Assembly: GCF_021134715.1 (NCBI RefSeq)
Contig: NC_060020.1
Coordinates: forward strand, 5,518,001-5,582,000
Length of the DNA: 64,000 bases
Reading direction: 5' to 3'
Source of the DNA: Daphnia pulex
Taxonomy: Eukaryota; Arthropoda; Branchiopoda; Diplostraca; Daphniidae
The position numbers and the translations under genes are program-made. The notes beneath the pieces are model-generated. The model was not told where the DNA came from. It ran no database searches and saw nothing but the letters and a program-made list of their open reading frames with translations. Position 1 is the stretch's first letter; every line of letters starts with the position of its first letter. This document shows positions 1-64,000 of this stretch, in pieces.

Positions 1-1049
1 AACAAGGAAGAATTCGGTCACACCACATTAGCGGCGGACGTCATGCAACCCAAGTACGAATTATGAAAGATGTAACATATTCAAATTGGTTTAACGCTCC
101 TCTATCCTTCTCTTTTCAGGGCTAGTAAGCCTCTGACTGTATTGACGCAAGACACAACAAGCTTAGAAGGAGTCGAAATGTTGCTCAAAGAAACGGATCA
201 CAACGGATTTCCAGTCGTTGTGTCGAGAGAGTCACAGTTCCTTGTCGGCTTTGTTCTTCGGCGTGATCTGTCCCTTGCCGTCGGTAAGTTATGTTCGTAA
301 CGCTACTCGTCCGACTCAAATTGTTATTCTTTTGTTGGTTTTGTAAATATTTATTTTTGATCGTCTCTTTTCTTTTCTTTTACAGCCAATGCTAAACGAC
401 TAACGGAAGGACTGAGGGACGATTCACTAGTCTTATTCACACCTAATATCCCTTCACCTTGGCACGGATCACCACCATTGAAGTTGAGACGCATTTTGGA
501 TCTAGCACCGATCACAGTGACGGATCACACGCCGATGGAAACCGTCATCGACATGTTCCGGAAACTCGGCTTACGTCAAGTCCTCGTCACACATAACGGG
601 TAGGACACGATCATTTTACCTATTGCACTTAACTTTGATATTCACAAAGCTATAAATTAAGGTTAAAATTAGATTGAAGGACATGAAACTAGTTTACATG
701 TCTATTTGAGATTGTGCCATTTTTGGTTCCTTTCGTTGACCGTCGTAGCGGGCGTATCCGGTTTCGAGATGAAATGTGGCGTACGCTGACTGAGTGATTA
801 TTTGGCCAAGGTTGACCCACTCTTGATCTCTTAAAGCGTGTAGTAAGAAAGTGGGTCATCCTAGGATGTCAAATTTGTTTACCAAATATGGTTAATGCAG
901 CAAAGGGGGATAATCCGCTCACGCGTGTTTTCTTTTGTTCTTTTATTTTCGTCTTCAGGCGATTACTCGGCATAATAACCAAGAAGGACGTTCTACGGCA
1001 CATGAAGCAAATGGATAGCGAAGATCCAGATGCAGTCAACGCAAACTAA
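1..1049 (+). CDS. ClC-3/4/5-type chloride/proton exchanger, C-terminal CBS region (5' partial)
   Basis: Coding exons read by eye are 1-53, 120-283, 386-599 and 959-1049, all with GT-AG borders and continuous frame; TAA is at 1047-1049. They encode the cytosolic C terminus of an endosomal-type ClC transporter: an HTTLAADVM segment, a first CBS domain around DHNGFPVV and [12 protein letters not shown], and a second CBS domain with [28 protein letters not shown] and [12 protein letters not shown]. These blocks match the end of animal ClC-3/4/5 proteins (family knowledge). Such proteins exchange chloride for protons in endosome and lysosome membranes, and the CBS pair modulates gating by nucleotide binding. 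The membrane domain lies outside the window. An 18-base A run directly follows the stop codon; I read it as genomic 3' UTR because the introns are intact. The family is confident; the exact paralog is not. Confidence 0.93.
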
Positions 1050-2033
1050 AAAAAAAAAAAAAAAAAGCCAAAGCCGATCGAAAACTCGTCTCGGGGTGAT
1101 CATTTTTCTCTGTTTAGTAAAATTGTTCGTTAGTAGCAACACCATCGTGGGTGAGTCAAATCCACCCGCTTGTTAAGAAAGTGAAGGTTTTGTTTTGAAG
1201 GGTGCAAGTTGTTGTGGTGTTCGCACTCTCTCCTTGACTTCGCGCGACTGTTGAATGTTTTTTTTTTTCCCGACTCGAATCTTAGACATTTTATAACTAT
1301 ACTACCTTTTCATCGTTTAACTGACGTATTCTTTTCAGTCGCATTCTTTACATGCGATTGAAAATAGGTTTAATTCTTTTATTGACTGGTAGTTTTTTTT
1401 TTACCGTTCCACCGACCGCTTTTAACAAAAAACCAACAACCCAATTTCTTTAATTTTGAGGTCGGATGTGTTTTTCGATCTGAACTGACGGAGGGAAGTG
1501 AATGTAAAAACGCCTCTCGGTTTACCATCGTTGCATGTGCAGTGTGTACACGTACGAGATGTAACTACGATGCTTCTGTTCCGCTCTTGTGTGTATTGAT
1601 CGTGCCCTCCCCCTCCCCTTTCTTTCTTTCTTTCTTTGTCCATGGGACCCCATTGGCCCTTCAATTCCCTCTTATATAATCAATATCGTGATCGTCTCCT
1701 GTTTCTTCCTCTCACTCCCAAAGGCTATGCGCCTTCTTCTCATTTATCTATTTTGACTGAACGAAAGAAAATAGGACACATTCCCTTATTTGCTCTTTGC
1801 TTGAACTCCCGAAACGAACTAACGTGTGTATTGATTGCCAAAATCTTGTGGGAACGGAAGAGAGACAGACGGAGAGAAAACAAAAAGTAAACCTACACTT
1901 TGACCTTTTGAACGAACTTGCGATCGAACAAATAAAAAGAAACAACAACACGCATACGGAGAATTACAAATATAAACACGAATACAAGGAAGAATATGCC
2001 TAAACCACTTTTGAATGACGCACAAAAATAGTA
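1050..2033 (+). other. 3' UTR and downstream flank of the ClC gene
   Basis: No coding signal is supported. The stretch is pyrimidine- and A-rich, with an A run at 1048-1067, a T/C run near 1615-1637 and a possible polyadenylation hexamer AATAAA at 1931-1936. Open frames here on both strands are low-complexity and unsupported. Confidence 0.6.
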
Positions 2034-2060
2034 GTTTATTTTTTTATTTTTTTAAATAAA
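2034..2060. terminator. Convergent, two-way poly(A) signal region
   Basis: This T-rich then A-rich patch holds TTTATT words (AATAAA on the minus strand, downstream of the otopetrin A stop at 2242) and AATAAA at 2055-2060 on the plus strand (downstream of the ClC stop). It would let the two convergent transcripts end within the same 30 bp. Transcript ends are inferred. Confidence 0.45.
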
Positions 2061-2241
2061 TGGAACGTGAACGTGACCAAAGATTTCTTTTAAAATCTAA
2101 AGGTCACCCACGTCAATAGAAAGATCCAAGGCTGTTAAATTAAAACAAAAGTGCACAAAACTATTGACGGTTCGTTATCGTGCGTCATTGGAACTTGATA
2201 GGCTGAATCTTCGACAAGCTCCAATCCAATTAAAAGCGGTT

Positions 2242-5200
2242 TCACATGTAATCTGGCTTGGCTTTGTAGCATCGTTTCCAAATCTCGCAAAGGACGACGG
2301 TTGAATGGAATCGATAGAAAATGGCCAATGGCATGCACACGTTCATGATGATGATCCACGGCCATAAACCGTAGAATTGGAGTTGAACGGGGTTGACATC
2401 TGCACGCGATTTCTCTAAGGTGTTGACGGTCCACATGGCGAAATTGCACACCTGTTTTCAAAAGTTGGCATCAAAGTCGGTCAGTCAATGGGTACAAATG
2501 ATTGCGCGATTGCAATGCGCTCGCTCACCAAGAGGAATGTCACGACTTCGCGACCAGGTTTACGAGTCTGTTGATCTGCCGAGTAAGTGTTACGGCGGGA
2601 CGCATCCAGGATGAAAATGGTTTGAGTTACAGCCTGGACAAATGTCATTGTTATATGTAATCTTATAGGGGTAACCGTTAATTGTCTTCGTTTAAGCGAT
2701 CGCTTACCTGGAAAAGAGCGGCTAGAGCACTGAGAAGCACTAGAGCACTATCCTCGTCCTCGTTAATTGTATAATAGCCTGCGATAACGGTGAATATGTT
2801 GTACGCCATCAGACCGATTTGACCGAAAATGAGGAGGACATCGTCGAGGTCAAAATGGCGAGACGAATCGTAGCGCAATTCGCGGACCTGTTCCCGTGTT
2901 AATGATCTCATTAGTGATGATGTACGCGTAGCTACAGACCTAGAAAGCTACGCACCTGGACGATCCCGATGATTGTGGCCAAGAACGCCATACAGAAGAG
3001 GACGAAACGGGCCGCTCCCACTTCCATAATTGCCATCGCTCGGTATTCGGGGTTATTGATGAGGGCGAAGAAAAGAATCAAACTAATAATGGTGAGAACT
3101 AGGACGAAGATTCCGGCGAAAAGACCTTTATTAGCCTTGGCGCAATCGACTGAATAGTGATGGCGCGATCGACGGGCGATAGTCGGTGAATTAGACGAGC
3201 GTCGATCGTCATCATATCTACCTGCCGCCACGTTCTTCCACATGACGTAGAGAATAGCCGCACAGATGAGCGAGTACTCGATGGCGCAGGGAAAAAGTAG
3301 CGGGCTGGCGTCTTGGACAAGATGTCCCATGACTTCACTCCTCTTGCATTCGTCCAGTAAAGAACGACTGAAAATCGCTTGGTTGCTATGCAATATATCT
3401 TGGGGATCGACCAAAGCTTCGGCGTGCGCTTCCTCAATCGATGTGGCAGTCGTAGTTCGCGGAACGCTTGGTCCGTGCCCACCGCCACCATCTAATCGGA
3501 CGTATGATATATCGTCGGGAGTTTGACTGTTTCATATTTGTAATATCTTGAATGTGACTTACGACCGGATACATTGTGGTGGTGGAACTGTAGGATTTCG
3601 TGCTTGGTCTCTTCGATGATGACGTTAAGCCAAACACAGAGATTCGTAGCCACCATGTGCATCAAGCCAAAGTAAGCAATGGCTTTGGGTTTACAAAATG
3701 CCATCTATCAAAATGAATTAATTCCGTTATGCGTCACAGTTCATTGTCCATTCCATTCCGGTATTGCTTTGAGGTAGTATATATACGTGCCTTTGCGTTT
3801 AGAAAGATGAAGTACATTTGTATGAAGGTGAATACCATCCGAGTGGCTGGCGTGACGGCCATCAGAATGTTGTAACAGTAGCTGCCGGCATCGATCTCAA
3901 AGTACTGAGCGAATTCGAGACCGGAATAGATCATTGAACCCACGCCAAATGCTGCAGATAATGTCATCAATTACAGTTTATATGTCGATATTATTGATCT
4001 TTCTTTCCTTACAGACGGCTCCAATTCTTAGGTAGAACGAACCGTGATGAGTTGGCTTATTCCCGGCAGGGTCGCTGTAGGCTCGTGATTGGCTAGCCAC
4101 CTCATCCAGAAAGTCGTCAGTCTGTTTGAAATCCACCATAGACTGCTTCGGCCCGCAACCTAATTAATCAGAAGAGCCTTTCAAAAAATTGCGTAGTTTT
4201 GAAACCGGATCTGGAACACTTTTTAAATTAATGTAACCCGAAAATGCCGTGAGTAGAATTTTTTGAAATATTCGGTCACCATTGAAAACAAAAAAATGGG
4301 TAAGCTCTTTCTGCGATATTTCCGCCTTTTACGTCCATTGAATTTCCCATTCTCGTCAGATGTTGGGTAAAAAGAACTGTTGTTGGCATGTTAAGTAGGA
4401 AGCAGCGCATTCCGGTTAGGTAAAATGGCCATTTCGTGATACCTTGGTAGTTTATTCGATGCCTAGAGCACCAGTAGCTTATACGTAAGGTAAGAGACAC
4501 TTGGTGTATCCAGTTAAAACCGGAAACCTCGACTTAATCTAATCTTAATTTCAAACGTAGATTTGACTTAAAAAAGACATCTATACATTTACATACTTCA
4601 CCAATTCTTACATATGTTCCGATTAATGGCAGCTTTGTTCCGGAGCATCGTGATAAATACGTAGAGGAAATAAGCGATGCAACCAAAGTAGAGATACAAG
4701 TAGAAACCCTATAGAAATCGAAACAAAAAGGGCAAACGCCAACGGTCGCATTTTGGGTGGGTGGGGATTAAATGGGGAACTCATTTTTTACTGTAACATC
4801 TTTTTTGTTACCAAGTATGAAGACGAAGTCACGTGGTTGGAAATGACTTCCGTCATCGGGAAAGCCAGCCCCATAACAATCAAAAACTTTGCATAGAGCG
4901 CACTAATTACGGCCAGAAAACTGTCGCTGTGGGATCAAATTTTTGAAAAAGTTGAGGATGTGAATAAGTGAGCGTTATTTTTTTTTTCTCTCGGTTTCGT
5001 AACCACAAATCGACAAATAATTGTACATACTTGCCGCGTTTCCTCCACCGTTTGGACAACACGTCTGGCACGACGGCCACGTTCATTTTGGTTGTGCATG
5101 TGGACATTGCAGATGGAGTACCTTCTCTCGTCATGGAACGCCTTTACACATCGTGGGAATTTCAAAAAAAAAAGTGTTGGGCTTTGGATTTTTATAAGAA

Positions 5201-5774
5201 ACTGTTAGACAGTCCGTAGGCCTACCTTTCGTATTGACTAGGTATGCGAAGGAATGTGGTCTTAAAGGCAGACGAAATGCGAGTTTTGTTGGCTTCTTCT
5301 CTTTTCTGCTTGATCTCGTCGCTTGCGTCGATTTGAGCCATCCAGCCGGACGACGGAAGATTTTTTTTCGAGACCAGAGTCACTTTTGGAGAATTCGGTG
5401 CGGACGACGGCGTCATGTCTCCTGGCATCCAGTTGGCGTTGCGGAAACCCAAATCGCAATCGGGCGAAGAGTAGTCGTCAGTCGGCGTAGTCGGCATCGT
5501 CTGCTGATTCAGTACGTTTGCTCCTCCGATGCCGGAATCCTTCCGGCACAACGTTTCGTAGCCGCTAGTTTTGACGATTTCGTTGGCGGTGAGCGGTTCT
5601 TTTTCTGACTGTGCAACGCTTTTGACTGTTTCATCCTCTTCCACGAAACGATCCCGTGTTTGCCACGAGGGTGGACTTTTGGATTTTGGAGTTTTAAAAA
5701 ACAAATTCAGCCAGTATTCGGCAGTATCTAAATGGAGGCTGGATTGCTACTTACGATACACAAGGCTGCGACAT
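2242..5774 (-). CDS. Otopetrin proton channel (paralog A)
   Basis: Twelve exons give 757 codons in frame: 5755-5774, 5226-5675, 5031-5141, 4812-4926, 4612-4708, 4013-4159, 3791-3951, 3563-3704, 2956-3491, 2708-2887, 2529-2633 and 2242-2451. Otopetrins are multi-pass proton-selective channels of the plasma membrane. Recognised blocks are ALYAKFLIVMG, GFYLYLYFG, HHGSFYLRIGAV, FGVGSMIYSGLEFAQYFE, HMVATNLCVWLNVIIEETKH, FPCAIEYSLICAAILY with HHYSVDC, and the C-terminal WPWIIIMN with FHSTVVLCEIWKR. The cytosolic N terminus (about residues 1-190) is hydrophilic and unconserved. The start is a 20-base exon (ATG at 5772-5774) chosen because it restores phase to exon 2. The 5' two introns are the least certain part. 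The intron after 3791 needs a GC donor. Paralog B lies 2.4 kb upstream in the same orientation. Confidence 0.93.
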
Positions 5775-8199
5775 GTTGATTAGAGCCGTTGCTCGCCTGT
5801 TTTTCACTATTTATGGGTGGCCGAGTGGATAATTCCGCCGGGTTGTTTTGTTTCGTTTCTTGTTGAAGCATATAAAATAAAGAGTCGTATTTTCAGTCAA
5901 AATTTTCTAGAGTCAGTTTAGTTGAAGTCTCTAAAAGTTCTCTTATTTTGGAGGGGAAATGTTTGTTGACACACGTGCCAGTTGTAGGATCAACTCAGAA
6001 ACGACCTAGTCAAGCTATTGCTAGGCAACAACACACAAGCACTCTCTTGGCGTATCGACCCAGCGCAAATTGCATTTCGGGTGGTATGATACGTGGTAGA
6101 AAGCAATCGATGAGAGCAGCTCTATTTCGACTACAGTTGACACATGATTTAGAAAACTGGGAACATGATACCAAAAGAAAAATTGCTATAATACTAATAA
6201 CTTGACTTGAATTGATTGTTCATTGCTTTGTTGTATCTCTTTTATAGCATCGCACACGGTAGGACGTAAATCTGTTACCAACTAAACAATAAGAAAATTT
6301 CTCTTCAACTGGATGAAATTTTTTTGTGTAATTGTGTCTGCCTCTTTTATAATTGTACGTCACGGTCGTTGTATGTGGGAAGTTTCAATCGTCATCTAGC
6401 TCCCACTCTCTTTTTTCTCAACCCTTGCTATCGCAGTAATTTTAAAGGCGATTCAATGCGCGGTAAAATATCACGAAAAAACTGCACACTTACAAAATGC
6501 GATTTGTGTACGAACCATCACCATCATGTGCAATTCACCATCAAGAAAGAAGTTGAAAGTTGACGAATTTTTTGAAATTTTTTTATTTGTTCGCTATGTC
6601 TAGCTGATCAATCTCTTTTACCGATCTAATCCTTTCAGTTGTTAGTTACGGCTGGTTGAAACTTGAAGTTATAGACCTTTCAACGAACGGACGATCACTA
6701 GCTTCAATTTAAGACTGGGAGTAGCTTTTTACTTCGAATATTTGACACCGAAAGAATCGATGTTGGTCTGTTCTTGTATGCCGTCAGCGAACTTTGCTCC
6801 GTGGTCAGGAATACGAATGCCACATCTTTGAAAACATTTTACACAACGTCATCCATCATTTAGCCGGTATTCTTCCTTGTTCCAGTACCACTCCAGACTT
6901 GTCCGGCATTCATTTATCGGATTTACTCTCGCCATATGTGAATTTCATTAATAATAATGTTTCTTGGATTTGTCATCAGTATATGAGATTGATTGAAACG
7001 AAAGGGCTCCTGTCTTGAAATCGATATTTACGTGCATTTTTCTAGAATTCGGGTCGTGTTACTAAAAATGGAGACGAAATCCAAAACATGGACGGTTTTA
7101 TCTTGCATGCACGATAAGTCAAATGTTGTTATTTGGTTTGACAACAAAGAGAATAGGATGCGGGGTGCCTACTCATTTTCTTTTTAAAATCACACTCTTT
7201 TAGAATGAGTAAACTGATAGCTAGAGCATTTCCCAATGTCTTTCACTTCGTATCTAGTGCAATAGCTTTATTATTCCGTGCTATGTGGCTTGCATTATTT
7301 TTTTCCTAGTCGACTGTTTTCCTTGAGAATAACTTGGGATGCTTGTACGGTTGTTTGTGTCAAGCTAACGATTTCAGCAGGACTAGACTTCGCTAGACTT
7401 GATCAAATGGTGACATGGTTTTGTCAAGATTTTTTAATTATTATTGTTAGCATTTGAATGAACTTACTTAATAATTGCAGCCGAGCAGACTGAAATAATA
7501 TTTGAAAGTCTGCTTTTGGAAATTTGGTTTTTGTAGCGCGTTAAGATTTCACGGCGATATGGAAAAAAAAAGCTTTTTAAAATTCAAGCGGATTTATTTA
7601 TCCAGACTATGCAGTAATTTGGGATTGGTGCTGTTTTACCTTGAAATAAAAATACGCAAGAGGGAAAGCTGTACGACATCAGGCTAAGAATTCGTTGCTG
7701 AATTAGCTTTCTAGTCACGTCACTTTGGCTAATCAATGCAATTGTTCTTACAATTTCGACCACGAGCTATTGCACCTTTCCATGCAGTGGCTCATGCGTC
7801 TATCTTGAAGCATTGGCGTTTTTCCCGTGATGACACACTAACCTATAACCTGTTCTGACCGGTTACAACTGAAGATGGAAAACAAAAATATTTTTCTTTT
7901 TTTATGTAGTGTGCTGTCAATCGATATATTGAGCTACATAACATGTTATATAACATTCGGATTGCACGTTAGCGCAATTGATTTCAACGAAATGGTTGGC
8001 AAAGCTCTTTTGTCAAATCGCGATTGCCGACGTATACGTACCTATGCGGATATTTTTGTTAAATGGAAGTTGCTTATAGGATTGAGCTCAGAAATAATGG
8101 TTGGTGGATCTTTTACAGTATTATATGGCCCATCTTCTGCGTGTCGTCTGTTATTCTATAAGGGGGAAATGCGAGGAAATGGACGAGAAAGACTGGGCA
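5775..8199. other. Spacer between the two otopetrin genes
   Basis: Contains the presumed promoter of otopetrin A just above 5774 and the 3' flank of otopetrin B just below 8200. It is AT-rich. Short open frames (for example 7875-8237 on the plus strand) have no recognisable domain, and the last one runs into the antisense of the otopetrin B terminal exon. I see no gene. Confidence 0.6.
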
Positions 8200-11100
8200 C
8201 TAGACGCTTGCGAGCTGCTGAAGCGGAGTATGGTTAGATGATCTCTCTGTGATTTTGTAGCAACGTTTCCATATCTCGCAGAGACAAACTGTCGAATGGT
8301 AGCGATAGAAAATGGCCAGTGGAGAGCTGATGTTAGTGATGATAGTCCATGGCCACTGACCAAAAAATTGCGATTGGACGGGGTGGGCGTCGAATCGGCT
8401 CTTCTCCAACGTTATAATGGCCCACTGTTGAATGCGAGAAAATATTGAATGAATGAGACAATTGATCGTGATGCATCGGTTCTCATAGTACCATCGCAAA
8501 GTTGGTGACCATTAAGAAAGTGACGACTTCACGGCCAGGTTTGCGCTGCTCCTGGCGTCTAGTGTAGAGGTGTCGCTTGGAAGAACCGAGGACAAACACG
8601 GTTTGAGCTACAGCCTGCACGACGGCCGTCAAGGCATTGATTAGCACCAGCATCCTGTCCGGATGGTCGCTGAACTGGGTTCCGATTATGGTAAAGACGT
8701 TGTAGGAAATGACGCCCGTAAGAGCGACGATAAGCAGGATGTTGTCGAGATCGAGCGGATGGGAAGCATCAAATTGCAACTGGCTCACCTGGGAGAAGTT
8801 CATCAAACAAATGAGAAGCGTTTGGTTTTTATTGGTCATTATTTACACTTACTTGTATGATTCCAATTAAGACGGCGATCAACGTCAACATGTAAAGAAT
8901 CAGTTCGGCCAAATGGACGATAGTGATGGCTGTACTTTTGTATTCCTCGCGATGGATCAAGACGAAAAACAGTATCATGGCCAAAATGCTTAGCACCAAG
9001 ACAAAAATTCCAAAGAAGAGGCCTTTGTTGGCGTTGGTACAGTCGACGGAATAGTGGTGCGGGGAACGACGTTGCGAATACGGATAAAAGCTTCCGCGGG
9101 GCGTTCTGGGCGTACGGACGCCGGCCGGTGAATCGTTTACCGAACGGGCCAACTTTTGGTGGCGATTTTTTCCAGTATGTTTCCATATTTCGTACATTAT
9201 AGCGGCGCATATCAGAGAATATTCGATGGCGCATGGAAACAGGAAAGGACTGGCATTCTGCGTCAGTGTTCCCTTTTTTTTTTCAAATGATTGTAATTGA
9301 TTTAGTAACTGTGTAAGTAGGAAATACGAAAGCAAATAAGTCTATACCATCAAATCTGAGCGATGGCATTCGTCCGACAGCGTCCTCTTGCCCAGCCGAT
9401 GGTATGATGGAGAATGATATTCACCTTCATCCTGGACGTGGTCCAAAACTGTCTTGTTCAACCAGTGTCCAATCACGGCTGAAGCGTCAGGGTCGACGGC
9501 ATCTGCTAGTGGACGTCCTAGTCAATTATATCAGGTCTTTTGCCTAAAATCCAATCTGTCAAAAACCTGCTATTTGGACGAGCTCTTCACCGTGTCCAGA
9601 CACCTGATGCCGGTCGTGCTCGGTTGTGTCGCCACCTCCATGCTGCTCGAAATTGAGGATCTCGTGTTTTGTTTCCTGGATGATAACGTTGAGCCAGACG
9701 CAGAGGTTCGTGGCTACGATGTGCATCATTCCAAAACGAGCCACAATGACGTTGCTGTTCTTGACAATCTGAATCTGCAATATGCCACAGGTCGTAATCA
9801 ATTCAAGCTCTTTTTTGTTAAATGATTATTCATTAATAAAATCCTACCTTTGCATTTAGGAAAACGAAATACATTTGGAAAAATGTGAAGAGCATACGCG
9901 ACGCTGGCTGAACTGCCATCATTATGTCATCGCACAAAGGATTGGATGACATTTCAAAGTATTGAGCGAATTCCAGCCCGGAATAAATCATTGAGCCAAC
10001 TCCAAACACTGAAGAGGTATCGTATATGCTTTTAGAAACATTTATGATTTTGTACATGTGGGGTCTGAAATGGTCATATACCGACGGCTCCCATGCGAAG
10101 GTAGAAGGATCCGTGGTTGGGACTGTGTCTAGGATCGAGTTCTTTGCCAAGAGTAATCCGTAATCGACTGGTCATTATGTCCTCCAGGGACAATCCATTG
10201 TCTTGAGAGGCACCGTCGCCATCAGCCGTTGTTTTGGCTATCTTTTTATCCTTGAGACGCTGCGTCATTTGATACCAACCTGAATGGGATAGAATATTAA
10301 GCACATATGGTTTACGAAAAGCCAGTCGTTTGTCGGTGCTGCCGGTCGAGCGGGAAGTAGGTCATCTTTACGTCTTTTCCACGTTAGCGAGTTGAATTGG
10401 GTTTTCAAGAGGACGTAAATGTAGCCAAAGAATCCAATGGCCACAAAGTAGAGGTAAGCGTAGAATCCCTGTCCGACGACATTGAAAAATCATGCAATCT
10501 GGATCATTCTCTCTGCGATGATCTATCATTTTATCCGGCGGTTGTTTACCTCGTAGTAGTGAGATGGGATCTTGATGGAAATGACTTGTGAAGTAGGAAA
10601 GGCCACGCCCATAACTACCAGCATGATTCCGTATAGAGCGCTAAGCATGTCGACAGTAGCCTGCCTGATATTGTGACGACTGCGGTTCTTTTATTTACTC
10701 TTTTCAATCAAAATTTGGACTCGGGTCAACTTACTTGCCGTGTTGTTTCCATAATTTGATGACTTTCTCTGGGTGGTTCCGCTGATGTGTTGGAGTGTTT
10801 TGGCCGCTAAATGGCGGCAAAGACATCCGGTCATTGATTGTGGGCAGTGGCTGGGTATTGGCCAAAGTAATCTGATTTTCGCTTCGAAAATTCTGCTTGA
10901 TTATTGCTCCGCCTAGGATAGGTTTTTCTTTGACGGGTTTCAAGAGAGATTCCTGCTCGCTTTTCGCTTCTTCCGCAGCCGTCGATCTGACGCTTCCCAC
11001 CAAGGTTCCACTTTGGCCGTAATCAATATTGTTAAACCGTGTCGTCTTGCGCCAAAGAAAAGTGTCGTATTTCTATATTATCATACCTTTCCTGCGACTC

Positions 11101-11350
11101 GGTCGTCGCCGGAACTTTCTCTGCTTTTGATTCATTCGTATTCCCATCGCATGTTGGGCATATTTCCTTCGTATGAGACTTGACCTCAATCGGCTTGGGA
11201 CTGGACGGTCGCGATGTTGTGTGGTGGGACAAATTTCTGACGGCTGTGCAAATAAACTCAATGGAAGATCTCTTCCTAGTATTTCTGATAGCGGTAGCTC
11301 CATCCGCTACGCCGTTCTTCGAATGACCAACTTCGTCCACTCCTTCCCAG
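8200..11350 (-). CDS. Otopetrin proton channel (paralog B), extreme 5' end not located
   Basis: Eleven exons join in frame: 11087-11350, 10735-11010, 10550-10664, 10372-10468, 10082-10279, 9848-10008, 9591-9774, 9348-9517, 8853-9257, 8492-8788 and 8200-8424. They carry the same otopetrin blocks as paralog A: MLSALYGIMLVVMGVAFP, GFYAYLYF, NHGSFYLRMGAV, FGVGSMIYSGLEFAQYFE, HIVATNLCVWLNVIIQETKH, FPCAIEYSLICAAIMYE with HHYSVDC, and the terminal WPWTIITN with YHSTVCLCEIWKR. Three homologous exons have identical lengths in A and B (115, 97, 161 nt), which supports both models. The first listed exon starts in phase 2 after an AG with no in-frame ATG, so a small upstream start exon is missing. Paralog A begins with such a 20-nt exon. 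The 276-nt exon border at 11010 is inferred from phase. Some introns differ from paralog A (see findings). Confidence 0.92.
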
Positions 11351-14300
11351 CTTCACAAAAATCGAAAAAAAGAAAAGATATTTTAAAATCGTACACTTGA
11401 TTATTTCTTATGAAATAAGACAAAAAATAATCTAGGAAAAAAATAATCTTTCGTAAAATCAAGTTCTAAATAACACTTCAGGTTCAGGGATAGGTTGTAA
11501 GAGATTTTCGAAGTAGGTCGCTATAATACAGAAAGTCAGAAAGCCAAACGAATCTTAAATATGATAGGACTCTTATTTTATAGTTGCGACCATTTAGCCT
11601 TGAATTTAACTGTGTATACAAGTTTTTACAAGTTTTTATTTGACTGTCCTTTGTGTGAAAACTTGTGACTATTGTTCGATATCCGCATAGCGTCCCTTCG
11701 TTTCAAATAACAATGGCGAAATTTTTTACTTCTGCGTTCTGCCTTATGTCTGTAATGTTTTTTCTTTTAACGGAATAGTTTGTATGTATTTCAAGGGCGA
11801 CCACTTACAGCCGCCTTTTTTTGGCGTTCAAACTTTACCGTTAAATTCAGATCAGACAGAAACATCGAACAACGAAAAGAAAAATAACAAGATGAATTTA
11901 ATAGAGAAGTCGGTAATGTCGCCGTTATTAAAATAACATTAAAATAACAATTACATTATCGACTTTTATTGTCAATAATCAAATGGTTATATAATCATAC
12001 CGGACTCGAGCAGTCATCCTTTTTTTTGTCTGATGAGATAAACCGCTTGTCACTAAAACTGTTTAGCCAAGTTTGATTACGAATGTCACTCGCTTTTGTC
12101 CACGAAATGAAAAATGGAACTTTTTCAAAGTAGAAGTGAATATAAAAACCCCACTAATATTTTTGTTTGTTATCTTTCAGCAATCACAACTGGACAAATC
12201 CATGACTGGAAAGAAACGAAGATCCCCCAACGGCCAAGATCACCGCGCCACACTAAGCTCGCAAGTAACTAGCCCCCGCAGAACCGAGTTCGGTTGTCTT
12301 CCTAAATTGCGAAGAATGAGCGAGGCAGAGAGTGATTAAGAGAGAAAAAATCAGTTCGGGATATTACGCTCAGGGATCATGTGCTTTCCACAGCCCGCGT
12401 GCTCTGACCGCACATCTCGGACGGATCGGTGTACTTGATGACATGCGAGAATGAGAGGATTTCCAGATGAGTCGCGAACGAGAACGAATTCAATCAGGTG
12501 ACAAGGGAAGAGAAGTAAGTCATTAAAGGGAAAAAGAAAGCTTGTTGTGTTGTTATTCATGAGTCGCCATTCGCCATGCAAGAGTCATGCGGCTTTGGGT
12601 AAATTCGGTTCACGGTCGTCACTTCATCGGAATGGATGATGGACCGACCTAAAAAAATCAAGTAGAAGTGGCTGTCATCATGTGACTTGCTTATTTAACT
12701 AGAACCGTGTATTACTTTTACGATGCTCCCATAATAATCTCGTTCGCATTGGCTAGTGATTGAAGGAGGTCGATGCAGTCCGAACGTGATGACTGAATTG
12801 CAATCCATCGATGTCAACGAGTACATGCATGGTGAAAAAAAGGCGCATCCATCTGCCAGTCGGTTTTGAACCAACAAACATTGATGGTACTGCTTTACGC
12901 CATGTTTAAAATGATAAGACTCTTTTCACGTTGAAGATCGATCCAACTGCGGCACCCGCATCCGGGTGAATGGTGATATATTTATTGATTGATTTCCAGT
13001 TGCGCTGCCTTGTCACTGGTGGCGGGGGCGAGTGCCAGATGCAGGAATACAAGACTGGGATCCTGCAGCAGTTGTGAATATTTGATGATTTTTGTAATCG
13101 CGATGAGGGAATGCATGGTCTCGTGAATACCAGAGCCCTATTAACTCTGAGAACTTGGTCTTATTGTGGACTGGGCAAAAGTATCTTTTGAAGTCAATTT
13201 CCTGTCTTCAAAAATCCCGAGATTTTTGGAGTGCATAGGGCAAGTTCAAAGAAGCCGTCGATTCTTTCATCAACTTCAGTTTAAATTAGATACGTCAATA
13301 ATTTAGCTAATTCGACAGATCTTCGGGCGCGTGATTTTGTGAACATTTTCCATTCTCGTCCGCTTGAAATGTGTAATATCGAACGGGATTTTGGAATGTA
13401 ACTTATTAATATCTGTATCTAGGGCTCATTTTTTTTATTTTATTTTTTTATTTGATCAATTCCTAGATTCAATTTTGCGAGTTCGGCATGATTTAGCAAT
13501 CACATAACAACAATAAACATATGCTAGGTTGCTCCCTTTCGATGATTGATAGAAGAATTTTCCATGTATGACCGCTCCTTCCTTTTTTTATCACGTTTAT
13601 TGATCTTGTTCTTGGCCGGTTTCGTCGCCTCGTAATCCCCGTCTCGTTTCTCCGAATTTCTCCGCCCGTCTTCACTTGTCAACATATTTCAACATAACAA
13701 GTTTTGCAAAGTAACAGAAATAAGTTCGAGAGAAAAAAAAAGAAGACTCACAAATTGCGGCCTCTAACGGTGACTTTCCTCTAGAGAATATTTCTGCGTT
13801 ACATTACAGACTATGTGGAACTATTTGGCAAATTATATGCAATACATGCAGTAGCTTACACATCGATTACTGTAAGGTGGATCGATACTCCCCGTCTAGA
13901 CTCAAGGTTTCAATCACGTATGCCAGATTAAGAGTTTTGTTTTTCTCCTTTTACTTGGAAAGCGATACTCTATAAAATATCGCTTTCACTTCACTTTGAA
14001 TGATGGTCTCTTATAAATTTAATGGTGGCGATCCGGCTGCTTATATTTCAAGATCGGCCATTCTACGTAGAAGCTACGGAAAAAAGTGAGTTTGATTTCA
14101 ACTTGCTGGGAGATTACCGATGAAAAAGAATGGGGTCCGTTTAAATGATAGATAAAGAAAAACCCTCATCCAGGTAGGCATTCAATTTATTACGAGTCCT
14201 CGATTCTAAAATGAGGCCGTCGACTGGGCCCCCAATTTAGAAAGACATTGTCGATCGATACTTAATGCTTTATTCTATTCAAGGTTGTTCTAAGATCCCA

Positions 14301-14756
14301 AGACCTGCTGTGAATCACGCATCCTTTGCAACGTGTACTTGACTCTTATTAATGCTACTCGTCCCGCCGCTGCCGCACTGGCGAGATAGCGTAGCCAACA
14401 GAAACCTTGAAAAGTATATTCACCGCTCATGTAGCCTAATCCTTTTGTTCATTTATCAAGTTTGTAATGGATAAAAAAAAATAATAATAAAATAATAATA
14501 AAAAAAAAATTCCTCTTTTTTTTTCCCGGTTGAATTCTTACAAGACCTTCACGTTATTTTTGTAATTTTTTAATCCTTCACGGACGGCAATGGAAGCTAG
14601 TATTTCTAATCCTCCTTTTGAAGTAAAAACATTATATATTTTCCAACATTTTTCACTGTTGTTGTTGGATTCACGCCAAAAATTGCTTTTTCACGTCAAT
14701 GCCCGGCTGAGCACAACGACCGTGAATCGTTTGATCAGTTCATAAGATTAATAAAT
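11351..14756. other. Intergenic region between otopetrin B and DAP5
   Basis: AT-rich with short A/T runs, for example an AATAAT-type run at about 14470-14510 and direct ATTAAAATAACA repeats near 11930-11950. It should hold the otopetrin B start exon and promoter, which I could not place. Apart from the weak candidate exon at 12181-12339, no coding sequence is supported. Confidence 0.5.
12181..12339 (+). other. Candidate terminal exon, unknown small basic protein
   Basis: A good acceptor (pyrimidine tract then CAG at 12180) is followed by an open frame to TAA at 12337-12339. It contains an ATG at 12202-12204 and encodes a Ser/Arg/Lys-rich peptide starting MTGKKRRSP. No family was recognised and no partner exon was found, so this may be noncoding. 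Confidence 0.2.
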
Positions 14757-14800
14757 TGACCGCTAGGTGCCGCTAGGAAAGTACCACTTGACGCCATCTA
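14757..14800. promoter_or_regulatory. CTCF-like motif cluster upstream of DAP5
   Basis: Two CCGCTAG-type words and one CGCCATCTA word (reverse complement TAGATGGCG) lie about 80-125 bp before the inferred DAP5 start of transcription. Similar words recur near other gene ends in the window. Factor identity is inference. Confidence 0.3.
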
Positions 14801-14880
14801 TGAAAACGTTTCCAAAACGTCAATAAGGTGTTGCTACACCAGAGGGAAGGGTAGGACGATAGTACGTCTAGTGTAAGTCT

Positions 14881-16670
14881 CTCAGTTGCCGAGACTGTTT
14901 CAGGAGGGCGGAAGTCAACAGCCTTGCCTCCATAGAAAAAAAGCATAGGCTCCCATCACTCAGAAAGATTCGAGCGTTGTAAGTACACATTTTTCCAACT
15001 CGTCCTTTTTTATTAGAATTTGTGGCATTTACACGTCTTTCCGCCATGTTTCCTTTGTCCTGGGTTGAGCGAAGAAAGGTCTTGTTGGACGCTGGCCGAC
15101 ATGAATGTGAACCGTGAAATAAGTGATGAATTACTCAGAGAATTCACTAGAACAAAGGGGAGCTCTTCCATGTGTCTATTTGCTTTGCATTCAATTAGTA
15201 ATGTGCTAATCGTAAGGGGAATGCAAATTGAATGTGATGAACTCGAGTGTATTGAGTAATATTGTACAACAAAGCTTTATTTCATCATTAAAAAGCAATT
15301 GAAGGTTGGCGAGACATTATGTTTGTTACGAAATGATACGTATAAATGCAACATCCCACAAGCCTTCGTACAGCGCCCTCTTGAGACGCTTAAGGTCGTT
15401 TACCCTACTATCCGGTCCATATTTAATTATTTTTTGTAGAAAAGGAACGAAAATTTACGAAGCAACCTGATCTTGAGCTCAAAAGTTCTGTTCTTCTCCG
15501 TTCGGGAATTGTACATTTCCGCTTTCGAATAAAAACGAGACATTCTTTTAGGGAAGCCATCTTTTTTTTTTTTTACGGGGAGAGACTCGTTTTGGTGCGT
15601 CCCTTAGGGCCCCCGAGGGCAGCTAGGGCTTTTTGGAATGTGTCTCGGTCCAAGTGTATGTACGCAGGGAAATGTGGAGACCTTGATGTCGGTGTGTAGG
15701 TGCCATTGAACTTATTTCGGAAATGGGCGTCCGTCGCCTCTGAAGAATTATGTTGTTGGCGGGGATTGTGTGTGTGTGTATGCGGTGAACGAGCCGTAGC
15801 TTATAGTATAGTTGCCGTAGGTGCAAGCCCCCCGAGATCTCGATCAATATTTAGGCTTGGGATGCGAGTTGTGCAGCAGCAGCAAGCATATAGCACACAC
15901 GTTGGGGCGACGAAAGAGAAAAAGAGGGCTGTAGCAAGACTGCTGCTAGCACCCTCATCCGGTGCGTAATATTGATTTTGATTGCGTGCGCCCCTCGTTC
16001 CTTCTATTTAGTGCTTTTAGCCCGCACTGTACTTGTGTCGTCGTCTTGTTTCCACCCCTTGCGTCACCCACAGAACAAGAGTTCGGGAATCTACCCTCTA
16101 TTTCGAGGGCTTTTCCATTGCGCCTGCGTTGCCTTTTCTCGTAGAAGCGAGTACACACTAGTGACGTAATACAATCGTGTAGGTCGTTATTTTAACTTTG
16201 CAAGAGGGAAACTTATTTTCTTTTCCAGAATTTACTGCCCACGTCATTGTAACTAAGGTAAGGTTGGATTATATTTAAGGCCACGGACTCACGGGGCCCT
16301 TGAGAAAGGGAGAAAGACTCGGCCTTGGGCGTGTTGCAGATTGCGAACTCAAAAAGAAAAAATTGAGGTCACTACTAAGAATTCTCCTCCTACATGATCC
16401 ACTCCCCATTAGTCACACGTTCCAAGTTCGACAGTAGAGGGCTCGTAGCTCGAATCTGTGTGTTTAGTTGCGAAACTTCTGTCTGCGTCAAACACATCGT
16501 CTCTCTCTTACAACCGTTACGCAGTTTATTGTGACATTCGACAGTGCTACATCAATCGAACTCATTTGTGCTCTCATTTTCTTTCTTTCAGCTTCACTTA
16601 CTCGTGAAAAGAACGCAGTTGGGACGTGTCTCCGTAATTTTTCACCTTGGCGGGCCCAATTCAAAGCAAA
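14881..16670 (+). promoter_or_regulatory. DAP5 5' leader: initiator and AUG-free spliced 5' UTR exons
   Basis: A TCAGTT initiator-like word sits at about 14882. The likely first exon ends at 14978 before a GTAAGT donor. A second possible leader exon is 16229-16257 (TTCCAG acceptor, GTAAGG donor). The third begins at 16592 after TTTCAG and runs into the coding region. None of the three contains an ATG in any frame. An in-frame TAA at 16635-16637 closes the reading frame upstream of the proposed start. Exon joining is inferred from splice signals. Confidence 0.5.
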
Positions 16671-19600
16671 ACGGACGGGCAGCGAGGACACGGAGGTATT
16701 AATCTGTCTAATTTATTCATATTTCTTGGTCTAATTCATCTTTTATTTTAGGTGCTTCTCGTAGCCTAGGAGGAAGGTAACAGAATCACACATTTCATCC
16801 TATTCCCTTTTCAGTCCGTTGTTGTCCATAACTTGTTATCCTCCGTGGCCATGTATGGAAGATTGGAATGGTGTCAAACTATTTCCCCGTGTCCTGCTTT
16901 TCTTGTATCTCACCAAAGTTTACTCCTGTCTTGTTCTAATTTGGTATTCTCTCTTTCTTCAGGGACGATCCACGATCCCAAGTGTCCACAGGCAATCGCA
17001 GATGGATTCCTCCCAGTACTTACAAACGAGATGCACCTTCTAATGAAAACAAGAATGACATTGTCTTTCGAAAGGTATTACAATGGTGTTTCATCATAAT
17101 GCTTTTTTATAGGTTTCTTTGGTAGAATAGGAAACATAATCACTATTATTTGATCGTAACTTGTAATATTATACTTAATCTTGCTTGATTGATTATTCTT
17201 AACTATAGAATAATTTTCAAAATGAACAACATTTTCAATATCCTGTTTCCACTTTTTTAGGTTCGCGGTATCCTAAACAAACTAACTCCGGAAAAGTTTG
17301 AGAAGTTGAGCGATGATTTGCTGTGCATAGGGTTGGACTCTCCGACCATCTTGAAGGGAGTGATTCTACTCATCTTTGAGAAGGCTTTAGATGAACCCAA
17401 GTACAGTTCTATGTACGCACAGCTGTGCAGGCGTTTATCTGAAGAAGCCCCCAACTTTGAACCGCCAACTAACGCCAACGGCAGTACTCCCAGTATCTCT
17501 ACCTTCCGGCAGCTGTTGCTTGCCAAGTGCCGTGTCGAGTTTGAAAATCGTTCGGCCGCTCAAGAGGTCTTCGAAAGTCGCGATGGCTCTCTCACAGCCG
17601 ACGAGGAAGAGCAACGTCAGACGGCCAAGCGTAAGATGCTTGGCAACATTAAGTTTATTGGTGAATTGGGCAAGTTGGGTATGCTGCAGGGTGCCATCCT
17701 CCATATGTGTATCCAGCAGCTCTTGGAGAGGAAGCGCAGGGGGGGCATCCGTGAGATGGCAGAAGATTTGGAATGTCTATGCCAGATCATGAGAACCTGT
17801 GGTAGGATTCTCGACATCGACAAGGCTAAATCCTTGATGGATCAATATTTTGACCGGATGGCTGCATATGCCGTCAACCAAGAGCTGCCCTCGCGGATTC
17901 GTTTCATGATGCAGGACTCCATCGACCTGCGTACAAATCATTGGCAGCCACGCAAAATCGCCTCGACCGACGGGCCACGAACCATTCAACAGATTCGGGA
18001 AGAAGCTGCCCGAGACAGTGGTGTCTACCTTCCGCCACCCGGTTCCCACTTGATGCAAGGTATGCATCGTGGTGGCGGTCCTGGCGGTATGGGAATCAAT
18101 CCACCATCAGGACTCTTCCCCGTTTCACGTTCGGGTCTCAAAGGACCAATTGGCATCGGACTTGAGGATGTCTTTGGTTCCCTTCCTTTGGGAGCCGTTA
18201 GTATTGGTACCGGACCTGGAGTCATTCCATCCATGCAGGTTAGAATAATCTTCATTATTATTTTAGTCGTTGCGATCGATATATTGCGTGTACATCAATT
18301 ATAATCTGGTTGTTACATTTTAGGATGGTTATGGTTACGATAGTGATTCGACTCACAATGGTCACGGACACAACCCAAACATGTACCGTGGGCGCCCGTC
18401 TTATGGAAGTACGGGTAGCGGTGGCAGTGGAAGTGGTGGTTATTCGTCAAGCCGATCGCCAAGCAATGGCGTCGGCAACTACCATGGCGGTGGCAACAAC
18501 AAGCAGTTCTCGGCTCAAAATCACCACCAACAGAACATAAACCAAGCCAACAATGCCAAAAATGACCTTCCACCACGCTTCAAAAAGATGATGATGACGC
18601 AGCAAAGAAGTCAAAGCAGCACGGAAGAAGTCAGTCTCCGTCCGCCGGCCAATTCGATGGTTAACAAACCAAAGCCATCGACTGTACTATTACCCAAGTC
18701 AGTCACAAGCAATGCTGCAGCCGGAAACAACCACATTACCGGTCCGCTTGGACCCCTTCTAGACGCTGCCCTGCCTATGAATTCATCGGCTGTATCTAAT
18801 CCATCCAAGATTCCTGGTATGGGTCTAAATCTGCAAGAGATAATGCCCATTGGGGTAAAATCTGTAGTCCCGACCGCAACCGATAAACAGAGATCTCCAC
18901 GAAAAGACCAAGGCCCCACGAAAGAAGACATTGTCAAGCAAGCGGAAACTGTACTGGAAGATCTCCTCAATCGTCAAATAGTGGAGGATAGTGTCAATGC
19001 TCTGAAGGAGATTAAAATGATCGATCGATTTTGGACTCCTGTTCTGGCTCGTCTCATGGCCAAAGTCCTGGACAAATCGGACTCTGAGCGGGAGCTGGTT
19101 AGTCAGTTGATGGTCCATCTGAAGAAAGAGTCTCTCATTACACCGTCTAATTTTTTCGACGGCTATAAAGAGTTGGTCTCTCAACTGCCCGACATAGAGA
19201 ACGATGTGCCTCGAGCCAAATCTTTTGTGGCTGGATTGGCTGCACGCGCCGTTATGGACGAACTTTCTACACTTGCCGATTTGGCACGACCACTGGAAGG
19301 CGGTTACCAATATCCTCTTTTCCTCTTGACGCTGCAACAACTGCACAAGATTCAGGCCACCGAAAGGTCTGTCCTGATCAAGTTGTTCAACGAGTCCAAA
19401 GTTCAACTTATGAACATGCTTCCAGAACTCGATCGTAACAAGGATAGACTTGGTGAGATCTTAGATGATCGTGGTCTCAGCTTCCTGTTTCCTCTGTTGC
19501 GCATCCAATCTGATCTGTGGAAACAGATTCAAGCCGACCCCACTCCTGCTCAGTTCTACAAGTGGATTAAAGAAAATGTTGATCCTTCTTGCTACACTAT

Positions 19601-20122
19601 GCCGGGCTTTATCTCAGCCCTGTTTGCCGTTCTTCTCAAGTATATCGCTCAAGAATCGGCCCCGAATGACGCACCTACTACCAACGGATCAACAGAAAAC
19701 GGGTCTATTGCAACTGCTACGGACAAGGTGACACAGGAAAAGGAAAAGGAGCTTGTGGAACGTTATCGACCCGTGTTGCAGGCTTTCCTTCACGACCATG
19801 TCTCACTCCAAGTCACTGTCCTGCATGCCCTGCAGGCCTTCTGTCACGGACTTAACTTTCCCAAAGGCATGCTTCTTCGCTGGTTTGTCCTTCTTTACGA
19901 CCTGGAAATAATCGAAGAAGATGCTTTCCTCAAGTGGAAGGAAGATCTTACCGACGATACCCCAGGCAAAGGCAAAGCTCTCTTTCAGGTAATTAATTGA
20001 ATAACAATTGCAGATTTTTAAGTTCAAATTTTACATTAAAATGGATTTGTCTACAGGTAAATAACTGGCTAATGTGGCTAGAACAAGCCGAGTCTGATGA
20101 GGACGAAGACGGCGATGCTTAA
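16671..20122 (+). CDS. eIF4G2: eIF4G2 / DAP5 / NAT1 (p97) translation factor, non-AUG start
   Basis: Exons 16671-16695, 16752-16776, 16963-17074, 17261-18238, 18324-19988 and 20057-20122 give about 956 codons, close to the vertebrate protein at about 907. DAP5 is an eIF4G paralog lacking the eIF4E- and PABP-binding N terminus; it binds eIF4A and eIF3 and drives cap-independent or eIF4E-independent initiation in the cytoplasm. MIF4G runs about residues 55-275 (VRGILNKLTPEKFEKL, MLGNIKFIGELGKLGML, EDLECLCQIMRT, SLMDQYFDRM). An IGTGPGVI motif and a Gly/Asn/Gln-rich linker follow. MA3 spans about 578-700, and a W2 domain with an acidic tail about 790-956 (FPKGMLLRWFVLLYD, GKGKALFQVNNWLMWLE). There is no in-frame ATG between the upstream TAA (16635) and the middle of MIF4G. 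ACG at 16671, in AAA-ACG-G context, is chosen because it lies eight codons before GASR, as the mammalian GUG start does. Confidence 0.95.
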
Positions 20123-21080
20123 CGAAGGACAGCTATAGGAATTTATTAAAACACGGCACAAAACCAGGAGAAAGCACAGCGCGCTTTACGCATCCTCCTA
20201 CCAAGAGACTAAAAGAACGGCCTTTGAAGAAGTGACTTTTTTTTCCTCAGTCCATATGATGGTGGCCTCACTTTTGGTCCACGCTCCGTTGCCGTTGCAA
20301 ATATCCTTGGGTTGATTGAACGGGAATGAAGAGGGAGAGAATGAAAAAAAATAACAATTTCTTTTGCTGTCGACTCAAAATCTTTCGTTTCGTGCTGTGT
20401 TCTTTTGTTGCGCTTTGTTTTTCTTTTCCTTATCTTGTCCTCCCATCTCTGTTGGTTTTTTGCGCCGAATGCGCTCTTTGGCAATATGTTCAGAGTCTTT
20501 TTTGATGCTTTACGGGCTCGTCCCTAACTTTAGTTCTAATCAAATTTGAACAGGCAAAAAGCTAGAAACATTTTCTTTCATCTCACTCCAGGAGATGTTT
20601 TTTTTTTTGGCCGACGTCAACAGCTGAAGGTCTAACACTAAATATCTAAATTCTTTGAGTTTCCTCTTTCCTCATGGACCCCACTAATTTTTAAAGGAAA
20701 TGCCTTTCTGAGGCTTTTTCGTCAACATCTTTTTAAGGGAAAGATTTTTAAACAAATACTATTTCAACACACCTTTAAATTCGTTGCAACTGGGGATTAG
20801 ATGATTTCCATGAAGTGTGTGATTGTACTGCTCCCTCTTCGCTGATTTTTTCTCTGATCGACTTGCACTTCAGAAAACAAATGAAATGATTTCAAATTTA
20901 ACGCGCGCACGTTTCTTTTTTATTATTATTTTGGAATTCAATGGACTTAATATCAAATTCCAGTAAAAATAATTTGTTGCTTGCATTAATTTGCAGAGCT
21001 TGTCTGCCAAAAAAAAACACATTTAGGGAAAATTACAGTACTTGAACGAATTATTCTGAAATAAATGAGTTTGAATAAAA
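20123..21080 (+). other. DAP5 3' UTR
   Basis: AT-rich sequence after the DAP5 stop, with two polyadenylation hexamers AATAAA at 21060-21065 and 21074-21079. No coding frame is supported. Confidence 0.5.
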
Positions 21081-21235
21081 GAGAGTAATCAACTTAATGT
21101 CCATAACTTTGCTTGTGGACTGCTACTTTCCTGGCTTGAGGTTGTGGAGGATGGTAATTCCAAACGCAATCTTCCAGTCTGTTTAGAAACCTTAAAATTT
21201 TCTCGGCCCTTTTATCTCCTTCGACCGCACGGCAC

Positions 21236-21385
21236 TTCTCACTGGCGTGCAGTCCTCTCGTCGCCCGGAAGCATAGGAGATAAGGGGAGTACATTCCCAA
21301 TCGACTTCCTACTGTCATCCCTGCCTTCTACTAGTGAGCAATACTGCTCACTTGCATGCCGTCCTTTCGTCGCTCCGAGGCATGG
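21236..21385. repeat. Imperfect direct repeat, about 50 bp, two copies
   Basis: Two related blocks at about 21236-21285 and 21335-21385 share the order TCACT, GTCGTCC/GTCCT-TCGTCGC and GCATRGGAGA. They overlap open frames on both strands (minus-strand frame 21094-21318) that I could not assign to any protein. Possibly a remnant of a mobile or duplicated sequence. Confidence 0.35.
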
Positions 21386-21650
21386 GAGAGTTGAGCCTGC
21401 TCCAGCTACCTATCGAACCCGACCAGCATCATTCGACTACCCAGCCAACTTGAACTACCCCAGGCAGGAGAAAGCTCTCAATGCAGAAGGGAGTTTCTTG
21501 AGGACGATGAGATCTTGATTTTAGTGAGAAGAATATGTTGTGAGTATATTTTTTCTTTTGTCTTTTTTTTTTTTGTTATTGTTATTTCAATTCATTATTT
21601 CAATTCAATTCATTGTGGATTAGTGTGGATTAGCTAGAACAGGGATGTCT

Positions 21651-21896
21651 TCTTTTTGACGCTAGATGGCGTCAATCTAAGGCAATCTTCGATCGTTTTT
21701 CAGCTGTCAAAAGCACTAGCTTTAATTACTTTTATTTTTCTAAAGTCATTTATTGGAGTTATTGTGAGATTATTTGGGGTGATATTTGACCGTAAGTGAT
21801 CTAGTTACAAAGCTCACTTGTTAGATTTTTGATAATTTGCGTTTATATCTACTTCCGGTTTTAAATCAGTTAATAGTTCAGTAAGTTTTCATGTGA
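21651..21896 (+). repeat. Left arm of a long diverged inverted repeat
   Basis: This block is repeated in inverse orientation at about 26838-27062. Shared words in the same order are CTTTTT, ACGCTAGA-GGC, CAGCTGTCA, an 18-base identity beginning ACAAAGCTCACTTG, CTACTTCCGGTTTT, and TAGTTCAGTAA followed by TTCAT. Spacing between words differs, so the arms are old. It includes a near-palindrome GACGC-TAGATG-GCGTC at 21658-21673. Confidence 0.55.
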
Positions 21897-22202
21897 CTTT
21901 GAACAAAACTGTGACAAAACGGCAACCTGCAAAAGGAAAGGCACTAAAACTTGCCATGCAGAGGTTGGGTGAGAACGGGATGTGTTGCATAACCATTTGG
22001 TATTCATTTTGATATTGGTTGTTGTAGACCCAACCCCAGCAACGACAACCTGCAAAAGGAAAGGACAGTCATACTCGAAGGTCACGGAGAAAAATGTGTC
22101 ATGCAGCGGTGCAGAGGATGGGTGAGAAAGGTACGTGTTTCATCATTATCAAACAGGTACAATATCCGCAAGGCTTAAGAGGTGAGGGTGATAAAAAAAT
22201 CG

Positions 22203-22239
22203 TATATAAAGGAGAGAGAAAAGGCCAGAGACATCAGTC
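22203..22239 (+). promoter_or_regulatory. TATA box and TCAGTC initiator of Tyr-rich copy 1
   Basis: TATATAAA at 22203-22210 and a TCAGTC initiator at 22234-22239 are about 33 bp apart (TATA start to initiator A), the spacing of a focused arthropod core promoter. The first ATG follows about 80 bp downstream at 22318. Confidence 0.6.
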
Positions 22240-22317
22240 GAGTGAGGATCTCCGACACGGCAACAACTGCAGCGCACTCACCATCTGCCTTCTTCACCGT
22301 ATTGCCAGTTCGCAACC

Positions 22318-23697
22318 ATGGGTAAATATTTTTTACATTGAGTTCTGTATCAATCTTACTGTTTTCTTGATGTATGCCTTTATTGTTATTTTATCTTTAT
22401 GTTTAAATTTGTGAATTGTCTAGTAAAGTATGGCGTCGTGCTGCTGTTGTGTGTTGTATCGTACTCGGCTGGGTCGACCATTGGTGTACCGATGTCTCCC
22501 TGCTATGGAGAATACCAAACCGCAACGCCGCCGCCTTGTTACACGACAACATACAAAACAGTCGGTTACTGCACCTCCAAGTACTACACCACTTAGGCAC
22601 CGGAGTTTTATGCCACAACTTAAGCTGCTCCGAGCCACTACACTGACGACGTGAAGTATTACTCTGCCCCGAGTTACTAAACCACCAAGGCGACGGAGTA
22701 TGACTATGCATGCTGCCCCATCCTACTACATCGAGGCTCCTAAGTATTACTCTGTTCTCAGCTACTTATTGCACTGATTTTCCTAATTACTCTGTTCCCA
22801 GCTGCTACACCGAGGCTCCCGCTGATTACTCCACCGAGGCTCTCGCTGATTACTCCACCGAGGCTCCCGCTGATTACTCCACCGAGGCTCCCGCTGATTA
22901 CTCCACCGAGGCTCCCGCTGATTACTCCACCGAGGCTCCCGCTGATTACTCCACCGAGGCTCCCGCTGATTACTCCACCGAGGCTCCCGCTGATTACTCC
23001 ACCGAGGCTCCCGCTGATTACTCCACCGAGGCTCCCGCTGATTACTCCACCGAGGCTCCCGCTGATTACTCCATCGAGGCTCCCGTTGATTACTCCACCG
23101 AAGAGGCAAAGTACTACTCTTACGCTGCCCCGAGCCATTACACTGATGCCCTGAAGTATTACTGTGCCCCGAGTTACTACACCACCAAGGCGACGGAGGA
23201 TGACTACGCATGCTGCCCATCCTCCAAGGCTCATACACCGAGGCTCCTACACCGAGGCTCCTAAGTATAACTCTGTTCTAATCTACTTATTGCACCGATT
23301 TTCCTAAATACTACTCTGTTCCCAGCTGCTACACCGAGGCTCCCGCTGATTACTACACCGAAGCGGCAAAGTACTACTCTGCCCCGATCTACACAACCAC
23401 AACTGAGGCGGCCAAGTATTACGCTGTCCCGACGTACTACACAGAAGCTGCTCTTTCGTGCTGCGTTGAACCGAAATACTACACTGATGCTCCAGTTCAC
23501 TACACCATGACCTACGCTACACCGCAGCCCCCAAGTACTACAGCGAAGAAGCCGCCTATTATGCAACAACGTATGCTGCCCCTGCCTACTACACCGAGGC
23601 CCCGCATTACTACAACACTGAATCGCTCAATTACTACACTACAACCTAAGCTGCCCCGAGCTACTGCTCCTACGTCCCGAAGTATTACTGTGCGTAA
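22318..23697 (+). pseudogene. Tyr-rich secreted structural protein, copy 1 (decayed)
   Basis: Exon 1 is ATGG (22318-22321) with a GTAAAT donor; exon 2 starts at 22424. The start reads MVKYGVVLLLCVVSYSAGST, a signal peptide, followed by Tyr-rich repeats such as YTT, APSHYTD and KYYSAPSYYTTKATE. The frame is broken by TAG ending at 22596, then two TAA codons, each where repeat logic predicts Tyr (TAC/TAT), and by at least two frame changes near 22700 and 23215-23290. The 22710-23264 segment is open in another frame and holds a 12-unit EAPADYST array. Similar Tyr-rich secreted proteins suggest a cuticle, egg-coat or adhesive matrix role, but I did not recognise a named family. The TATA/initiator core upstream looks intact, so a truncated peptide of about 58 residues could still be made. 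Confidence 0.6.
22812..23099 (+). repeat. 24-bp minisatellite, 12 units, coding EAPADYST
   Basis: Twelve consecutive 24-bp units, nearly identical at base level, each encode Glu-Ala-Pro-Ala-Asp-Tyr-Ser-Thr in one frame. Variants are EALADYST in unit 2, EAPADYSI in unit 11 and EAPVDYST in unit 12. The homogeneity indicates recent slippage or unequal exchange inside an otherwise decaying gene copy. Confidence 0.95.
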
Positions 23698-23789
23698 AAG
23701 GAGTCGTCTAAAAAAAAGAAGTCGTGCCCGAACTGCAGTGCCCTATCTGTCACCAACTGCATTCCTCATCGTGTAACCGATTCGCAATT

Positions 23790-24269
23790 ATGGGTAAATA
23801 TTCTTAATTTTTCGAATTTTGTATCAATTCTATTTTTTCTATTCGTTAATATGCCTGTTAAATTTAAACATTAATATTAAATATTATTTCATGTTTAGTC
23901 ATCTATAGCGTCGTGTTCCTGTTGGGTGTTGTATCGTTGATGGCTGGATCGACCGCTGGTGTAGCGATGTCTTCTTGGTATGGCGGATATCAAACCATAA
24001 CGCCGCCGCCTTCCTACACAACTTACGCACCGACGAGTTCCTGCACCGAGGTCTTCAAGTACTACACCACTAAAGCACCGGAGTTTGATACCACAACTTA
24101 CGCTGCCCCGAGCCACTACACGGACACCCTGAAGTATTACTCTGCCCCGAGTTACTACACCACCAAGGCCACGGAGTACTACATGACAACGCATGCCGCC
24201 CCATCCGACTACACCGAGGCTCCCAAGTATTACTCTGTTCTCAGCTACTTACTGCACCGACGCTCCTAA
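23790..24269 (+). CDS. Tyr-rich secreted protein, copy 2 (truncated by frame change)
   Basis: Exons 23790-23793 and 23899-24269 encode 124 residues. A signal peptide, MVIYSVVFLLGVVSLMAGST, precedes Tyr-rich repeats (SYTTYAP, FKYYTTKAPE, APSHYTDTLKYY, APSYYTTKATEYY, APSDYTEAPKYY). Gene structure, signal peptide and repeats match copy 1, so the two are tandem duplicates about 1.5 kb apart. The frame ends at SYLLHRRS because of a one-base phase change at CTACTTACTGCAC; the downstream frame carries on with the same protein style. No TATA box as clear as that of copy 1 was seen. It could be a functional short protein or a pseudogene. Confidence 0.5.
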
Positions 24270-24633
24270 CTACTTCTCTGTTCTCAGCTGCTACACCGAG
24301 GCTCCTGCTGATAACTCCACCAAAACAATCGAATACTACACCGAAGCGGCAAAGTACTACTCTGCCCCGATCTACACAACCACAACTGAGGCGGCTAAGT
24401 ATTACGCTGTCCCGACGTACTACACAGAAGCTGCTCTTTCGTGCTACGTTGAACTGAAATACTACACTGATGCTCCAGTCTACTACACCACGACCTACGC
24501 TACACCTAGCTACAACACCGCAGCCGGCAAGTACTACACCGAAGGAGCCGCCTATAACACAATCACGTACGCTGCCTGGTATACTACATCGAGGAATTTA
24601 AGTATTATCCTGCTCCAAACTACTACCATCTGA
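24270..24633 (+). pseudogene. Frame-shifted C-terminal part of Tyr-rich copy 2
   Basis: Starting about 24245 and running to TAG at 24631-24633, another frame encodes more of the same protein: YTEAAKYYSAPIYTTTTEAA, KYYAVPTYYTEAA, YTDAPVYYTTTYATPSYNTA. It is separated from the upstream part by the single-base phase change near 24250. The ancestral protein was therefore probably about 270 residues. No stop interrupts this downstream part. Confidence 0.55.
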
Positions 24634-26379
24634 AGTTCATTTGTATTACACCAGCAATTCTCCTGATTTTGTCACCACTACTTATGTTGCACCGACCTAT
24701 CGAAGTTCTGAAGTATTTCACTGGATGTGTTGAAAGATTGCTGAAATACAAGATTGATCGATAAATCACGTCTATGTCTCTATATTCTCCTGAAGTACCT
24801 TTCCTCCTGCTGATAATTTCGTGATGTGAGAAAATATTTCCGAGTGCCATATAAACTCTAAACAATTGATCTTGCAAAACACAACAATAAAAAGTCAAAC
24901 TTGTTATGTTTTACATTTTAATAAACTTTTTCCTTTTAATAAATTTGTTTCTATCATTAAATTCAAAGTCCAACAAACAATTTTTCTTGAAAAAAATCCA
25001 AAGTTCACCACCCATTATTTCTGCTAAGTCCAGACTTTTGTTTTTGAAAAAAAATTTAAAAAAATTCCCCTTACACGTTACTATTAAAAAATTGTCGCGA
25101 AAAATTCCATTTGAAAATTTTATTATATACAAATTTTATTTATAACAAAAATTTATACAAAATTTATAATTTTACACATTTTTCCTGTGGCCCCCAGGAG
25201 GGGGGGCCTGTTGCTTTCTCTACCGCGATAATAACATGATGCAAGTTATATGCAAGTTATTATTTGTTTGGCGCAGAAAGCTTGTTTAATCTAGCAGTTC
25301 TCGACTGTGTCAAACTTGATATTGATCAGGTTGCCTCAGTCGTATACTGCATGATTGAATGAAAACTCAAAAGACAACAGATCACACTTATAACTCAGCA
25401 ACACAAAATATGGACACGGATGAAAACACAAAAATTTTTAAGTCATGAATGGAACAGCTCAGCTACAACCGCACAGCATGGAACAGCTCAGCTACAACAG
25501 CACAGCAACTTCTAGTTCTGGATAACACTGCAACCGCATGCTGCATACAATGGTTCAATCTGTCTTCGTCACACCTTTCACCATTTGGCTGCAACAAGGT
25601 AACCAACAGCGTTTAAGAAGTGTTTGTTAGACCTATTTAAGAAAAGAAAATTATTTTCGAGAAACACAACTATGTACACACTTGTTATGACAAAAGAATA
25701 CAAAGAGTTTCTATAGTAGCGGAGCAAATTGGTCTACTCTCTAGTCATGTTAACTAAATCTGTAGTACTTTTGCAAGACATTTGATCAAAATAATTACTT
25801 TTTACTGTTGCATGGGATGAGACGTACGCCTAAGAACAGGCAGCGAGACACACGAGGCACGCCATTTCGGCAATGTACAGGCACTTCCAACTTTCCAAGT
25901 CTGAGTTGAATGATTTGGCAAAGTGGTTTCTACATGCCAAATCACCTGTAAATTTTCACATCAAAATTTTAAATCCAATAACAATAGGAAATTAACAATA
26001 AATACCTTTCATTAATTTTCATCTTGAGAAACGTCACGACCAGCAACCCATTTCTGCTGCGTCTAGGAACAAAATGGTAGCCGTGAGTCCCTGGAGACAC
26101 TAGCCCTACCTGGTGGACATTTCAGCCAACTTTTGACAGCCACCTACTGACAGCCATTAGATTCCTGTTCAAATGACTGAACGCAACGGCTGGATTGCTT
26201 AATAGTTGATTCCAGACAGGGAGACAGCACGGGAGCACGCAGCAGCTCAATTGAATTCGACATGCCTTTCGGCTTTCAGTAGCTGGCACGAAATGAATCA
26301 AATGAGCATAAACACCAGCAGCTTTCCCTATGCCACTTTTATTAAATAATAATTATAGTAGAACACTTGTAACTTAAAC
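24634..26379. other. AT-rich repeat-bearing interval
   Basis: Downstream flank of the Tyr-rich copy 2, with AATAAA near 24887. The rest is AT-rich, with a short tandem repeat at 25447-25506 and parts resembling 28.7 kb (see dispersed repeat). No gene is supported. Confidence 0.5.
25447..25506 (+). repeat. Tandem duplication of a 31-bp unit
   Basis: ATGGAACAGCTCAGCTACAA followed by CAGCACAGC or CCGCACAGC occurs twice in direct succession with one base difference. Confidence 0.8.
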
Positions 26380-26735
26380 ACAGTAGAACTCCAAAGACAG
26401 AAGCACTCCAAAGACAGAAGAACTCCACCGACAACAGAACCCCAATATTTTATATAGTTTTTAAAAATTTTGTTGTATGCGACAGTATCACAGTAGAACT
26501 TCAAAGACATAAGAACTCCTTTTTTAAATATTATTAAAATTACCCGACAATAGAACTCCAGTGTCCGACAGTAGAACTCCACTACGCGACAATAGAATTC
26601 CAATAAATTCTTTAATTAATTTCATGTTCGACAATAGAACTCCATTAAATTTTAAATATTTTAAATGTCTGACAATGAACTCTAACGATTTTCAAACTCT
26701 ACGATTGTCGCGTAGTGGAGTTCTGCTGTCAGGAT
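26380..26735. repeat. Irregular array of a GACAATAGAACTCCA motif
   Basis: About eleven plus-strand matches to (GA)CA(A/G)TAGAACTCCA, exact or degenerate, sit at 26386, 26402, 26416, 26435, 26491, 26510, 26546, 26566, 26590, 26634 and 26668, separated by variable AT-rich spacers. One inverted copy at about 26702-26732 is the reverse complement of the unit and neighbouring bases at about 26562-26594, so the block can form a hairpin of about 30 bp stem. Confidence 0.65.
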
Positions 26736-26837
26736 AATTCTCGAAACCGGAAGTACGCGTACGTACAAAAAAAAACATGAACGTTACCACAAATTTGACG
26801 AGGATCACGAATATGTTGTTCTTTTGTGCGTCGAATG

Positions 26838-27062
26838 AATATTTACTGAACTACCAACTGAAATAAGAAAACCGGAAGTAGCCAAAAAAGCACATGATTA
26901 GGATTAACTAACAAGTGAGCTTTGTTGCTGAAGCAGAAACTGACAGCTGCCACATAAAATTTCCTTGTAGTAGCAGCGAGAAATTCTTAAGAGATGTGAA
27001 AAATATACTAAACTGAGCGGGAAATGATAAAAAGCTATGCCGTCTAGCGTAAAAAAAAAGAA
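26838..27062 (-). repeat. Right arm of the long diverged inverted repeat
   Basis: Reverse complement of the left arm at 21651-21896; see that entry for the shared words. With the left arm it bounds a 5.4-kb segment holding both Tyr-rich gene copies. Confidence 0.55.
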
Positions 27063-27224
27063 ACGTTTGACAGTAACATGAAAACAATGTCCGCTCGTCA
27101 ACACTTGACACTCAAAGACTCAATTAAAAGAACTAACAAAAGAGGCAAGTAACTTTGATAATCACTTAATATTCTCCCCTCCAAATTTTTATGTCGTCTC
27201 CACTAAAAAGCCGCCCCTCAGATC

Positions 27225-27900
27225 ACACCTCACAATCACAACAGACGAAATCCCTAAGATATAAATATAATGCTTCTACAATGAGGAGTGCTTCTACATG
27301 CTTCTACATCTGTTAGTGATTCCAGATTGTTGACGAAATATCTTATACTGCTACATTTACGTATCACCTTTTTAACTTTTAACTGTATTCCTGTCATTCT
27401 GCACTTTGCCTTACTTGTGATTAATCTTATTTCTTTTCCTCTGTAGGTTTCGATGGCCATTGATGTTCAGGCTGTTATGATGGAGATGATGCCTAATGAG
27501 GAGATGGTGAAAGGTGTGCTTAAAGCTGTTCCTGCTGCTGGTGTCCTTGGTTGGTTGGTTGGTAACCACTGCAGCATCACACACCACAACAGACGAAATC
27601 CCAAAGGTATAATGCTTCACAATGAGAAGGCAGCTTGACATTTGTTTATGTGCCTTGTCTATGGCATCTGTAAGTGATTCCAGATTGTTGACAAAATATT
27701 GTATATACTGCTACCTTAAGATATCTCTTTAACTTTTAAATTTATTCCTGTCATCTGCACTTTGCCTTACTTGTAATAAATCTTTTTTTTTCTCTGTAGT
27801 TTTCGATGGCCATTGAAGTTGAGGCTGGTAATGGAGATGCTACCTAATAAAAGATGGTGAAAAGGTATGCTTAAAGCTGCTGCTGCTGCTCAATGTGTTG
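27225..27900 (+). repeat. Tandem duplication of a 348-bp exon-like unit
   Basis: Unit 1 (about 27225-27572) and unit 2 (about 27573-27900) share CACAACAGACGAAATCCC, GTGATTCCAGATTGTTGAC, CTGCACTTTGCCTTACTTGT and a CTCTGTAG acceptor followed by TTTCGATGGCCATTGA. In unit 1 the exon-like part is open (ATG at 27453; AIDVQAVMMEMMPNEEMVKG, 61 residues to TGA at 27638). In unit 2 it is broken by TAA within 20 codons. The protein was not recognised. It may be a captured exon in a repeat. Confidence 0.6.
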
Positions 27901-30900
27901 TTCGTTAATTTGTGTGTTATGTCAAAGCTCTTCCATCTCTGCCACTTAAATCTCATCCATGCAGTACACCATTGAGGCAATTGAGCATTTGGTTAACTCG
28001 AACTTACATGATCGTAGTGTTCAGGAGTGAACGAGGGATGCAATCGACAATTGCTAGATCAAAAGAATCTGTTCCATACCAAAGGTCTACTGTTTTCAAA
28101 TTAAATCATATGGGTAATTGGGTATTGTATTTAATTTAGTTTGTTGCTGCAATATGTTATGAAAAAAAAAATAACAACAGAAGAAAAAGTGGATGATAAA
28201 TCAGTTGGTAAATTTAAGCAATATATGTATATTTTATTGTGTTTTAAAGATTTTATGAATATAGTATAACTATCAACAGTCTTATTAAAATTATTATGGA
28301 AATATAGCAAAGGCCAGTTTGCTAGGGAGCAATTAATCGTAGTAGACTTCCGGGTTACACTCATAACTCTCAAAAAGTTTTAATCAGATACCAGATCATA
28401 TCATACCCCTTCCAAGTGCCCATTCAACTAAAACCCTCCTCATCCCTCCTGATTTCACAGCGGGTGAATGACCAGTAACCACCAGCTGATGTTAGTTAGT
28501 TAGGGACAGACAAGAAGGAGCCCAGATATGCACTTTCTACATCATAGACTACTTCAAACAATACTCTAATTACAAACAAGCAGAACAATTTTTGACAGAA
28601 CACCAACACACTTCAGGATAACGCCGGCAATCACATACTCCATGCAACAGCTGAACTTGATTTAACGACACCTTGAACCGGCTGACCGTAACCAAAAACC
28701 ATTTGTTGTTTTATACAGCAATGAAGAAGAAATTTCACCTGGCTGTTAAACCTATTTTACAAACTGAAATTACTATTGAGGAACATATTTCTAATGTTGC
28801 AACACACTAACAGGACTGAAGAAGTTGAATTTACCAACACTCAGAAAATTATTTTAATACAAGAAGTTTTACAAAGAAGTCTAAAGTAAGCAAGAAGTTA
28901 CAATGTAAAAAAAAAAAAAAAAATTTTTTTTGAAAATTAAATCAAGTAGAATGTAATTCTACTAAAGTGAAACAAAGGGATTTACTCTCTCTCTAGTCTT
29001 AAACGACTTAAACCTAAAGCTTCCTTTTTGGGAAAAATTATTCAATATTATTACAATTAAATTGCTTAAGTCTTCTTGCAGTTCCACCTCAGCCCTCAGG
29101 TCTTGAGTCTACATTTTAGCATAACACCAGATCCATAGACTGCATGCAGCAGACTGATGCATACCATTATCACCAAGTCCTGTGGGGAAAAAGCAAAAAT
29201 TATAACTGTAATACTGTAGTTATTGAGAGTAATATTAACATTAAATAGTACCTTAACAATAAACGCACAAATTTAATCCTCGTGACCAGGGACTTCCATT
29301 GCTAAAAAATTCTCCTTTCAATACTTGATAGTTGAATTATTGAATGAATTCATTATCACTTGCACAGGCAAGAGGAGGGACTTGGAAACCTAGAAAAAAC
29401 TAACAGTCAAACAAAAAGGAAGGTTTTGATAAAACATTCTGGAAAACCATCTTTTCGCCTGTGAGGTTATAAAATTGTAATCGATCTGAACTAAATTTAG
29501 AATATTGAAAGACCTATACCATTAAAATATTCTAGTATCAACACTACACTCCTTCCATTGCTACAACTAGAGTAGCAATATTGTCTTTGCATTTCCAATA
29601 GAATTCATCCACGGAGTTGAGTAGTTGACACTGGCTTCCAACCCACCCAAAACACAAGGATTAATTGAATCGGGATTGCCGAATCGAACGGAAAGCATCA
29701 CGGATTGCAATCAACCGAATGCACCCAAACAGCATGCTCATTGCAATGCTTAACCAAAAATTCTGCAACAGAGGAAAGTACTCTCCTAAATTAACTATTT
29801 CTTTACCCTGGTGGTTACAACTTGAATTGTTGTGAAGTTCTCCATGTGATGAAACCAATTTGGATGGCAATGAAGAAAGCCCAGACTTTACCTGGCTGTT
29901 AATCCTACTAAAAAAATCAATTAATATTGTGCAACAAAGTCTCATGTGACATTACAAAAAGATAATAAAGATAATAATAATAAAAAGATAATAAGCTATA
30001 CCAACATTGAAAACAATTAGTTTAAACGAATGGACTTGCAGTTAAAAACTTTATCAACATAATTACATCAATCACTTAATCTTGGAAAAATCTAGGCATC
30101 CAGCCTAAATTTTCTAACCTAGTCTCTAAATATTTGGCATTCAACATAATATTTCACAAGAACAGGTACCTGCACAATAAAGTTCAGCTGTTACATTTTA
30201 ACTGGTTTGCATAGCAAAAACATGAAGCGGAAATATATTCTACAAACCGGAACAATGGTCCATTATTCAGGCAGCAGCCATCTTGAAAGTAACATTCAAG
30301 CCACAACATTGCCATTTTCAGTTTTAAACAATTCAAAACGTCCGCATCTGGCATCTCTGGTTCTCTGCAATCATTTTGAATAAATGATTAGATAATAGAT
30401 AGGCCTAGTCGATAGAGACAAGTACTTATACAATCCTTTGCAAAAAATAACCTTTTTATTTATTAGATTGAAATTTAATATTTAACACATAAATCTTGTG
30501 ATTGCGTGATTGAATTTTGCAAACTTTGAACATCGGCTCACCGGCTTTTGGCTTACAAGTAGTCGACATAGCGACATCTAGAATCGTCGTTTTAAAGCGT
30601 TTTCAAAAATTACGTCAAATGGCTCTGGTTACGTCTACTATCTACAAAAGCGCAACTACAATGCGCAATATATACACTGAACACTGAATTATTACAATTT
30701 GAAGGAAAAAGTTTTGGTAACTCGAGTAGCGAATAGTGAGTTACAACAGTATCCTAGGAATCTGCAGAAGGAAACAAATCCATAAGAATTCCCTACCCGA
30801 AGGAATATTCTTCCAATTATCAAAACGTATAAAATAATAAAATTCGTGCGTTATAGATTTATTATTACATGACCTGCACGACAGTTCGTAAGACGATAAA

Positions 30901-31321
30901 AAAAGAAACTGGTTTGAAATCAATCCGCTTGTAATCATCAGTGTAATATTATTGCTGAATCCAATAACATAGTGACAAAATAGTTCAGGACAGACAAACG
31001 CGATTCGTGCACGGGCAGGGCAGAGGAAGAGGTATAGATAGATAGTTATTTAACAACAGTCTGTTCAAAAAACAAATAAACGGACAAAATTAAGAGAGGA
31101 GTAGACGTTTAGGGCCGAGGACCGGAGACGGAGACACAGTGAGAGGCAATTAATGCGATGAAAAAAGAACAATCATATATCAAACAAAAGAAAAACAAAA
31201 AAAAAAAAAAATGCAAAGTAATTTTCCATCATCATTTCGCTGGACACACACACACACACTGTTGGAGAAATTGAAATAAAAAAAGATATTTTAATAAATT
31301 TGATCAGATTTAACGGCACAG
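27901..31321. other. Gene-poor, repeat-rich interval
   Basis: AT-rich. A diverged dispersed repeat is visible at about 28690-28830 and 29855-29915, sharing CAATGAAGAA and ACCTGGCTGTTAA; part also resembles 25620-25670. Minus-strand frame 29661-29945 has a hydrophobic stretch and two possible donors (GTAAAG near 29808 and 29890) but no family match. An A run occurs at 28909-28922 and an AC run near 31248. No gene is called. Confidence 0.45.
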
Positions 31322-32403
31322 ATGACGAATATTTTGTTTCTTGACATGTTTCACCACGTCCCTGCTGGTATCAAAATGTTCTATTATGTCACTTATACAA
31401 ATACACACACTCACACAGGCATACTGGAGGAGGTCACCGTCGTCACCATCAACTCCTCGATGATCAGACTAGTTGGTGGCAATATTGTAAGGATAATAAA
31501 CAGCACAAATAGGTAGGGATATAACATAGGGGGGGTTGTGGGGCAAGTTGTATAGATTAAGTTGTATAGATTACATTCAATTTTTGGGTTGCAGTACAAT
31601 AATCTCATAAAGACAACAACATCATATCAGCTTAATTTAATCATAATTTGGCCCTGCCCTGGCAAGTTTCTGTTTCATTTCTTTTTCTCTCGCACACAAG
31701 TGTATACCAAAAAACGATATTATTTTTTGCGTTATTTAAATAATTATGTTTCCAAAGTCTAGGATTATTTCTTTTTTTTTATGACTAGTTATGTACAAAA
31801 ATGGCTACCAAGAGAAAAAAAAATTCGGCGCCAATTATGAAACGAGCAATAAGTCAACCAAGTTCAGTGTGTTATGTGTGTGTGGAGCGCAAGATAGTTT
31901 TTTTTTTTTACGGGATATAGTTAATTATAGTAATCACTTCGACTGTACAACAAATGTTACACGAGGAAAAAAAGAGAAAACCAAACCATGGGCGGGCCAT
32001 TCAAAAAGGAGAAAAAATAATCAAACAAGTGAGTGTGTGTGTGTGTTTTTAGAGGTGCAACAAAAAAGAGGACAGGGTTTTGAAACGATCAACATTAGAA
32101 TTTTTTTATGTTTTTCTTTTTGGCCCTCGTGGATGCTTGAAAAGCTTTTCGCTTTCTTTTTGATTCAGCTGGGACGAGAAAGGCAAGTAGAAGAGAGAAA
32201 CAAACAAAAGAATAGAGAGCTGTTTTGACCCAAGAAAAACTCGGATATGAGCAAAGGACAGGAGAATTAGGGGGGTATGAAAACAAAACAAAAATTAACA
32301 AGAGCAGAATAATAGGAGGAGGAGGATGATAACATTTATATGTATACTTCAACTACGTACCAGCGTTCATGTTAAGACTTGCGTACCGGTACTGGTACAT
32401 AAA
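31322..32403 (-). other. Probable 3' UTR and flank of the NELL-like gene
   Basis: Sequence beyond the NELL stop codon, rich in A and T runs. No coding frame with family similarity is seen, and no minus-strand AATAAA hexamer could be chosen with confidence. Confidence 0.4.
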
Positions 32404-35400
32404 CTAAGTGGGACCCGATGACTCTGGTTGCTGTTGACTAACAATTTTGGTTGAGGTGACTCCAGAATCCACCAAGAAGGCCTGCGCTCCTGCCGATTCT
32501 CCTGGAACATGTTGACTTTTCGTTGAACCGGAGAGCGGCGTGTTGCTGCCGCCGTCTTTCGTCGTCGTCGCACTAGAAGGACTAGAGTTGGTAGCAGATG
32601 GGATTATGGTTGACTGTCGTGCTGGTGGCGGTGGCAATGATTTTACGTCGTTCTTGTCCGCGTTGCTGCTAGAGCGGACCAGCCGGGCCGATCTAGACAT
32701 TCGATGGCCCGCCGTCTTAGCCGTCGTAATGCGCGATCCGCCGCTTCTCGTGGTCGCCTCCGATGTCGCTGTTTTAATCGATGATGTGCCCTGGAAGGTG
32801 TCGCCACCCTTTTTCTTCGGCTCGACCGCATCGTCTGCCGTCGGTGAGGCGCGGTGGATTCGATTGGACGATCCGATTCGTCGTTGTTGTTGCGGCTGGT
32901 GATTATGTCTGTGGCGGTGCTGGACAGCTGTGCTGTGCTCGAGATCCACCACCAAGCGCTGCTGAGCGCAGCGAGTATCATACTGACAGCAAACCTTTCC
33001 ATTCTGGATGTGTTTCAATAGTAATCAATGGTAGGAAAAAATTTTAGAATTTGGTTTTTTTGTTTTTCATTTATGAGGCTCATCATCAAAAGTTGGTGCC
33101 CATATTGAGACATGCAAACCTCGTTTTAGGCCTACGAGATCGATAGAGATGGACAGAAGGATAGAGAGAAGAAAGAGTGTGTGCAGCGTGTTAGATGAGA
33201 AAGGTAGAAGATCAGATTAAACATTACCGATTAGTATGAGCGGGAGCAGCGCTGTGACTGCGGCCCAACATTCGTTGGCACATCGGCTCCTGTTATCGCC
33301 GGATCAAACAATCGAGCGTCAACAAAACACAAAAATATTCCATTTGTTAGTGGGACAACAAGCTACTTTCTCAACTTCATTCACAATCTCTTGTTTAGTG
33401 TTTCTTTAGTTTTTTTCATTAAATAGTTGAGTTATTATTTAGGGTTTGGTTATTTGTGCTTCCCAAGGTGTAGGATTTTATTAATTGTTCAAGGTGTGCA
33501 ATTTACTCCAAAGTGTTAAGTTTTTTAATGGAGCAGTTTAAACACTAAAGCGAAACATTCACGCACCTTGCATTTGCAGTTGTTGCAACCGTCTAATCCG
33601 GCAGCCCATTCGGCTCCTTGAGTATAATTTCGACCAAGATGGTGACACCCGAGGGGTTCACCCGATTGACTTGTCGTAAACGAATCTTCAACGGCGCTGC
33701 ACGGATCGCTGTCCGGACAACGTAGGCAGCAATCACCCGGAAGACGAATTGGATGACTACAGTAGACGGGAGGGCATTCCATCGGCCAGCAATCCGTCTC
33801 TCCATGCTACAATAGATTTTTAAAACAAAACCAAAAATGACAGATGAGCTGATCGCCCAACTTAGAAATGGAATTCAATCAATTTACCAGACACTCGCAG
33901 CTTTGGCACTGGTAAATCCATCGCTGTCCGGAATCGAAAATGACATCCGATTTCTCTTGGTGCCGGCATTGCTGCGACTTGCTAGCCCGGCACTGCGGAC
34001 AACACAGTTCGGAATTGGGATGATGAACGACGGTTTGATTCCGGTGAAGGCCGAATTTGGCTGTCGCTTCCAAGTCGTCGGATGAAGAAGAGGAGGATGC
34101 GGGCGGAGAAGAAGAAGAAGAAGTAGAAGTGCAATGGCAAGGCAATTTGGAGCAGGTCACGACGCCCTCCCGACACTGGCAGCTGACGCAAGGACTCTCG
34201 TAAGAAATCCACGTCTCGCCACTTTGGCGGACACCCTCTTCCGTGTGGCAAACTAAATCAAAGAAATCAAAGAAAAATGATCATCTCGATCAAGTAATTG
34301 CCCCACAAAAAAAAAAGAAATGTCAAGTGTCTTTTGATATTATGCAAATAATTCCATACCTAAGCTGCAATTGGGATTGGTGGGCGGACAACGGCACTCG
34401 TAGCTGCCGATCGTGTTGAGGCACTGAGTGTTACCGTGGCAACTGTGCAACCCTTCGGCACACTCGTCTATATCTGTTCCAAGAAGAAGAAGAAGAAAAA
34501 AGAAGAGCGCGTTATTACAAAGAAAAGTGATGGCTGCCAGATCTCTTGGAAAATAATAAAATAAAAAGGAAAAAGGCTGGGCGGGGTAACGAACCTTGAC
34601 AGAGAGCGCCGAGGAAGGTGTCCAGGATATCCTGTCGTGGCGAGCGGAATCCTGGCTTGCAGGCGCAGGCATACCATCCGGGCATGTTACGGCATTCGGA
34701 ATTCAAGTGGCACTGATGGCCCGTCGTTTTGTTGCCCGTCCGCTCGCACTCGTTCACGTCCATCTCGCAATAGTCGCCCTCGAAACCTCGGCGACAAGAG
34801 CACTGGTTGGGACCGACGCATCGACCGCCATTCTGGCACGGTCGATCACACACGGCTGTAAAAAGTGGCAAACCAAAAAGTGGGGGAATTTCGTCAGAAT
34901 GGTTGCGATTTCGTTTCATCAAGACGCTCAGAGACTCCACAAATCTATTCAAATTACGTTCGCATTCGATTCCGTTTCCTCGGTAACCCGGGCGACAGGC
35001 GCACTGATAGGAGCCGGGCGTGTTGAGGCATGTGGCCAGCGTCGGATGGCAGTCGTTGTCCAGTTTGTTAGCGCATTCATCGTACTCGACGCACTCGGTG
35101 CCGTTGTGATGGACGTCGACGGCAGATCCTGGACCCGATCCAAGGTGGTAGTAGCCCGGCAGACAGTCGCAACGATAAGAGCCGGCCGTATTGACACAAA
35201 CCGTATTGGCACCGCAGCGGTGACCTCCCGGACCACCTTCCGTGTCACATTCGTTAATATCTAAATGCCAAAATAATTTTCTTTTTAATGACAAACATCA
35301 GACGGACAGAACAAAAAAAAAGTCATGCGGCAAAAAAAAAATGATGTCGTGCGCCATTCACAGTTGTCATTCGTCAAAATACCACGTCATAAAATATGAT

Positions 35401-38400
35401 GTCAATTATGCAATTAAAACTAAAAAATGAAACACCGTGCTTTGTTCAACGAAGAAGAACGAACCCAAAAGACACCAAGAAGTCATCAGAGGAATGAAAA
35501 TGGGTTAAATTTGAAGATGATCAAGTGCGGAAGAAGAATAAAAAAAGGCCAAACCAAAAATAAAGAAGTGATGGATTTTTGTTTTGTTTTAGCTAGTGAT
35601 TGGAGATCGTGCGGATTCTACACACCGCTAGCCCTTGTGGTGTGAATCAGGGAGCTGTTTTTTTTTTTCATTGTGCAAATACGTACCAGAACAATGTTTG
35701 CCGTCACCGGTGTAGCCGGGCGAACAGTGGCAGGCGTAGGTTGTCTGCAGGTTGATGCACTGCGCACGAGCGTGACAAACGCGATTCGCAGAGGCGCAAT
35801 AATCCACTCCTTTTTTTTTTAAGATTTTATTTTGTTTGGCGTGTTCGTTTTTTGTTTGTTTGTTTTTTCGTGATTTGTCATATAACAACCCATCCACGCA
35901 CGCACCATTTTGATGATGGCCAGGTGGAACGAAGCGAAAATTAGGACGGGGTCAAAAAAAATAAGGAGATAAGGAATCACGAGTGCGTCAATGTGCCATG
36001 TGCGAGAGTTCAGGATCGGGGTGATTCACATGAGGAAAAGGAAAGAAAAAAAAAATAAAATTCGATTGTTAGTAAGGAAAATCATTTCTTGAATCTTTTT
36101 TTTTCTGTTTTTTTTTGTTTGTTTAATCATTTCGTGATTCCGTTCAGTTTAATCCTATAGAAAACGAACGGAATGGCGAGAATTTGTCGTTGTCTTTTTT
36201 TTTGAATTTTGTTTTTGAATTTGTATCTTCAAAAGGGAAGATTAGAATTCGCGAGAGAATGATTGAGTTTACCTGGGCATTGCTGGCAGCACTCGTTGGC
36301 CACGGTGAATTGCTCGGACGGCGGGCAGGAAAGAGCCGGGCAATGGAGCTCAGGGTCCAACGGCCTGCACTGCATCGACCCGTTGAGACATTGACATTCC
36401 AGGCAGTGACGTGGACTCACCCGCTCGCCGTGATCGTAATTCAATCCGCGGAAGTAGCACTGCTCTAAAAGCAACAACAGCAACCAAACGGGACAAAATT
36501 ATCAGAAACATCTCAACATAATCAATATTTCGTGATGGAATTCAGCGCTGCTGCAAGGCATTTTCATTGGCTTCCCAAACGCGTTCCGTTTAGTATAATT
36601 TCTAAGGATCAAATCGACAAGGTCGGATGTCCCCCCAAAACTCTTGTTGTCACGTTAATCTCGTTGTCGCAAAACATCGGGAAACCCGAAAGGTGAAACA
36701 AATATGGGACTTCTATAGTACTTGTGCACGGGAATGTCACACTGAAATCCCGTTTTAGGACACGACTTGACTCGGGGAAGGACTCACCCCGCTCTCAAAA
36801 TATCCCCCCGGGTCCTTCTTATGAAAGCCTTACAAAGCCGAGAGAGATTATCCGGTTTCAACCCCAAAGAGAATATGGCCGATACTTACTTAAGCATGTT
36901 CGGCAGCACTCGCCCGGCAGCTGGACTGGATTACGGCACGGAGTGTCCGGACACTGAACAGGACTGCATGTCACTTGCCCCTTCTAAAAGGCGCCGTACG
37001 ATGAGATCAACCGAAATAAATCCCATCCAAAAAGGTGTAGGAGAAAACCAATCAGGAAAAGGGGAAAAAGAAAGAAGAATGCGGTGTAAGTCATTCGATT
37101 CCAATTCAAATTTCTGCGGTGTTATCAAATATATGTAGGTGGGACTGGAGACTCACGTGGCACGAACACACTTCACAGTCGGAATTCCAACTCGACCCGT
37201 CAGCGTGAACCGTCCCGTTGACACTGCAGGAACGCGGGCAGTCGCACTGTTCCAGTTGCGTCAGCCGCTCTTCGGCGTGTTCCAACTTTTCAGAAAGAAA
37301 AAAGTAGGAGATGAGAGGAGGGTTTTAATTTCACCAGTCGATGACTAATATAGCTGATATTCCTATATATGTTGTACCTTATTGGTCAGATGTTGTAAAG
37401 ATTTCTCGAGTCGGGCAACGACCGATTGGAGACTGTGAAACTCGCCGCAGGTCGGACATTCGGCTTCAGCCGCTGGACATTGCACCAGGTGGCCATTACT
37501 TCCGGCCACTAATTTCACGTCCTGCATAGCTCCCTATATGAAGAGGTAAGCGCAATCCATTGGAATTAATTCCACGCAACTTCTATTAGTTTTAAGATAA
37601 AATCCTACTTTGAATAGGAAATGTTGATCGCCGCGCTGTCCAATCCAGAGCGACATCTTGCCGGGTTTGTTCTGCTCCTGGACAGGAAGCGGCGAGGATT
37701 CCGGAGTAACGGCCGTGTCGGGAATGGCGGCCATCCATCGTCGTTCAACTCGATGGCAATCAACGTAGAGAGAGGCGACGCCACCGCTGACCGTCACGGC
37801 CAGCCGATGCCAAGCGCCGTCGGCCAGCCGGAAATTGAACGTTTCGGTCCGAGGCGCTCCCAGGTGATTGTAGTGCAACCGAATCTCATCCTTGCGGCCT
37901 GAGCTTTGCAATTCTAGAAACCTGCAGCAGCATCGACCAAAGAATGTTAATCAAGTCATGATTAGATAATATTTCATTTCTAATTGGATCTTTGGAAAAG
38001 AAATTCCTTTTGTCTTCACAGCTGAAATAGCATGGCCAACCTTTTAACACATTTTCTATTTTTTTTTTCTTTCATTTAAATAGAGAAATGGATCACGCAA
38101 GGATCAAATTGGAATCCTCAATCAAATTCCCCTTCGGCTGTGAGTTGGGCAGGAGGGAAAGAGTGCGATGCTGGAAGGGTGGGGGGATCGATTTCGGTGA
38201 ATTATTTGGCTGGAGTCTTTCTAGATTCTCAATTTCTTCATCCCCAACAAGAGAAGAATGAGATCCACTCCATTAATTCGAACCAGCTCAGCGGACTCGT
38301 GAGCCGACGAACGAACGGTGATTGTTTTTTTCTTTCGTGAGAATGAATAGGAGAGAAGCAAGAGTTAAACACAAGTCCGGAAATTGAACCTAAAAGAAGC

Positions 38401-41400
38401 CCCAAATGATGAAAGGCACGCGGTTACAACGTCTAATTGGCGGGAGGGGGGGGGTCGATTGAGCGTGTGAAACGAATCCCTCGTGCGCTATGCGAAAATG
38501 ACGTCCAGGTTAATACCGTGTGTGTGTGTGCATTTGGTTTGTTATTGCAGCCAATGGCGGCGGTAGACACCCGTCAAGACGGAGCAGATGAGGATTGAAG
38601 CGCGTCTCTTCTTCTTCTTCGCATTTGGGTTTTTTGGTCGGTCGGAGAGAGAGAGAGAGAAGAAACTTCTCCTTGCTAATATAACAGGATGAACGGGATC
38701 AGCTGACCAGGAAAAGATAAAGAGGGAAAACTGATAAGGCCAAATGGTGTCCTGTGTGCACGCAATGACGTCGGGGGGCGGAGTGAGCCACCCGACTCCC
38801 GATGGCCCGGATAAAATCCTACACCACCCCGTGCAACACCAACAGATTATACTCACCGTTCGTTTCATTAGACCATTCCCTGGGCTCCCTGAGTGTGTAC
38901 ACACACGAGGATGGAGGACGACATTGGAGAAGTGGAAGAAGAAGAAGAAGAAAAGGGAGAGAGAGAGAAATTAAAATTGTTTCTTAGAAAAAGAAAATGG
39001 TGGGGGCATGAAGGAATGCGCAGTTGATCGTAACGAAACGTTATGAGAGATCTAAATCAATCGATCCCGCGGGTGCTCGTTTCCCGCCCGTCCCCAACTT
39101 CTCTCTCAAACAAAGTCGGGAGATTGTAAACTGAAGACTCTTCCGGAGATCCGGACGAGTCTTGTTCACACATTCGAAATCTTTCTTCTTCTTCTTTTAG
39201 TTTAGTTTTTATTTGTTTCTCCGTATCTACTCGAGTAGTATTGAACACCTCGTTGAGCGCCAGAAAAACCAATTATTATTACGGGGGGGAAACCTTGAAT
39301 GGCTCTTTCTTTCTCGCCATATTAACACGTGTGTTTTAATTTGGGATTAAGGAATGGGATGAGACCGACCTAGTGAATCCCTCGGATAGGGAGAAGAGCG
39401 TGCCAACATTGTACGGCTCCTGCCGGACGGCAGCCACGAAGGTGATGTCATGGTGGGATTGGAGCAGTGTCATCACCTTGGCGTAGGAAGTCTCCAATAG
39501 TCGGATGGTCCGATTGTCTCCTGTACAACAAAATAAAAAAAAGGATTAAATTTCTTTCCGAAAAAGACTCGACTACACTACTAATTAATTCACCTGTGAA
39601 ATAGAGAGCAGGTGAAATGCTGTAAGGTCCCGGGGCAACTTCGACGCCCGTCAAATTGAGCCGGACGGCTGCCAACTCGTCCAGAATGTCGATACTGTTT
39701 CTTCCGGCCGTCCAATCCCATCCGGAGGCTGAATTCGTCGTACTCGTCGATTCTGCGCCCGCGTTCAGCAATGAAATAACAAATTAACAAAATCAATTCA
39801 TCGATTCCCTCTTCTGAAATCATCGCAACTTAAATGGAGACGATGCCGAAATGATAAATCATCAACTGCCATAAAACAAAAGCCCAAATCAACTCTTCGG
39901 GAAGGGTGGGGGGGAAGAGTTTGACACGCAAAGTTTTCCAATGAACGCGATTTACAGCGCCATAAGGTGATCGTCGTCCCCCCCCCCCCAGAGTCCCATC
40001 GTGCGTCCAGCGCCGCTCGCTCTTTCAACTTTTTTCTTCTTTTTCTCTCTCACGTCGTTTTATTTATTTTATTTCACTGTCAATTCTGTCTACACCCTTG
40101 GCCTTTCCCCACTAAAAAAAAAAAACCAAAAGGAGGGGGGGGGGATGAACTGTGCAATTAAAAAGAAAATAAGAGAGAGACTGGAAATAGATTAGAACTT
40201 TGCATGAGAGAGAGAGAGAGGCCAGTACGTGACCCCGATGCGTGCGGGCCGCTAGTGTCGACACTATTTGGTCTCTCCCCTATTTCTCTCTCTCTTCTTC
40301 GTGATTTACGTGTGTCTTATTGATTTCAATCTTTTTCGCCGCTATAGTTTTCTTTTTTTTCTTCCCCACTCTTAACTAGCTCTCCACCATTTTATACGCT
40401 CAAAATGCCCAGTGTGTGTGTGTGCACTCGTTTCCGGCTGATGTGTATTCAGACTGATTCAATGTATATAGGGTCGCTTGTCCCTTTTCAACGGACTTGT
40501 CTTTTTCACTCTCCCCAATCACACAAGTCAAACAAAACAAAAAAGAGAAAAAACCTTTTCGTTTCTTTTCTTTTCTTTCTTTTTGGAGTCGACCTACTTT
40601 ATTTGCCCGGTGTCGAAGAAAGAGATAATCAGCAGATAAAAGCGGTGCGCGCAACACTTAACGGAAAAAAAAAAGTTTTTGTGTGCGCCAAGTATTTGAC
40701 GACGGGCCAAAAAGAAACGGGACATTTTTGTTCTTTTCTTTTCTTTCCAGTGGATCCTTTTTTCCCAGGAGAGTGCGTCATCTCGAGACTATGCCACACA
40801 CACACACAAGCGGCTCTTTTTCTTCTTGTTGGCCTCTCGCAACATTATTATCAGCCGACTTGAGTCAATAGCGACCGCGGGGCGGCAAAACATACCGGAT
40901 CGAAAACACATTGCGGTGCGGAAAGAAAAAAAAAGGTTAGAGCTTCAACTAGACGAAAGAAAAACCCTCGACATGTTTAAGACTCTGCTTCTTAGTGATG
41001 TCATCCATCTCTCTCTCTCGTTCAGTCGGGGGGGGGGGAAGGACTTGAAAGCAAATTAAATTGATACATCAGTTATATAAACGTCCATTTTGAAAGGTTT
41101 TTTTGAGACGTCAAAGAGAATGAAAAGAATAGGTCGACCCCCTGCGGGGAAAACAATCACGACATTTGTAGTGACCGAAATCAATGGGCAAAAAACGTCC
41201 GTCCACACAAGACACGATGGATTGCGTGTGTGTGTCGTTGTCGATCCTTTGGCTGGACGTCCGCCTCCTTGTTCTCTCTTGGCACGATATCGCCCACGTC
41301 GATATGTTCACTGGACGTGTAGTTTCTACCCACTACTGCCGTTGAAAATCCCGTCCAACAATCACGACATCCAACCCGACACAGAGAAAAAAAAAAACAA

Positions 41401-42714
41401 CAAACCTAAAAAAGCAGTTGGGGAAAAAATCCTGATTGAGAGTTGAATGAACCAAAAGAAAAAAAAGAAAACCTCCCGAGAAAAAGAAATTCTAAGCCAG
41501 AGAAAAAATTGCGTCATTCTCTCGACTCCCAAGTTTCGACTATTTCCTTTTTTGGTGTTTTCCTTCATTTGAGACAGTCACGAGACGTGTCAATAACACG
41601 TGAAATAACCGTCTCGACTAATGATTTTGGCAAAAGAAAAGGGTCTTCTATACTTTACTGTACGCCGAGCTGGGAAAAGCCGGTCAGATGGGCAATGGGG
41701 TTGGAAAACTCGTTGACGAAGAAGTTTGGACACAGACAGACACAAACGTGCAGAAGGCGCTAGAGAGAAAAAGAGTGAGCTGTCCTTGAGACCATTCATC
41801 TTTTTTGTGTTTTTAGGCTTGTCCGGTTGTAAACATCAAAGGCTATACGGCAGCTGCTGCTGCTGCTTTGCCGGGCTAAGATAAGACCCATCGTCGTGCA
41901 AAGGCCACAGACGGTGGGGGGGTCGTCCTCGTCGACTTTGGTTCATTTCTATTTTTTGTTTCATTAAAAAAGTTTCCGTTTGCATGAAGACGGCGAGCAG
42001 TAGCACAGCAGAAGCTGTTTAATTAGCAGCCCACAGCCAAAGGGGGGGAGAGAGAGATGAACGTTTTTTTCTGGGGCGTGACCAGCGGTTTTTCCCGAGG
42101 TGTCAACGGCTGACAAACCTGCGCTGTGCAGAGAGACTCTTCTCGAAAATGAAAATGAACTCGAGCCAACGGATATATGGGCGGGGGAGGGAGAGAAAAA
42201 AACAAACAAACAAAAACAGAAAACCCGACAAAAAATAACGGACGCGTTGGGGGGTCCCTCATCAAAGTTTCACGATCCTTCCCGTGCCCACCCGAAAAAA
42301 AAAAAATAACTTTTTACATTTTTTTAAATTTCCCGCAAATTCAAACGATAAAAATGACACACCTTTTTTATTGGAATGCCAGAAAAGAAATTTGCATATC
42401 GAACACGCCCATGTTGATCTTCCTACCCCATCCTCGGTGGGGGGTGGGGGTAGACAAATAAGTCTCGCCATTTTTCTTTTTTTGGTGGGAGTGACGGGTT
42501 AAAGGTGAGAATAAGGTGGGGTAATCTTACCTGCAAGGTGAGTGAAGACGGCCAAAACGACGATGGTCAAGACGGTGGTGCAAACTGTCCATGAAGATGT
42601 TGAAGAGGAGGCGACGACTCGTTTGCTGCTGGACGTGTTACCAGTAGTCGTAGTAGTAGTGGCTGAGGCCGGCAACACCAGGAGGAGTGACGGCGAACTT
42701 GTCGGCCAATTCAT
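32404..42714 (-). CDS. NELL1/2-like secreted LamG-VWC-EGF glycoprotein
   Basis: Fifteen exons sum to 3381 nt (1126 residues): 42531-42714, 39594-39752, 39370-39520, 37609-37921, 37378-37533, 37157-37285, 36890-36983, 36273-36464, 35687-35806, 34958-35260, 34595-34855, 34360-34473, 33888-34252, 33567-33806 and 32404-33003. NELL proteins are secreted multimeric ligands that in vertebrates bind Robo-type receptors. Domain order: hydrophobic N terminus; TSPN/LamG-like about residues 75-290 ([54 protein letters not shown]); a short coiled segment ([16 protein letters not shown]); two VWC domains about 340-459; EGF-like domains about 460-725, several with calcium-binding DINEC/DIDEC; two or three VWC domains about 726-935; then a 190-residue Ser/Thr/His/Gln/Arg-rich tail not found in vertebrate NELL. 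Start ATG is at 42712-42714. Confidence 0.95.
39753..42530 (-). other. First NELL intron, simple-sequence-rich
   Basis: About 2.8 kb with poly-A/T, GA, CT and GGGGGG runs (for example near 39980, 40130, 41030) and AC runs near 40800. Antisense and sense open frames here are low-complexity. No nested gene is supported. Confidence 0.6.
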
Positions 42715-43209
42715 TTCCTCGTGTCGACTGGCCGGTCGGCGCGTTGCGCGTTCGTCACCGACACAACACACACGCGCGCACACCCGCCACACGTCAAAAA
42801 GGAAAGAAAATGGAAAAACGAAATCAACGTCCGCAGGCGGAGGCGGAGAAGACCAAAAAAAGAAAAAAAGAAACCACCCAGAAATGAAATTTTTCTCTTT
42901 TTTTCTTTTTTCTTCTTTTTCTTACCCAGGTGAGAAAAACCCCAAAAAAATTTGTTCAAGGGTTTTTATGGAAAGGGTTAGGATTTTTTCTCGGAAAAAA
43001 ATTTAAATGACGTCACTAATAGTTTCTCTTTTTGTGTTCACTTGGTCCCCCCCTTTTTGGAAAATCTTTTTCTTTTTATGGTTGATCACTTTGATGATGA
43101 TTTTGAATCACTTTGCACTTGAACAATTCGAGTTTCAATCAAACGGGACGGGAGCGACGACAATGGAACCGAGCGCAGGATCCAAAAGGGAGCGAATGAT
43201 TGGCTTTTT

Positions 43210-44041
43210 TTATTTAATTTGATTTTTTATTGAATAATAATCCCCCGGAAAACTGGTGTTGAATTCGCTTTTTCGTGTTTGATCGCGCCACATGCACAGC
43301 ACAGCACACTCGTCGGATACGATCTGATGCAAAAGGGCCGCGGCGTCGGGGAGTTCGTCCGGCAGCTGGGGGCGCACTGTCACGTCACAATGTCTTGAAG
43401 ACGATGAGTACGGTGAATAAGTAGTGGAACTCGATCGCACGGCTGGTCCATTTTGGCCGGTGGGTGGGTGTGTATGTGTGTGTGTCTGTGTCTGTGAATG
43501 AAAAACGAGCGGCCACACCAACCCCACGCCACACAAAACCTCTGAACGAGCGCAATGGAGAACCTCGGATTCGATTGGAGGCGATTGAGCAAGGCACACG
43601 CACACTTTTTAGCACTGGCACTCTTGATTGGGTCGACTATTATTCAGCTGCTGCTGCTGCTGGACGGCCGCAGAGGAGGATAGAGTGGATGCGGGGCGCA
43701 CCGTTGGTGAGGCTCGACAGGCGTGAAATGGGCGGCCAATGATGAAAACGCCACCGAGCGGTTTGTACTTGAACGGCTTCATCTTCCCGCCATGCGGAAG
43801 AGCATCGAGGGTCTGAATCGAGACTGAGGCCAAAGGAGAATCACTGCCGCCGCAGCCGTGGTAGTGGTGGTGGTGGTGGTGACTCAACGCCGCCTCGCAG
43901 GTCCTTGTGACTGCCGCCGTTGCCGCCGCAGCTCTTTTGGCTCCTCCCGCTCCTCCTGCCAATTGCACCCGCCTTGACGACGCTAATGATGGACAGCGGA
44001 TCGGGTAGCGCCGCATCACCATCGCACCATCGTTTCCTGTA
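43210..44041 (-). other. Candidate coding exon(s) upstream of NELL, unknown protein
   Basis: A good acceptor (GT-rich tract, GTTACAG at 44042) precedes a minus-strand frame open to a single stop near 43609, with balanced composition, a His run (HHHHHHYH), a segment KMKPFKYKPLGGVFIIGRPF and a Gln run. The same frame is open again from about 43605 to TAA near 43210 (PDELPDAAALLHQIVSDECA), followed at once by AATAAA words on the minus strand. It could be a small gene ending just upstream of NELL or part of the NELL 5' UTR. No family was recognised; overall support is weak. Confidence 0.22.
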
Positions 44042-44940
44042 ACGCACACACACCAAATGGATTTAACAATAAATTTTCGGGAAACATTGAACGACGACCC
44101 GGCAATGTCGCCCTTTACATTCCTCTACACAGCCTAATATGAATCATGTCCAAACATTATTTAGGCCTGAGACTAGTCATAATAACAGCACACACTGGCA
44201 TATTTCTACAGGGAAAGTAGTTTTTCGTTTAGTTAAATAGCTTGGTGCTCTAGAGCCAGAGGCATGCGACTAACATAATCATAAAAGTCAACTTCTTCCG
44301 ATTTTCGTGTTCAGACCGTTTTTCTTTTTACCCGAACACGACTTCTGCACACAGGGGAAAAAAAGTTTTCCTTTTCCGATTGTGTTACTTTCGGATGGCC
44401 AATGGGACATTAGCGTCGGAACGGGCAGCTATTATCGCTCAGGGCTCACCTCATCTGAGTCGAGAGAGAGGCCCCCGGAATCTCACCTACGCACCAAGTG
44501 TCACAGAACTATGTCGAATCGACTAGACGAATAGAGTCCATAGGTTTTTCCGGGTGGGCTCTGTGTGTATTAGTTTCATTCGAGTCTTTTTCAAGTTCAG
44601 TTTTTTTTTTTTATCTTTTTTTTAATTCACGTGATGTTAAAACTCTTTTTTTTTCGAGGTGCTAAAAGACGCCAAAAAAAGAATTTTATAAAAATAAAAT
44701 GAATCCCGAATTTATCAATTTTTATCTCTTCCAGGAAAAAACGGAATTGGTTGTTTTTGGTTATTTTAAAAAAAGATTTTTTCGGGAACGATGGAGCAGC
44801 CGATAATAAGTTGTGTATGTCTAGCCTTGGTGGCGAAATGGTTGGTGGCGGCGCGAGCGCGTGATATGTTGATCGACTGGTCGGCGGCCGCGGCCAAATA
44901 GCATCTCACCAAGGCGGTCTTCATGTTATTTTTATCAATT

Positions 44941-44973
44941 TCTTCTTCTTCTTCTTCTTCTTCTTCTTCTTTT
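44941..44973. repeat. (TTC)n microsatellite
   Basis: About ten uninterrupted TTC/TCT trinucleotides, in noncoding sequence upstream of the NELL-like gene. Confidence 0.95.
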
Positions 44974-47210
44974 CATATATATACACCAGCACTCGCCCCT
45001 TCTCTGTCACTACCTATCTATTTTGGCCTATCGTCTGGTTACGCTTCGCCGACTTGGCTCAAATCGTGTCTCAAATGCCCAACCACCACCACCAGCACCT
45101 TGGCTTTGCTAACGTTCGAAAACAAAAAAAATGATTTCTCCTCTAGTCTCTCGTCTCTCTCTCTCCTCTGACACGAAACACAAGTGATATTGTTTCCGTT
45201 TGACCAGAATTGACTGTCTCTGCCGCGCGTGTAATCCATAACGCCGTCATATTTCGGTTCGAAGAATGAGCGAAATAACTTGCCAGCGAAAATGAGACTT
45301 CCCATAATAAAAACCGGACGGCGATATGTACCAGCGAGCGAGTCAATAATACGTGCAGCAAATAAAAAAACATACAAATTCTTCTGGAAATTCTCCGATA
45401 ATAATTCAACGAATATTCGTTGGTGGATGTCAACGAAACTCGATGCTCCGGATATGGTTTCTTTCTTTGACCAGAGTGGAAAGGAAAGAAAATTCCCACC
45501 CACCCACACCAGCAAACCATATCAACCCGATATCTTCCAACTAAATATCGAACTGTGGATGCGTTTTGAATCCATGTTTATGATTGGTTGACGTGACAAC
45601 ACAGCAGCACCTTATGTGGCCACCCACTTCCCTCGCCACCACCTCCTTTGCGTACATACGATCTATCCCAAAAGGAGAGAAGAGGAAAAAGATTCCGCCG
45701 AACGGAAATGATGCTGTTCTCCATAACCGGACAGGAATCACGCACGTAGGTGTTGTACGTGTGATATCGGTCATCCCCGTCCGTCTCCGGCTGGACACAC
45801 ACTATACCTATACGTCTTGAAAATAATCTATACATATACGTATGTATGTATGTGTAGAGTTTAGTTTTGATTGCGTCCAGAGTTTGGTTATTATCATTGA
45901 TCGAGTGGCACGCAAGTTTCACGTTGTGTTTTGGGTGTCGCATCCGCCGTCGCTTCTTCCGTCCGAACCCCCCAAAAAGAAAAAACAAAAATAAAAAGTC
46001 TTGTAGAATAGATCAATCCATCATGTGATATAAAGTCTGAAGAAGGACCGTGTTAGTACCGGATACTTCCTCCCGAGCTTTGGTGGCGCGCCATTCACGC
46101 CATTCACCCAATCCTTCGATACTGGTGGCCGGTGATGTGGCCTGTTATTCAACGCGTGTGCTGCGCTTTTGCCTTTTTCCCCGTCTACGTGTGTAATGTC
46201 TGAGGAGGCGATAGCAGCGGTCACCGGTCTCCTTCTTCACAGAAAGGCATCAGCAGAGAGAAGGAAATAAGACAAGAAGACGGCGGACGAATAACCACCA
46301 ACTCGCCATCCGGAAAGAGTAATCCTACTTTTCCTTCGATTTCCAACTAGTTTGAAATTTCTCAATCTCTCAAGTTGTCGGCGCGGCTAATAATTGATCA
46401 TCCGACCGCTGCTGTTGGTCGACCACGCCCCGCCAAAAATCCTGTCGGCACATTTCTTATTCAATCGCAATCGTTTCTCTTCCGATACGGATCAAGTTCT
46501 TTTTAAAAATAAAAGGAAAAGAATCAAAGCTTTTTTCCTTTTTTCTCATATAATTCAATTGGTTTGTTTGTCTGTTTGAAAGAGAGATACTTTCTGTGCC
46601 GCCCTGTAACTACATATAGTATAGTATATAGCCACTAAAAGAAGATTCAATTAAAGAATAGGAAAGCCGGTCAATTTACTAGCTAGAGCTCTCTCAGTGT
46701 ACGTACTATACTCCCGTAGAGTGTAGAGGGACTACTGTGCTGAGGGGGGGACGTGACACAATCACACGGGGGTGGTCCCCTCTGTGCATTTCTATTCTTT
46801 TACACTCTACATGTCCGACCACTTGGTTCGTTTTCGTCAGTCAACACAATAGAACCACCGAGGCTTTATTTTTATTTTTTTTTGTCTTTTTTTCTTTTGC
46901 TGCTGCTGCTGCTGCTGCAACTGCTTTTGAGTGGTATAACGTCTCCATGACAACCTCCCACGGTCATATCGATTAGAATTAGTCGTCCGCTTTTTGGTCC
47001 CGCTCCTGTCCCTTTTTTCTTTTTATTGCCTTTTCATTTCGACCGGGGCACAATACGTCTGTGTGTGTGTGTATAGTACTCTTCATGTAAATGATGATTA
47101 GGATAACAAAAAAATAAAAAATACGGGGTACAGCGGTTGGGTTGGTGTATAGAAGAGGAGGGGGAGGTTAACACACACGACTGCACTTGATGGATGAGTG
47201 AACCTCTGAC

Positions 47211-47225
47211 GATGGCGCCCCCTGT
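47211..47225 (-). promoter_or_regulatory. CTCF-like core, isolated
   Basis: Minus strand reads ACAGGGGGCGCCATC, close to the known animal CTCF core AGGGGGCGC. It lies in the middle of the gene-free interval. Identification rests on motif similarity only. Confidence 0.3.
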
Positions 47226-48440
47226 TTTCCCTATTTCTATTTTGTTTTTTTATTATTATTATTTATTACTATTGCGTCATTTACGGGGGTTTGTAGGTAA
47301 GAGAAGAAAGGATTGCCTGTTGTCACTCGAAATTATTAATTGAACGCCACCATTTTTTTTAAATATTTTTAATTTAATCAAATGAAATTAAAAAAATTGC
47401 GAAAAATCCCGAAAAAAGTTCAGGTGGATTCGTCGAGCAAACGATTTTTGATTGGGTTAGTTTGCGTGAAACGCGTGTTGTCGCCCAAAACGGCTGAATG
47501 GACGGGTTGTGGGAGGTGAGGTGAGGTGGTGGTGGGGTGCTGGGAGCGTGTTTCTTGGAACGAGGAGGAGGAGGACACACGACTGGAACTGAAAAGTTTT
47601 TGAACGTTCATTAACCGATACGAGTTTTAAAGGGCAGGGGTGTGTGTGCGCGCGCGAGCGGGTGAGAAATAGACGGCACTATTTCAGGTATGCGGCGGGA
47701 GAGAGAGACGGGCGAAAAGGGAGAGTCGACGATCCTTATTGTGAACGTTATTCAAACGAGGCGCGACAAGACGACACAGGGCAGGCGCTCCTCCCTCCCT
47801 TCCCGTGCAGCTCCTTCATTCCGTCAGGAGCCAAAAAGGAGGCAAAGAAAATGAAGCACACACGTTGCATAGACGCCCAGCAGCAGCAGCAGCAGGAGCC
47901 CGAGAAGAAAAAGTGACTTGTGCATCTATACTCGATAGACTGGGCTAATGGTTTTTCGCCCTCAGCGGCTAATGAGCTGCTCTGACATTCCCTCTTCTTC
48001 TTCTTCTTTTCTCCGTCTGTCCGTTATTCCGTCTGCTGTCTCTCTTTCCTCCTGCTGCTGATCCTTTATTTCGACTCCTGCGCCTTCGTCCGCCCGTCGC
48101 CCGACCGTCTTCTTGTTTTGTTCCCCTCAACATCAGCCACGCGCTTTCGACTCCCACGACAGCACGAACGCCAGTCTCATGCAGCCCATCAAGACGAAGA
48201 GAGTCATGCCGAATTCCAGACGATTTGCTCGGCCACATTACTGGTGGAACACGACGACGACGACAACAACAACAGACGCGGCCAAGAATGGAACGTACAA
48301 ACGTACAAACTATATACGCGCCCACAAAAACACGAATCGGAAACAAATTTAGCGCCCACCCACACACAGCCAGCAGCAGCAGCCTTTTAGTATACATATA
48401 TTATTTCCCTGTATACTAAATAGTGTAAACGTTCATTTGA

Positions 48441-48471
48441 AAAAAACAAACAAACAAACAAACAAACAAAC
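48441..48471. repeat. (AAAC)n microsatellite
   Basis: About seven AAAC/CAAA tetranucleotide units in noncoding sequence. Confidence 0.9.
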
Positions 48472-51400
48472 GATTTCGAGCGGCTTTTGTTGTTTTGTTT
48501 GAAATAAATCCCGGGGATATCAAGAATAGTTGGCGTCGTGTATAATTTACAATAATTTAGACACACGTTTTCTATGACCGCTAGCCCTTTTTTTCTTTTT
48601 TTTTACTTGATTTTAATTTTAAACCTTTTCTCTCTGGAGAACTGCTGGGGAAGAAGTAGAAGAAGAAAAAGAGAAACTTATGGGCGGCTGAGAAAGGAGC
48701 GCCATATCAGCAGCAGCAGCAGCTGTGAGTCGTTGCATAACGCGGGGCCATAAATCCGCCAAGACACACGAGAACCCATAACCTTCAACACCACCGCCAG
48801 CCGCATATTAACTGGGCTGGCGGTCGTCTTGATTTTTTAACATTTTTCCGCCCCACACACACACAAACAACAAAATTCCCAATCATTGACTCGAGAAATG
48901 AATGAATTTGCGTTTTACCTGCTGATGATTGTCTCCGCTGAAGATGAATGAATAATCCACTTGTTTTGCAGGTTCCAAGCTCAGACGAATATGTGCGGAA
49001 CCACACGCGCACTCTTCAAATTTTTGTTCTTTGCCGGTTCAATTTCAAAAACGAATGTGTGTATTCTTCCGGCGCGATGATGCACAGGGTTTTTTCTTTC
49101 CTTTTGAACGGCGCGGGCTTTTCAAAATCAAAAATTTCGCAGGCACAAAAATGGAAAGTTTTTTTTACTATTTAGTCTCAATATGATATGGAAATCTAAT
49201 TTTCTGCTTGCTGCTGCTTGCTCGCTCGACGCTTTCTTTCTTTCGAGTTGTGTGTATGGTTCGTGCCCGGCTGCTCGGTGCCGACTGACGTGATGACGCT
49301 CAGGCAATCGACGCTTGACTGGATGTGGCCCGGTCGAGAGCCGGGGACGGGCGAGAAAGGAAGGAAGGAGGAGGCAAATGGGGCAGGGGGGTGGGTGGGG
49401 TAGTTGTAGTGGTGGTGGTAGTGGTAAGTATACAGTGTGTAGTAGTAGTAAAAACCAGCAACGGTGTATAGGTATATCAAAATAAAAAAGGATACGGAGG
49501 AGAAGGCCGACATCGAAGTAAAAAGCTTTGCGAGATAATGGCAGAAATAAAAAATGCCGAGACTATCCGATCCATCTCCAAATATTTGGCTCCGCTCAGA
49601 CATTTATTCTACATTTTATATCCGTTTGAATGTTTTGGGTCCCCCTTTCTTTTTATTTCTTTCTTTTTTCATTATTAGGTTCGATAATTGGTGACTTTGT
49701 TGAGTCAGCAGAAGCTCAACTGCTGCAGCCGAACCCACACATGGAGAACATATACAAACAGGAGGGGGGTCGCAAGTCCGCCCTCTCAACTGTGGGCGGT
49801 TAAGCCAATGTGTATTAGTCAAGTCGTCCATTATTCAACAACAACAACATACAAAAAAAAAAAAGCCGGTCGACATCAAAGTCGGATAGATCTAACCCAA
49901 GTACTCTGGCTAGTACACAGTCCCTGGGAGTGTATATATCGTGCATGCATAAATATACTCCAACGCTTATTCTATATCTACAGCCGCGACAAATCTATAT
50001 ATGACTTTAATATAGTTATGGTCGGTTTGGTATTTGTGTACATATGTTGAAAGTGGACAGCGTCACTGACCTTTTGGTCTTGTTCGTTTGTTATCTTCTC
50101 TGGCTCGTTGGGGTCTCTAATGAATTAGATCGCCGTCGCGGCGGTCCCTGTTGTACACGGGAGACGATATCAGGTGACGGCGGACGCGATCCAGCTCAAC
50201 GAGAGTGCGCCAGTAAGAGTTTCGGACACCTTATCGTATGCGTAAAATTGTATACCATACCATATCGCCAGCAGAGTGCTGGATATAATGACTGTTCTCT
50301 CTCTCTCTCTGGCTTGGGCGTGTGTCAAACACAAACGGAATGACGTCAGCGCAGCTCTGGCTCTGCTCTGCAACGTATCGATTTTAATTTTTTGATGGGC
50401 GAGAGATCGAACCCGATCGAACTTGATGCCCAGAGCACACAGCACACATTGTGTGAGTACTTTGGCCTTAGAAGAAGAAGAAGAATGGAACCTGCCGTCC
50501 AATTCAAAACCTTTTGTCGCGTCTCTTCTTCCATTTCCGTCGATTATCAGCTCGTCTGTCGACATTTTCTCATTACGACTCGGAGAGAGAGAGAGAAATG
50601 GCACACGTTGTTGAACGGGCGGGGGTTTGAAACAAAGGAGAAAAAAGTTGATCGACTCCATTCGGATTTTATGGTTTTATGAGCGTCGTTAAAGGAAAAA
50701 TTGAAAAAGACATGAAAGGCTTTCCGCGTTGTTACCGTTATGTAGGCTGTAACCACTTGGACTAGTATGTGAAAAATGATGAAATGTAGGCAACATCAAA
50801 TAAGGTGTAGCCCTTAGCTCAACTCTCGTCGTTCCCCGTTACTTTATTTGTGATGATAAGATTGGTGTCCACTTCCGACAGATTTCACTTATCTCTTTCT
50901 CGGAGCTCGTCTAGCACTAGCAGCGAGTTCCAGTTACAATAACAAAAGACAGAAAGCGAAAACCCGCTGTTTCATCTTTTGTTTTTCGTTTTCTACGAAT
51001 CTGAAAACTGCGGACCCGATTCCGGAAGTTTCAAAAAAAGGAAATAAATAAATAACAGGAATCCAATGAGCGTACAAATAATTCGGCTGAAGGAGGAAAC
51101 GGAACTAGAAAATTGTGTTTAAAAATCTTTCGGAAAACAGGAAGGAATCCAGCCGATGAGAAATGATTTCTAACCTGAAGGACCAGGTGTTCTGGATCCA
51201 AGTTCCGACGGTCCAGCAAACAGGACGATATGTAGACGCGTGCCCATAAGTTTCCAAAAAAGGGGAGGAAAGTTGATTTAAGGTACAACTCTACATGAGA
51301 GAGAGAGGGGGGAGGGAGATAGGGCGGATGTTCTATTTTTCATTGTCCGATCCAGCATCACTTCCGCTAGCAATATTCACTCGAATTCCGCTTGAATATG

Positions 51401-53210
51401 CTCCGTTCCGTTTCAACACGCTGCTGCCAAGAACAGGCTTCCGCTATGTATGGCAGTTCCGAGCATAACCATTTTTTCCTTCCATCTTGTAATCGATTAC
51501 GAGGAATGAAGAGTTTGCCCCTCGTTATCTCTCGAATCGGAACAAGCAAAAAAAAAATATATATGTTCCGGTCTAAGGAAAACGTCATTTATGGCACAGA
51601 CTATCTAATAATGAAAATGTACTATGGGCTCTAGAACTCTCTCCATGATGAAATCATCACCTGGGGAGAAAGTCTAGTCTAGCTCCTATTTTTTTGTGAA
51701 GTCTATAACTTGTTTGTTCGCCCAGCCGTCGAATGACAGTTATACATAGGCCTAGTATATGTACAAACACAGATAGGAAAGTAGGCAAAAGATGCATATG
51801 TTTCCCCCCTTTTTTGTGTGTGTTGTTCCACCCTACCTTCCGTGGATGGAGGGAGTGGGGGGTCTGGGCACCGCGAAATTGGTTCATGTCGGTTTTAAGT
51901 TTCCACCAATTTTGGTTAAAATGTGAACAAAATAGACAGACAGACAAGGCAGGTTATATGCACTATAGAGAAATGAGATATAGCTGAAAAATTGGCCCGG
52001 TGTGGTCGGGATGAGGTTAATCATGTGGGCAGGTGACAACTAGTCGAATAGAGTGCTTGTTGTATGGTACCACAATCGGTTATTTCTGGCTCGCTAGTAC
52101 AACTGTTGAGGTTAAGGGTTTTCAACCCGACAATTGCTAAGACCTACCTGAGGATACCAGAGGCCTCAAAGGGTGAGAGGGTCCAATCGATCCATCCGGG
52201 ACTTTCCGTTTAAAAAACAGAAGCAGTTTGTACACGTGCTCTTTTTCGCAACTACAATTCCAGGATCCCCCCCCCCCCTCCCCCTGCTCAAATGCGATTC
52301 AAAGAAATTTCTGCTCCATCAGGAAGGAACGCAACTTGAGCCGAGCAGAAGCTTCTGGGTGTTTCGAAACGAGGCGCCATTTTGTGGTATTAGGTGATTA
52401 ATCCCGAGCAGTTGGAAATACTTGAAAGCGATCCAGTATGTGTGTGTACTTGATATAGATTTGTCCCGAGCCTTGTCATTATTTTTTCCCCCACTTTTTT
52501 TCCTTTTTCATAAGAGGGGGAGTTCGACCCACCTGGCAAGCACACGCTGACCACATGTTTCCTCCATAAAGCAGGTGCGCAACTCTCTCTCTCTCCCCCA
52601 CACACACACTCGGGGGAAAAATAAAAAGAATAAAGTTTTGGTGAAACACTTCCACTATTCACCCCCACCGTGAGTGTAGTAGCTACGCTAGGGTGGGTGA
52701 ACGGTTTCTGCAATAACCTAACCAATGGACAGGTGTGGGCATATCAAGAGCATGAAAAGGGAGTGAGGCATGAAACGACGAACTAGTGAAGGATTAATCC
52801 AAAACATTATGGAAGTTCTGCTCGGCATCCGGTTTTAATTGAACGCGTTCCCTAACCGAGGGGAAAGTAAGGAAAAAAAAAACATTTCTCTGTCAAAGGG
52901 GTCGTTTTGTTGGAAAGGGGAGACACCGTGATAATCCGATCGCCTTTCACCTCTTGTAGCGTTTCATTCGACTTATTTCTACCGACGACCGTGAAATGAA
53001 GGATACAAAAAATACATACAGTATTGGTCATTTTTCTACAAACAGACGTTGCCCTATATTATCTTCGTCGTCACGATGAGTCATAAAGGTACAAGACACG
53101 GTCAAGACAAAATGGGAAAAAGTTGGACGGAATATGTAATTCAGACTTGTCAATAGACTTGTAAAAATGCTCACAGTTGCATCATTTCAGATCATTTTTA
53201 AGGAGGTAAG

Positions 53211-53824
53211 TTAAAATAGCAACCAACTGGAAGTGTAGGCAACTACTGACATGATAACCATCATGGCTGATACTCCAGGTTTGCTCACAGAGTTGCAAAA
53301 TTGGTCGAAATCACAGAAGCAAAATGTTGTGTTGTCGTAATAGTTCCTACAGTGAGGGGGTATTATTAGTTTCAACAGTCACATCAGAAATTGTGGATCT
53401 ATTTCATTACCTCTTGATGTCTAATTCATCAATGTCATTGAAAACATATTGTGCTAGCCTGATATCTCTGGCTGCTGGACGGCATCCTTCGTAAATATCA
53501 GCAGGAATGTCTCTTCTAATGCCCTTGATGGAACTGAGGCAATCACGAGTGATGATTTCTTCTGCTCCCTTCTTCTCTACAATTTTGACGCATTTATCGT
53601 TCGGGTCTGGACAGGTGTATGACCAATGCCACCTCCAATCAAAGTTCTTTCCACAGCCAGGGTGTGTACTGACACATTTGTAACACCACAATCCCACACC
53701 TTGGGCTTGAACTGAACAAACTAAAATGGTTAGATACAAAACGCAGATACCAATATTTTGAATAATTCAACTTACATGTCGATAAACCGATCACAAGGCA
53801 ATATAAAAGGAAAACAATTCGCAT
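53211..53824 (-). CDS. Ly6/uPAR three-finger protein with GPI-anchor signal
   Basis: Three exons (53776-53824, 53411-53720, 53211-53346) give 164 residues in frame. The start ATG (53822-53824) begins a signal peptide, MRIVFLLYCLVIGLST. The mature part opens with LWCYKCVS and contains ten or so cysteines in the Ly6/uPAR spacing, including GCGKNFDW, TCPDPNDKCVKI and the terminal FCFCDFDQFCN motif. It ends in a hydrophobic stretch (MMVIMSVVAYTSSWLLF) expected to be replaced by a GPI anchor. Insect relatives of this type (quiver/sleepless, crooked, retroactive group) act at the cell surface or in septate-junction and cuticle assembly; I cannot decide which subfamily this is. CTCF-like words lie 80-125 bp upstream of the start. 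Confidence 0.9.
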
Positions 53825-56800
53825 TTTGATCAAAGGAATATGTTGGGAAAACTTGAAAACAAAACGTTAAAAAACATCAAGGGCGTCGTCTAGATATTCT
53901 CACAGCCATCTAGCGGTGATTGAACATACTAATATCTTCGCCATCTATGATTCGGAGTTTGAAACAAAAAGTAATTGAATTTAACACAAAATGTTTTTAC
54001 AAATCCATTGTCATTTTTTTAGTAACCACAATCATATAAAAATTATAAATGTCTTGAATAAACAAAGATGTATCAGTTAAAATTAAAATAATTTTTAGAA
54101 GTCGTTTCCTGTTGCGTAGCGTCACCTAGTAGTCGAACGATAAACTACAAACACATCTAACTGCGCCTTCTGAAAAAAAAGTTATAATGAAAAAATGGTC
54201 TCCAGAGACTAGAGTAAATTTTTTATTAAATCTGAAAGCCTCTTTGCTTGAAATAGACCGAAGATTATGCTTTGATTTACTAAAATTAAAAAAGAGCTTT
54301 ATTTGCGAAATGCCTGCTTTGTATGCGTATAGTGTAGAAACATACCCTTATTTCATCACGAGCTTAAATATTTATATTCATTGCACCACATTCGGGAGGA
54401 AAAGTATGAAGAAATAAAAATACCGGTCAGTTCAACATCTGAAGCTCTACATTTCGTCCCATTGCTTCATTTGCCTCAAAGAAAATTTCATCTATTGATT
54501 AATCGATCGCTTAAGCAGAGAAATTAAATACACGTCTAAGATGTATTCCAATTGGAAAACAACAAATTAATTTCAGATGTTGAAGCTTTACAAAGTAGGG
54601 AATATCAGAAATCGATAACGTGTAATGCTTGGAATTGTTGTGTGCACACAGCACTCGTTCTCTGGTAGGTTTGGGTGGAAAAATAGGGAATACTGTCGAG
54701 AGGATACCTGGCAGTATAGTCCCTGAAGGCAGACAGGCATAGTTAAGAATTCAAAGTACTATGATATTGCTAGACAAAGGGCAATACTGGGATGTAGGTA
54801 GAGGGGAAAAATGTAAATTCCGAGAATAACGAACCACATGAAACTGAATAGCTAGCGGAAAGATAAAAATCGATCTGTCCGTACACCTTTCATGTTGGTC
54901 CATGTTTTTTTCTGTATAAGATCTAATCTGTTGTTGGTACAAAATAGGTAAAATATATACACACATATATACAAAGCTGCATCTGAATCCATCTTCTCCC
55001 ACAGCTTTCCCAGAGAGGATAGGTGGCGCTGACCTCAATCTCATGCGTAAGCTTAAACCGTAAACTAAAAATTTTCCCGGCAACAGTATACAGTTACAAT
55101 CACGTCATTATGAAGACGAGCTCAAGTTCATCACCTCCGATGATGTACGACTACTCGGAAAGAACTACTGCGAGAATTCTTCCAAATTGCGGCTTCAAAA
55201 CCAAATGATAACCTTTGGCGGATCAAACAATCAATTACGCCGTATTGTATAGCGCTCGATTTCTGTGAATGCCTAAATCCACGGTGAAGAATTTATTGAA
55301 AACGAGACTATTTACGAGGGGATCAAGGTTATAAAAATTCACATTTTAGAGTCAGTGGAATCAAAGCCCATCGCAGCGATGGGACTTTTGGGTCGCGTCT
55401 TCTCCAATCAATACAGGCACGTGTAAAGTTCCTCCCTCGTGATCACAGTCGAGGTTAGCCTATTAATTTCATGCCCGTTTTATCGTTTCATTTGTTACAA
55501 GGATCACGACATTTCGTCGAGGTTGTAGTTCAACACTTAAGGGTTTTAAAGTATCTTGAAATAATAATCCATGTATTTTACTTGACGAATGACGTTTGGG
55601 AATCTGCGTGTAAAATCGATAATACCGGACAAGATAAGCTAACACATAAATCTCGATCTAGATAAGTATAATTTGAAAGTTATTGTTTGATTATATTTTT
55701 TTCCCGCGTGAATATTTTAAGCTTTGCATAAGCATTATCTTGGTTGTCGTTTTTCTTTTTACCTGATAGTGAGTGTTTCAGTTTTAAAAAAGCTTGGAAA
55801 ATAAATAGGGCATTTAATTAATCCGTAAAACCTTCCTCAGATTCATTAAAGCAAATGATAACGGATAGGAGGAAGCCTTAATTGTAGTTTAGATATATAA
55901 TCCTTTGCATCAACCGCACGGTTGCATATGCAATTATTATTGCTCAAGTCATAAATTTCCTAACGAACTAGAAGTTCTAAATTCTTATTTCTCGCACTGT
56001 TATCTAAGCTTCTACAGAATGCATTCAAGCGAACAAGTGAATCGAATAGAGCAATTGCTTTTATTTTCTCTCAAAATGGCCACTGTAAACTTAACAAATG
56101 CTCCGACAGGTATACCGGAAGCAGGTTTTTTTGTCCTGAGCATTTTCGACTTTCACGAATTCCCGCAAGCGATGAAAACCAGAATTTCAACTTCGTCTGT
56201 CTGCCAAGAGATGGAAAACCAATAATAATGTAAGCAGAATATCTGCCTCTTTCTTGCCGGCTAACGACAACGGCATGAAATATACATACACACACATGAT
56301 AAAAAGGGCCCCCTTGAGAGGAATATTATGTTTCATTCCGACCCGTTTTCCCTTCTGAATAATATTCATTTCAGTTCTAAGATTTATAAGAACCGGTAGG
56401 AACAATGTCGTCGGCGAAATTTTTTTGTTCAAGCTACAGGTAACATGAGAATCTATCCCACCACGAATATAACGACTATATTTGTGTATCATGTGACATA
56501 CGTTTTTCAATGTATGCACAAGTGTCACCGAACTTGGCATATTTGTCAAAAGGAATTATACCGGTCGATGTAACAAAATGTAAATATGCAACCATTTCTG
56601 TTGCCAGACATTAATGGCGGCCATAAAACTCGAAAGGCTGTGAATCCAAGCAAATCGCCCAAATCCCGTCAAAGAATCAGTCCAAATGTTATGCTAAAGG
56701 GGTTGCTGCTGCATTATACCAGTTTCTGACTTTCAAATGATATTATAAAGCGACTAAGGAAATTACGCCCCACGTGTTGAACGAGAAAATTGGCAAATTG

Positions 56801-57503
56801 TTGATTGAAATAATCTAAGTTTTGCTGATGAAACAACTCGTTATTTTCGAGAGCTTGTTATTTCAATCACCACTACAACGTATTATTTCTTTTAAATAGT
56901 AATGATTGAGAAATCTTTGCAAAATGGGAAAAAATCGTTTGAGCCTATGAATCAGACAGCGTGTGAAAAACGTGGTCCAGACAGGAAGAGGAAGGGGGAA
57001 AATGGACAGACCGAGAGAAAGAGATGGAGAAAAAGCGCGAAAATTTTCTTTTTTTTTTCAACGGCTTTTCCATCGATTTCATAATCGATCATTACTCACC
57101 TGGCATTCGTTGGTTAATTTTATCTCTGAAATCAAGAACTTTCGATAAAATAAAGATTGAATTTTATGAAAACTAATATTTCATTTTAATTCATGTTGAA
57201 ATTTAGCTTTTACAAGATTATTTTGTGAATTTATCATCATCTGGAGTTGAAAGTAAATCGATTGATTAGAAAAACTCGACTCGACTGTAGCGCCACCAGT
57301 GTTGGCGTCCGCAATTTCCCGGCATTTCGAGATCGAACGTGTGCTCGACAGTCCCTCCACACTCGCGTAGCGCCTTTCGTCAGACGAACAAGTGTGTCCA
57401 CGATTCGTAAACGCTTAACTTACCAGTTTTCATAGCCTCCAAAGCTAGTACACTTTTAAAATCTCTTGTATTTCATCAGCAAGCAGTGTATCTCAAATCT
57501 ACA
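53825..57503. other. AT-rich spacer between the Ly6 gene and the acidic-protein gene
   Basis: Mostly AT-rich sequence without supported coding frames. It holds several CTCF-like words (53904-53918, 53937-53950, 54119-54132, 55019-55034 and 57288-57300). The last is about 210 bp before the start codon of the next gene, in its likely promoter. Confidence 0.5.
53904..53950. promoter_or_regulatory. Paired CTCF-like words upstream of the Ly6 gene
   Basis: GCCATCTAGCGGTG and CGCCATCTATG lie 33 bp apart, just upstream of the minus-strand Ly6 start codon. Their reverse complements contain TAGATGGC. Confidence 0.35.
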
Positions 57504-59089
57504 ATGGCAGACACACACGTTGAAACCAGGTGAGCATTTCTCTTTACTTGTCACATACCGCATGTGCGTTGATTGTTTCTTGTGGCGCGTTCGATGACCG
57601 CGCGCTTGGGAAAAGAGGAAAGTTCGGGAAGGCGGCAAGATGGCGCCGGTGTGTGTGTTGATGGCTGGATGCCGGGCCCGCTTCAGCTACACACTGGTGT
57701 GTCTCTCTGTATGCGTGTGTGTAGGAAGACCAGCTGCGGAGCATGCGTGCTGTCAGCTTTTAACTTTCATCTCCCGTTTGTTCTCTTGCTGAAAGTCGGT
57801 TGATCAAAGTCACACAAGTATTGATTGCTTGTGAACACACACACACGATCATGGGTTTGTCGCTCCCGTCTAAATTCTGTTAATTCAAGTTGCCATTAAA
57901 GTGTCCACGTTTTTTTTTCCTTATTTCTCTGATGAATGCATAATGCCGGTTAGCTTACCGCCAAGTTAGTAGAGGCTCTGGAAAAGAATAGGTGAGGAGG
58001 GTAGGTAAAGAAAAGGGGAGGGGAAAGAAGCTTTTTCACTGGCGGCGATCGTGGGTGCTGTGCGCTTTGAAAATTCGACGGAACAGCCTCGGGCTAAAAA
58101 GTCTCTTGGCTTGGTTCGGTGCTTGCTTGAATGGCTGAATAACTCGGGAAATTCCTCGGATGTCAAGGTTATTGACCGACTCTTCTTTTTATTCGCCTAT
58201 GCGCGTGCGTGTGTGTGTGTAGAGGGAAAAAACATCTGCCGGATTCGAAAATGTACATATAGCGACGCAGCCGGCGCTTTGCTTTGCGAAGGGGACAGAG
58301 TCTTGTTTTCCCGCCAGCTGCCACGTGTGCGACTTTGACAGCGTGTCTCATTTTTCACTTTTTTCTGTCTTTTTATTACAGCAGCGACTTGAACCAGGAT
58401 TCTTTGGATGGTGCCCAGGCTTCCGTCAGCGAAGTTGGATCAGCCGAAGAGTTTGAGAAGGAGAACACTGAAGATACGCCTTCTGGATCTCACGGAGAAG
58501 CCGATGGTAACCAAAGAAAAATTCTAACCACCTACTCATTATGTAAAGTCGTGAAACGCGGTGTGTGGGTCTTTCACGCACTAGCGGTGACGAGACGAAC
58601 CACGAATGTCCTTTCATGACGTCGTTTTTTCTTATTTTACATTTTTCTAATTAAACTTGTCAACTTTTAGGTGATGCAGTTGATGGAACCAATGGCGAAG
58701 AGAGCCGCGAGGCCGAAGATGCTGCCGTTCCCGCAGACGCTACCGCCACTGCTGCCGTGACCGAAAATGGTGCTGCCGACGCCACCGCTGCCGCCACCAC
58801 CGCTGAACCCCACGTCAATGGCAACGGCAAGTGCGACGAGAACGCTGAAGCAGACTGTAAGCTCCATCTTTCATTGACAAATAGAATTATCAATAACCAT
58901 ATTTGCTTTTATGAATGTTTAGCAACGGAAGTTGACGGATCTGCCGCCGAGAAGAGGAAATCGATTGTCGAGACCGAGGCTTTGAGCATTTCGCCCAAGA
59001 AAGCTCGTGTTGAAGGAACTGATGAAGATGTCATTGGAGCTGATGAAGCAGCTCTTCCTACCAACGGAAACCACGAGACAGTCGCGTAA
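57504..59089 (+). CDS. Small acidic, prothymosin-like nuclear protein
   Basis: Four exons (57504-57529, 58382-58506, 58671-58856, 58923-59089) encode 167 residues. The start ATG, in a CTACAATGG context, begins MADTHVETSSDLNQDSLDGA. The protein is rich in Glu, Asp, Ala, Thr and Ser and has no hydrophobic segment. A basic KRK and a SPKKARVE segment in the last third look like a nuclear localisation signal. Composition and layout resemble prothymosin/parathymosin-type intrinsically disordered chromatin-linked proteins, but no diagnostic motif was seen, so this name is only a description. The 850-bp first intron contains GT runs. AATAAA at 59339-59344 is a likely polyadenylation signal. Confidence 0.8.
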
Positions 59090-60427
59090 ATGGAACATAA
59101 ACATCCGGCCCCCATTTTTCTCTCTATCTAAGTAACCCCCCAACCCACTTCCCCGTTTTACCTTATTTTTATTTTGGTAAGCAGTTACTCTTGCACACTG
59201 TCTGTCTATGAATAAGGATCAACGGCCATCACTTGTTGATTCAAATATGTATCTCATCATCTTCATTTGACGTGGATTTTTTTTTTCAACAACTAAAAGC
59301 GCGCGCGTTCACTCATGTTGACTTAAACTGGAAGGGCAAATAAAGAATCAACTTAAAAAAAAACTTTCGTTTCGTAATGTACTTTTGAATCAACTTTTGA
59401 TGGTCTCCGTTTACTTTTTCATCTGAACGTAGAAATTCTCGATAATGGTTGTCGGTCTAGGATAGTTATTGGTGTTGTCGATTGATGCGAGCGTCATGTT
59501 GAAGAATTGGTTGAAAAATGTTTTTCATACCTTATAAAGCGCAAGTTTCTCACATCGACATATCCATCTTACGTTTTGTATTCAGTTCACATCCAAATCA
59601 ATCCTTTTAACACGGACATTAGGCGTTTGCATTGCGCAATTTCGTACATTAACATGATGTCGCCCCCCAACTTTTTTAAAGCAAAATCATGTATTAAATA
59701 ATTGATCGTCAACGTAAGACTTACCTAAAACCTACCGATTGGTTCCTTATGTTTTGATTCCAGCAGCTTTGTCGATGGCAATTCCATCTTTAATTCTCAT
59801 TTAATCTGGGTGTTGTGATTTCTTCCCTGGCTCCTTCCGGCAAAAAGTTGCATCCGTTCAAAAGTTCAAAAATTCGCGCGTGCTTTTATCCCAAAAAAGC
59901 GGCCGTCACCTTTCTATGTGTCCCTTGAGCACTTACTGTCGTGTCCATTTCCTAAACTATAGTTCATTTTCTGGAAGTCTGTCGTATCATCGTTTGCGTT
60001 TAACTTTTTCGTCGACACCGACACCATAGAAAAAGCTCGGTCGAGAAGTTTATCCTTTTCCTGCCAATACATTTTTCTCTTCTTTCCATTTTCCTCTTCT
60101 TTTTTATTCACTCTACAATTCTGTCTTCATACTTTTTATGTTTTTTTTTCTATCCATTTTGGTGCCAGTCGCCCTCGAGGGCCTCAATAAACGGAATTGT
60201 ACACTGAAATCTGGCAATGAATCCATCGTTTCAATTTTTATATTTTCCGCATCACACAAAATGTACATGTGGCAACATGGCATCGAATGAAACATTTGTT
60301 GTCTGCTAGCATTGTCTTGGTCCACTGTGATCAAGTATATAATCGACTTCAATTCAATGTCAGTTGTGAGTGAGAGAATACGAATAATGTTAGATTTGCT
60401 TTTGTTTCAACTAAAGTAGTTAAAAAG
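59090..60427. other. 3' UTR of the acidic-protein gene and upstream flank of the DUF4211 gene
   Basis: Contains the 3' UTR with AATAAA at 59339 followed by AT-rich sequence. Minus-strand frames here (59914-60111, 60113-60352) have no recognised domain. The DUF4211 gene promoter should lie just before 60428. Confidence 0.55.
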
Positions 60428-63400
60428 ATGAATCGGAGTTTAAACAATAAAAAGATACAGCATACCGCTGCCGGAGCAAAGAGACCTGTCTCGCTGCTTT
60501 CATCTGAAGAAGAGCTGAGTGATAGAAGAAGTAGTAGTAGTATTGAATCTACACAATCACTCAAAGATTCAAAGTGCCAAAGAAGTACAAGGAAAGCTGC
60601 CCAGAAAGGCTGGCAGGAAAAATTTGATCCTTTTGAATGCCATTTTGTAGGTTTATCTTCTACCTCTGATGAGGAATGGAGTGACATGGTTCCAAAACAT
60701 TCCCGAGACAGTGATCTTGATTGGAGCCCAGAGGAGTCTCAGGTAGTTTATTTAAAGCCTACATAGAATTTTGTATTTAGTATTCAGTTTCATCTCAACT
60801 TTTGTAGTCCAGATCAACAGCACCTCAGAAACATAGACCGATCGCTATGAAGAGAACATCCCCCAGTAGTGCACCCATTCTTAAATCAGGAGCTAATTTG
60901 AAGGACTCAGATGAAGATCTACATTCATCACCTCCAAAGCTGATGGCAATTGTCAAGAAATCAAAAGACTGCCCCAAGCCTTCTCGTCCACCACAATTGA
61001 AAGCAAAACCAACGTCACCTATTGATAGCAAGGACAAGATTTTACTCTCTGTTCAAACACCTCTTGATTGTGTGGAAAGTACAAGCAGCCCAGAAAATCC
61101 TCCTACTCTGGCAGCAAAGCCAATTTTTGAAACAATTAAAGAAAAGAATTTGTCAGTAGCCAATTGTAAACCTCCTAAGCTAAAGGTAAAACCAACACAA
61201 ATTCAGAAAGATTGCAATAACCAACTTAAACCAAAGGAACCACCTTCAAACGTCGTAATGGAACCAGAATCACCAAACAGTAGAAAAAAAGTAAAAGTTT
61301 CAGTAACTTCCCCAAAGCTGTTACCCATTTTCGAAAAACCAAAAGAGAAAAGTCAAGTGGAATGCTTTGCATCGCCCCCCAAAGAAACCACATTCTTTTT
61401 ACTGGCTGAAGATGATGTTTCTGAAGCTTCTCTGGAACCTCCAAAACTGAGCATTGTAAAAACAACAAGAAGAAGTAGCCACAAATCTTCAAAGCCACCA
61501 ATGCTTGAAGAATTGGTATCAGACTCAGGGGTAATTGAAGAAGATCAGGCCTCATCACCTTCTCCAGGACCTCCAAACCTTACAAGTACTCTTACAAAAT
61601 CAAACACTTGCAACCAAAAATCTTCTCAGTCACCTCGTCTCAAAGCAGCCACATCAAACTTGGTTGTTCCCGATAAAGATAAGCAGATCTCAGTAATACC
61701 TTCTCCAGCAGCTCTAAATCTTGTGACGAGTGATACAAAATCCAAGAAGCGCAGTCACAAAAAGTCTTCCCGACCACCAGTTCTAAAAGAAACGACGTCA
61801 ATCTCAAAGGTTTCTGAAGTTCCTGAATCTATACAGTCTCCTTTAACACCCCTGAAGTCGAAATCGGTTTCAAATAAAAAAGGGAAAAGGAAGAGTTCAA
61901 AATCTTCTCAACCATCAACACTGGAAGATCTAGCAACAATCTCACCAACCTCAGTTTTACCTGAAGCGCAGGCTTCATCCACTCCTCTTGCAATACCATC
62001 AAAGATGAAAACGATTGCTAAAAAAAAGATGAGTAGTTCTAATCCTTCTCCACTACCAACCGTCATACCAGAATCAACAAGTGACGGAGTCCAGCGTTCG
62101 ACAACCTCATCGCCACAGCTAATCATAGATTTCCCCCTCTCGTTCTCTGGAACAAGATCGCACAAAGCTAGCCTTCTTGAAAAGGGGTTTGAGGTAAGTT
62201 TATTTTAAAACTTTTACATGCCCTTCAATTTTTAATTAAACAAGATTTTGCGTTGTAGAGTGGAAAATTTATTATACTCAAATCAGATTTAAAAACTCAG
62301 AAATCTCCTAGTATATGGAGAATAGACGGGAAAAATCTGCTTCAAAAATATGAATCCATTTCTTACAATGATGGAATCGCTTATCGCAACATTTCTACAG
62401 TAAGATTTTGTAATTTTACAATTTTCTTAGTTGACACTTCATTTTATTTTTTTTTTTACTTTTTTATAGTATTCTAGCTGGATGGCTTCTAACAAAGGTC
62501 TCTATGTTCCTATCGAAGTGGAATTTTCCGTCCAGAGTAAATCTGAAACAATTGTCACTTTCGATCGGAAAAACGTCATGCTTCCAATCGAGTAAGGTTT
62601 ACTTAAAGCATCTTCGATTTTATTGCTTTTATCCATAATCTTTATCCTAAAGGGATGGAATGATGGAAGCGTTGAATGAAGAGGCAAACTCTATGATAGA
62701 TACCTTTCAGATTTACCTGCAAACCCTAATTTCTCAGGCTTTGGATTCCAACTTTGTCAAAGAAATTGTCAAGGAACAAGGTATAAAATTGGTTGAGTTA
62801 TATTTTCTCGGCTTTGTTTAAATAAATTATTCTTCCATTAGACGAATACTTCTTGTCTAGTATTGCTGCGATAGAGGATCATTGGATTTTGCCCAAGAGA
62901 AAGATGTTGAAGGAAATCATCAAAATGAAGAAACCTTTCCAGGTATGTGGTTATTCATTTCTTGCGGCCATCGGCGCTCGGCTATTATAATTTCATTTTT
63001 TTATTTTTTATTATTATTATTCTAGGAATTATTAGAGGCTCACCCGGGGCTAGAGCTGCGATGCGTAACGTCCGGTGACAAGTCGTGCGATAGCTGCAAC
63101 GGGCGTAACCCTACGAGAAGTTTCGAATTTCAAACTCTTAGTTACAGCTTTGACACGCTGGATATAATGGAAGGGAAACCTACGAATAAGGTACTTGTAT
63201 TTTTATTAGCTCATGTTATGAGAGAAATGAAACAAATTTTGCATTGTCGTCTCGTTTCCACAGATGTATCGACTCTGCCTGTCGTGTACTGACCGAATCC
63301 TCCTCTACCACGAGCTCTTCCACATGCGCTACCATCTTTTCACTTGTTGTCAGACTAAAGTAAACCAATATGATCAAGGTGACGGCCCTGCAGCACTAAC

Positions 63401-63515
63401 ATCATCTCTAGCTGATCAAAATTGGAAGTCTTTGATGCATCGTAAAGTATTACTTGTACTAGCCGAAACTCAACAGGTCATCAGTCAATATTCTGCGGAT
63501 GCTTGCGTTGTTTGA
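60428..63515 (+). CDS. DUF4211 (CCDC82-like) protein with repetitive N-terminal half
   Basis: Eight exons (60428-60742, 60808-62193, 62259-62399, 62470-62591, 62653-62780, 62842-62942, 63026-63190, 63264-63515) give 869 residues in frame. The N-terminal 570 residues are Ser/Pro/Lys-rich and disordered, with acidic Ser patches (SSEEELSDR, SSTSDEEWSDM) and recurrent PPxL motifs. The C-terminal part, about residues 695-835, has the DUF4211 pattern known from CCDC82 and QSER1: a helical region ending ELLEAHPGLELRC, a CDSC pair, then MYRLCLSCTDRILLYHELFH and RYHLFTCC. Family function is poorly defined and nuclear. The segment about 568-655 (FIILKSDLK, WRIDGKNLLQKYE, YVPIEVEF) was not recognised. 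Family assignment is good; orthology is inferred. Confidence 0.85.
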
Positions 63516-63855
63516 AAAATGATTTTGTTGCATGTGACTATAAATCGTGTATGGTGCTGAGTGTATGTTTTTGAAACAAAGCATGAGTGACGTCTGACGC
63601 GACTGACTATGAATGATCGGAAATGTTCTTCGATATCTCGCTTTTCTGCAATACAAGACATATATGTTTTAATCCGCATTTAAAAATTCAAATACTTTGT
63701 ACAACTACATTTTAGTTCTTTATTATCTTGGCGAATTAAAAAAAAATAATTATGCATTTATCTCATTTGACAAATGAACACACAAAACGAAAATACAAAA
63801 ACATATAACTTAGGTAGGTTCGAATAATGTAGGACGCAATGGTCAATTTAAAAGT

Positions 63856-64000
63856 TTAGACAACACAGTCCCATGTTGACAGCCAATCAGGTTCTTGCAT
63901 ATTTTCTTCAAAGATGGGTGAGCCAGAAATACTATTTGTGTGGTCGACATAGTCGATGATTTCCTCTGACTTGCAAAAAGGCGAATCTGGACATTCAACT
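63856..64000 (-). CDS. C-terminal end of an unrecognised protein (5' partial)
   Basis: A minus-strand frame enters from the window edge and ends at TAA (63856-63858). The visible 47 residues include CPDSPFCKSEEIIDYVDH, SGSPIFEENMQEPDW and the end STWDCVV. Codon use looks coding and AATAAA words on the minus strand follow within about 135 bp (near 63718). The protein is acidic here. Too little is visible to name it. It converges with the DUF4211 gene, whose stop is only 340 bp away. Confidence 0.6.
   Translation of the reverse strand, partial: VECPDSPFCKSEEIIDYVDHTNSISGSPIFEENMQEPDWLSTWDCVV

Follow-up and report, generated by a model that had tools for sequence, protein, structure and literature searches.

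DAP5, also called NAT1 or eIF4G2, is reported to affect start-codon choice (PMC10325891) and has been described as starting at a GUG codon in vertebrates and at non-AUG codons in the ascidian Halocynthia roretzi and in Drosophila melanogaster (PMC9977666, citing Takahashi 2005). The GUG of DAP5 has been termed evolutionarily conserved (PMC10325891). Quantitatively, human NAT1 is reported to initiate at its GUG roughly a third as efficiently as at AUG (PMC11706245), and high sensitivity to eIF1 was reported for a GUG eIF4G2 reporter (PMC10742948), while the preference for a sole non-AUG start in genes such as EIF4G2 is presented as unexplained (PMC9789052). Beyond these reports, NAT1 is not mentioned in the main text of the FlyBase paper (PMC4528330), the portions of PMC11149892 and PMC9726905 considered here hold nothing on the DAP5 start codon, and the peptides expected at the human N-terminus gave 0 matches in a text search of papers. 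No account of the DAP5 start in a crustacean was found among the open-access titles and abstract beginnings searched.

To place a crustacean gene beside these systems, we analyzed a window of 64,000 nucleotides from Daphnia pulex (NC_060020.1, positions 5,518,001-5,582,000, assembly GCF_021134715.1) that carries a DAP5 gene on its + strand; all coordinates below are positions within this window. On our analysis, the Daphnia DAP5 protein is very probably made solely from a non-AUG start, mainly the ACG at 16671. With a codon other than GUG, this crustacean gene offers an independent data point on sole non-AUG starts.

Gene identity and exon model

The gene is the crustacean orthologue of DAP5/NAT1/eIF4G2, as given by its MIF4G, MA3 and W2 domains and by human eIF4G2 as its nearest solved relative. 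Pfam places the domains in the order MIF4G (residues 53-281), MA3 (585-693) and W2 (876-953). A phmmer search against solved chains returned human eIF4G2 at 1.1e-107 (3l6a) and 6.5e-94 (4iul), with the best eIF4G1 chain at 4.8e-70; by this ranking, in which chain lengths are unequal, the protein is nearer to eIF4G2 than to eIF4G1/4G3. MIF4G is preceded by 52 residues only: the long N-terminal eIF4E-/PABP-binding region of eIF4G1 is absent, and no eIF4E-binding motif was seen by eye.

We also looked for copies and relatives. Searching the exon 4 protein against the Daphnia genome gave, as its best 11 candidates, DAP5 itself, 7 other MIF4G loci with identities of 37-41%, and 3 fragments around C4:483-484 kb (36-45%). 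The 5' stretch 16592-17074 had a single match in the same genome, namely itself, and no retrocopy with a spliced 5' end was found there. Among viral contigs, 18 pattern matches were obtained and 0 confirmed as DAP5 orthologues; bacterial and archaeal contigs gave 39 pattern matches and likewise 0 confirmed, as expected for an animal gene. A bacterial promoter scan of 16400-16700 was empty, a result with no bearing on a eukaryotic gene.

Joining the modelled exons (Table 1) produces a single open frame that spans 956 codons between the ACG at 16671 and the stop at 20120-20122. Donors were scored with our own approximate metazoan weights, which are not trained on Daphnia; on this scale the donor at 16695 scores 0.03 and that at 17074, likewise GTATTA, scores 0.99. 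Translation of the exon model bore out several claims of an earlier note on this DNA: that the frame entering MIF4G is closed upstream by the TAA at 16635-16637, that the N-terminal frame contains GASR and then RWIP ahead of MIF4G, and that the ACG at 16671, with A at -3 and G at +4, stands eight codons before GASR. With this ACG as codon 1, GASR opens at residue 9 and RWIP follows from residue 30. The human initiator GUG probably also lies eight codons before GASR, and the human residue after the start is probably Glu, where Daphnia has Asp. The column eight codons before GASR had been chosen after the human protein.

Table 1. Features of the Daphnia DAP5 locus, in window positions.
Feature	Position	Strand	Remarks
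Possible first leader exon	14803..14978	+	Predicted from sequence; donor GTAAGT at 14979, score <4; 14803 simply marks the end of an upstream ATG
Possible second leader exon	16229..16257	+	Predicted likewise; acceptor ...TTTTCCAG, donor AAG/GTAAGG
Exon with leader end and frame start	16592..16695	+	Acceptor CTTTCTTTCAG by eye; donor GAG/GTATTA, score 0.03 (weak)
In-frame TAA	16635..16637	+	Upstream closure of the modelled frame
Rival or minor start TTG	16647..16649	+	Lies 24 nt 5' of the ACG, same frame; C -4, A -3, G +4; context 5/7
Proposed start codon ACG	16671..16673	+	CAAA-ACG-GA; C -4, A -3, G +4; context 6/7
5' arm and loop of predicted hairpin	16677..16695	+	Fold prediction; whole hairpin +7 to +41, in spliced mRNA only
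Coding exon 2	16752..16776	+	Encodes GASRSLGG; carries 3' arm of predicted hairpin
Coding exon 3	16963..17074	+	Encodes RWIP; the earliest AUGs past the start (+90, +119, +131, +143) lie here, none of them in frame
Coding exon 4	17261..18238	+	MIF4G domain; first in-frame ATG 17411
Coding exon 5	18324..19988	+	MA3 domain and most of W2
Coding exon 6	20057..20122	+	W2 end and stop codon

Start codons available to the DAP5 frame

Once the modelled exons are spliced, no in-frame ATG occurs before codon 105 (17411), which lies within MIF4G; this agrees with the earlier statement that there is none until about 17410. The genomic frame straight upstream of coding exons 1-4 runs into a stop before any ATG in 4/4 cases, and the probability of finding no Met in 104 codons is ~0.02. 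The human eIF4G2 MIF4G chain 4iul aligns by phmmer from residue 42 of the Daphnia protein onward. Since similarity to human eIF4G2 starts at residue 42, the coding start must fall after the TAA at 16635 and no later than codon 42, provided that no further exon is spliced in; in the modelled exons this interval is without an in-frame ATG. The non-AUG start proposed earlier is thus well supported by the frame closure, by the lack of an in-frame ATG before codon 105 and by residues 42-104, upstream of the codon-105 Met, which closely match human eIF4G2. We regard such a start, counting ACG and TTG together, as very likely. An annotation requiring ATG would truncate the DAP5 protein inside MIF4G.

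Production of a shortened protein from the internal AUG at codon 105, or via internal entry, would make use of the first in-frame AUG, but this codon is the seventh ATG after the ACG, behind six that are out of frame (+90, +119, +131, +143, +215, +293), and its context is poor (2/7 favoured positions). A start there would drop the first quarter of MIF4G (residues 53-104 of 53-281), including residues that align closely with the human protein. Moreover, human eIF4G2 has Leu at the position aligned to the codon-105 Met, and its earliest Met within the alignment pairs with Daphnia Met180. Initiation at codon 105 therefore appears exceedingly improbable.

The proviso of another exon corresponds to a different possibility, namely that an unannotated 5' exon with a normal in-frame AUG is spliced directly to exon 2 or 3, leaving out the ACG exon. 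We scanned 14500-16700 for ATG exons with compatible splicing and compared the result with 58 control segments. At a donor score of at least 2.5, a single ATG exon (15862-15961, donor 2.82, above the 0.03 of the ACG-exon donor) can join exon 2 in phase, and none in 14500-16700 can join exon 3 in phase. In-phase ATG chains to exon 2 numbered 2 at a donor score of at least 0, against a control mean of 5.5 (sd 5.3, n = 58 segments), and 1 at a score of at least 2.5, against 1.7 (sd 2.8, n = 58 segments). In-phase ATG exons for exon 2 are no commoner in 14500-16700 than by chance, with the donor weights being approximate. The route through 15862-15961 must in addition skip the ACG exon, whose acceptor appears good by eye, and its 33-residue product does not resemble a DAP5 N-terminus. 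On the scan of 14500-16700, a start on such an exon is, in our view, quite unlikely.

In the putative leader, the donor at 16257 scores 7.25 and is the sole donor above 4 in 14500-16760. On the + strand, 14803-15045, 15865-16393 and 16397-16850 are without ATG in any frame, and the putative leader exons (one ending at 14978; 16229-16257; 16592-16695) fall inside these stretches. The earlier claim of an ATG-free leader, in which scanning ribosomes would meet no competitor, stands for these exons but is conditional at two places: the ATG at 14800 would join the leader if transcription started earlier, and the ATG at 16394 is intronic only when donor 16257 is used. The probability of no ATG in the 79 nt before the ACG is ~0.26, and ~0.03 for a guessed 207-nt leader; the lack of ATG in the leader therefore carries weak to moderate weight.

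To compare near-cognate codons, we scored context over 7 positions against the non-AUG optimum of PMC9082881 section 6. The in-frame near-cognates from the TAA to codon 42 are TTG (8 codons before the ACG), ATT (4 before), the ACG itself, AGG (codon 17), GTG (codon 24) and ATT (codon 32), and the ACG has the best context (6/7), followed by TTG and AGG with 5 and the others with 3-4. The AAG at codon 47 also scores 6/7, yet sits within the conserved part; AAG and AGG are described as essentially unrecognised as starts (PMC9789052). Considering all frames, 8 near-cognates precede the ACG in the last leader exon, and the combination of a purine at -3 and G at +4 is found only in the TTG at 16647. 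Near-cognates with at least 6/7 context occur at 5/952 codons of the coding sequence (AAG/AGG excluded) and at 24/6590 upstream positions. The chance of such a codon at a pre-named column is ~0.5%, and ~0.3 would be expected across the ~53-codon stretch. Best by context, the ACG at 16671 is probably the main start. The earlier proposal of this codon has the best context and a hairpin predicted nearby in its favour, and its use by ribosomes is what we infer.

The TTG at 16647 had been put forward as a weaker second choice, and its context agrees with that rank. Were it the main start, with the ACG minor or unused, the product would begin MAGPIQSKTDGQRGHG-GASR. The TTG is in frame, would be reached first by scanning ribosomes and shares C at -4, A at -3 and G at +4 with the ACG, but it scores 5/7 against 6/7 and the predicted hairpin starts ~31 nt into the TTG-initiated frame. 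In the human NAT1 context, efficiency is reported to follow AUG > CUG > GUG > UUG, making UUG the weakest NUG among those tested, with ACG outside that order, and an upstream UUG was uninvolved in human NAT1 reporters (PMC11706245). We consider a main start at TTG unlikely.

A further reading concerns the ACG itself, which is one transition from ATG, has flanks that would equally suit AUG and is seen in a single genome; it could be an assembly error or a private variant in a species whose usual start is a normal CAAA-ATG-G. The assembly is, however, of the long-contig type (13 contigs, 133,188,837 bases), the 5' stretch matches in it just once, and vertebrates, an ascidian and Drosophila are all reported to start this gene without AUG (PMC9977666), which makes an ACG unsurprising. 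An error or variant at this codon seems very unlikely, and the ACG at 16671 is retained as the probable main start.

A predicted hairpin downstream of the ACG

Fold prediction on the spliced mRNA yielded a hairpin from +7 to +41 (-18.5 kcal/mol), composed of 4 pairs, a one-base mismatch and a main stem from +12. Exon 1 contributes its 5' arm and loop, exon 2 its 3' arm, and no such hairpin would therefore exist before splicing; the unspliced exon end 16671-16695 alone folds into no structure. Along the mRNA, the hairpin ranks first in stability among 36-nt windows (n = 2914), as does the stretch around it among 40-nt windows (n = 2910), the 36-nt size having been picked after the hairpin had been seen. 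At six other window sizes the region ranks 13th (24 nt), 29th (30 nt) and 6th-66th (45-80 nt). Shuffling a 60-nt stretch gave a z of -1.77, with 10/200 shuffles equally stable, which makes the structure moderately unusual only. An Rfam search over 10000-24000 returned 0 matches at the gathering score.

Hairpins in the 12-18 nt region are reported to aid weak or non-AUG starts, and one at 5 nt did not (PMC2001202). The Daphnia hairpin straddles the limit of this region, with its outer stem at +7 and its main stem at +12. We take it as a lead that the predicted hairpin possibly helps initiation at the ACG.

Proposed mechanism and comparison with known non-AUG starts

We propose that 40S subunits would enter at the cap and scan through an AUG-free leader, if it is spliced as modelled, and that the ACG would be accepted through its favourable context, CAAA before and GA after, possibly assisted by the predicted hairpin, which opens at +7 and has its main stem from +12. 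Met-tRNAi would read the ACG, and the chain would begin Met-Asp (Met-Asp-Gly...). Ribosomes passing the ACG would hit out-of-frame AUGs and make no DAP5, the AUG at +90 opening a 13-codon frame. By analogy with the human GUG start, the amount of DAP5 would track the start-codon stringency of the cell.

A broader evolutionary reading is more tentative, and we hold it as possible rather than probable: the place of the start, eight codons before GASR, may have been kept since the arthropod-vertebrate ancestor, with the codon drifting among near-cognates (ACG/GUG) and a weak start being selected, so that stringency control of DAP5 would extend to all bilaterians, helped here by a hairpin across a splice junction. 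Under selection for weak initiation as such, the codon could drift, though not as far as AUG. The crustacean-vertebrate conservation proposed earlier would extend the published pattern and is no new principle.

The closest described system is vertebrate EIF4G2/DAP5/NAT1, which belongs to the same family, has the same domains and is described with a sole non-AUG start (PMC11706245). Its GUG context resembles that of the Daphnia ACG, with C at -4, A at -3 and G at +4 (PMC9082881). In both genes a near-cognate lies slightly upstream, a minor-use AUU in the vertebrate gene and the in-frame TTG and ATT in Daphnia. Daphnia would differ in using ACG rather than GUG, the GCCGCC enhancer described upstream of the human GUG (PMC11706245) is absent in Daphnia save for the C at -4, and a hairpin is predicted directly after the Daphnia start. 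Drosophila NAT1 and Halocynthia NAT1 are invertebrate orthologues reported, as proposed for Daphnia, to have a non-AUG start (PMC9977666). Outside the family, TRPV6 is described with a sole ACG start in an unrelated protein (PMC9789052), and AGAMOUS, also unrelated, combines an ACG start with a predicted downstream hairpin, as proposed for Daphnia, with its hairpin at position 30 (PMC2001202).

MIF4G loci elsewhere in the genome

Comparing the protein of DAP5 exon 4 with the Daphnia pulex genome, we identified, among the best candidates, MIF4G domains at seven loci with 37–41% identity to Daphnia DAP5, five of which carry an uninterrupted open frame (1001–1144 aa). Both of the two loci of the seven that were searched with Pfam encode a KH domain besides MIF4G. 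Comparison of three 9.9-kb MIF4G-locus regions revealed 82–91% DNA identity over their common pieces, with similarity extending past the open frame limits; the MIF4G-KH loci appear to form a duplicated or mobile family.

Features of the window and MIF4G loci (L, locus; C, contig handles)
Feature	Position or loci	Contigs
MIF4G loci outside DAP5	L002-L008 and L020-L022	C2, C3, C7 (four times), C8
ATG	16394	
GTATTA, intron starts	16696-16701; 17075-17080	
Repeat-peptide frames	22704-24633	

Surroundings and introns of DAP5

Peptide repeats, e.g., tandem TEAPADYS, occupy open frames that perhaps encode a secreted or structural protein. Shortly 5' of the ACG exon lies an ATG in a frame different from that of DAP5. 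Splicing from the strong donor at 16257 would place this ATG in an intron; otherwise it would open an upstream reading frame. Two DAP5 introns begin with GTATTA, a weak donor by the usual metazoan weights.
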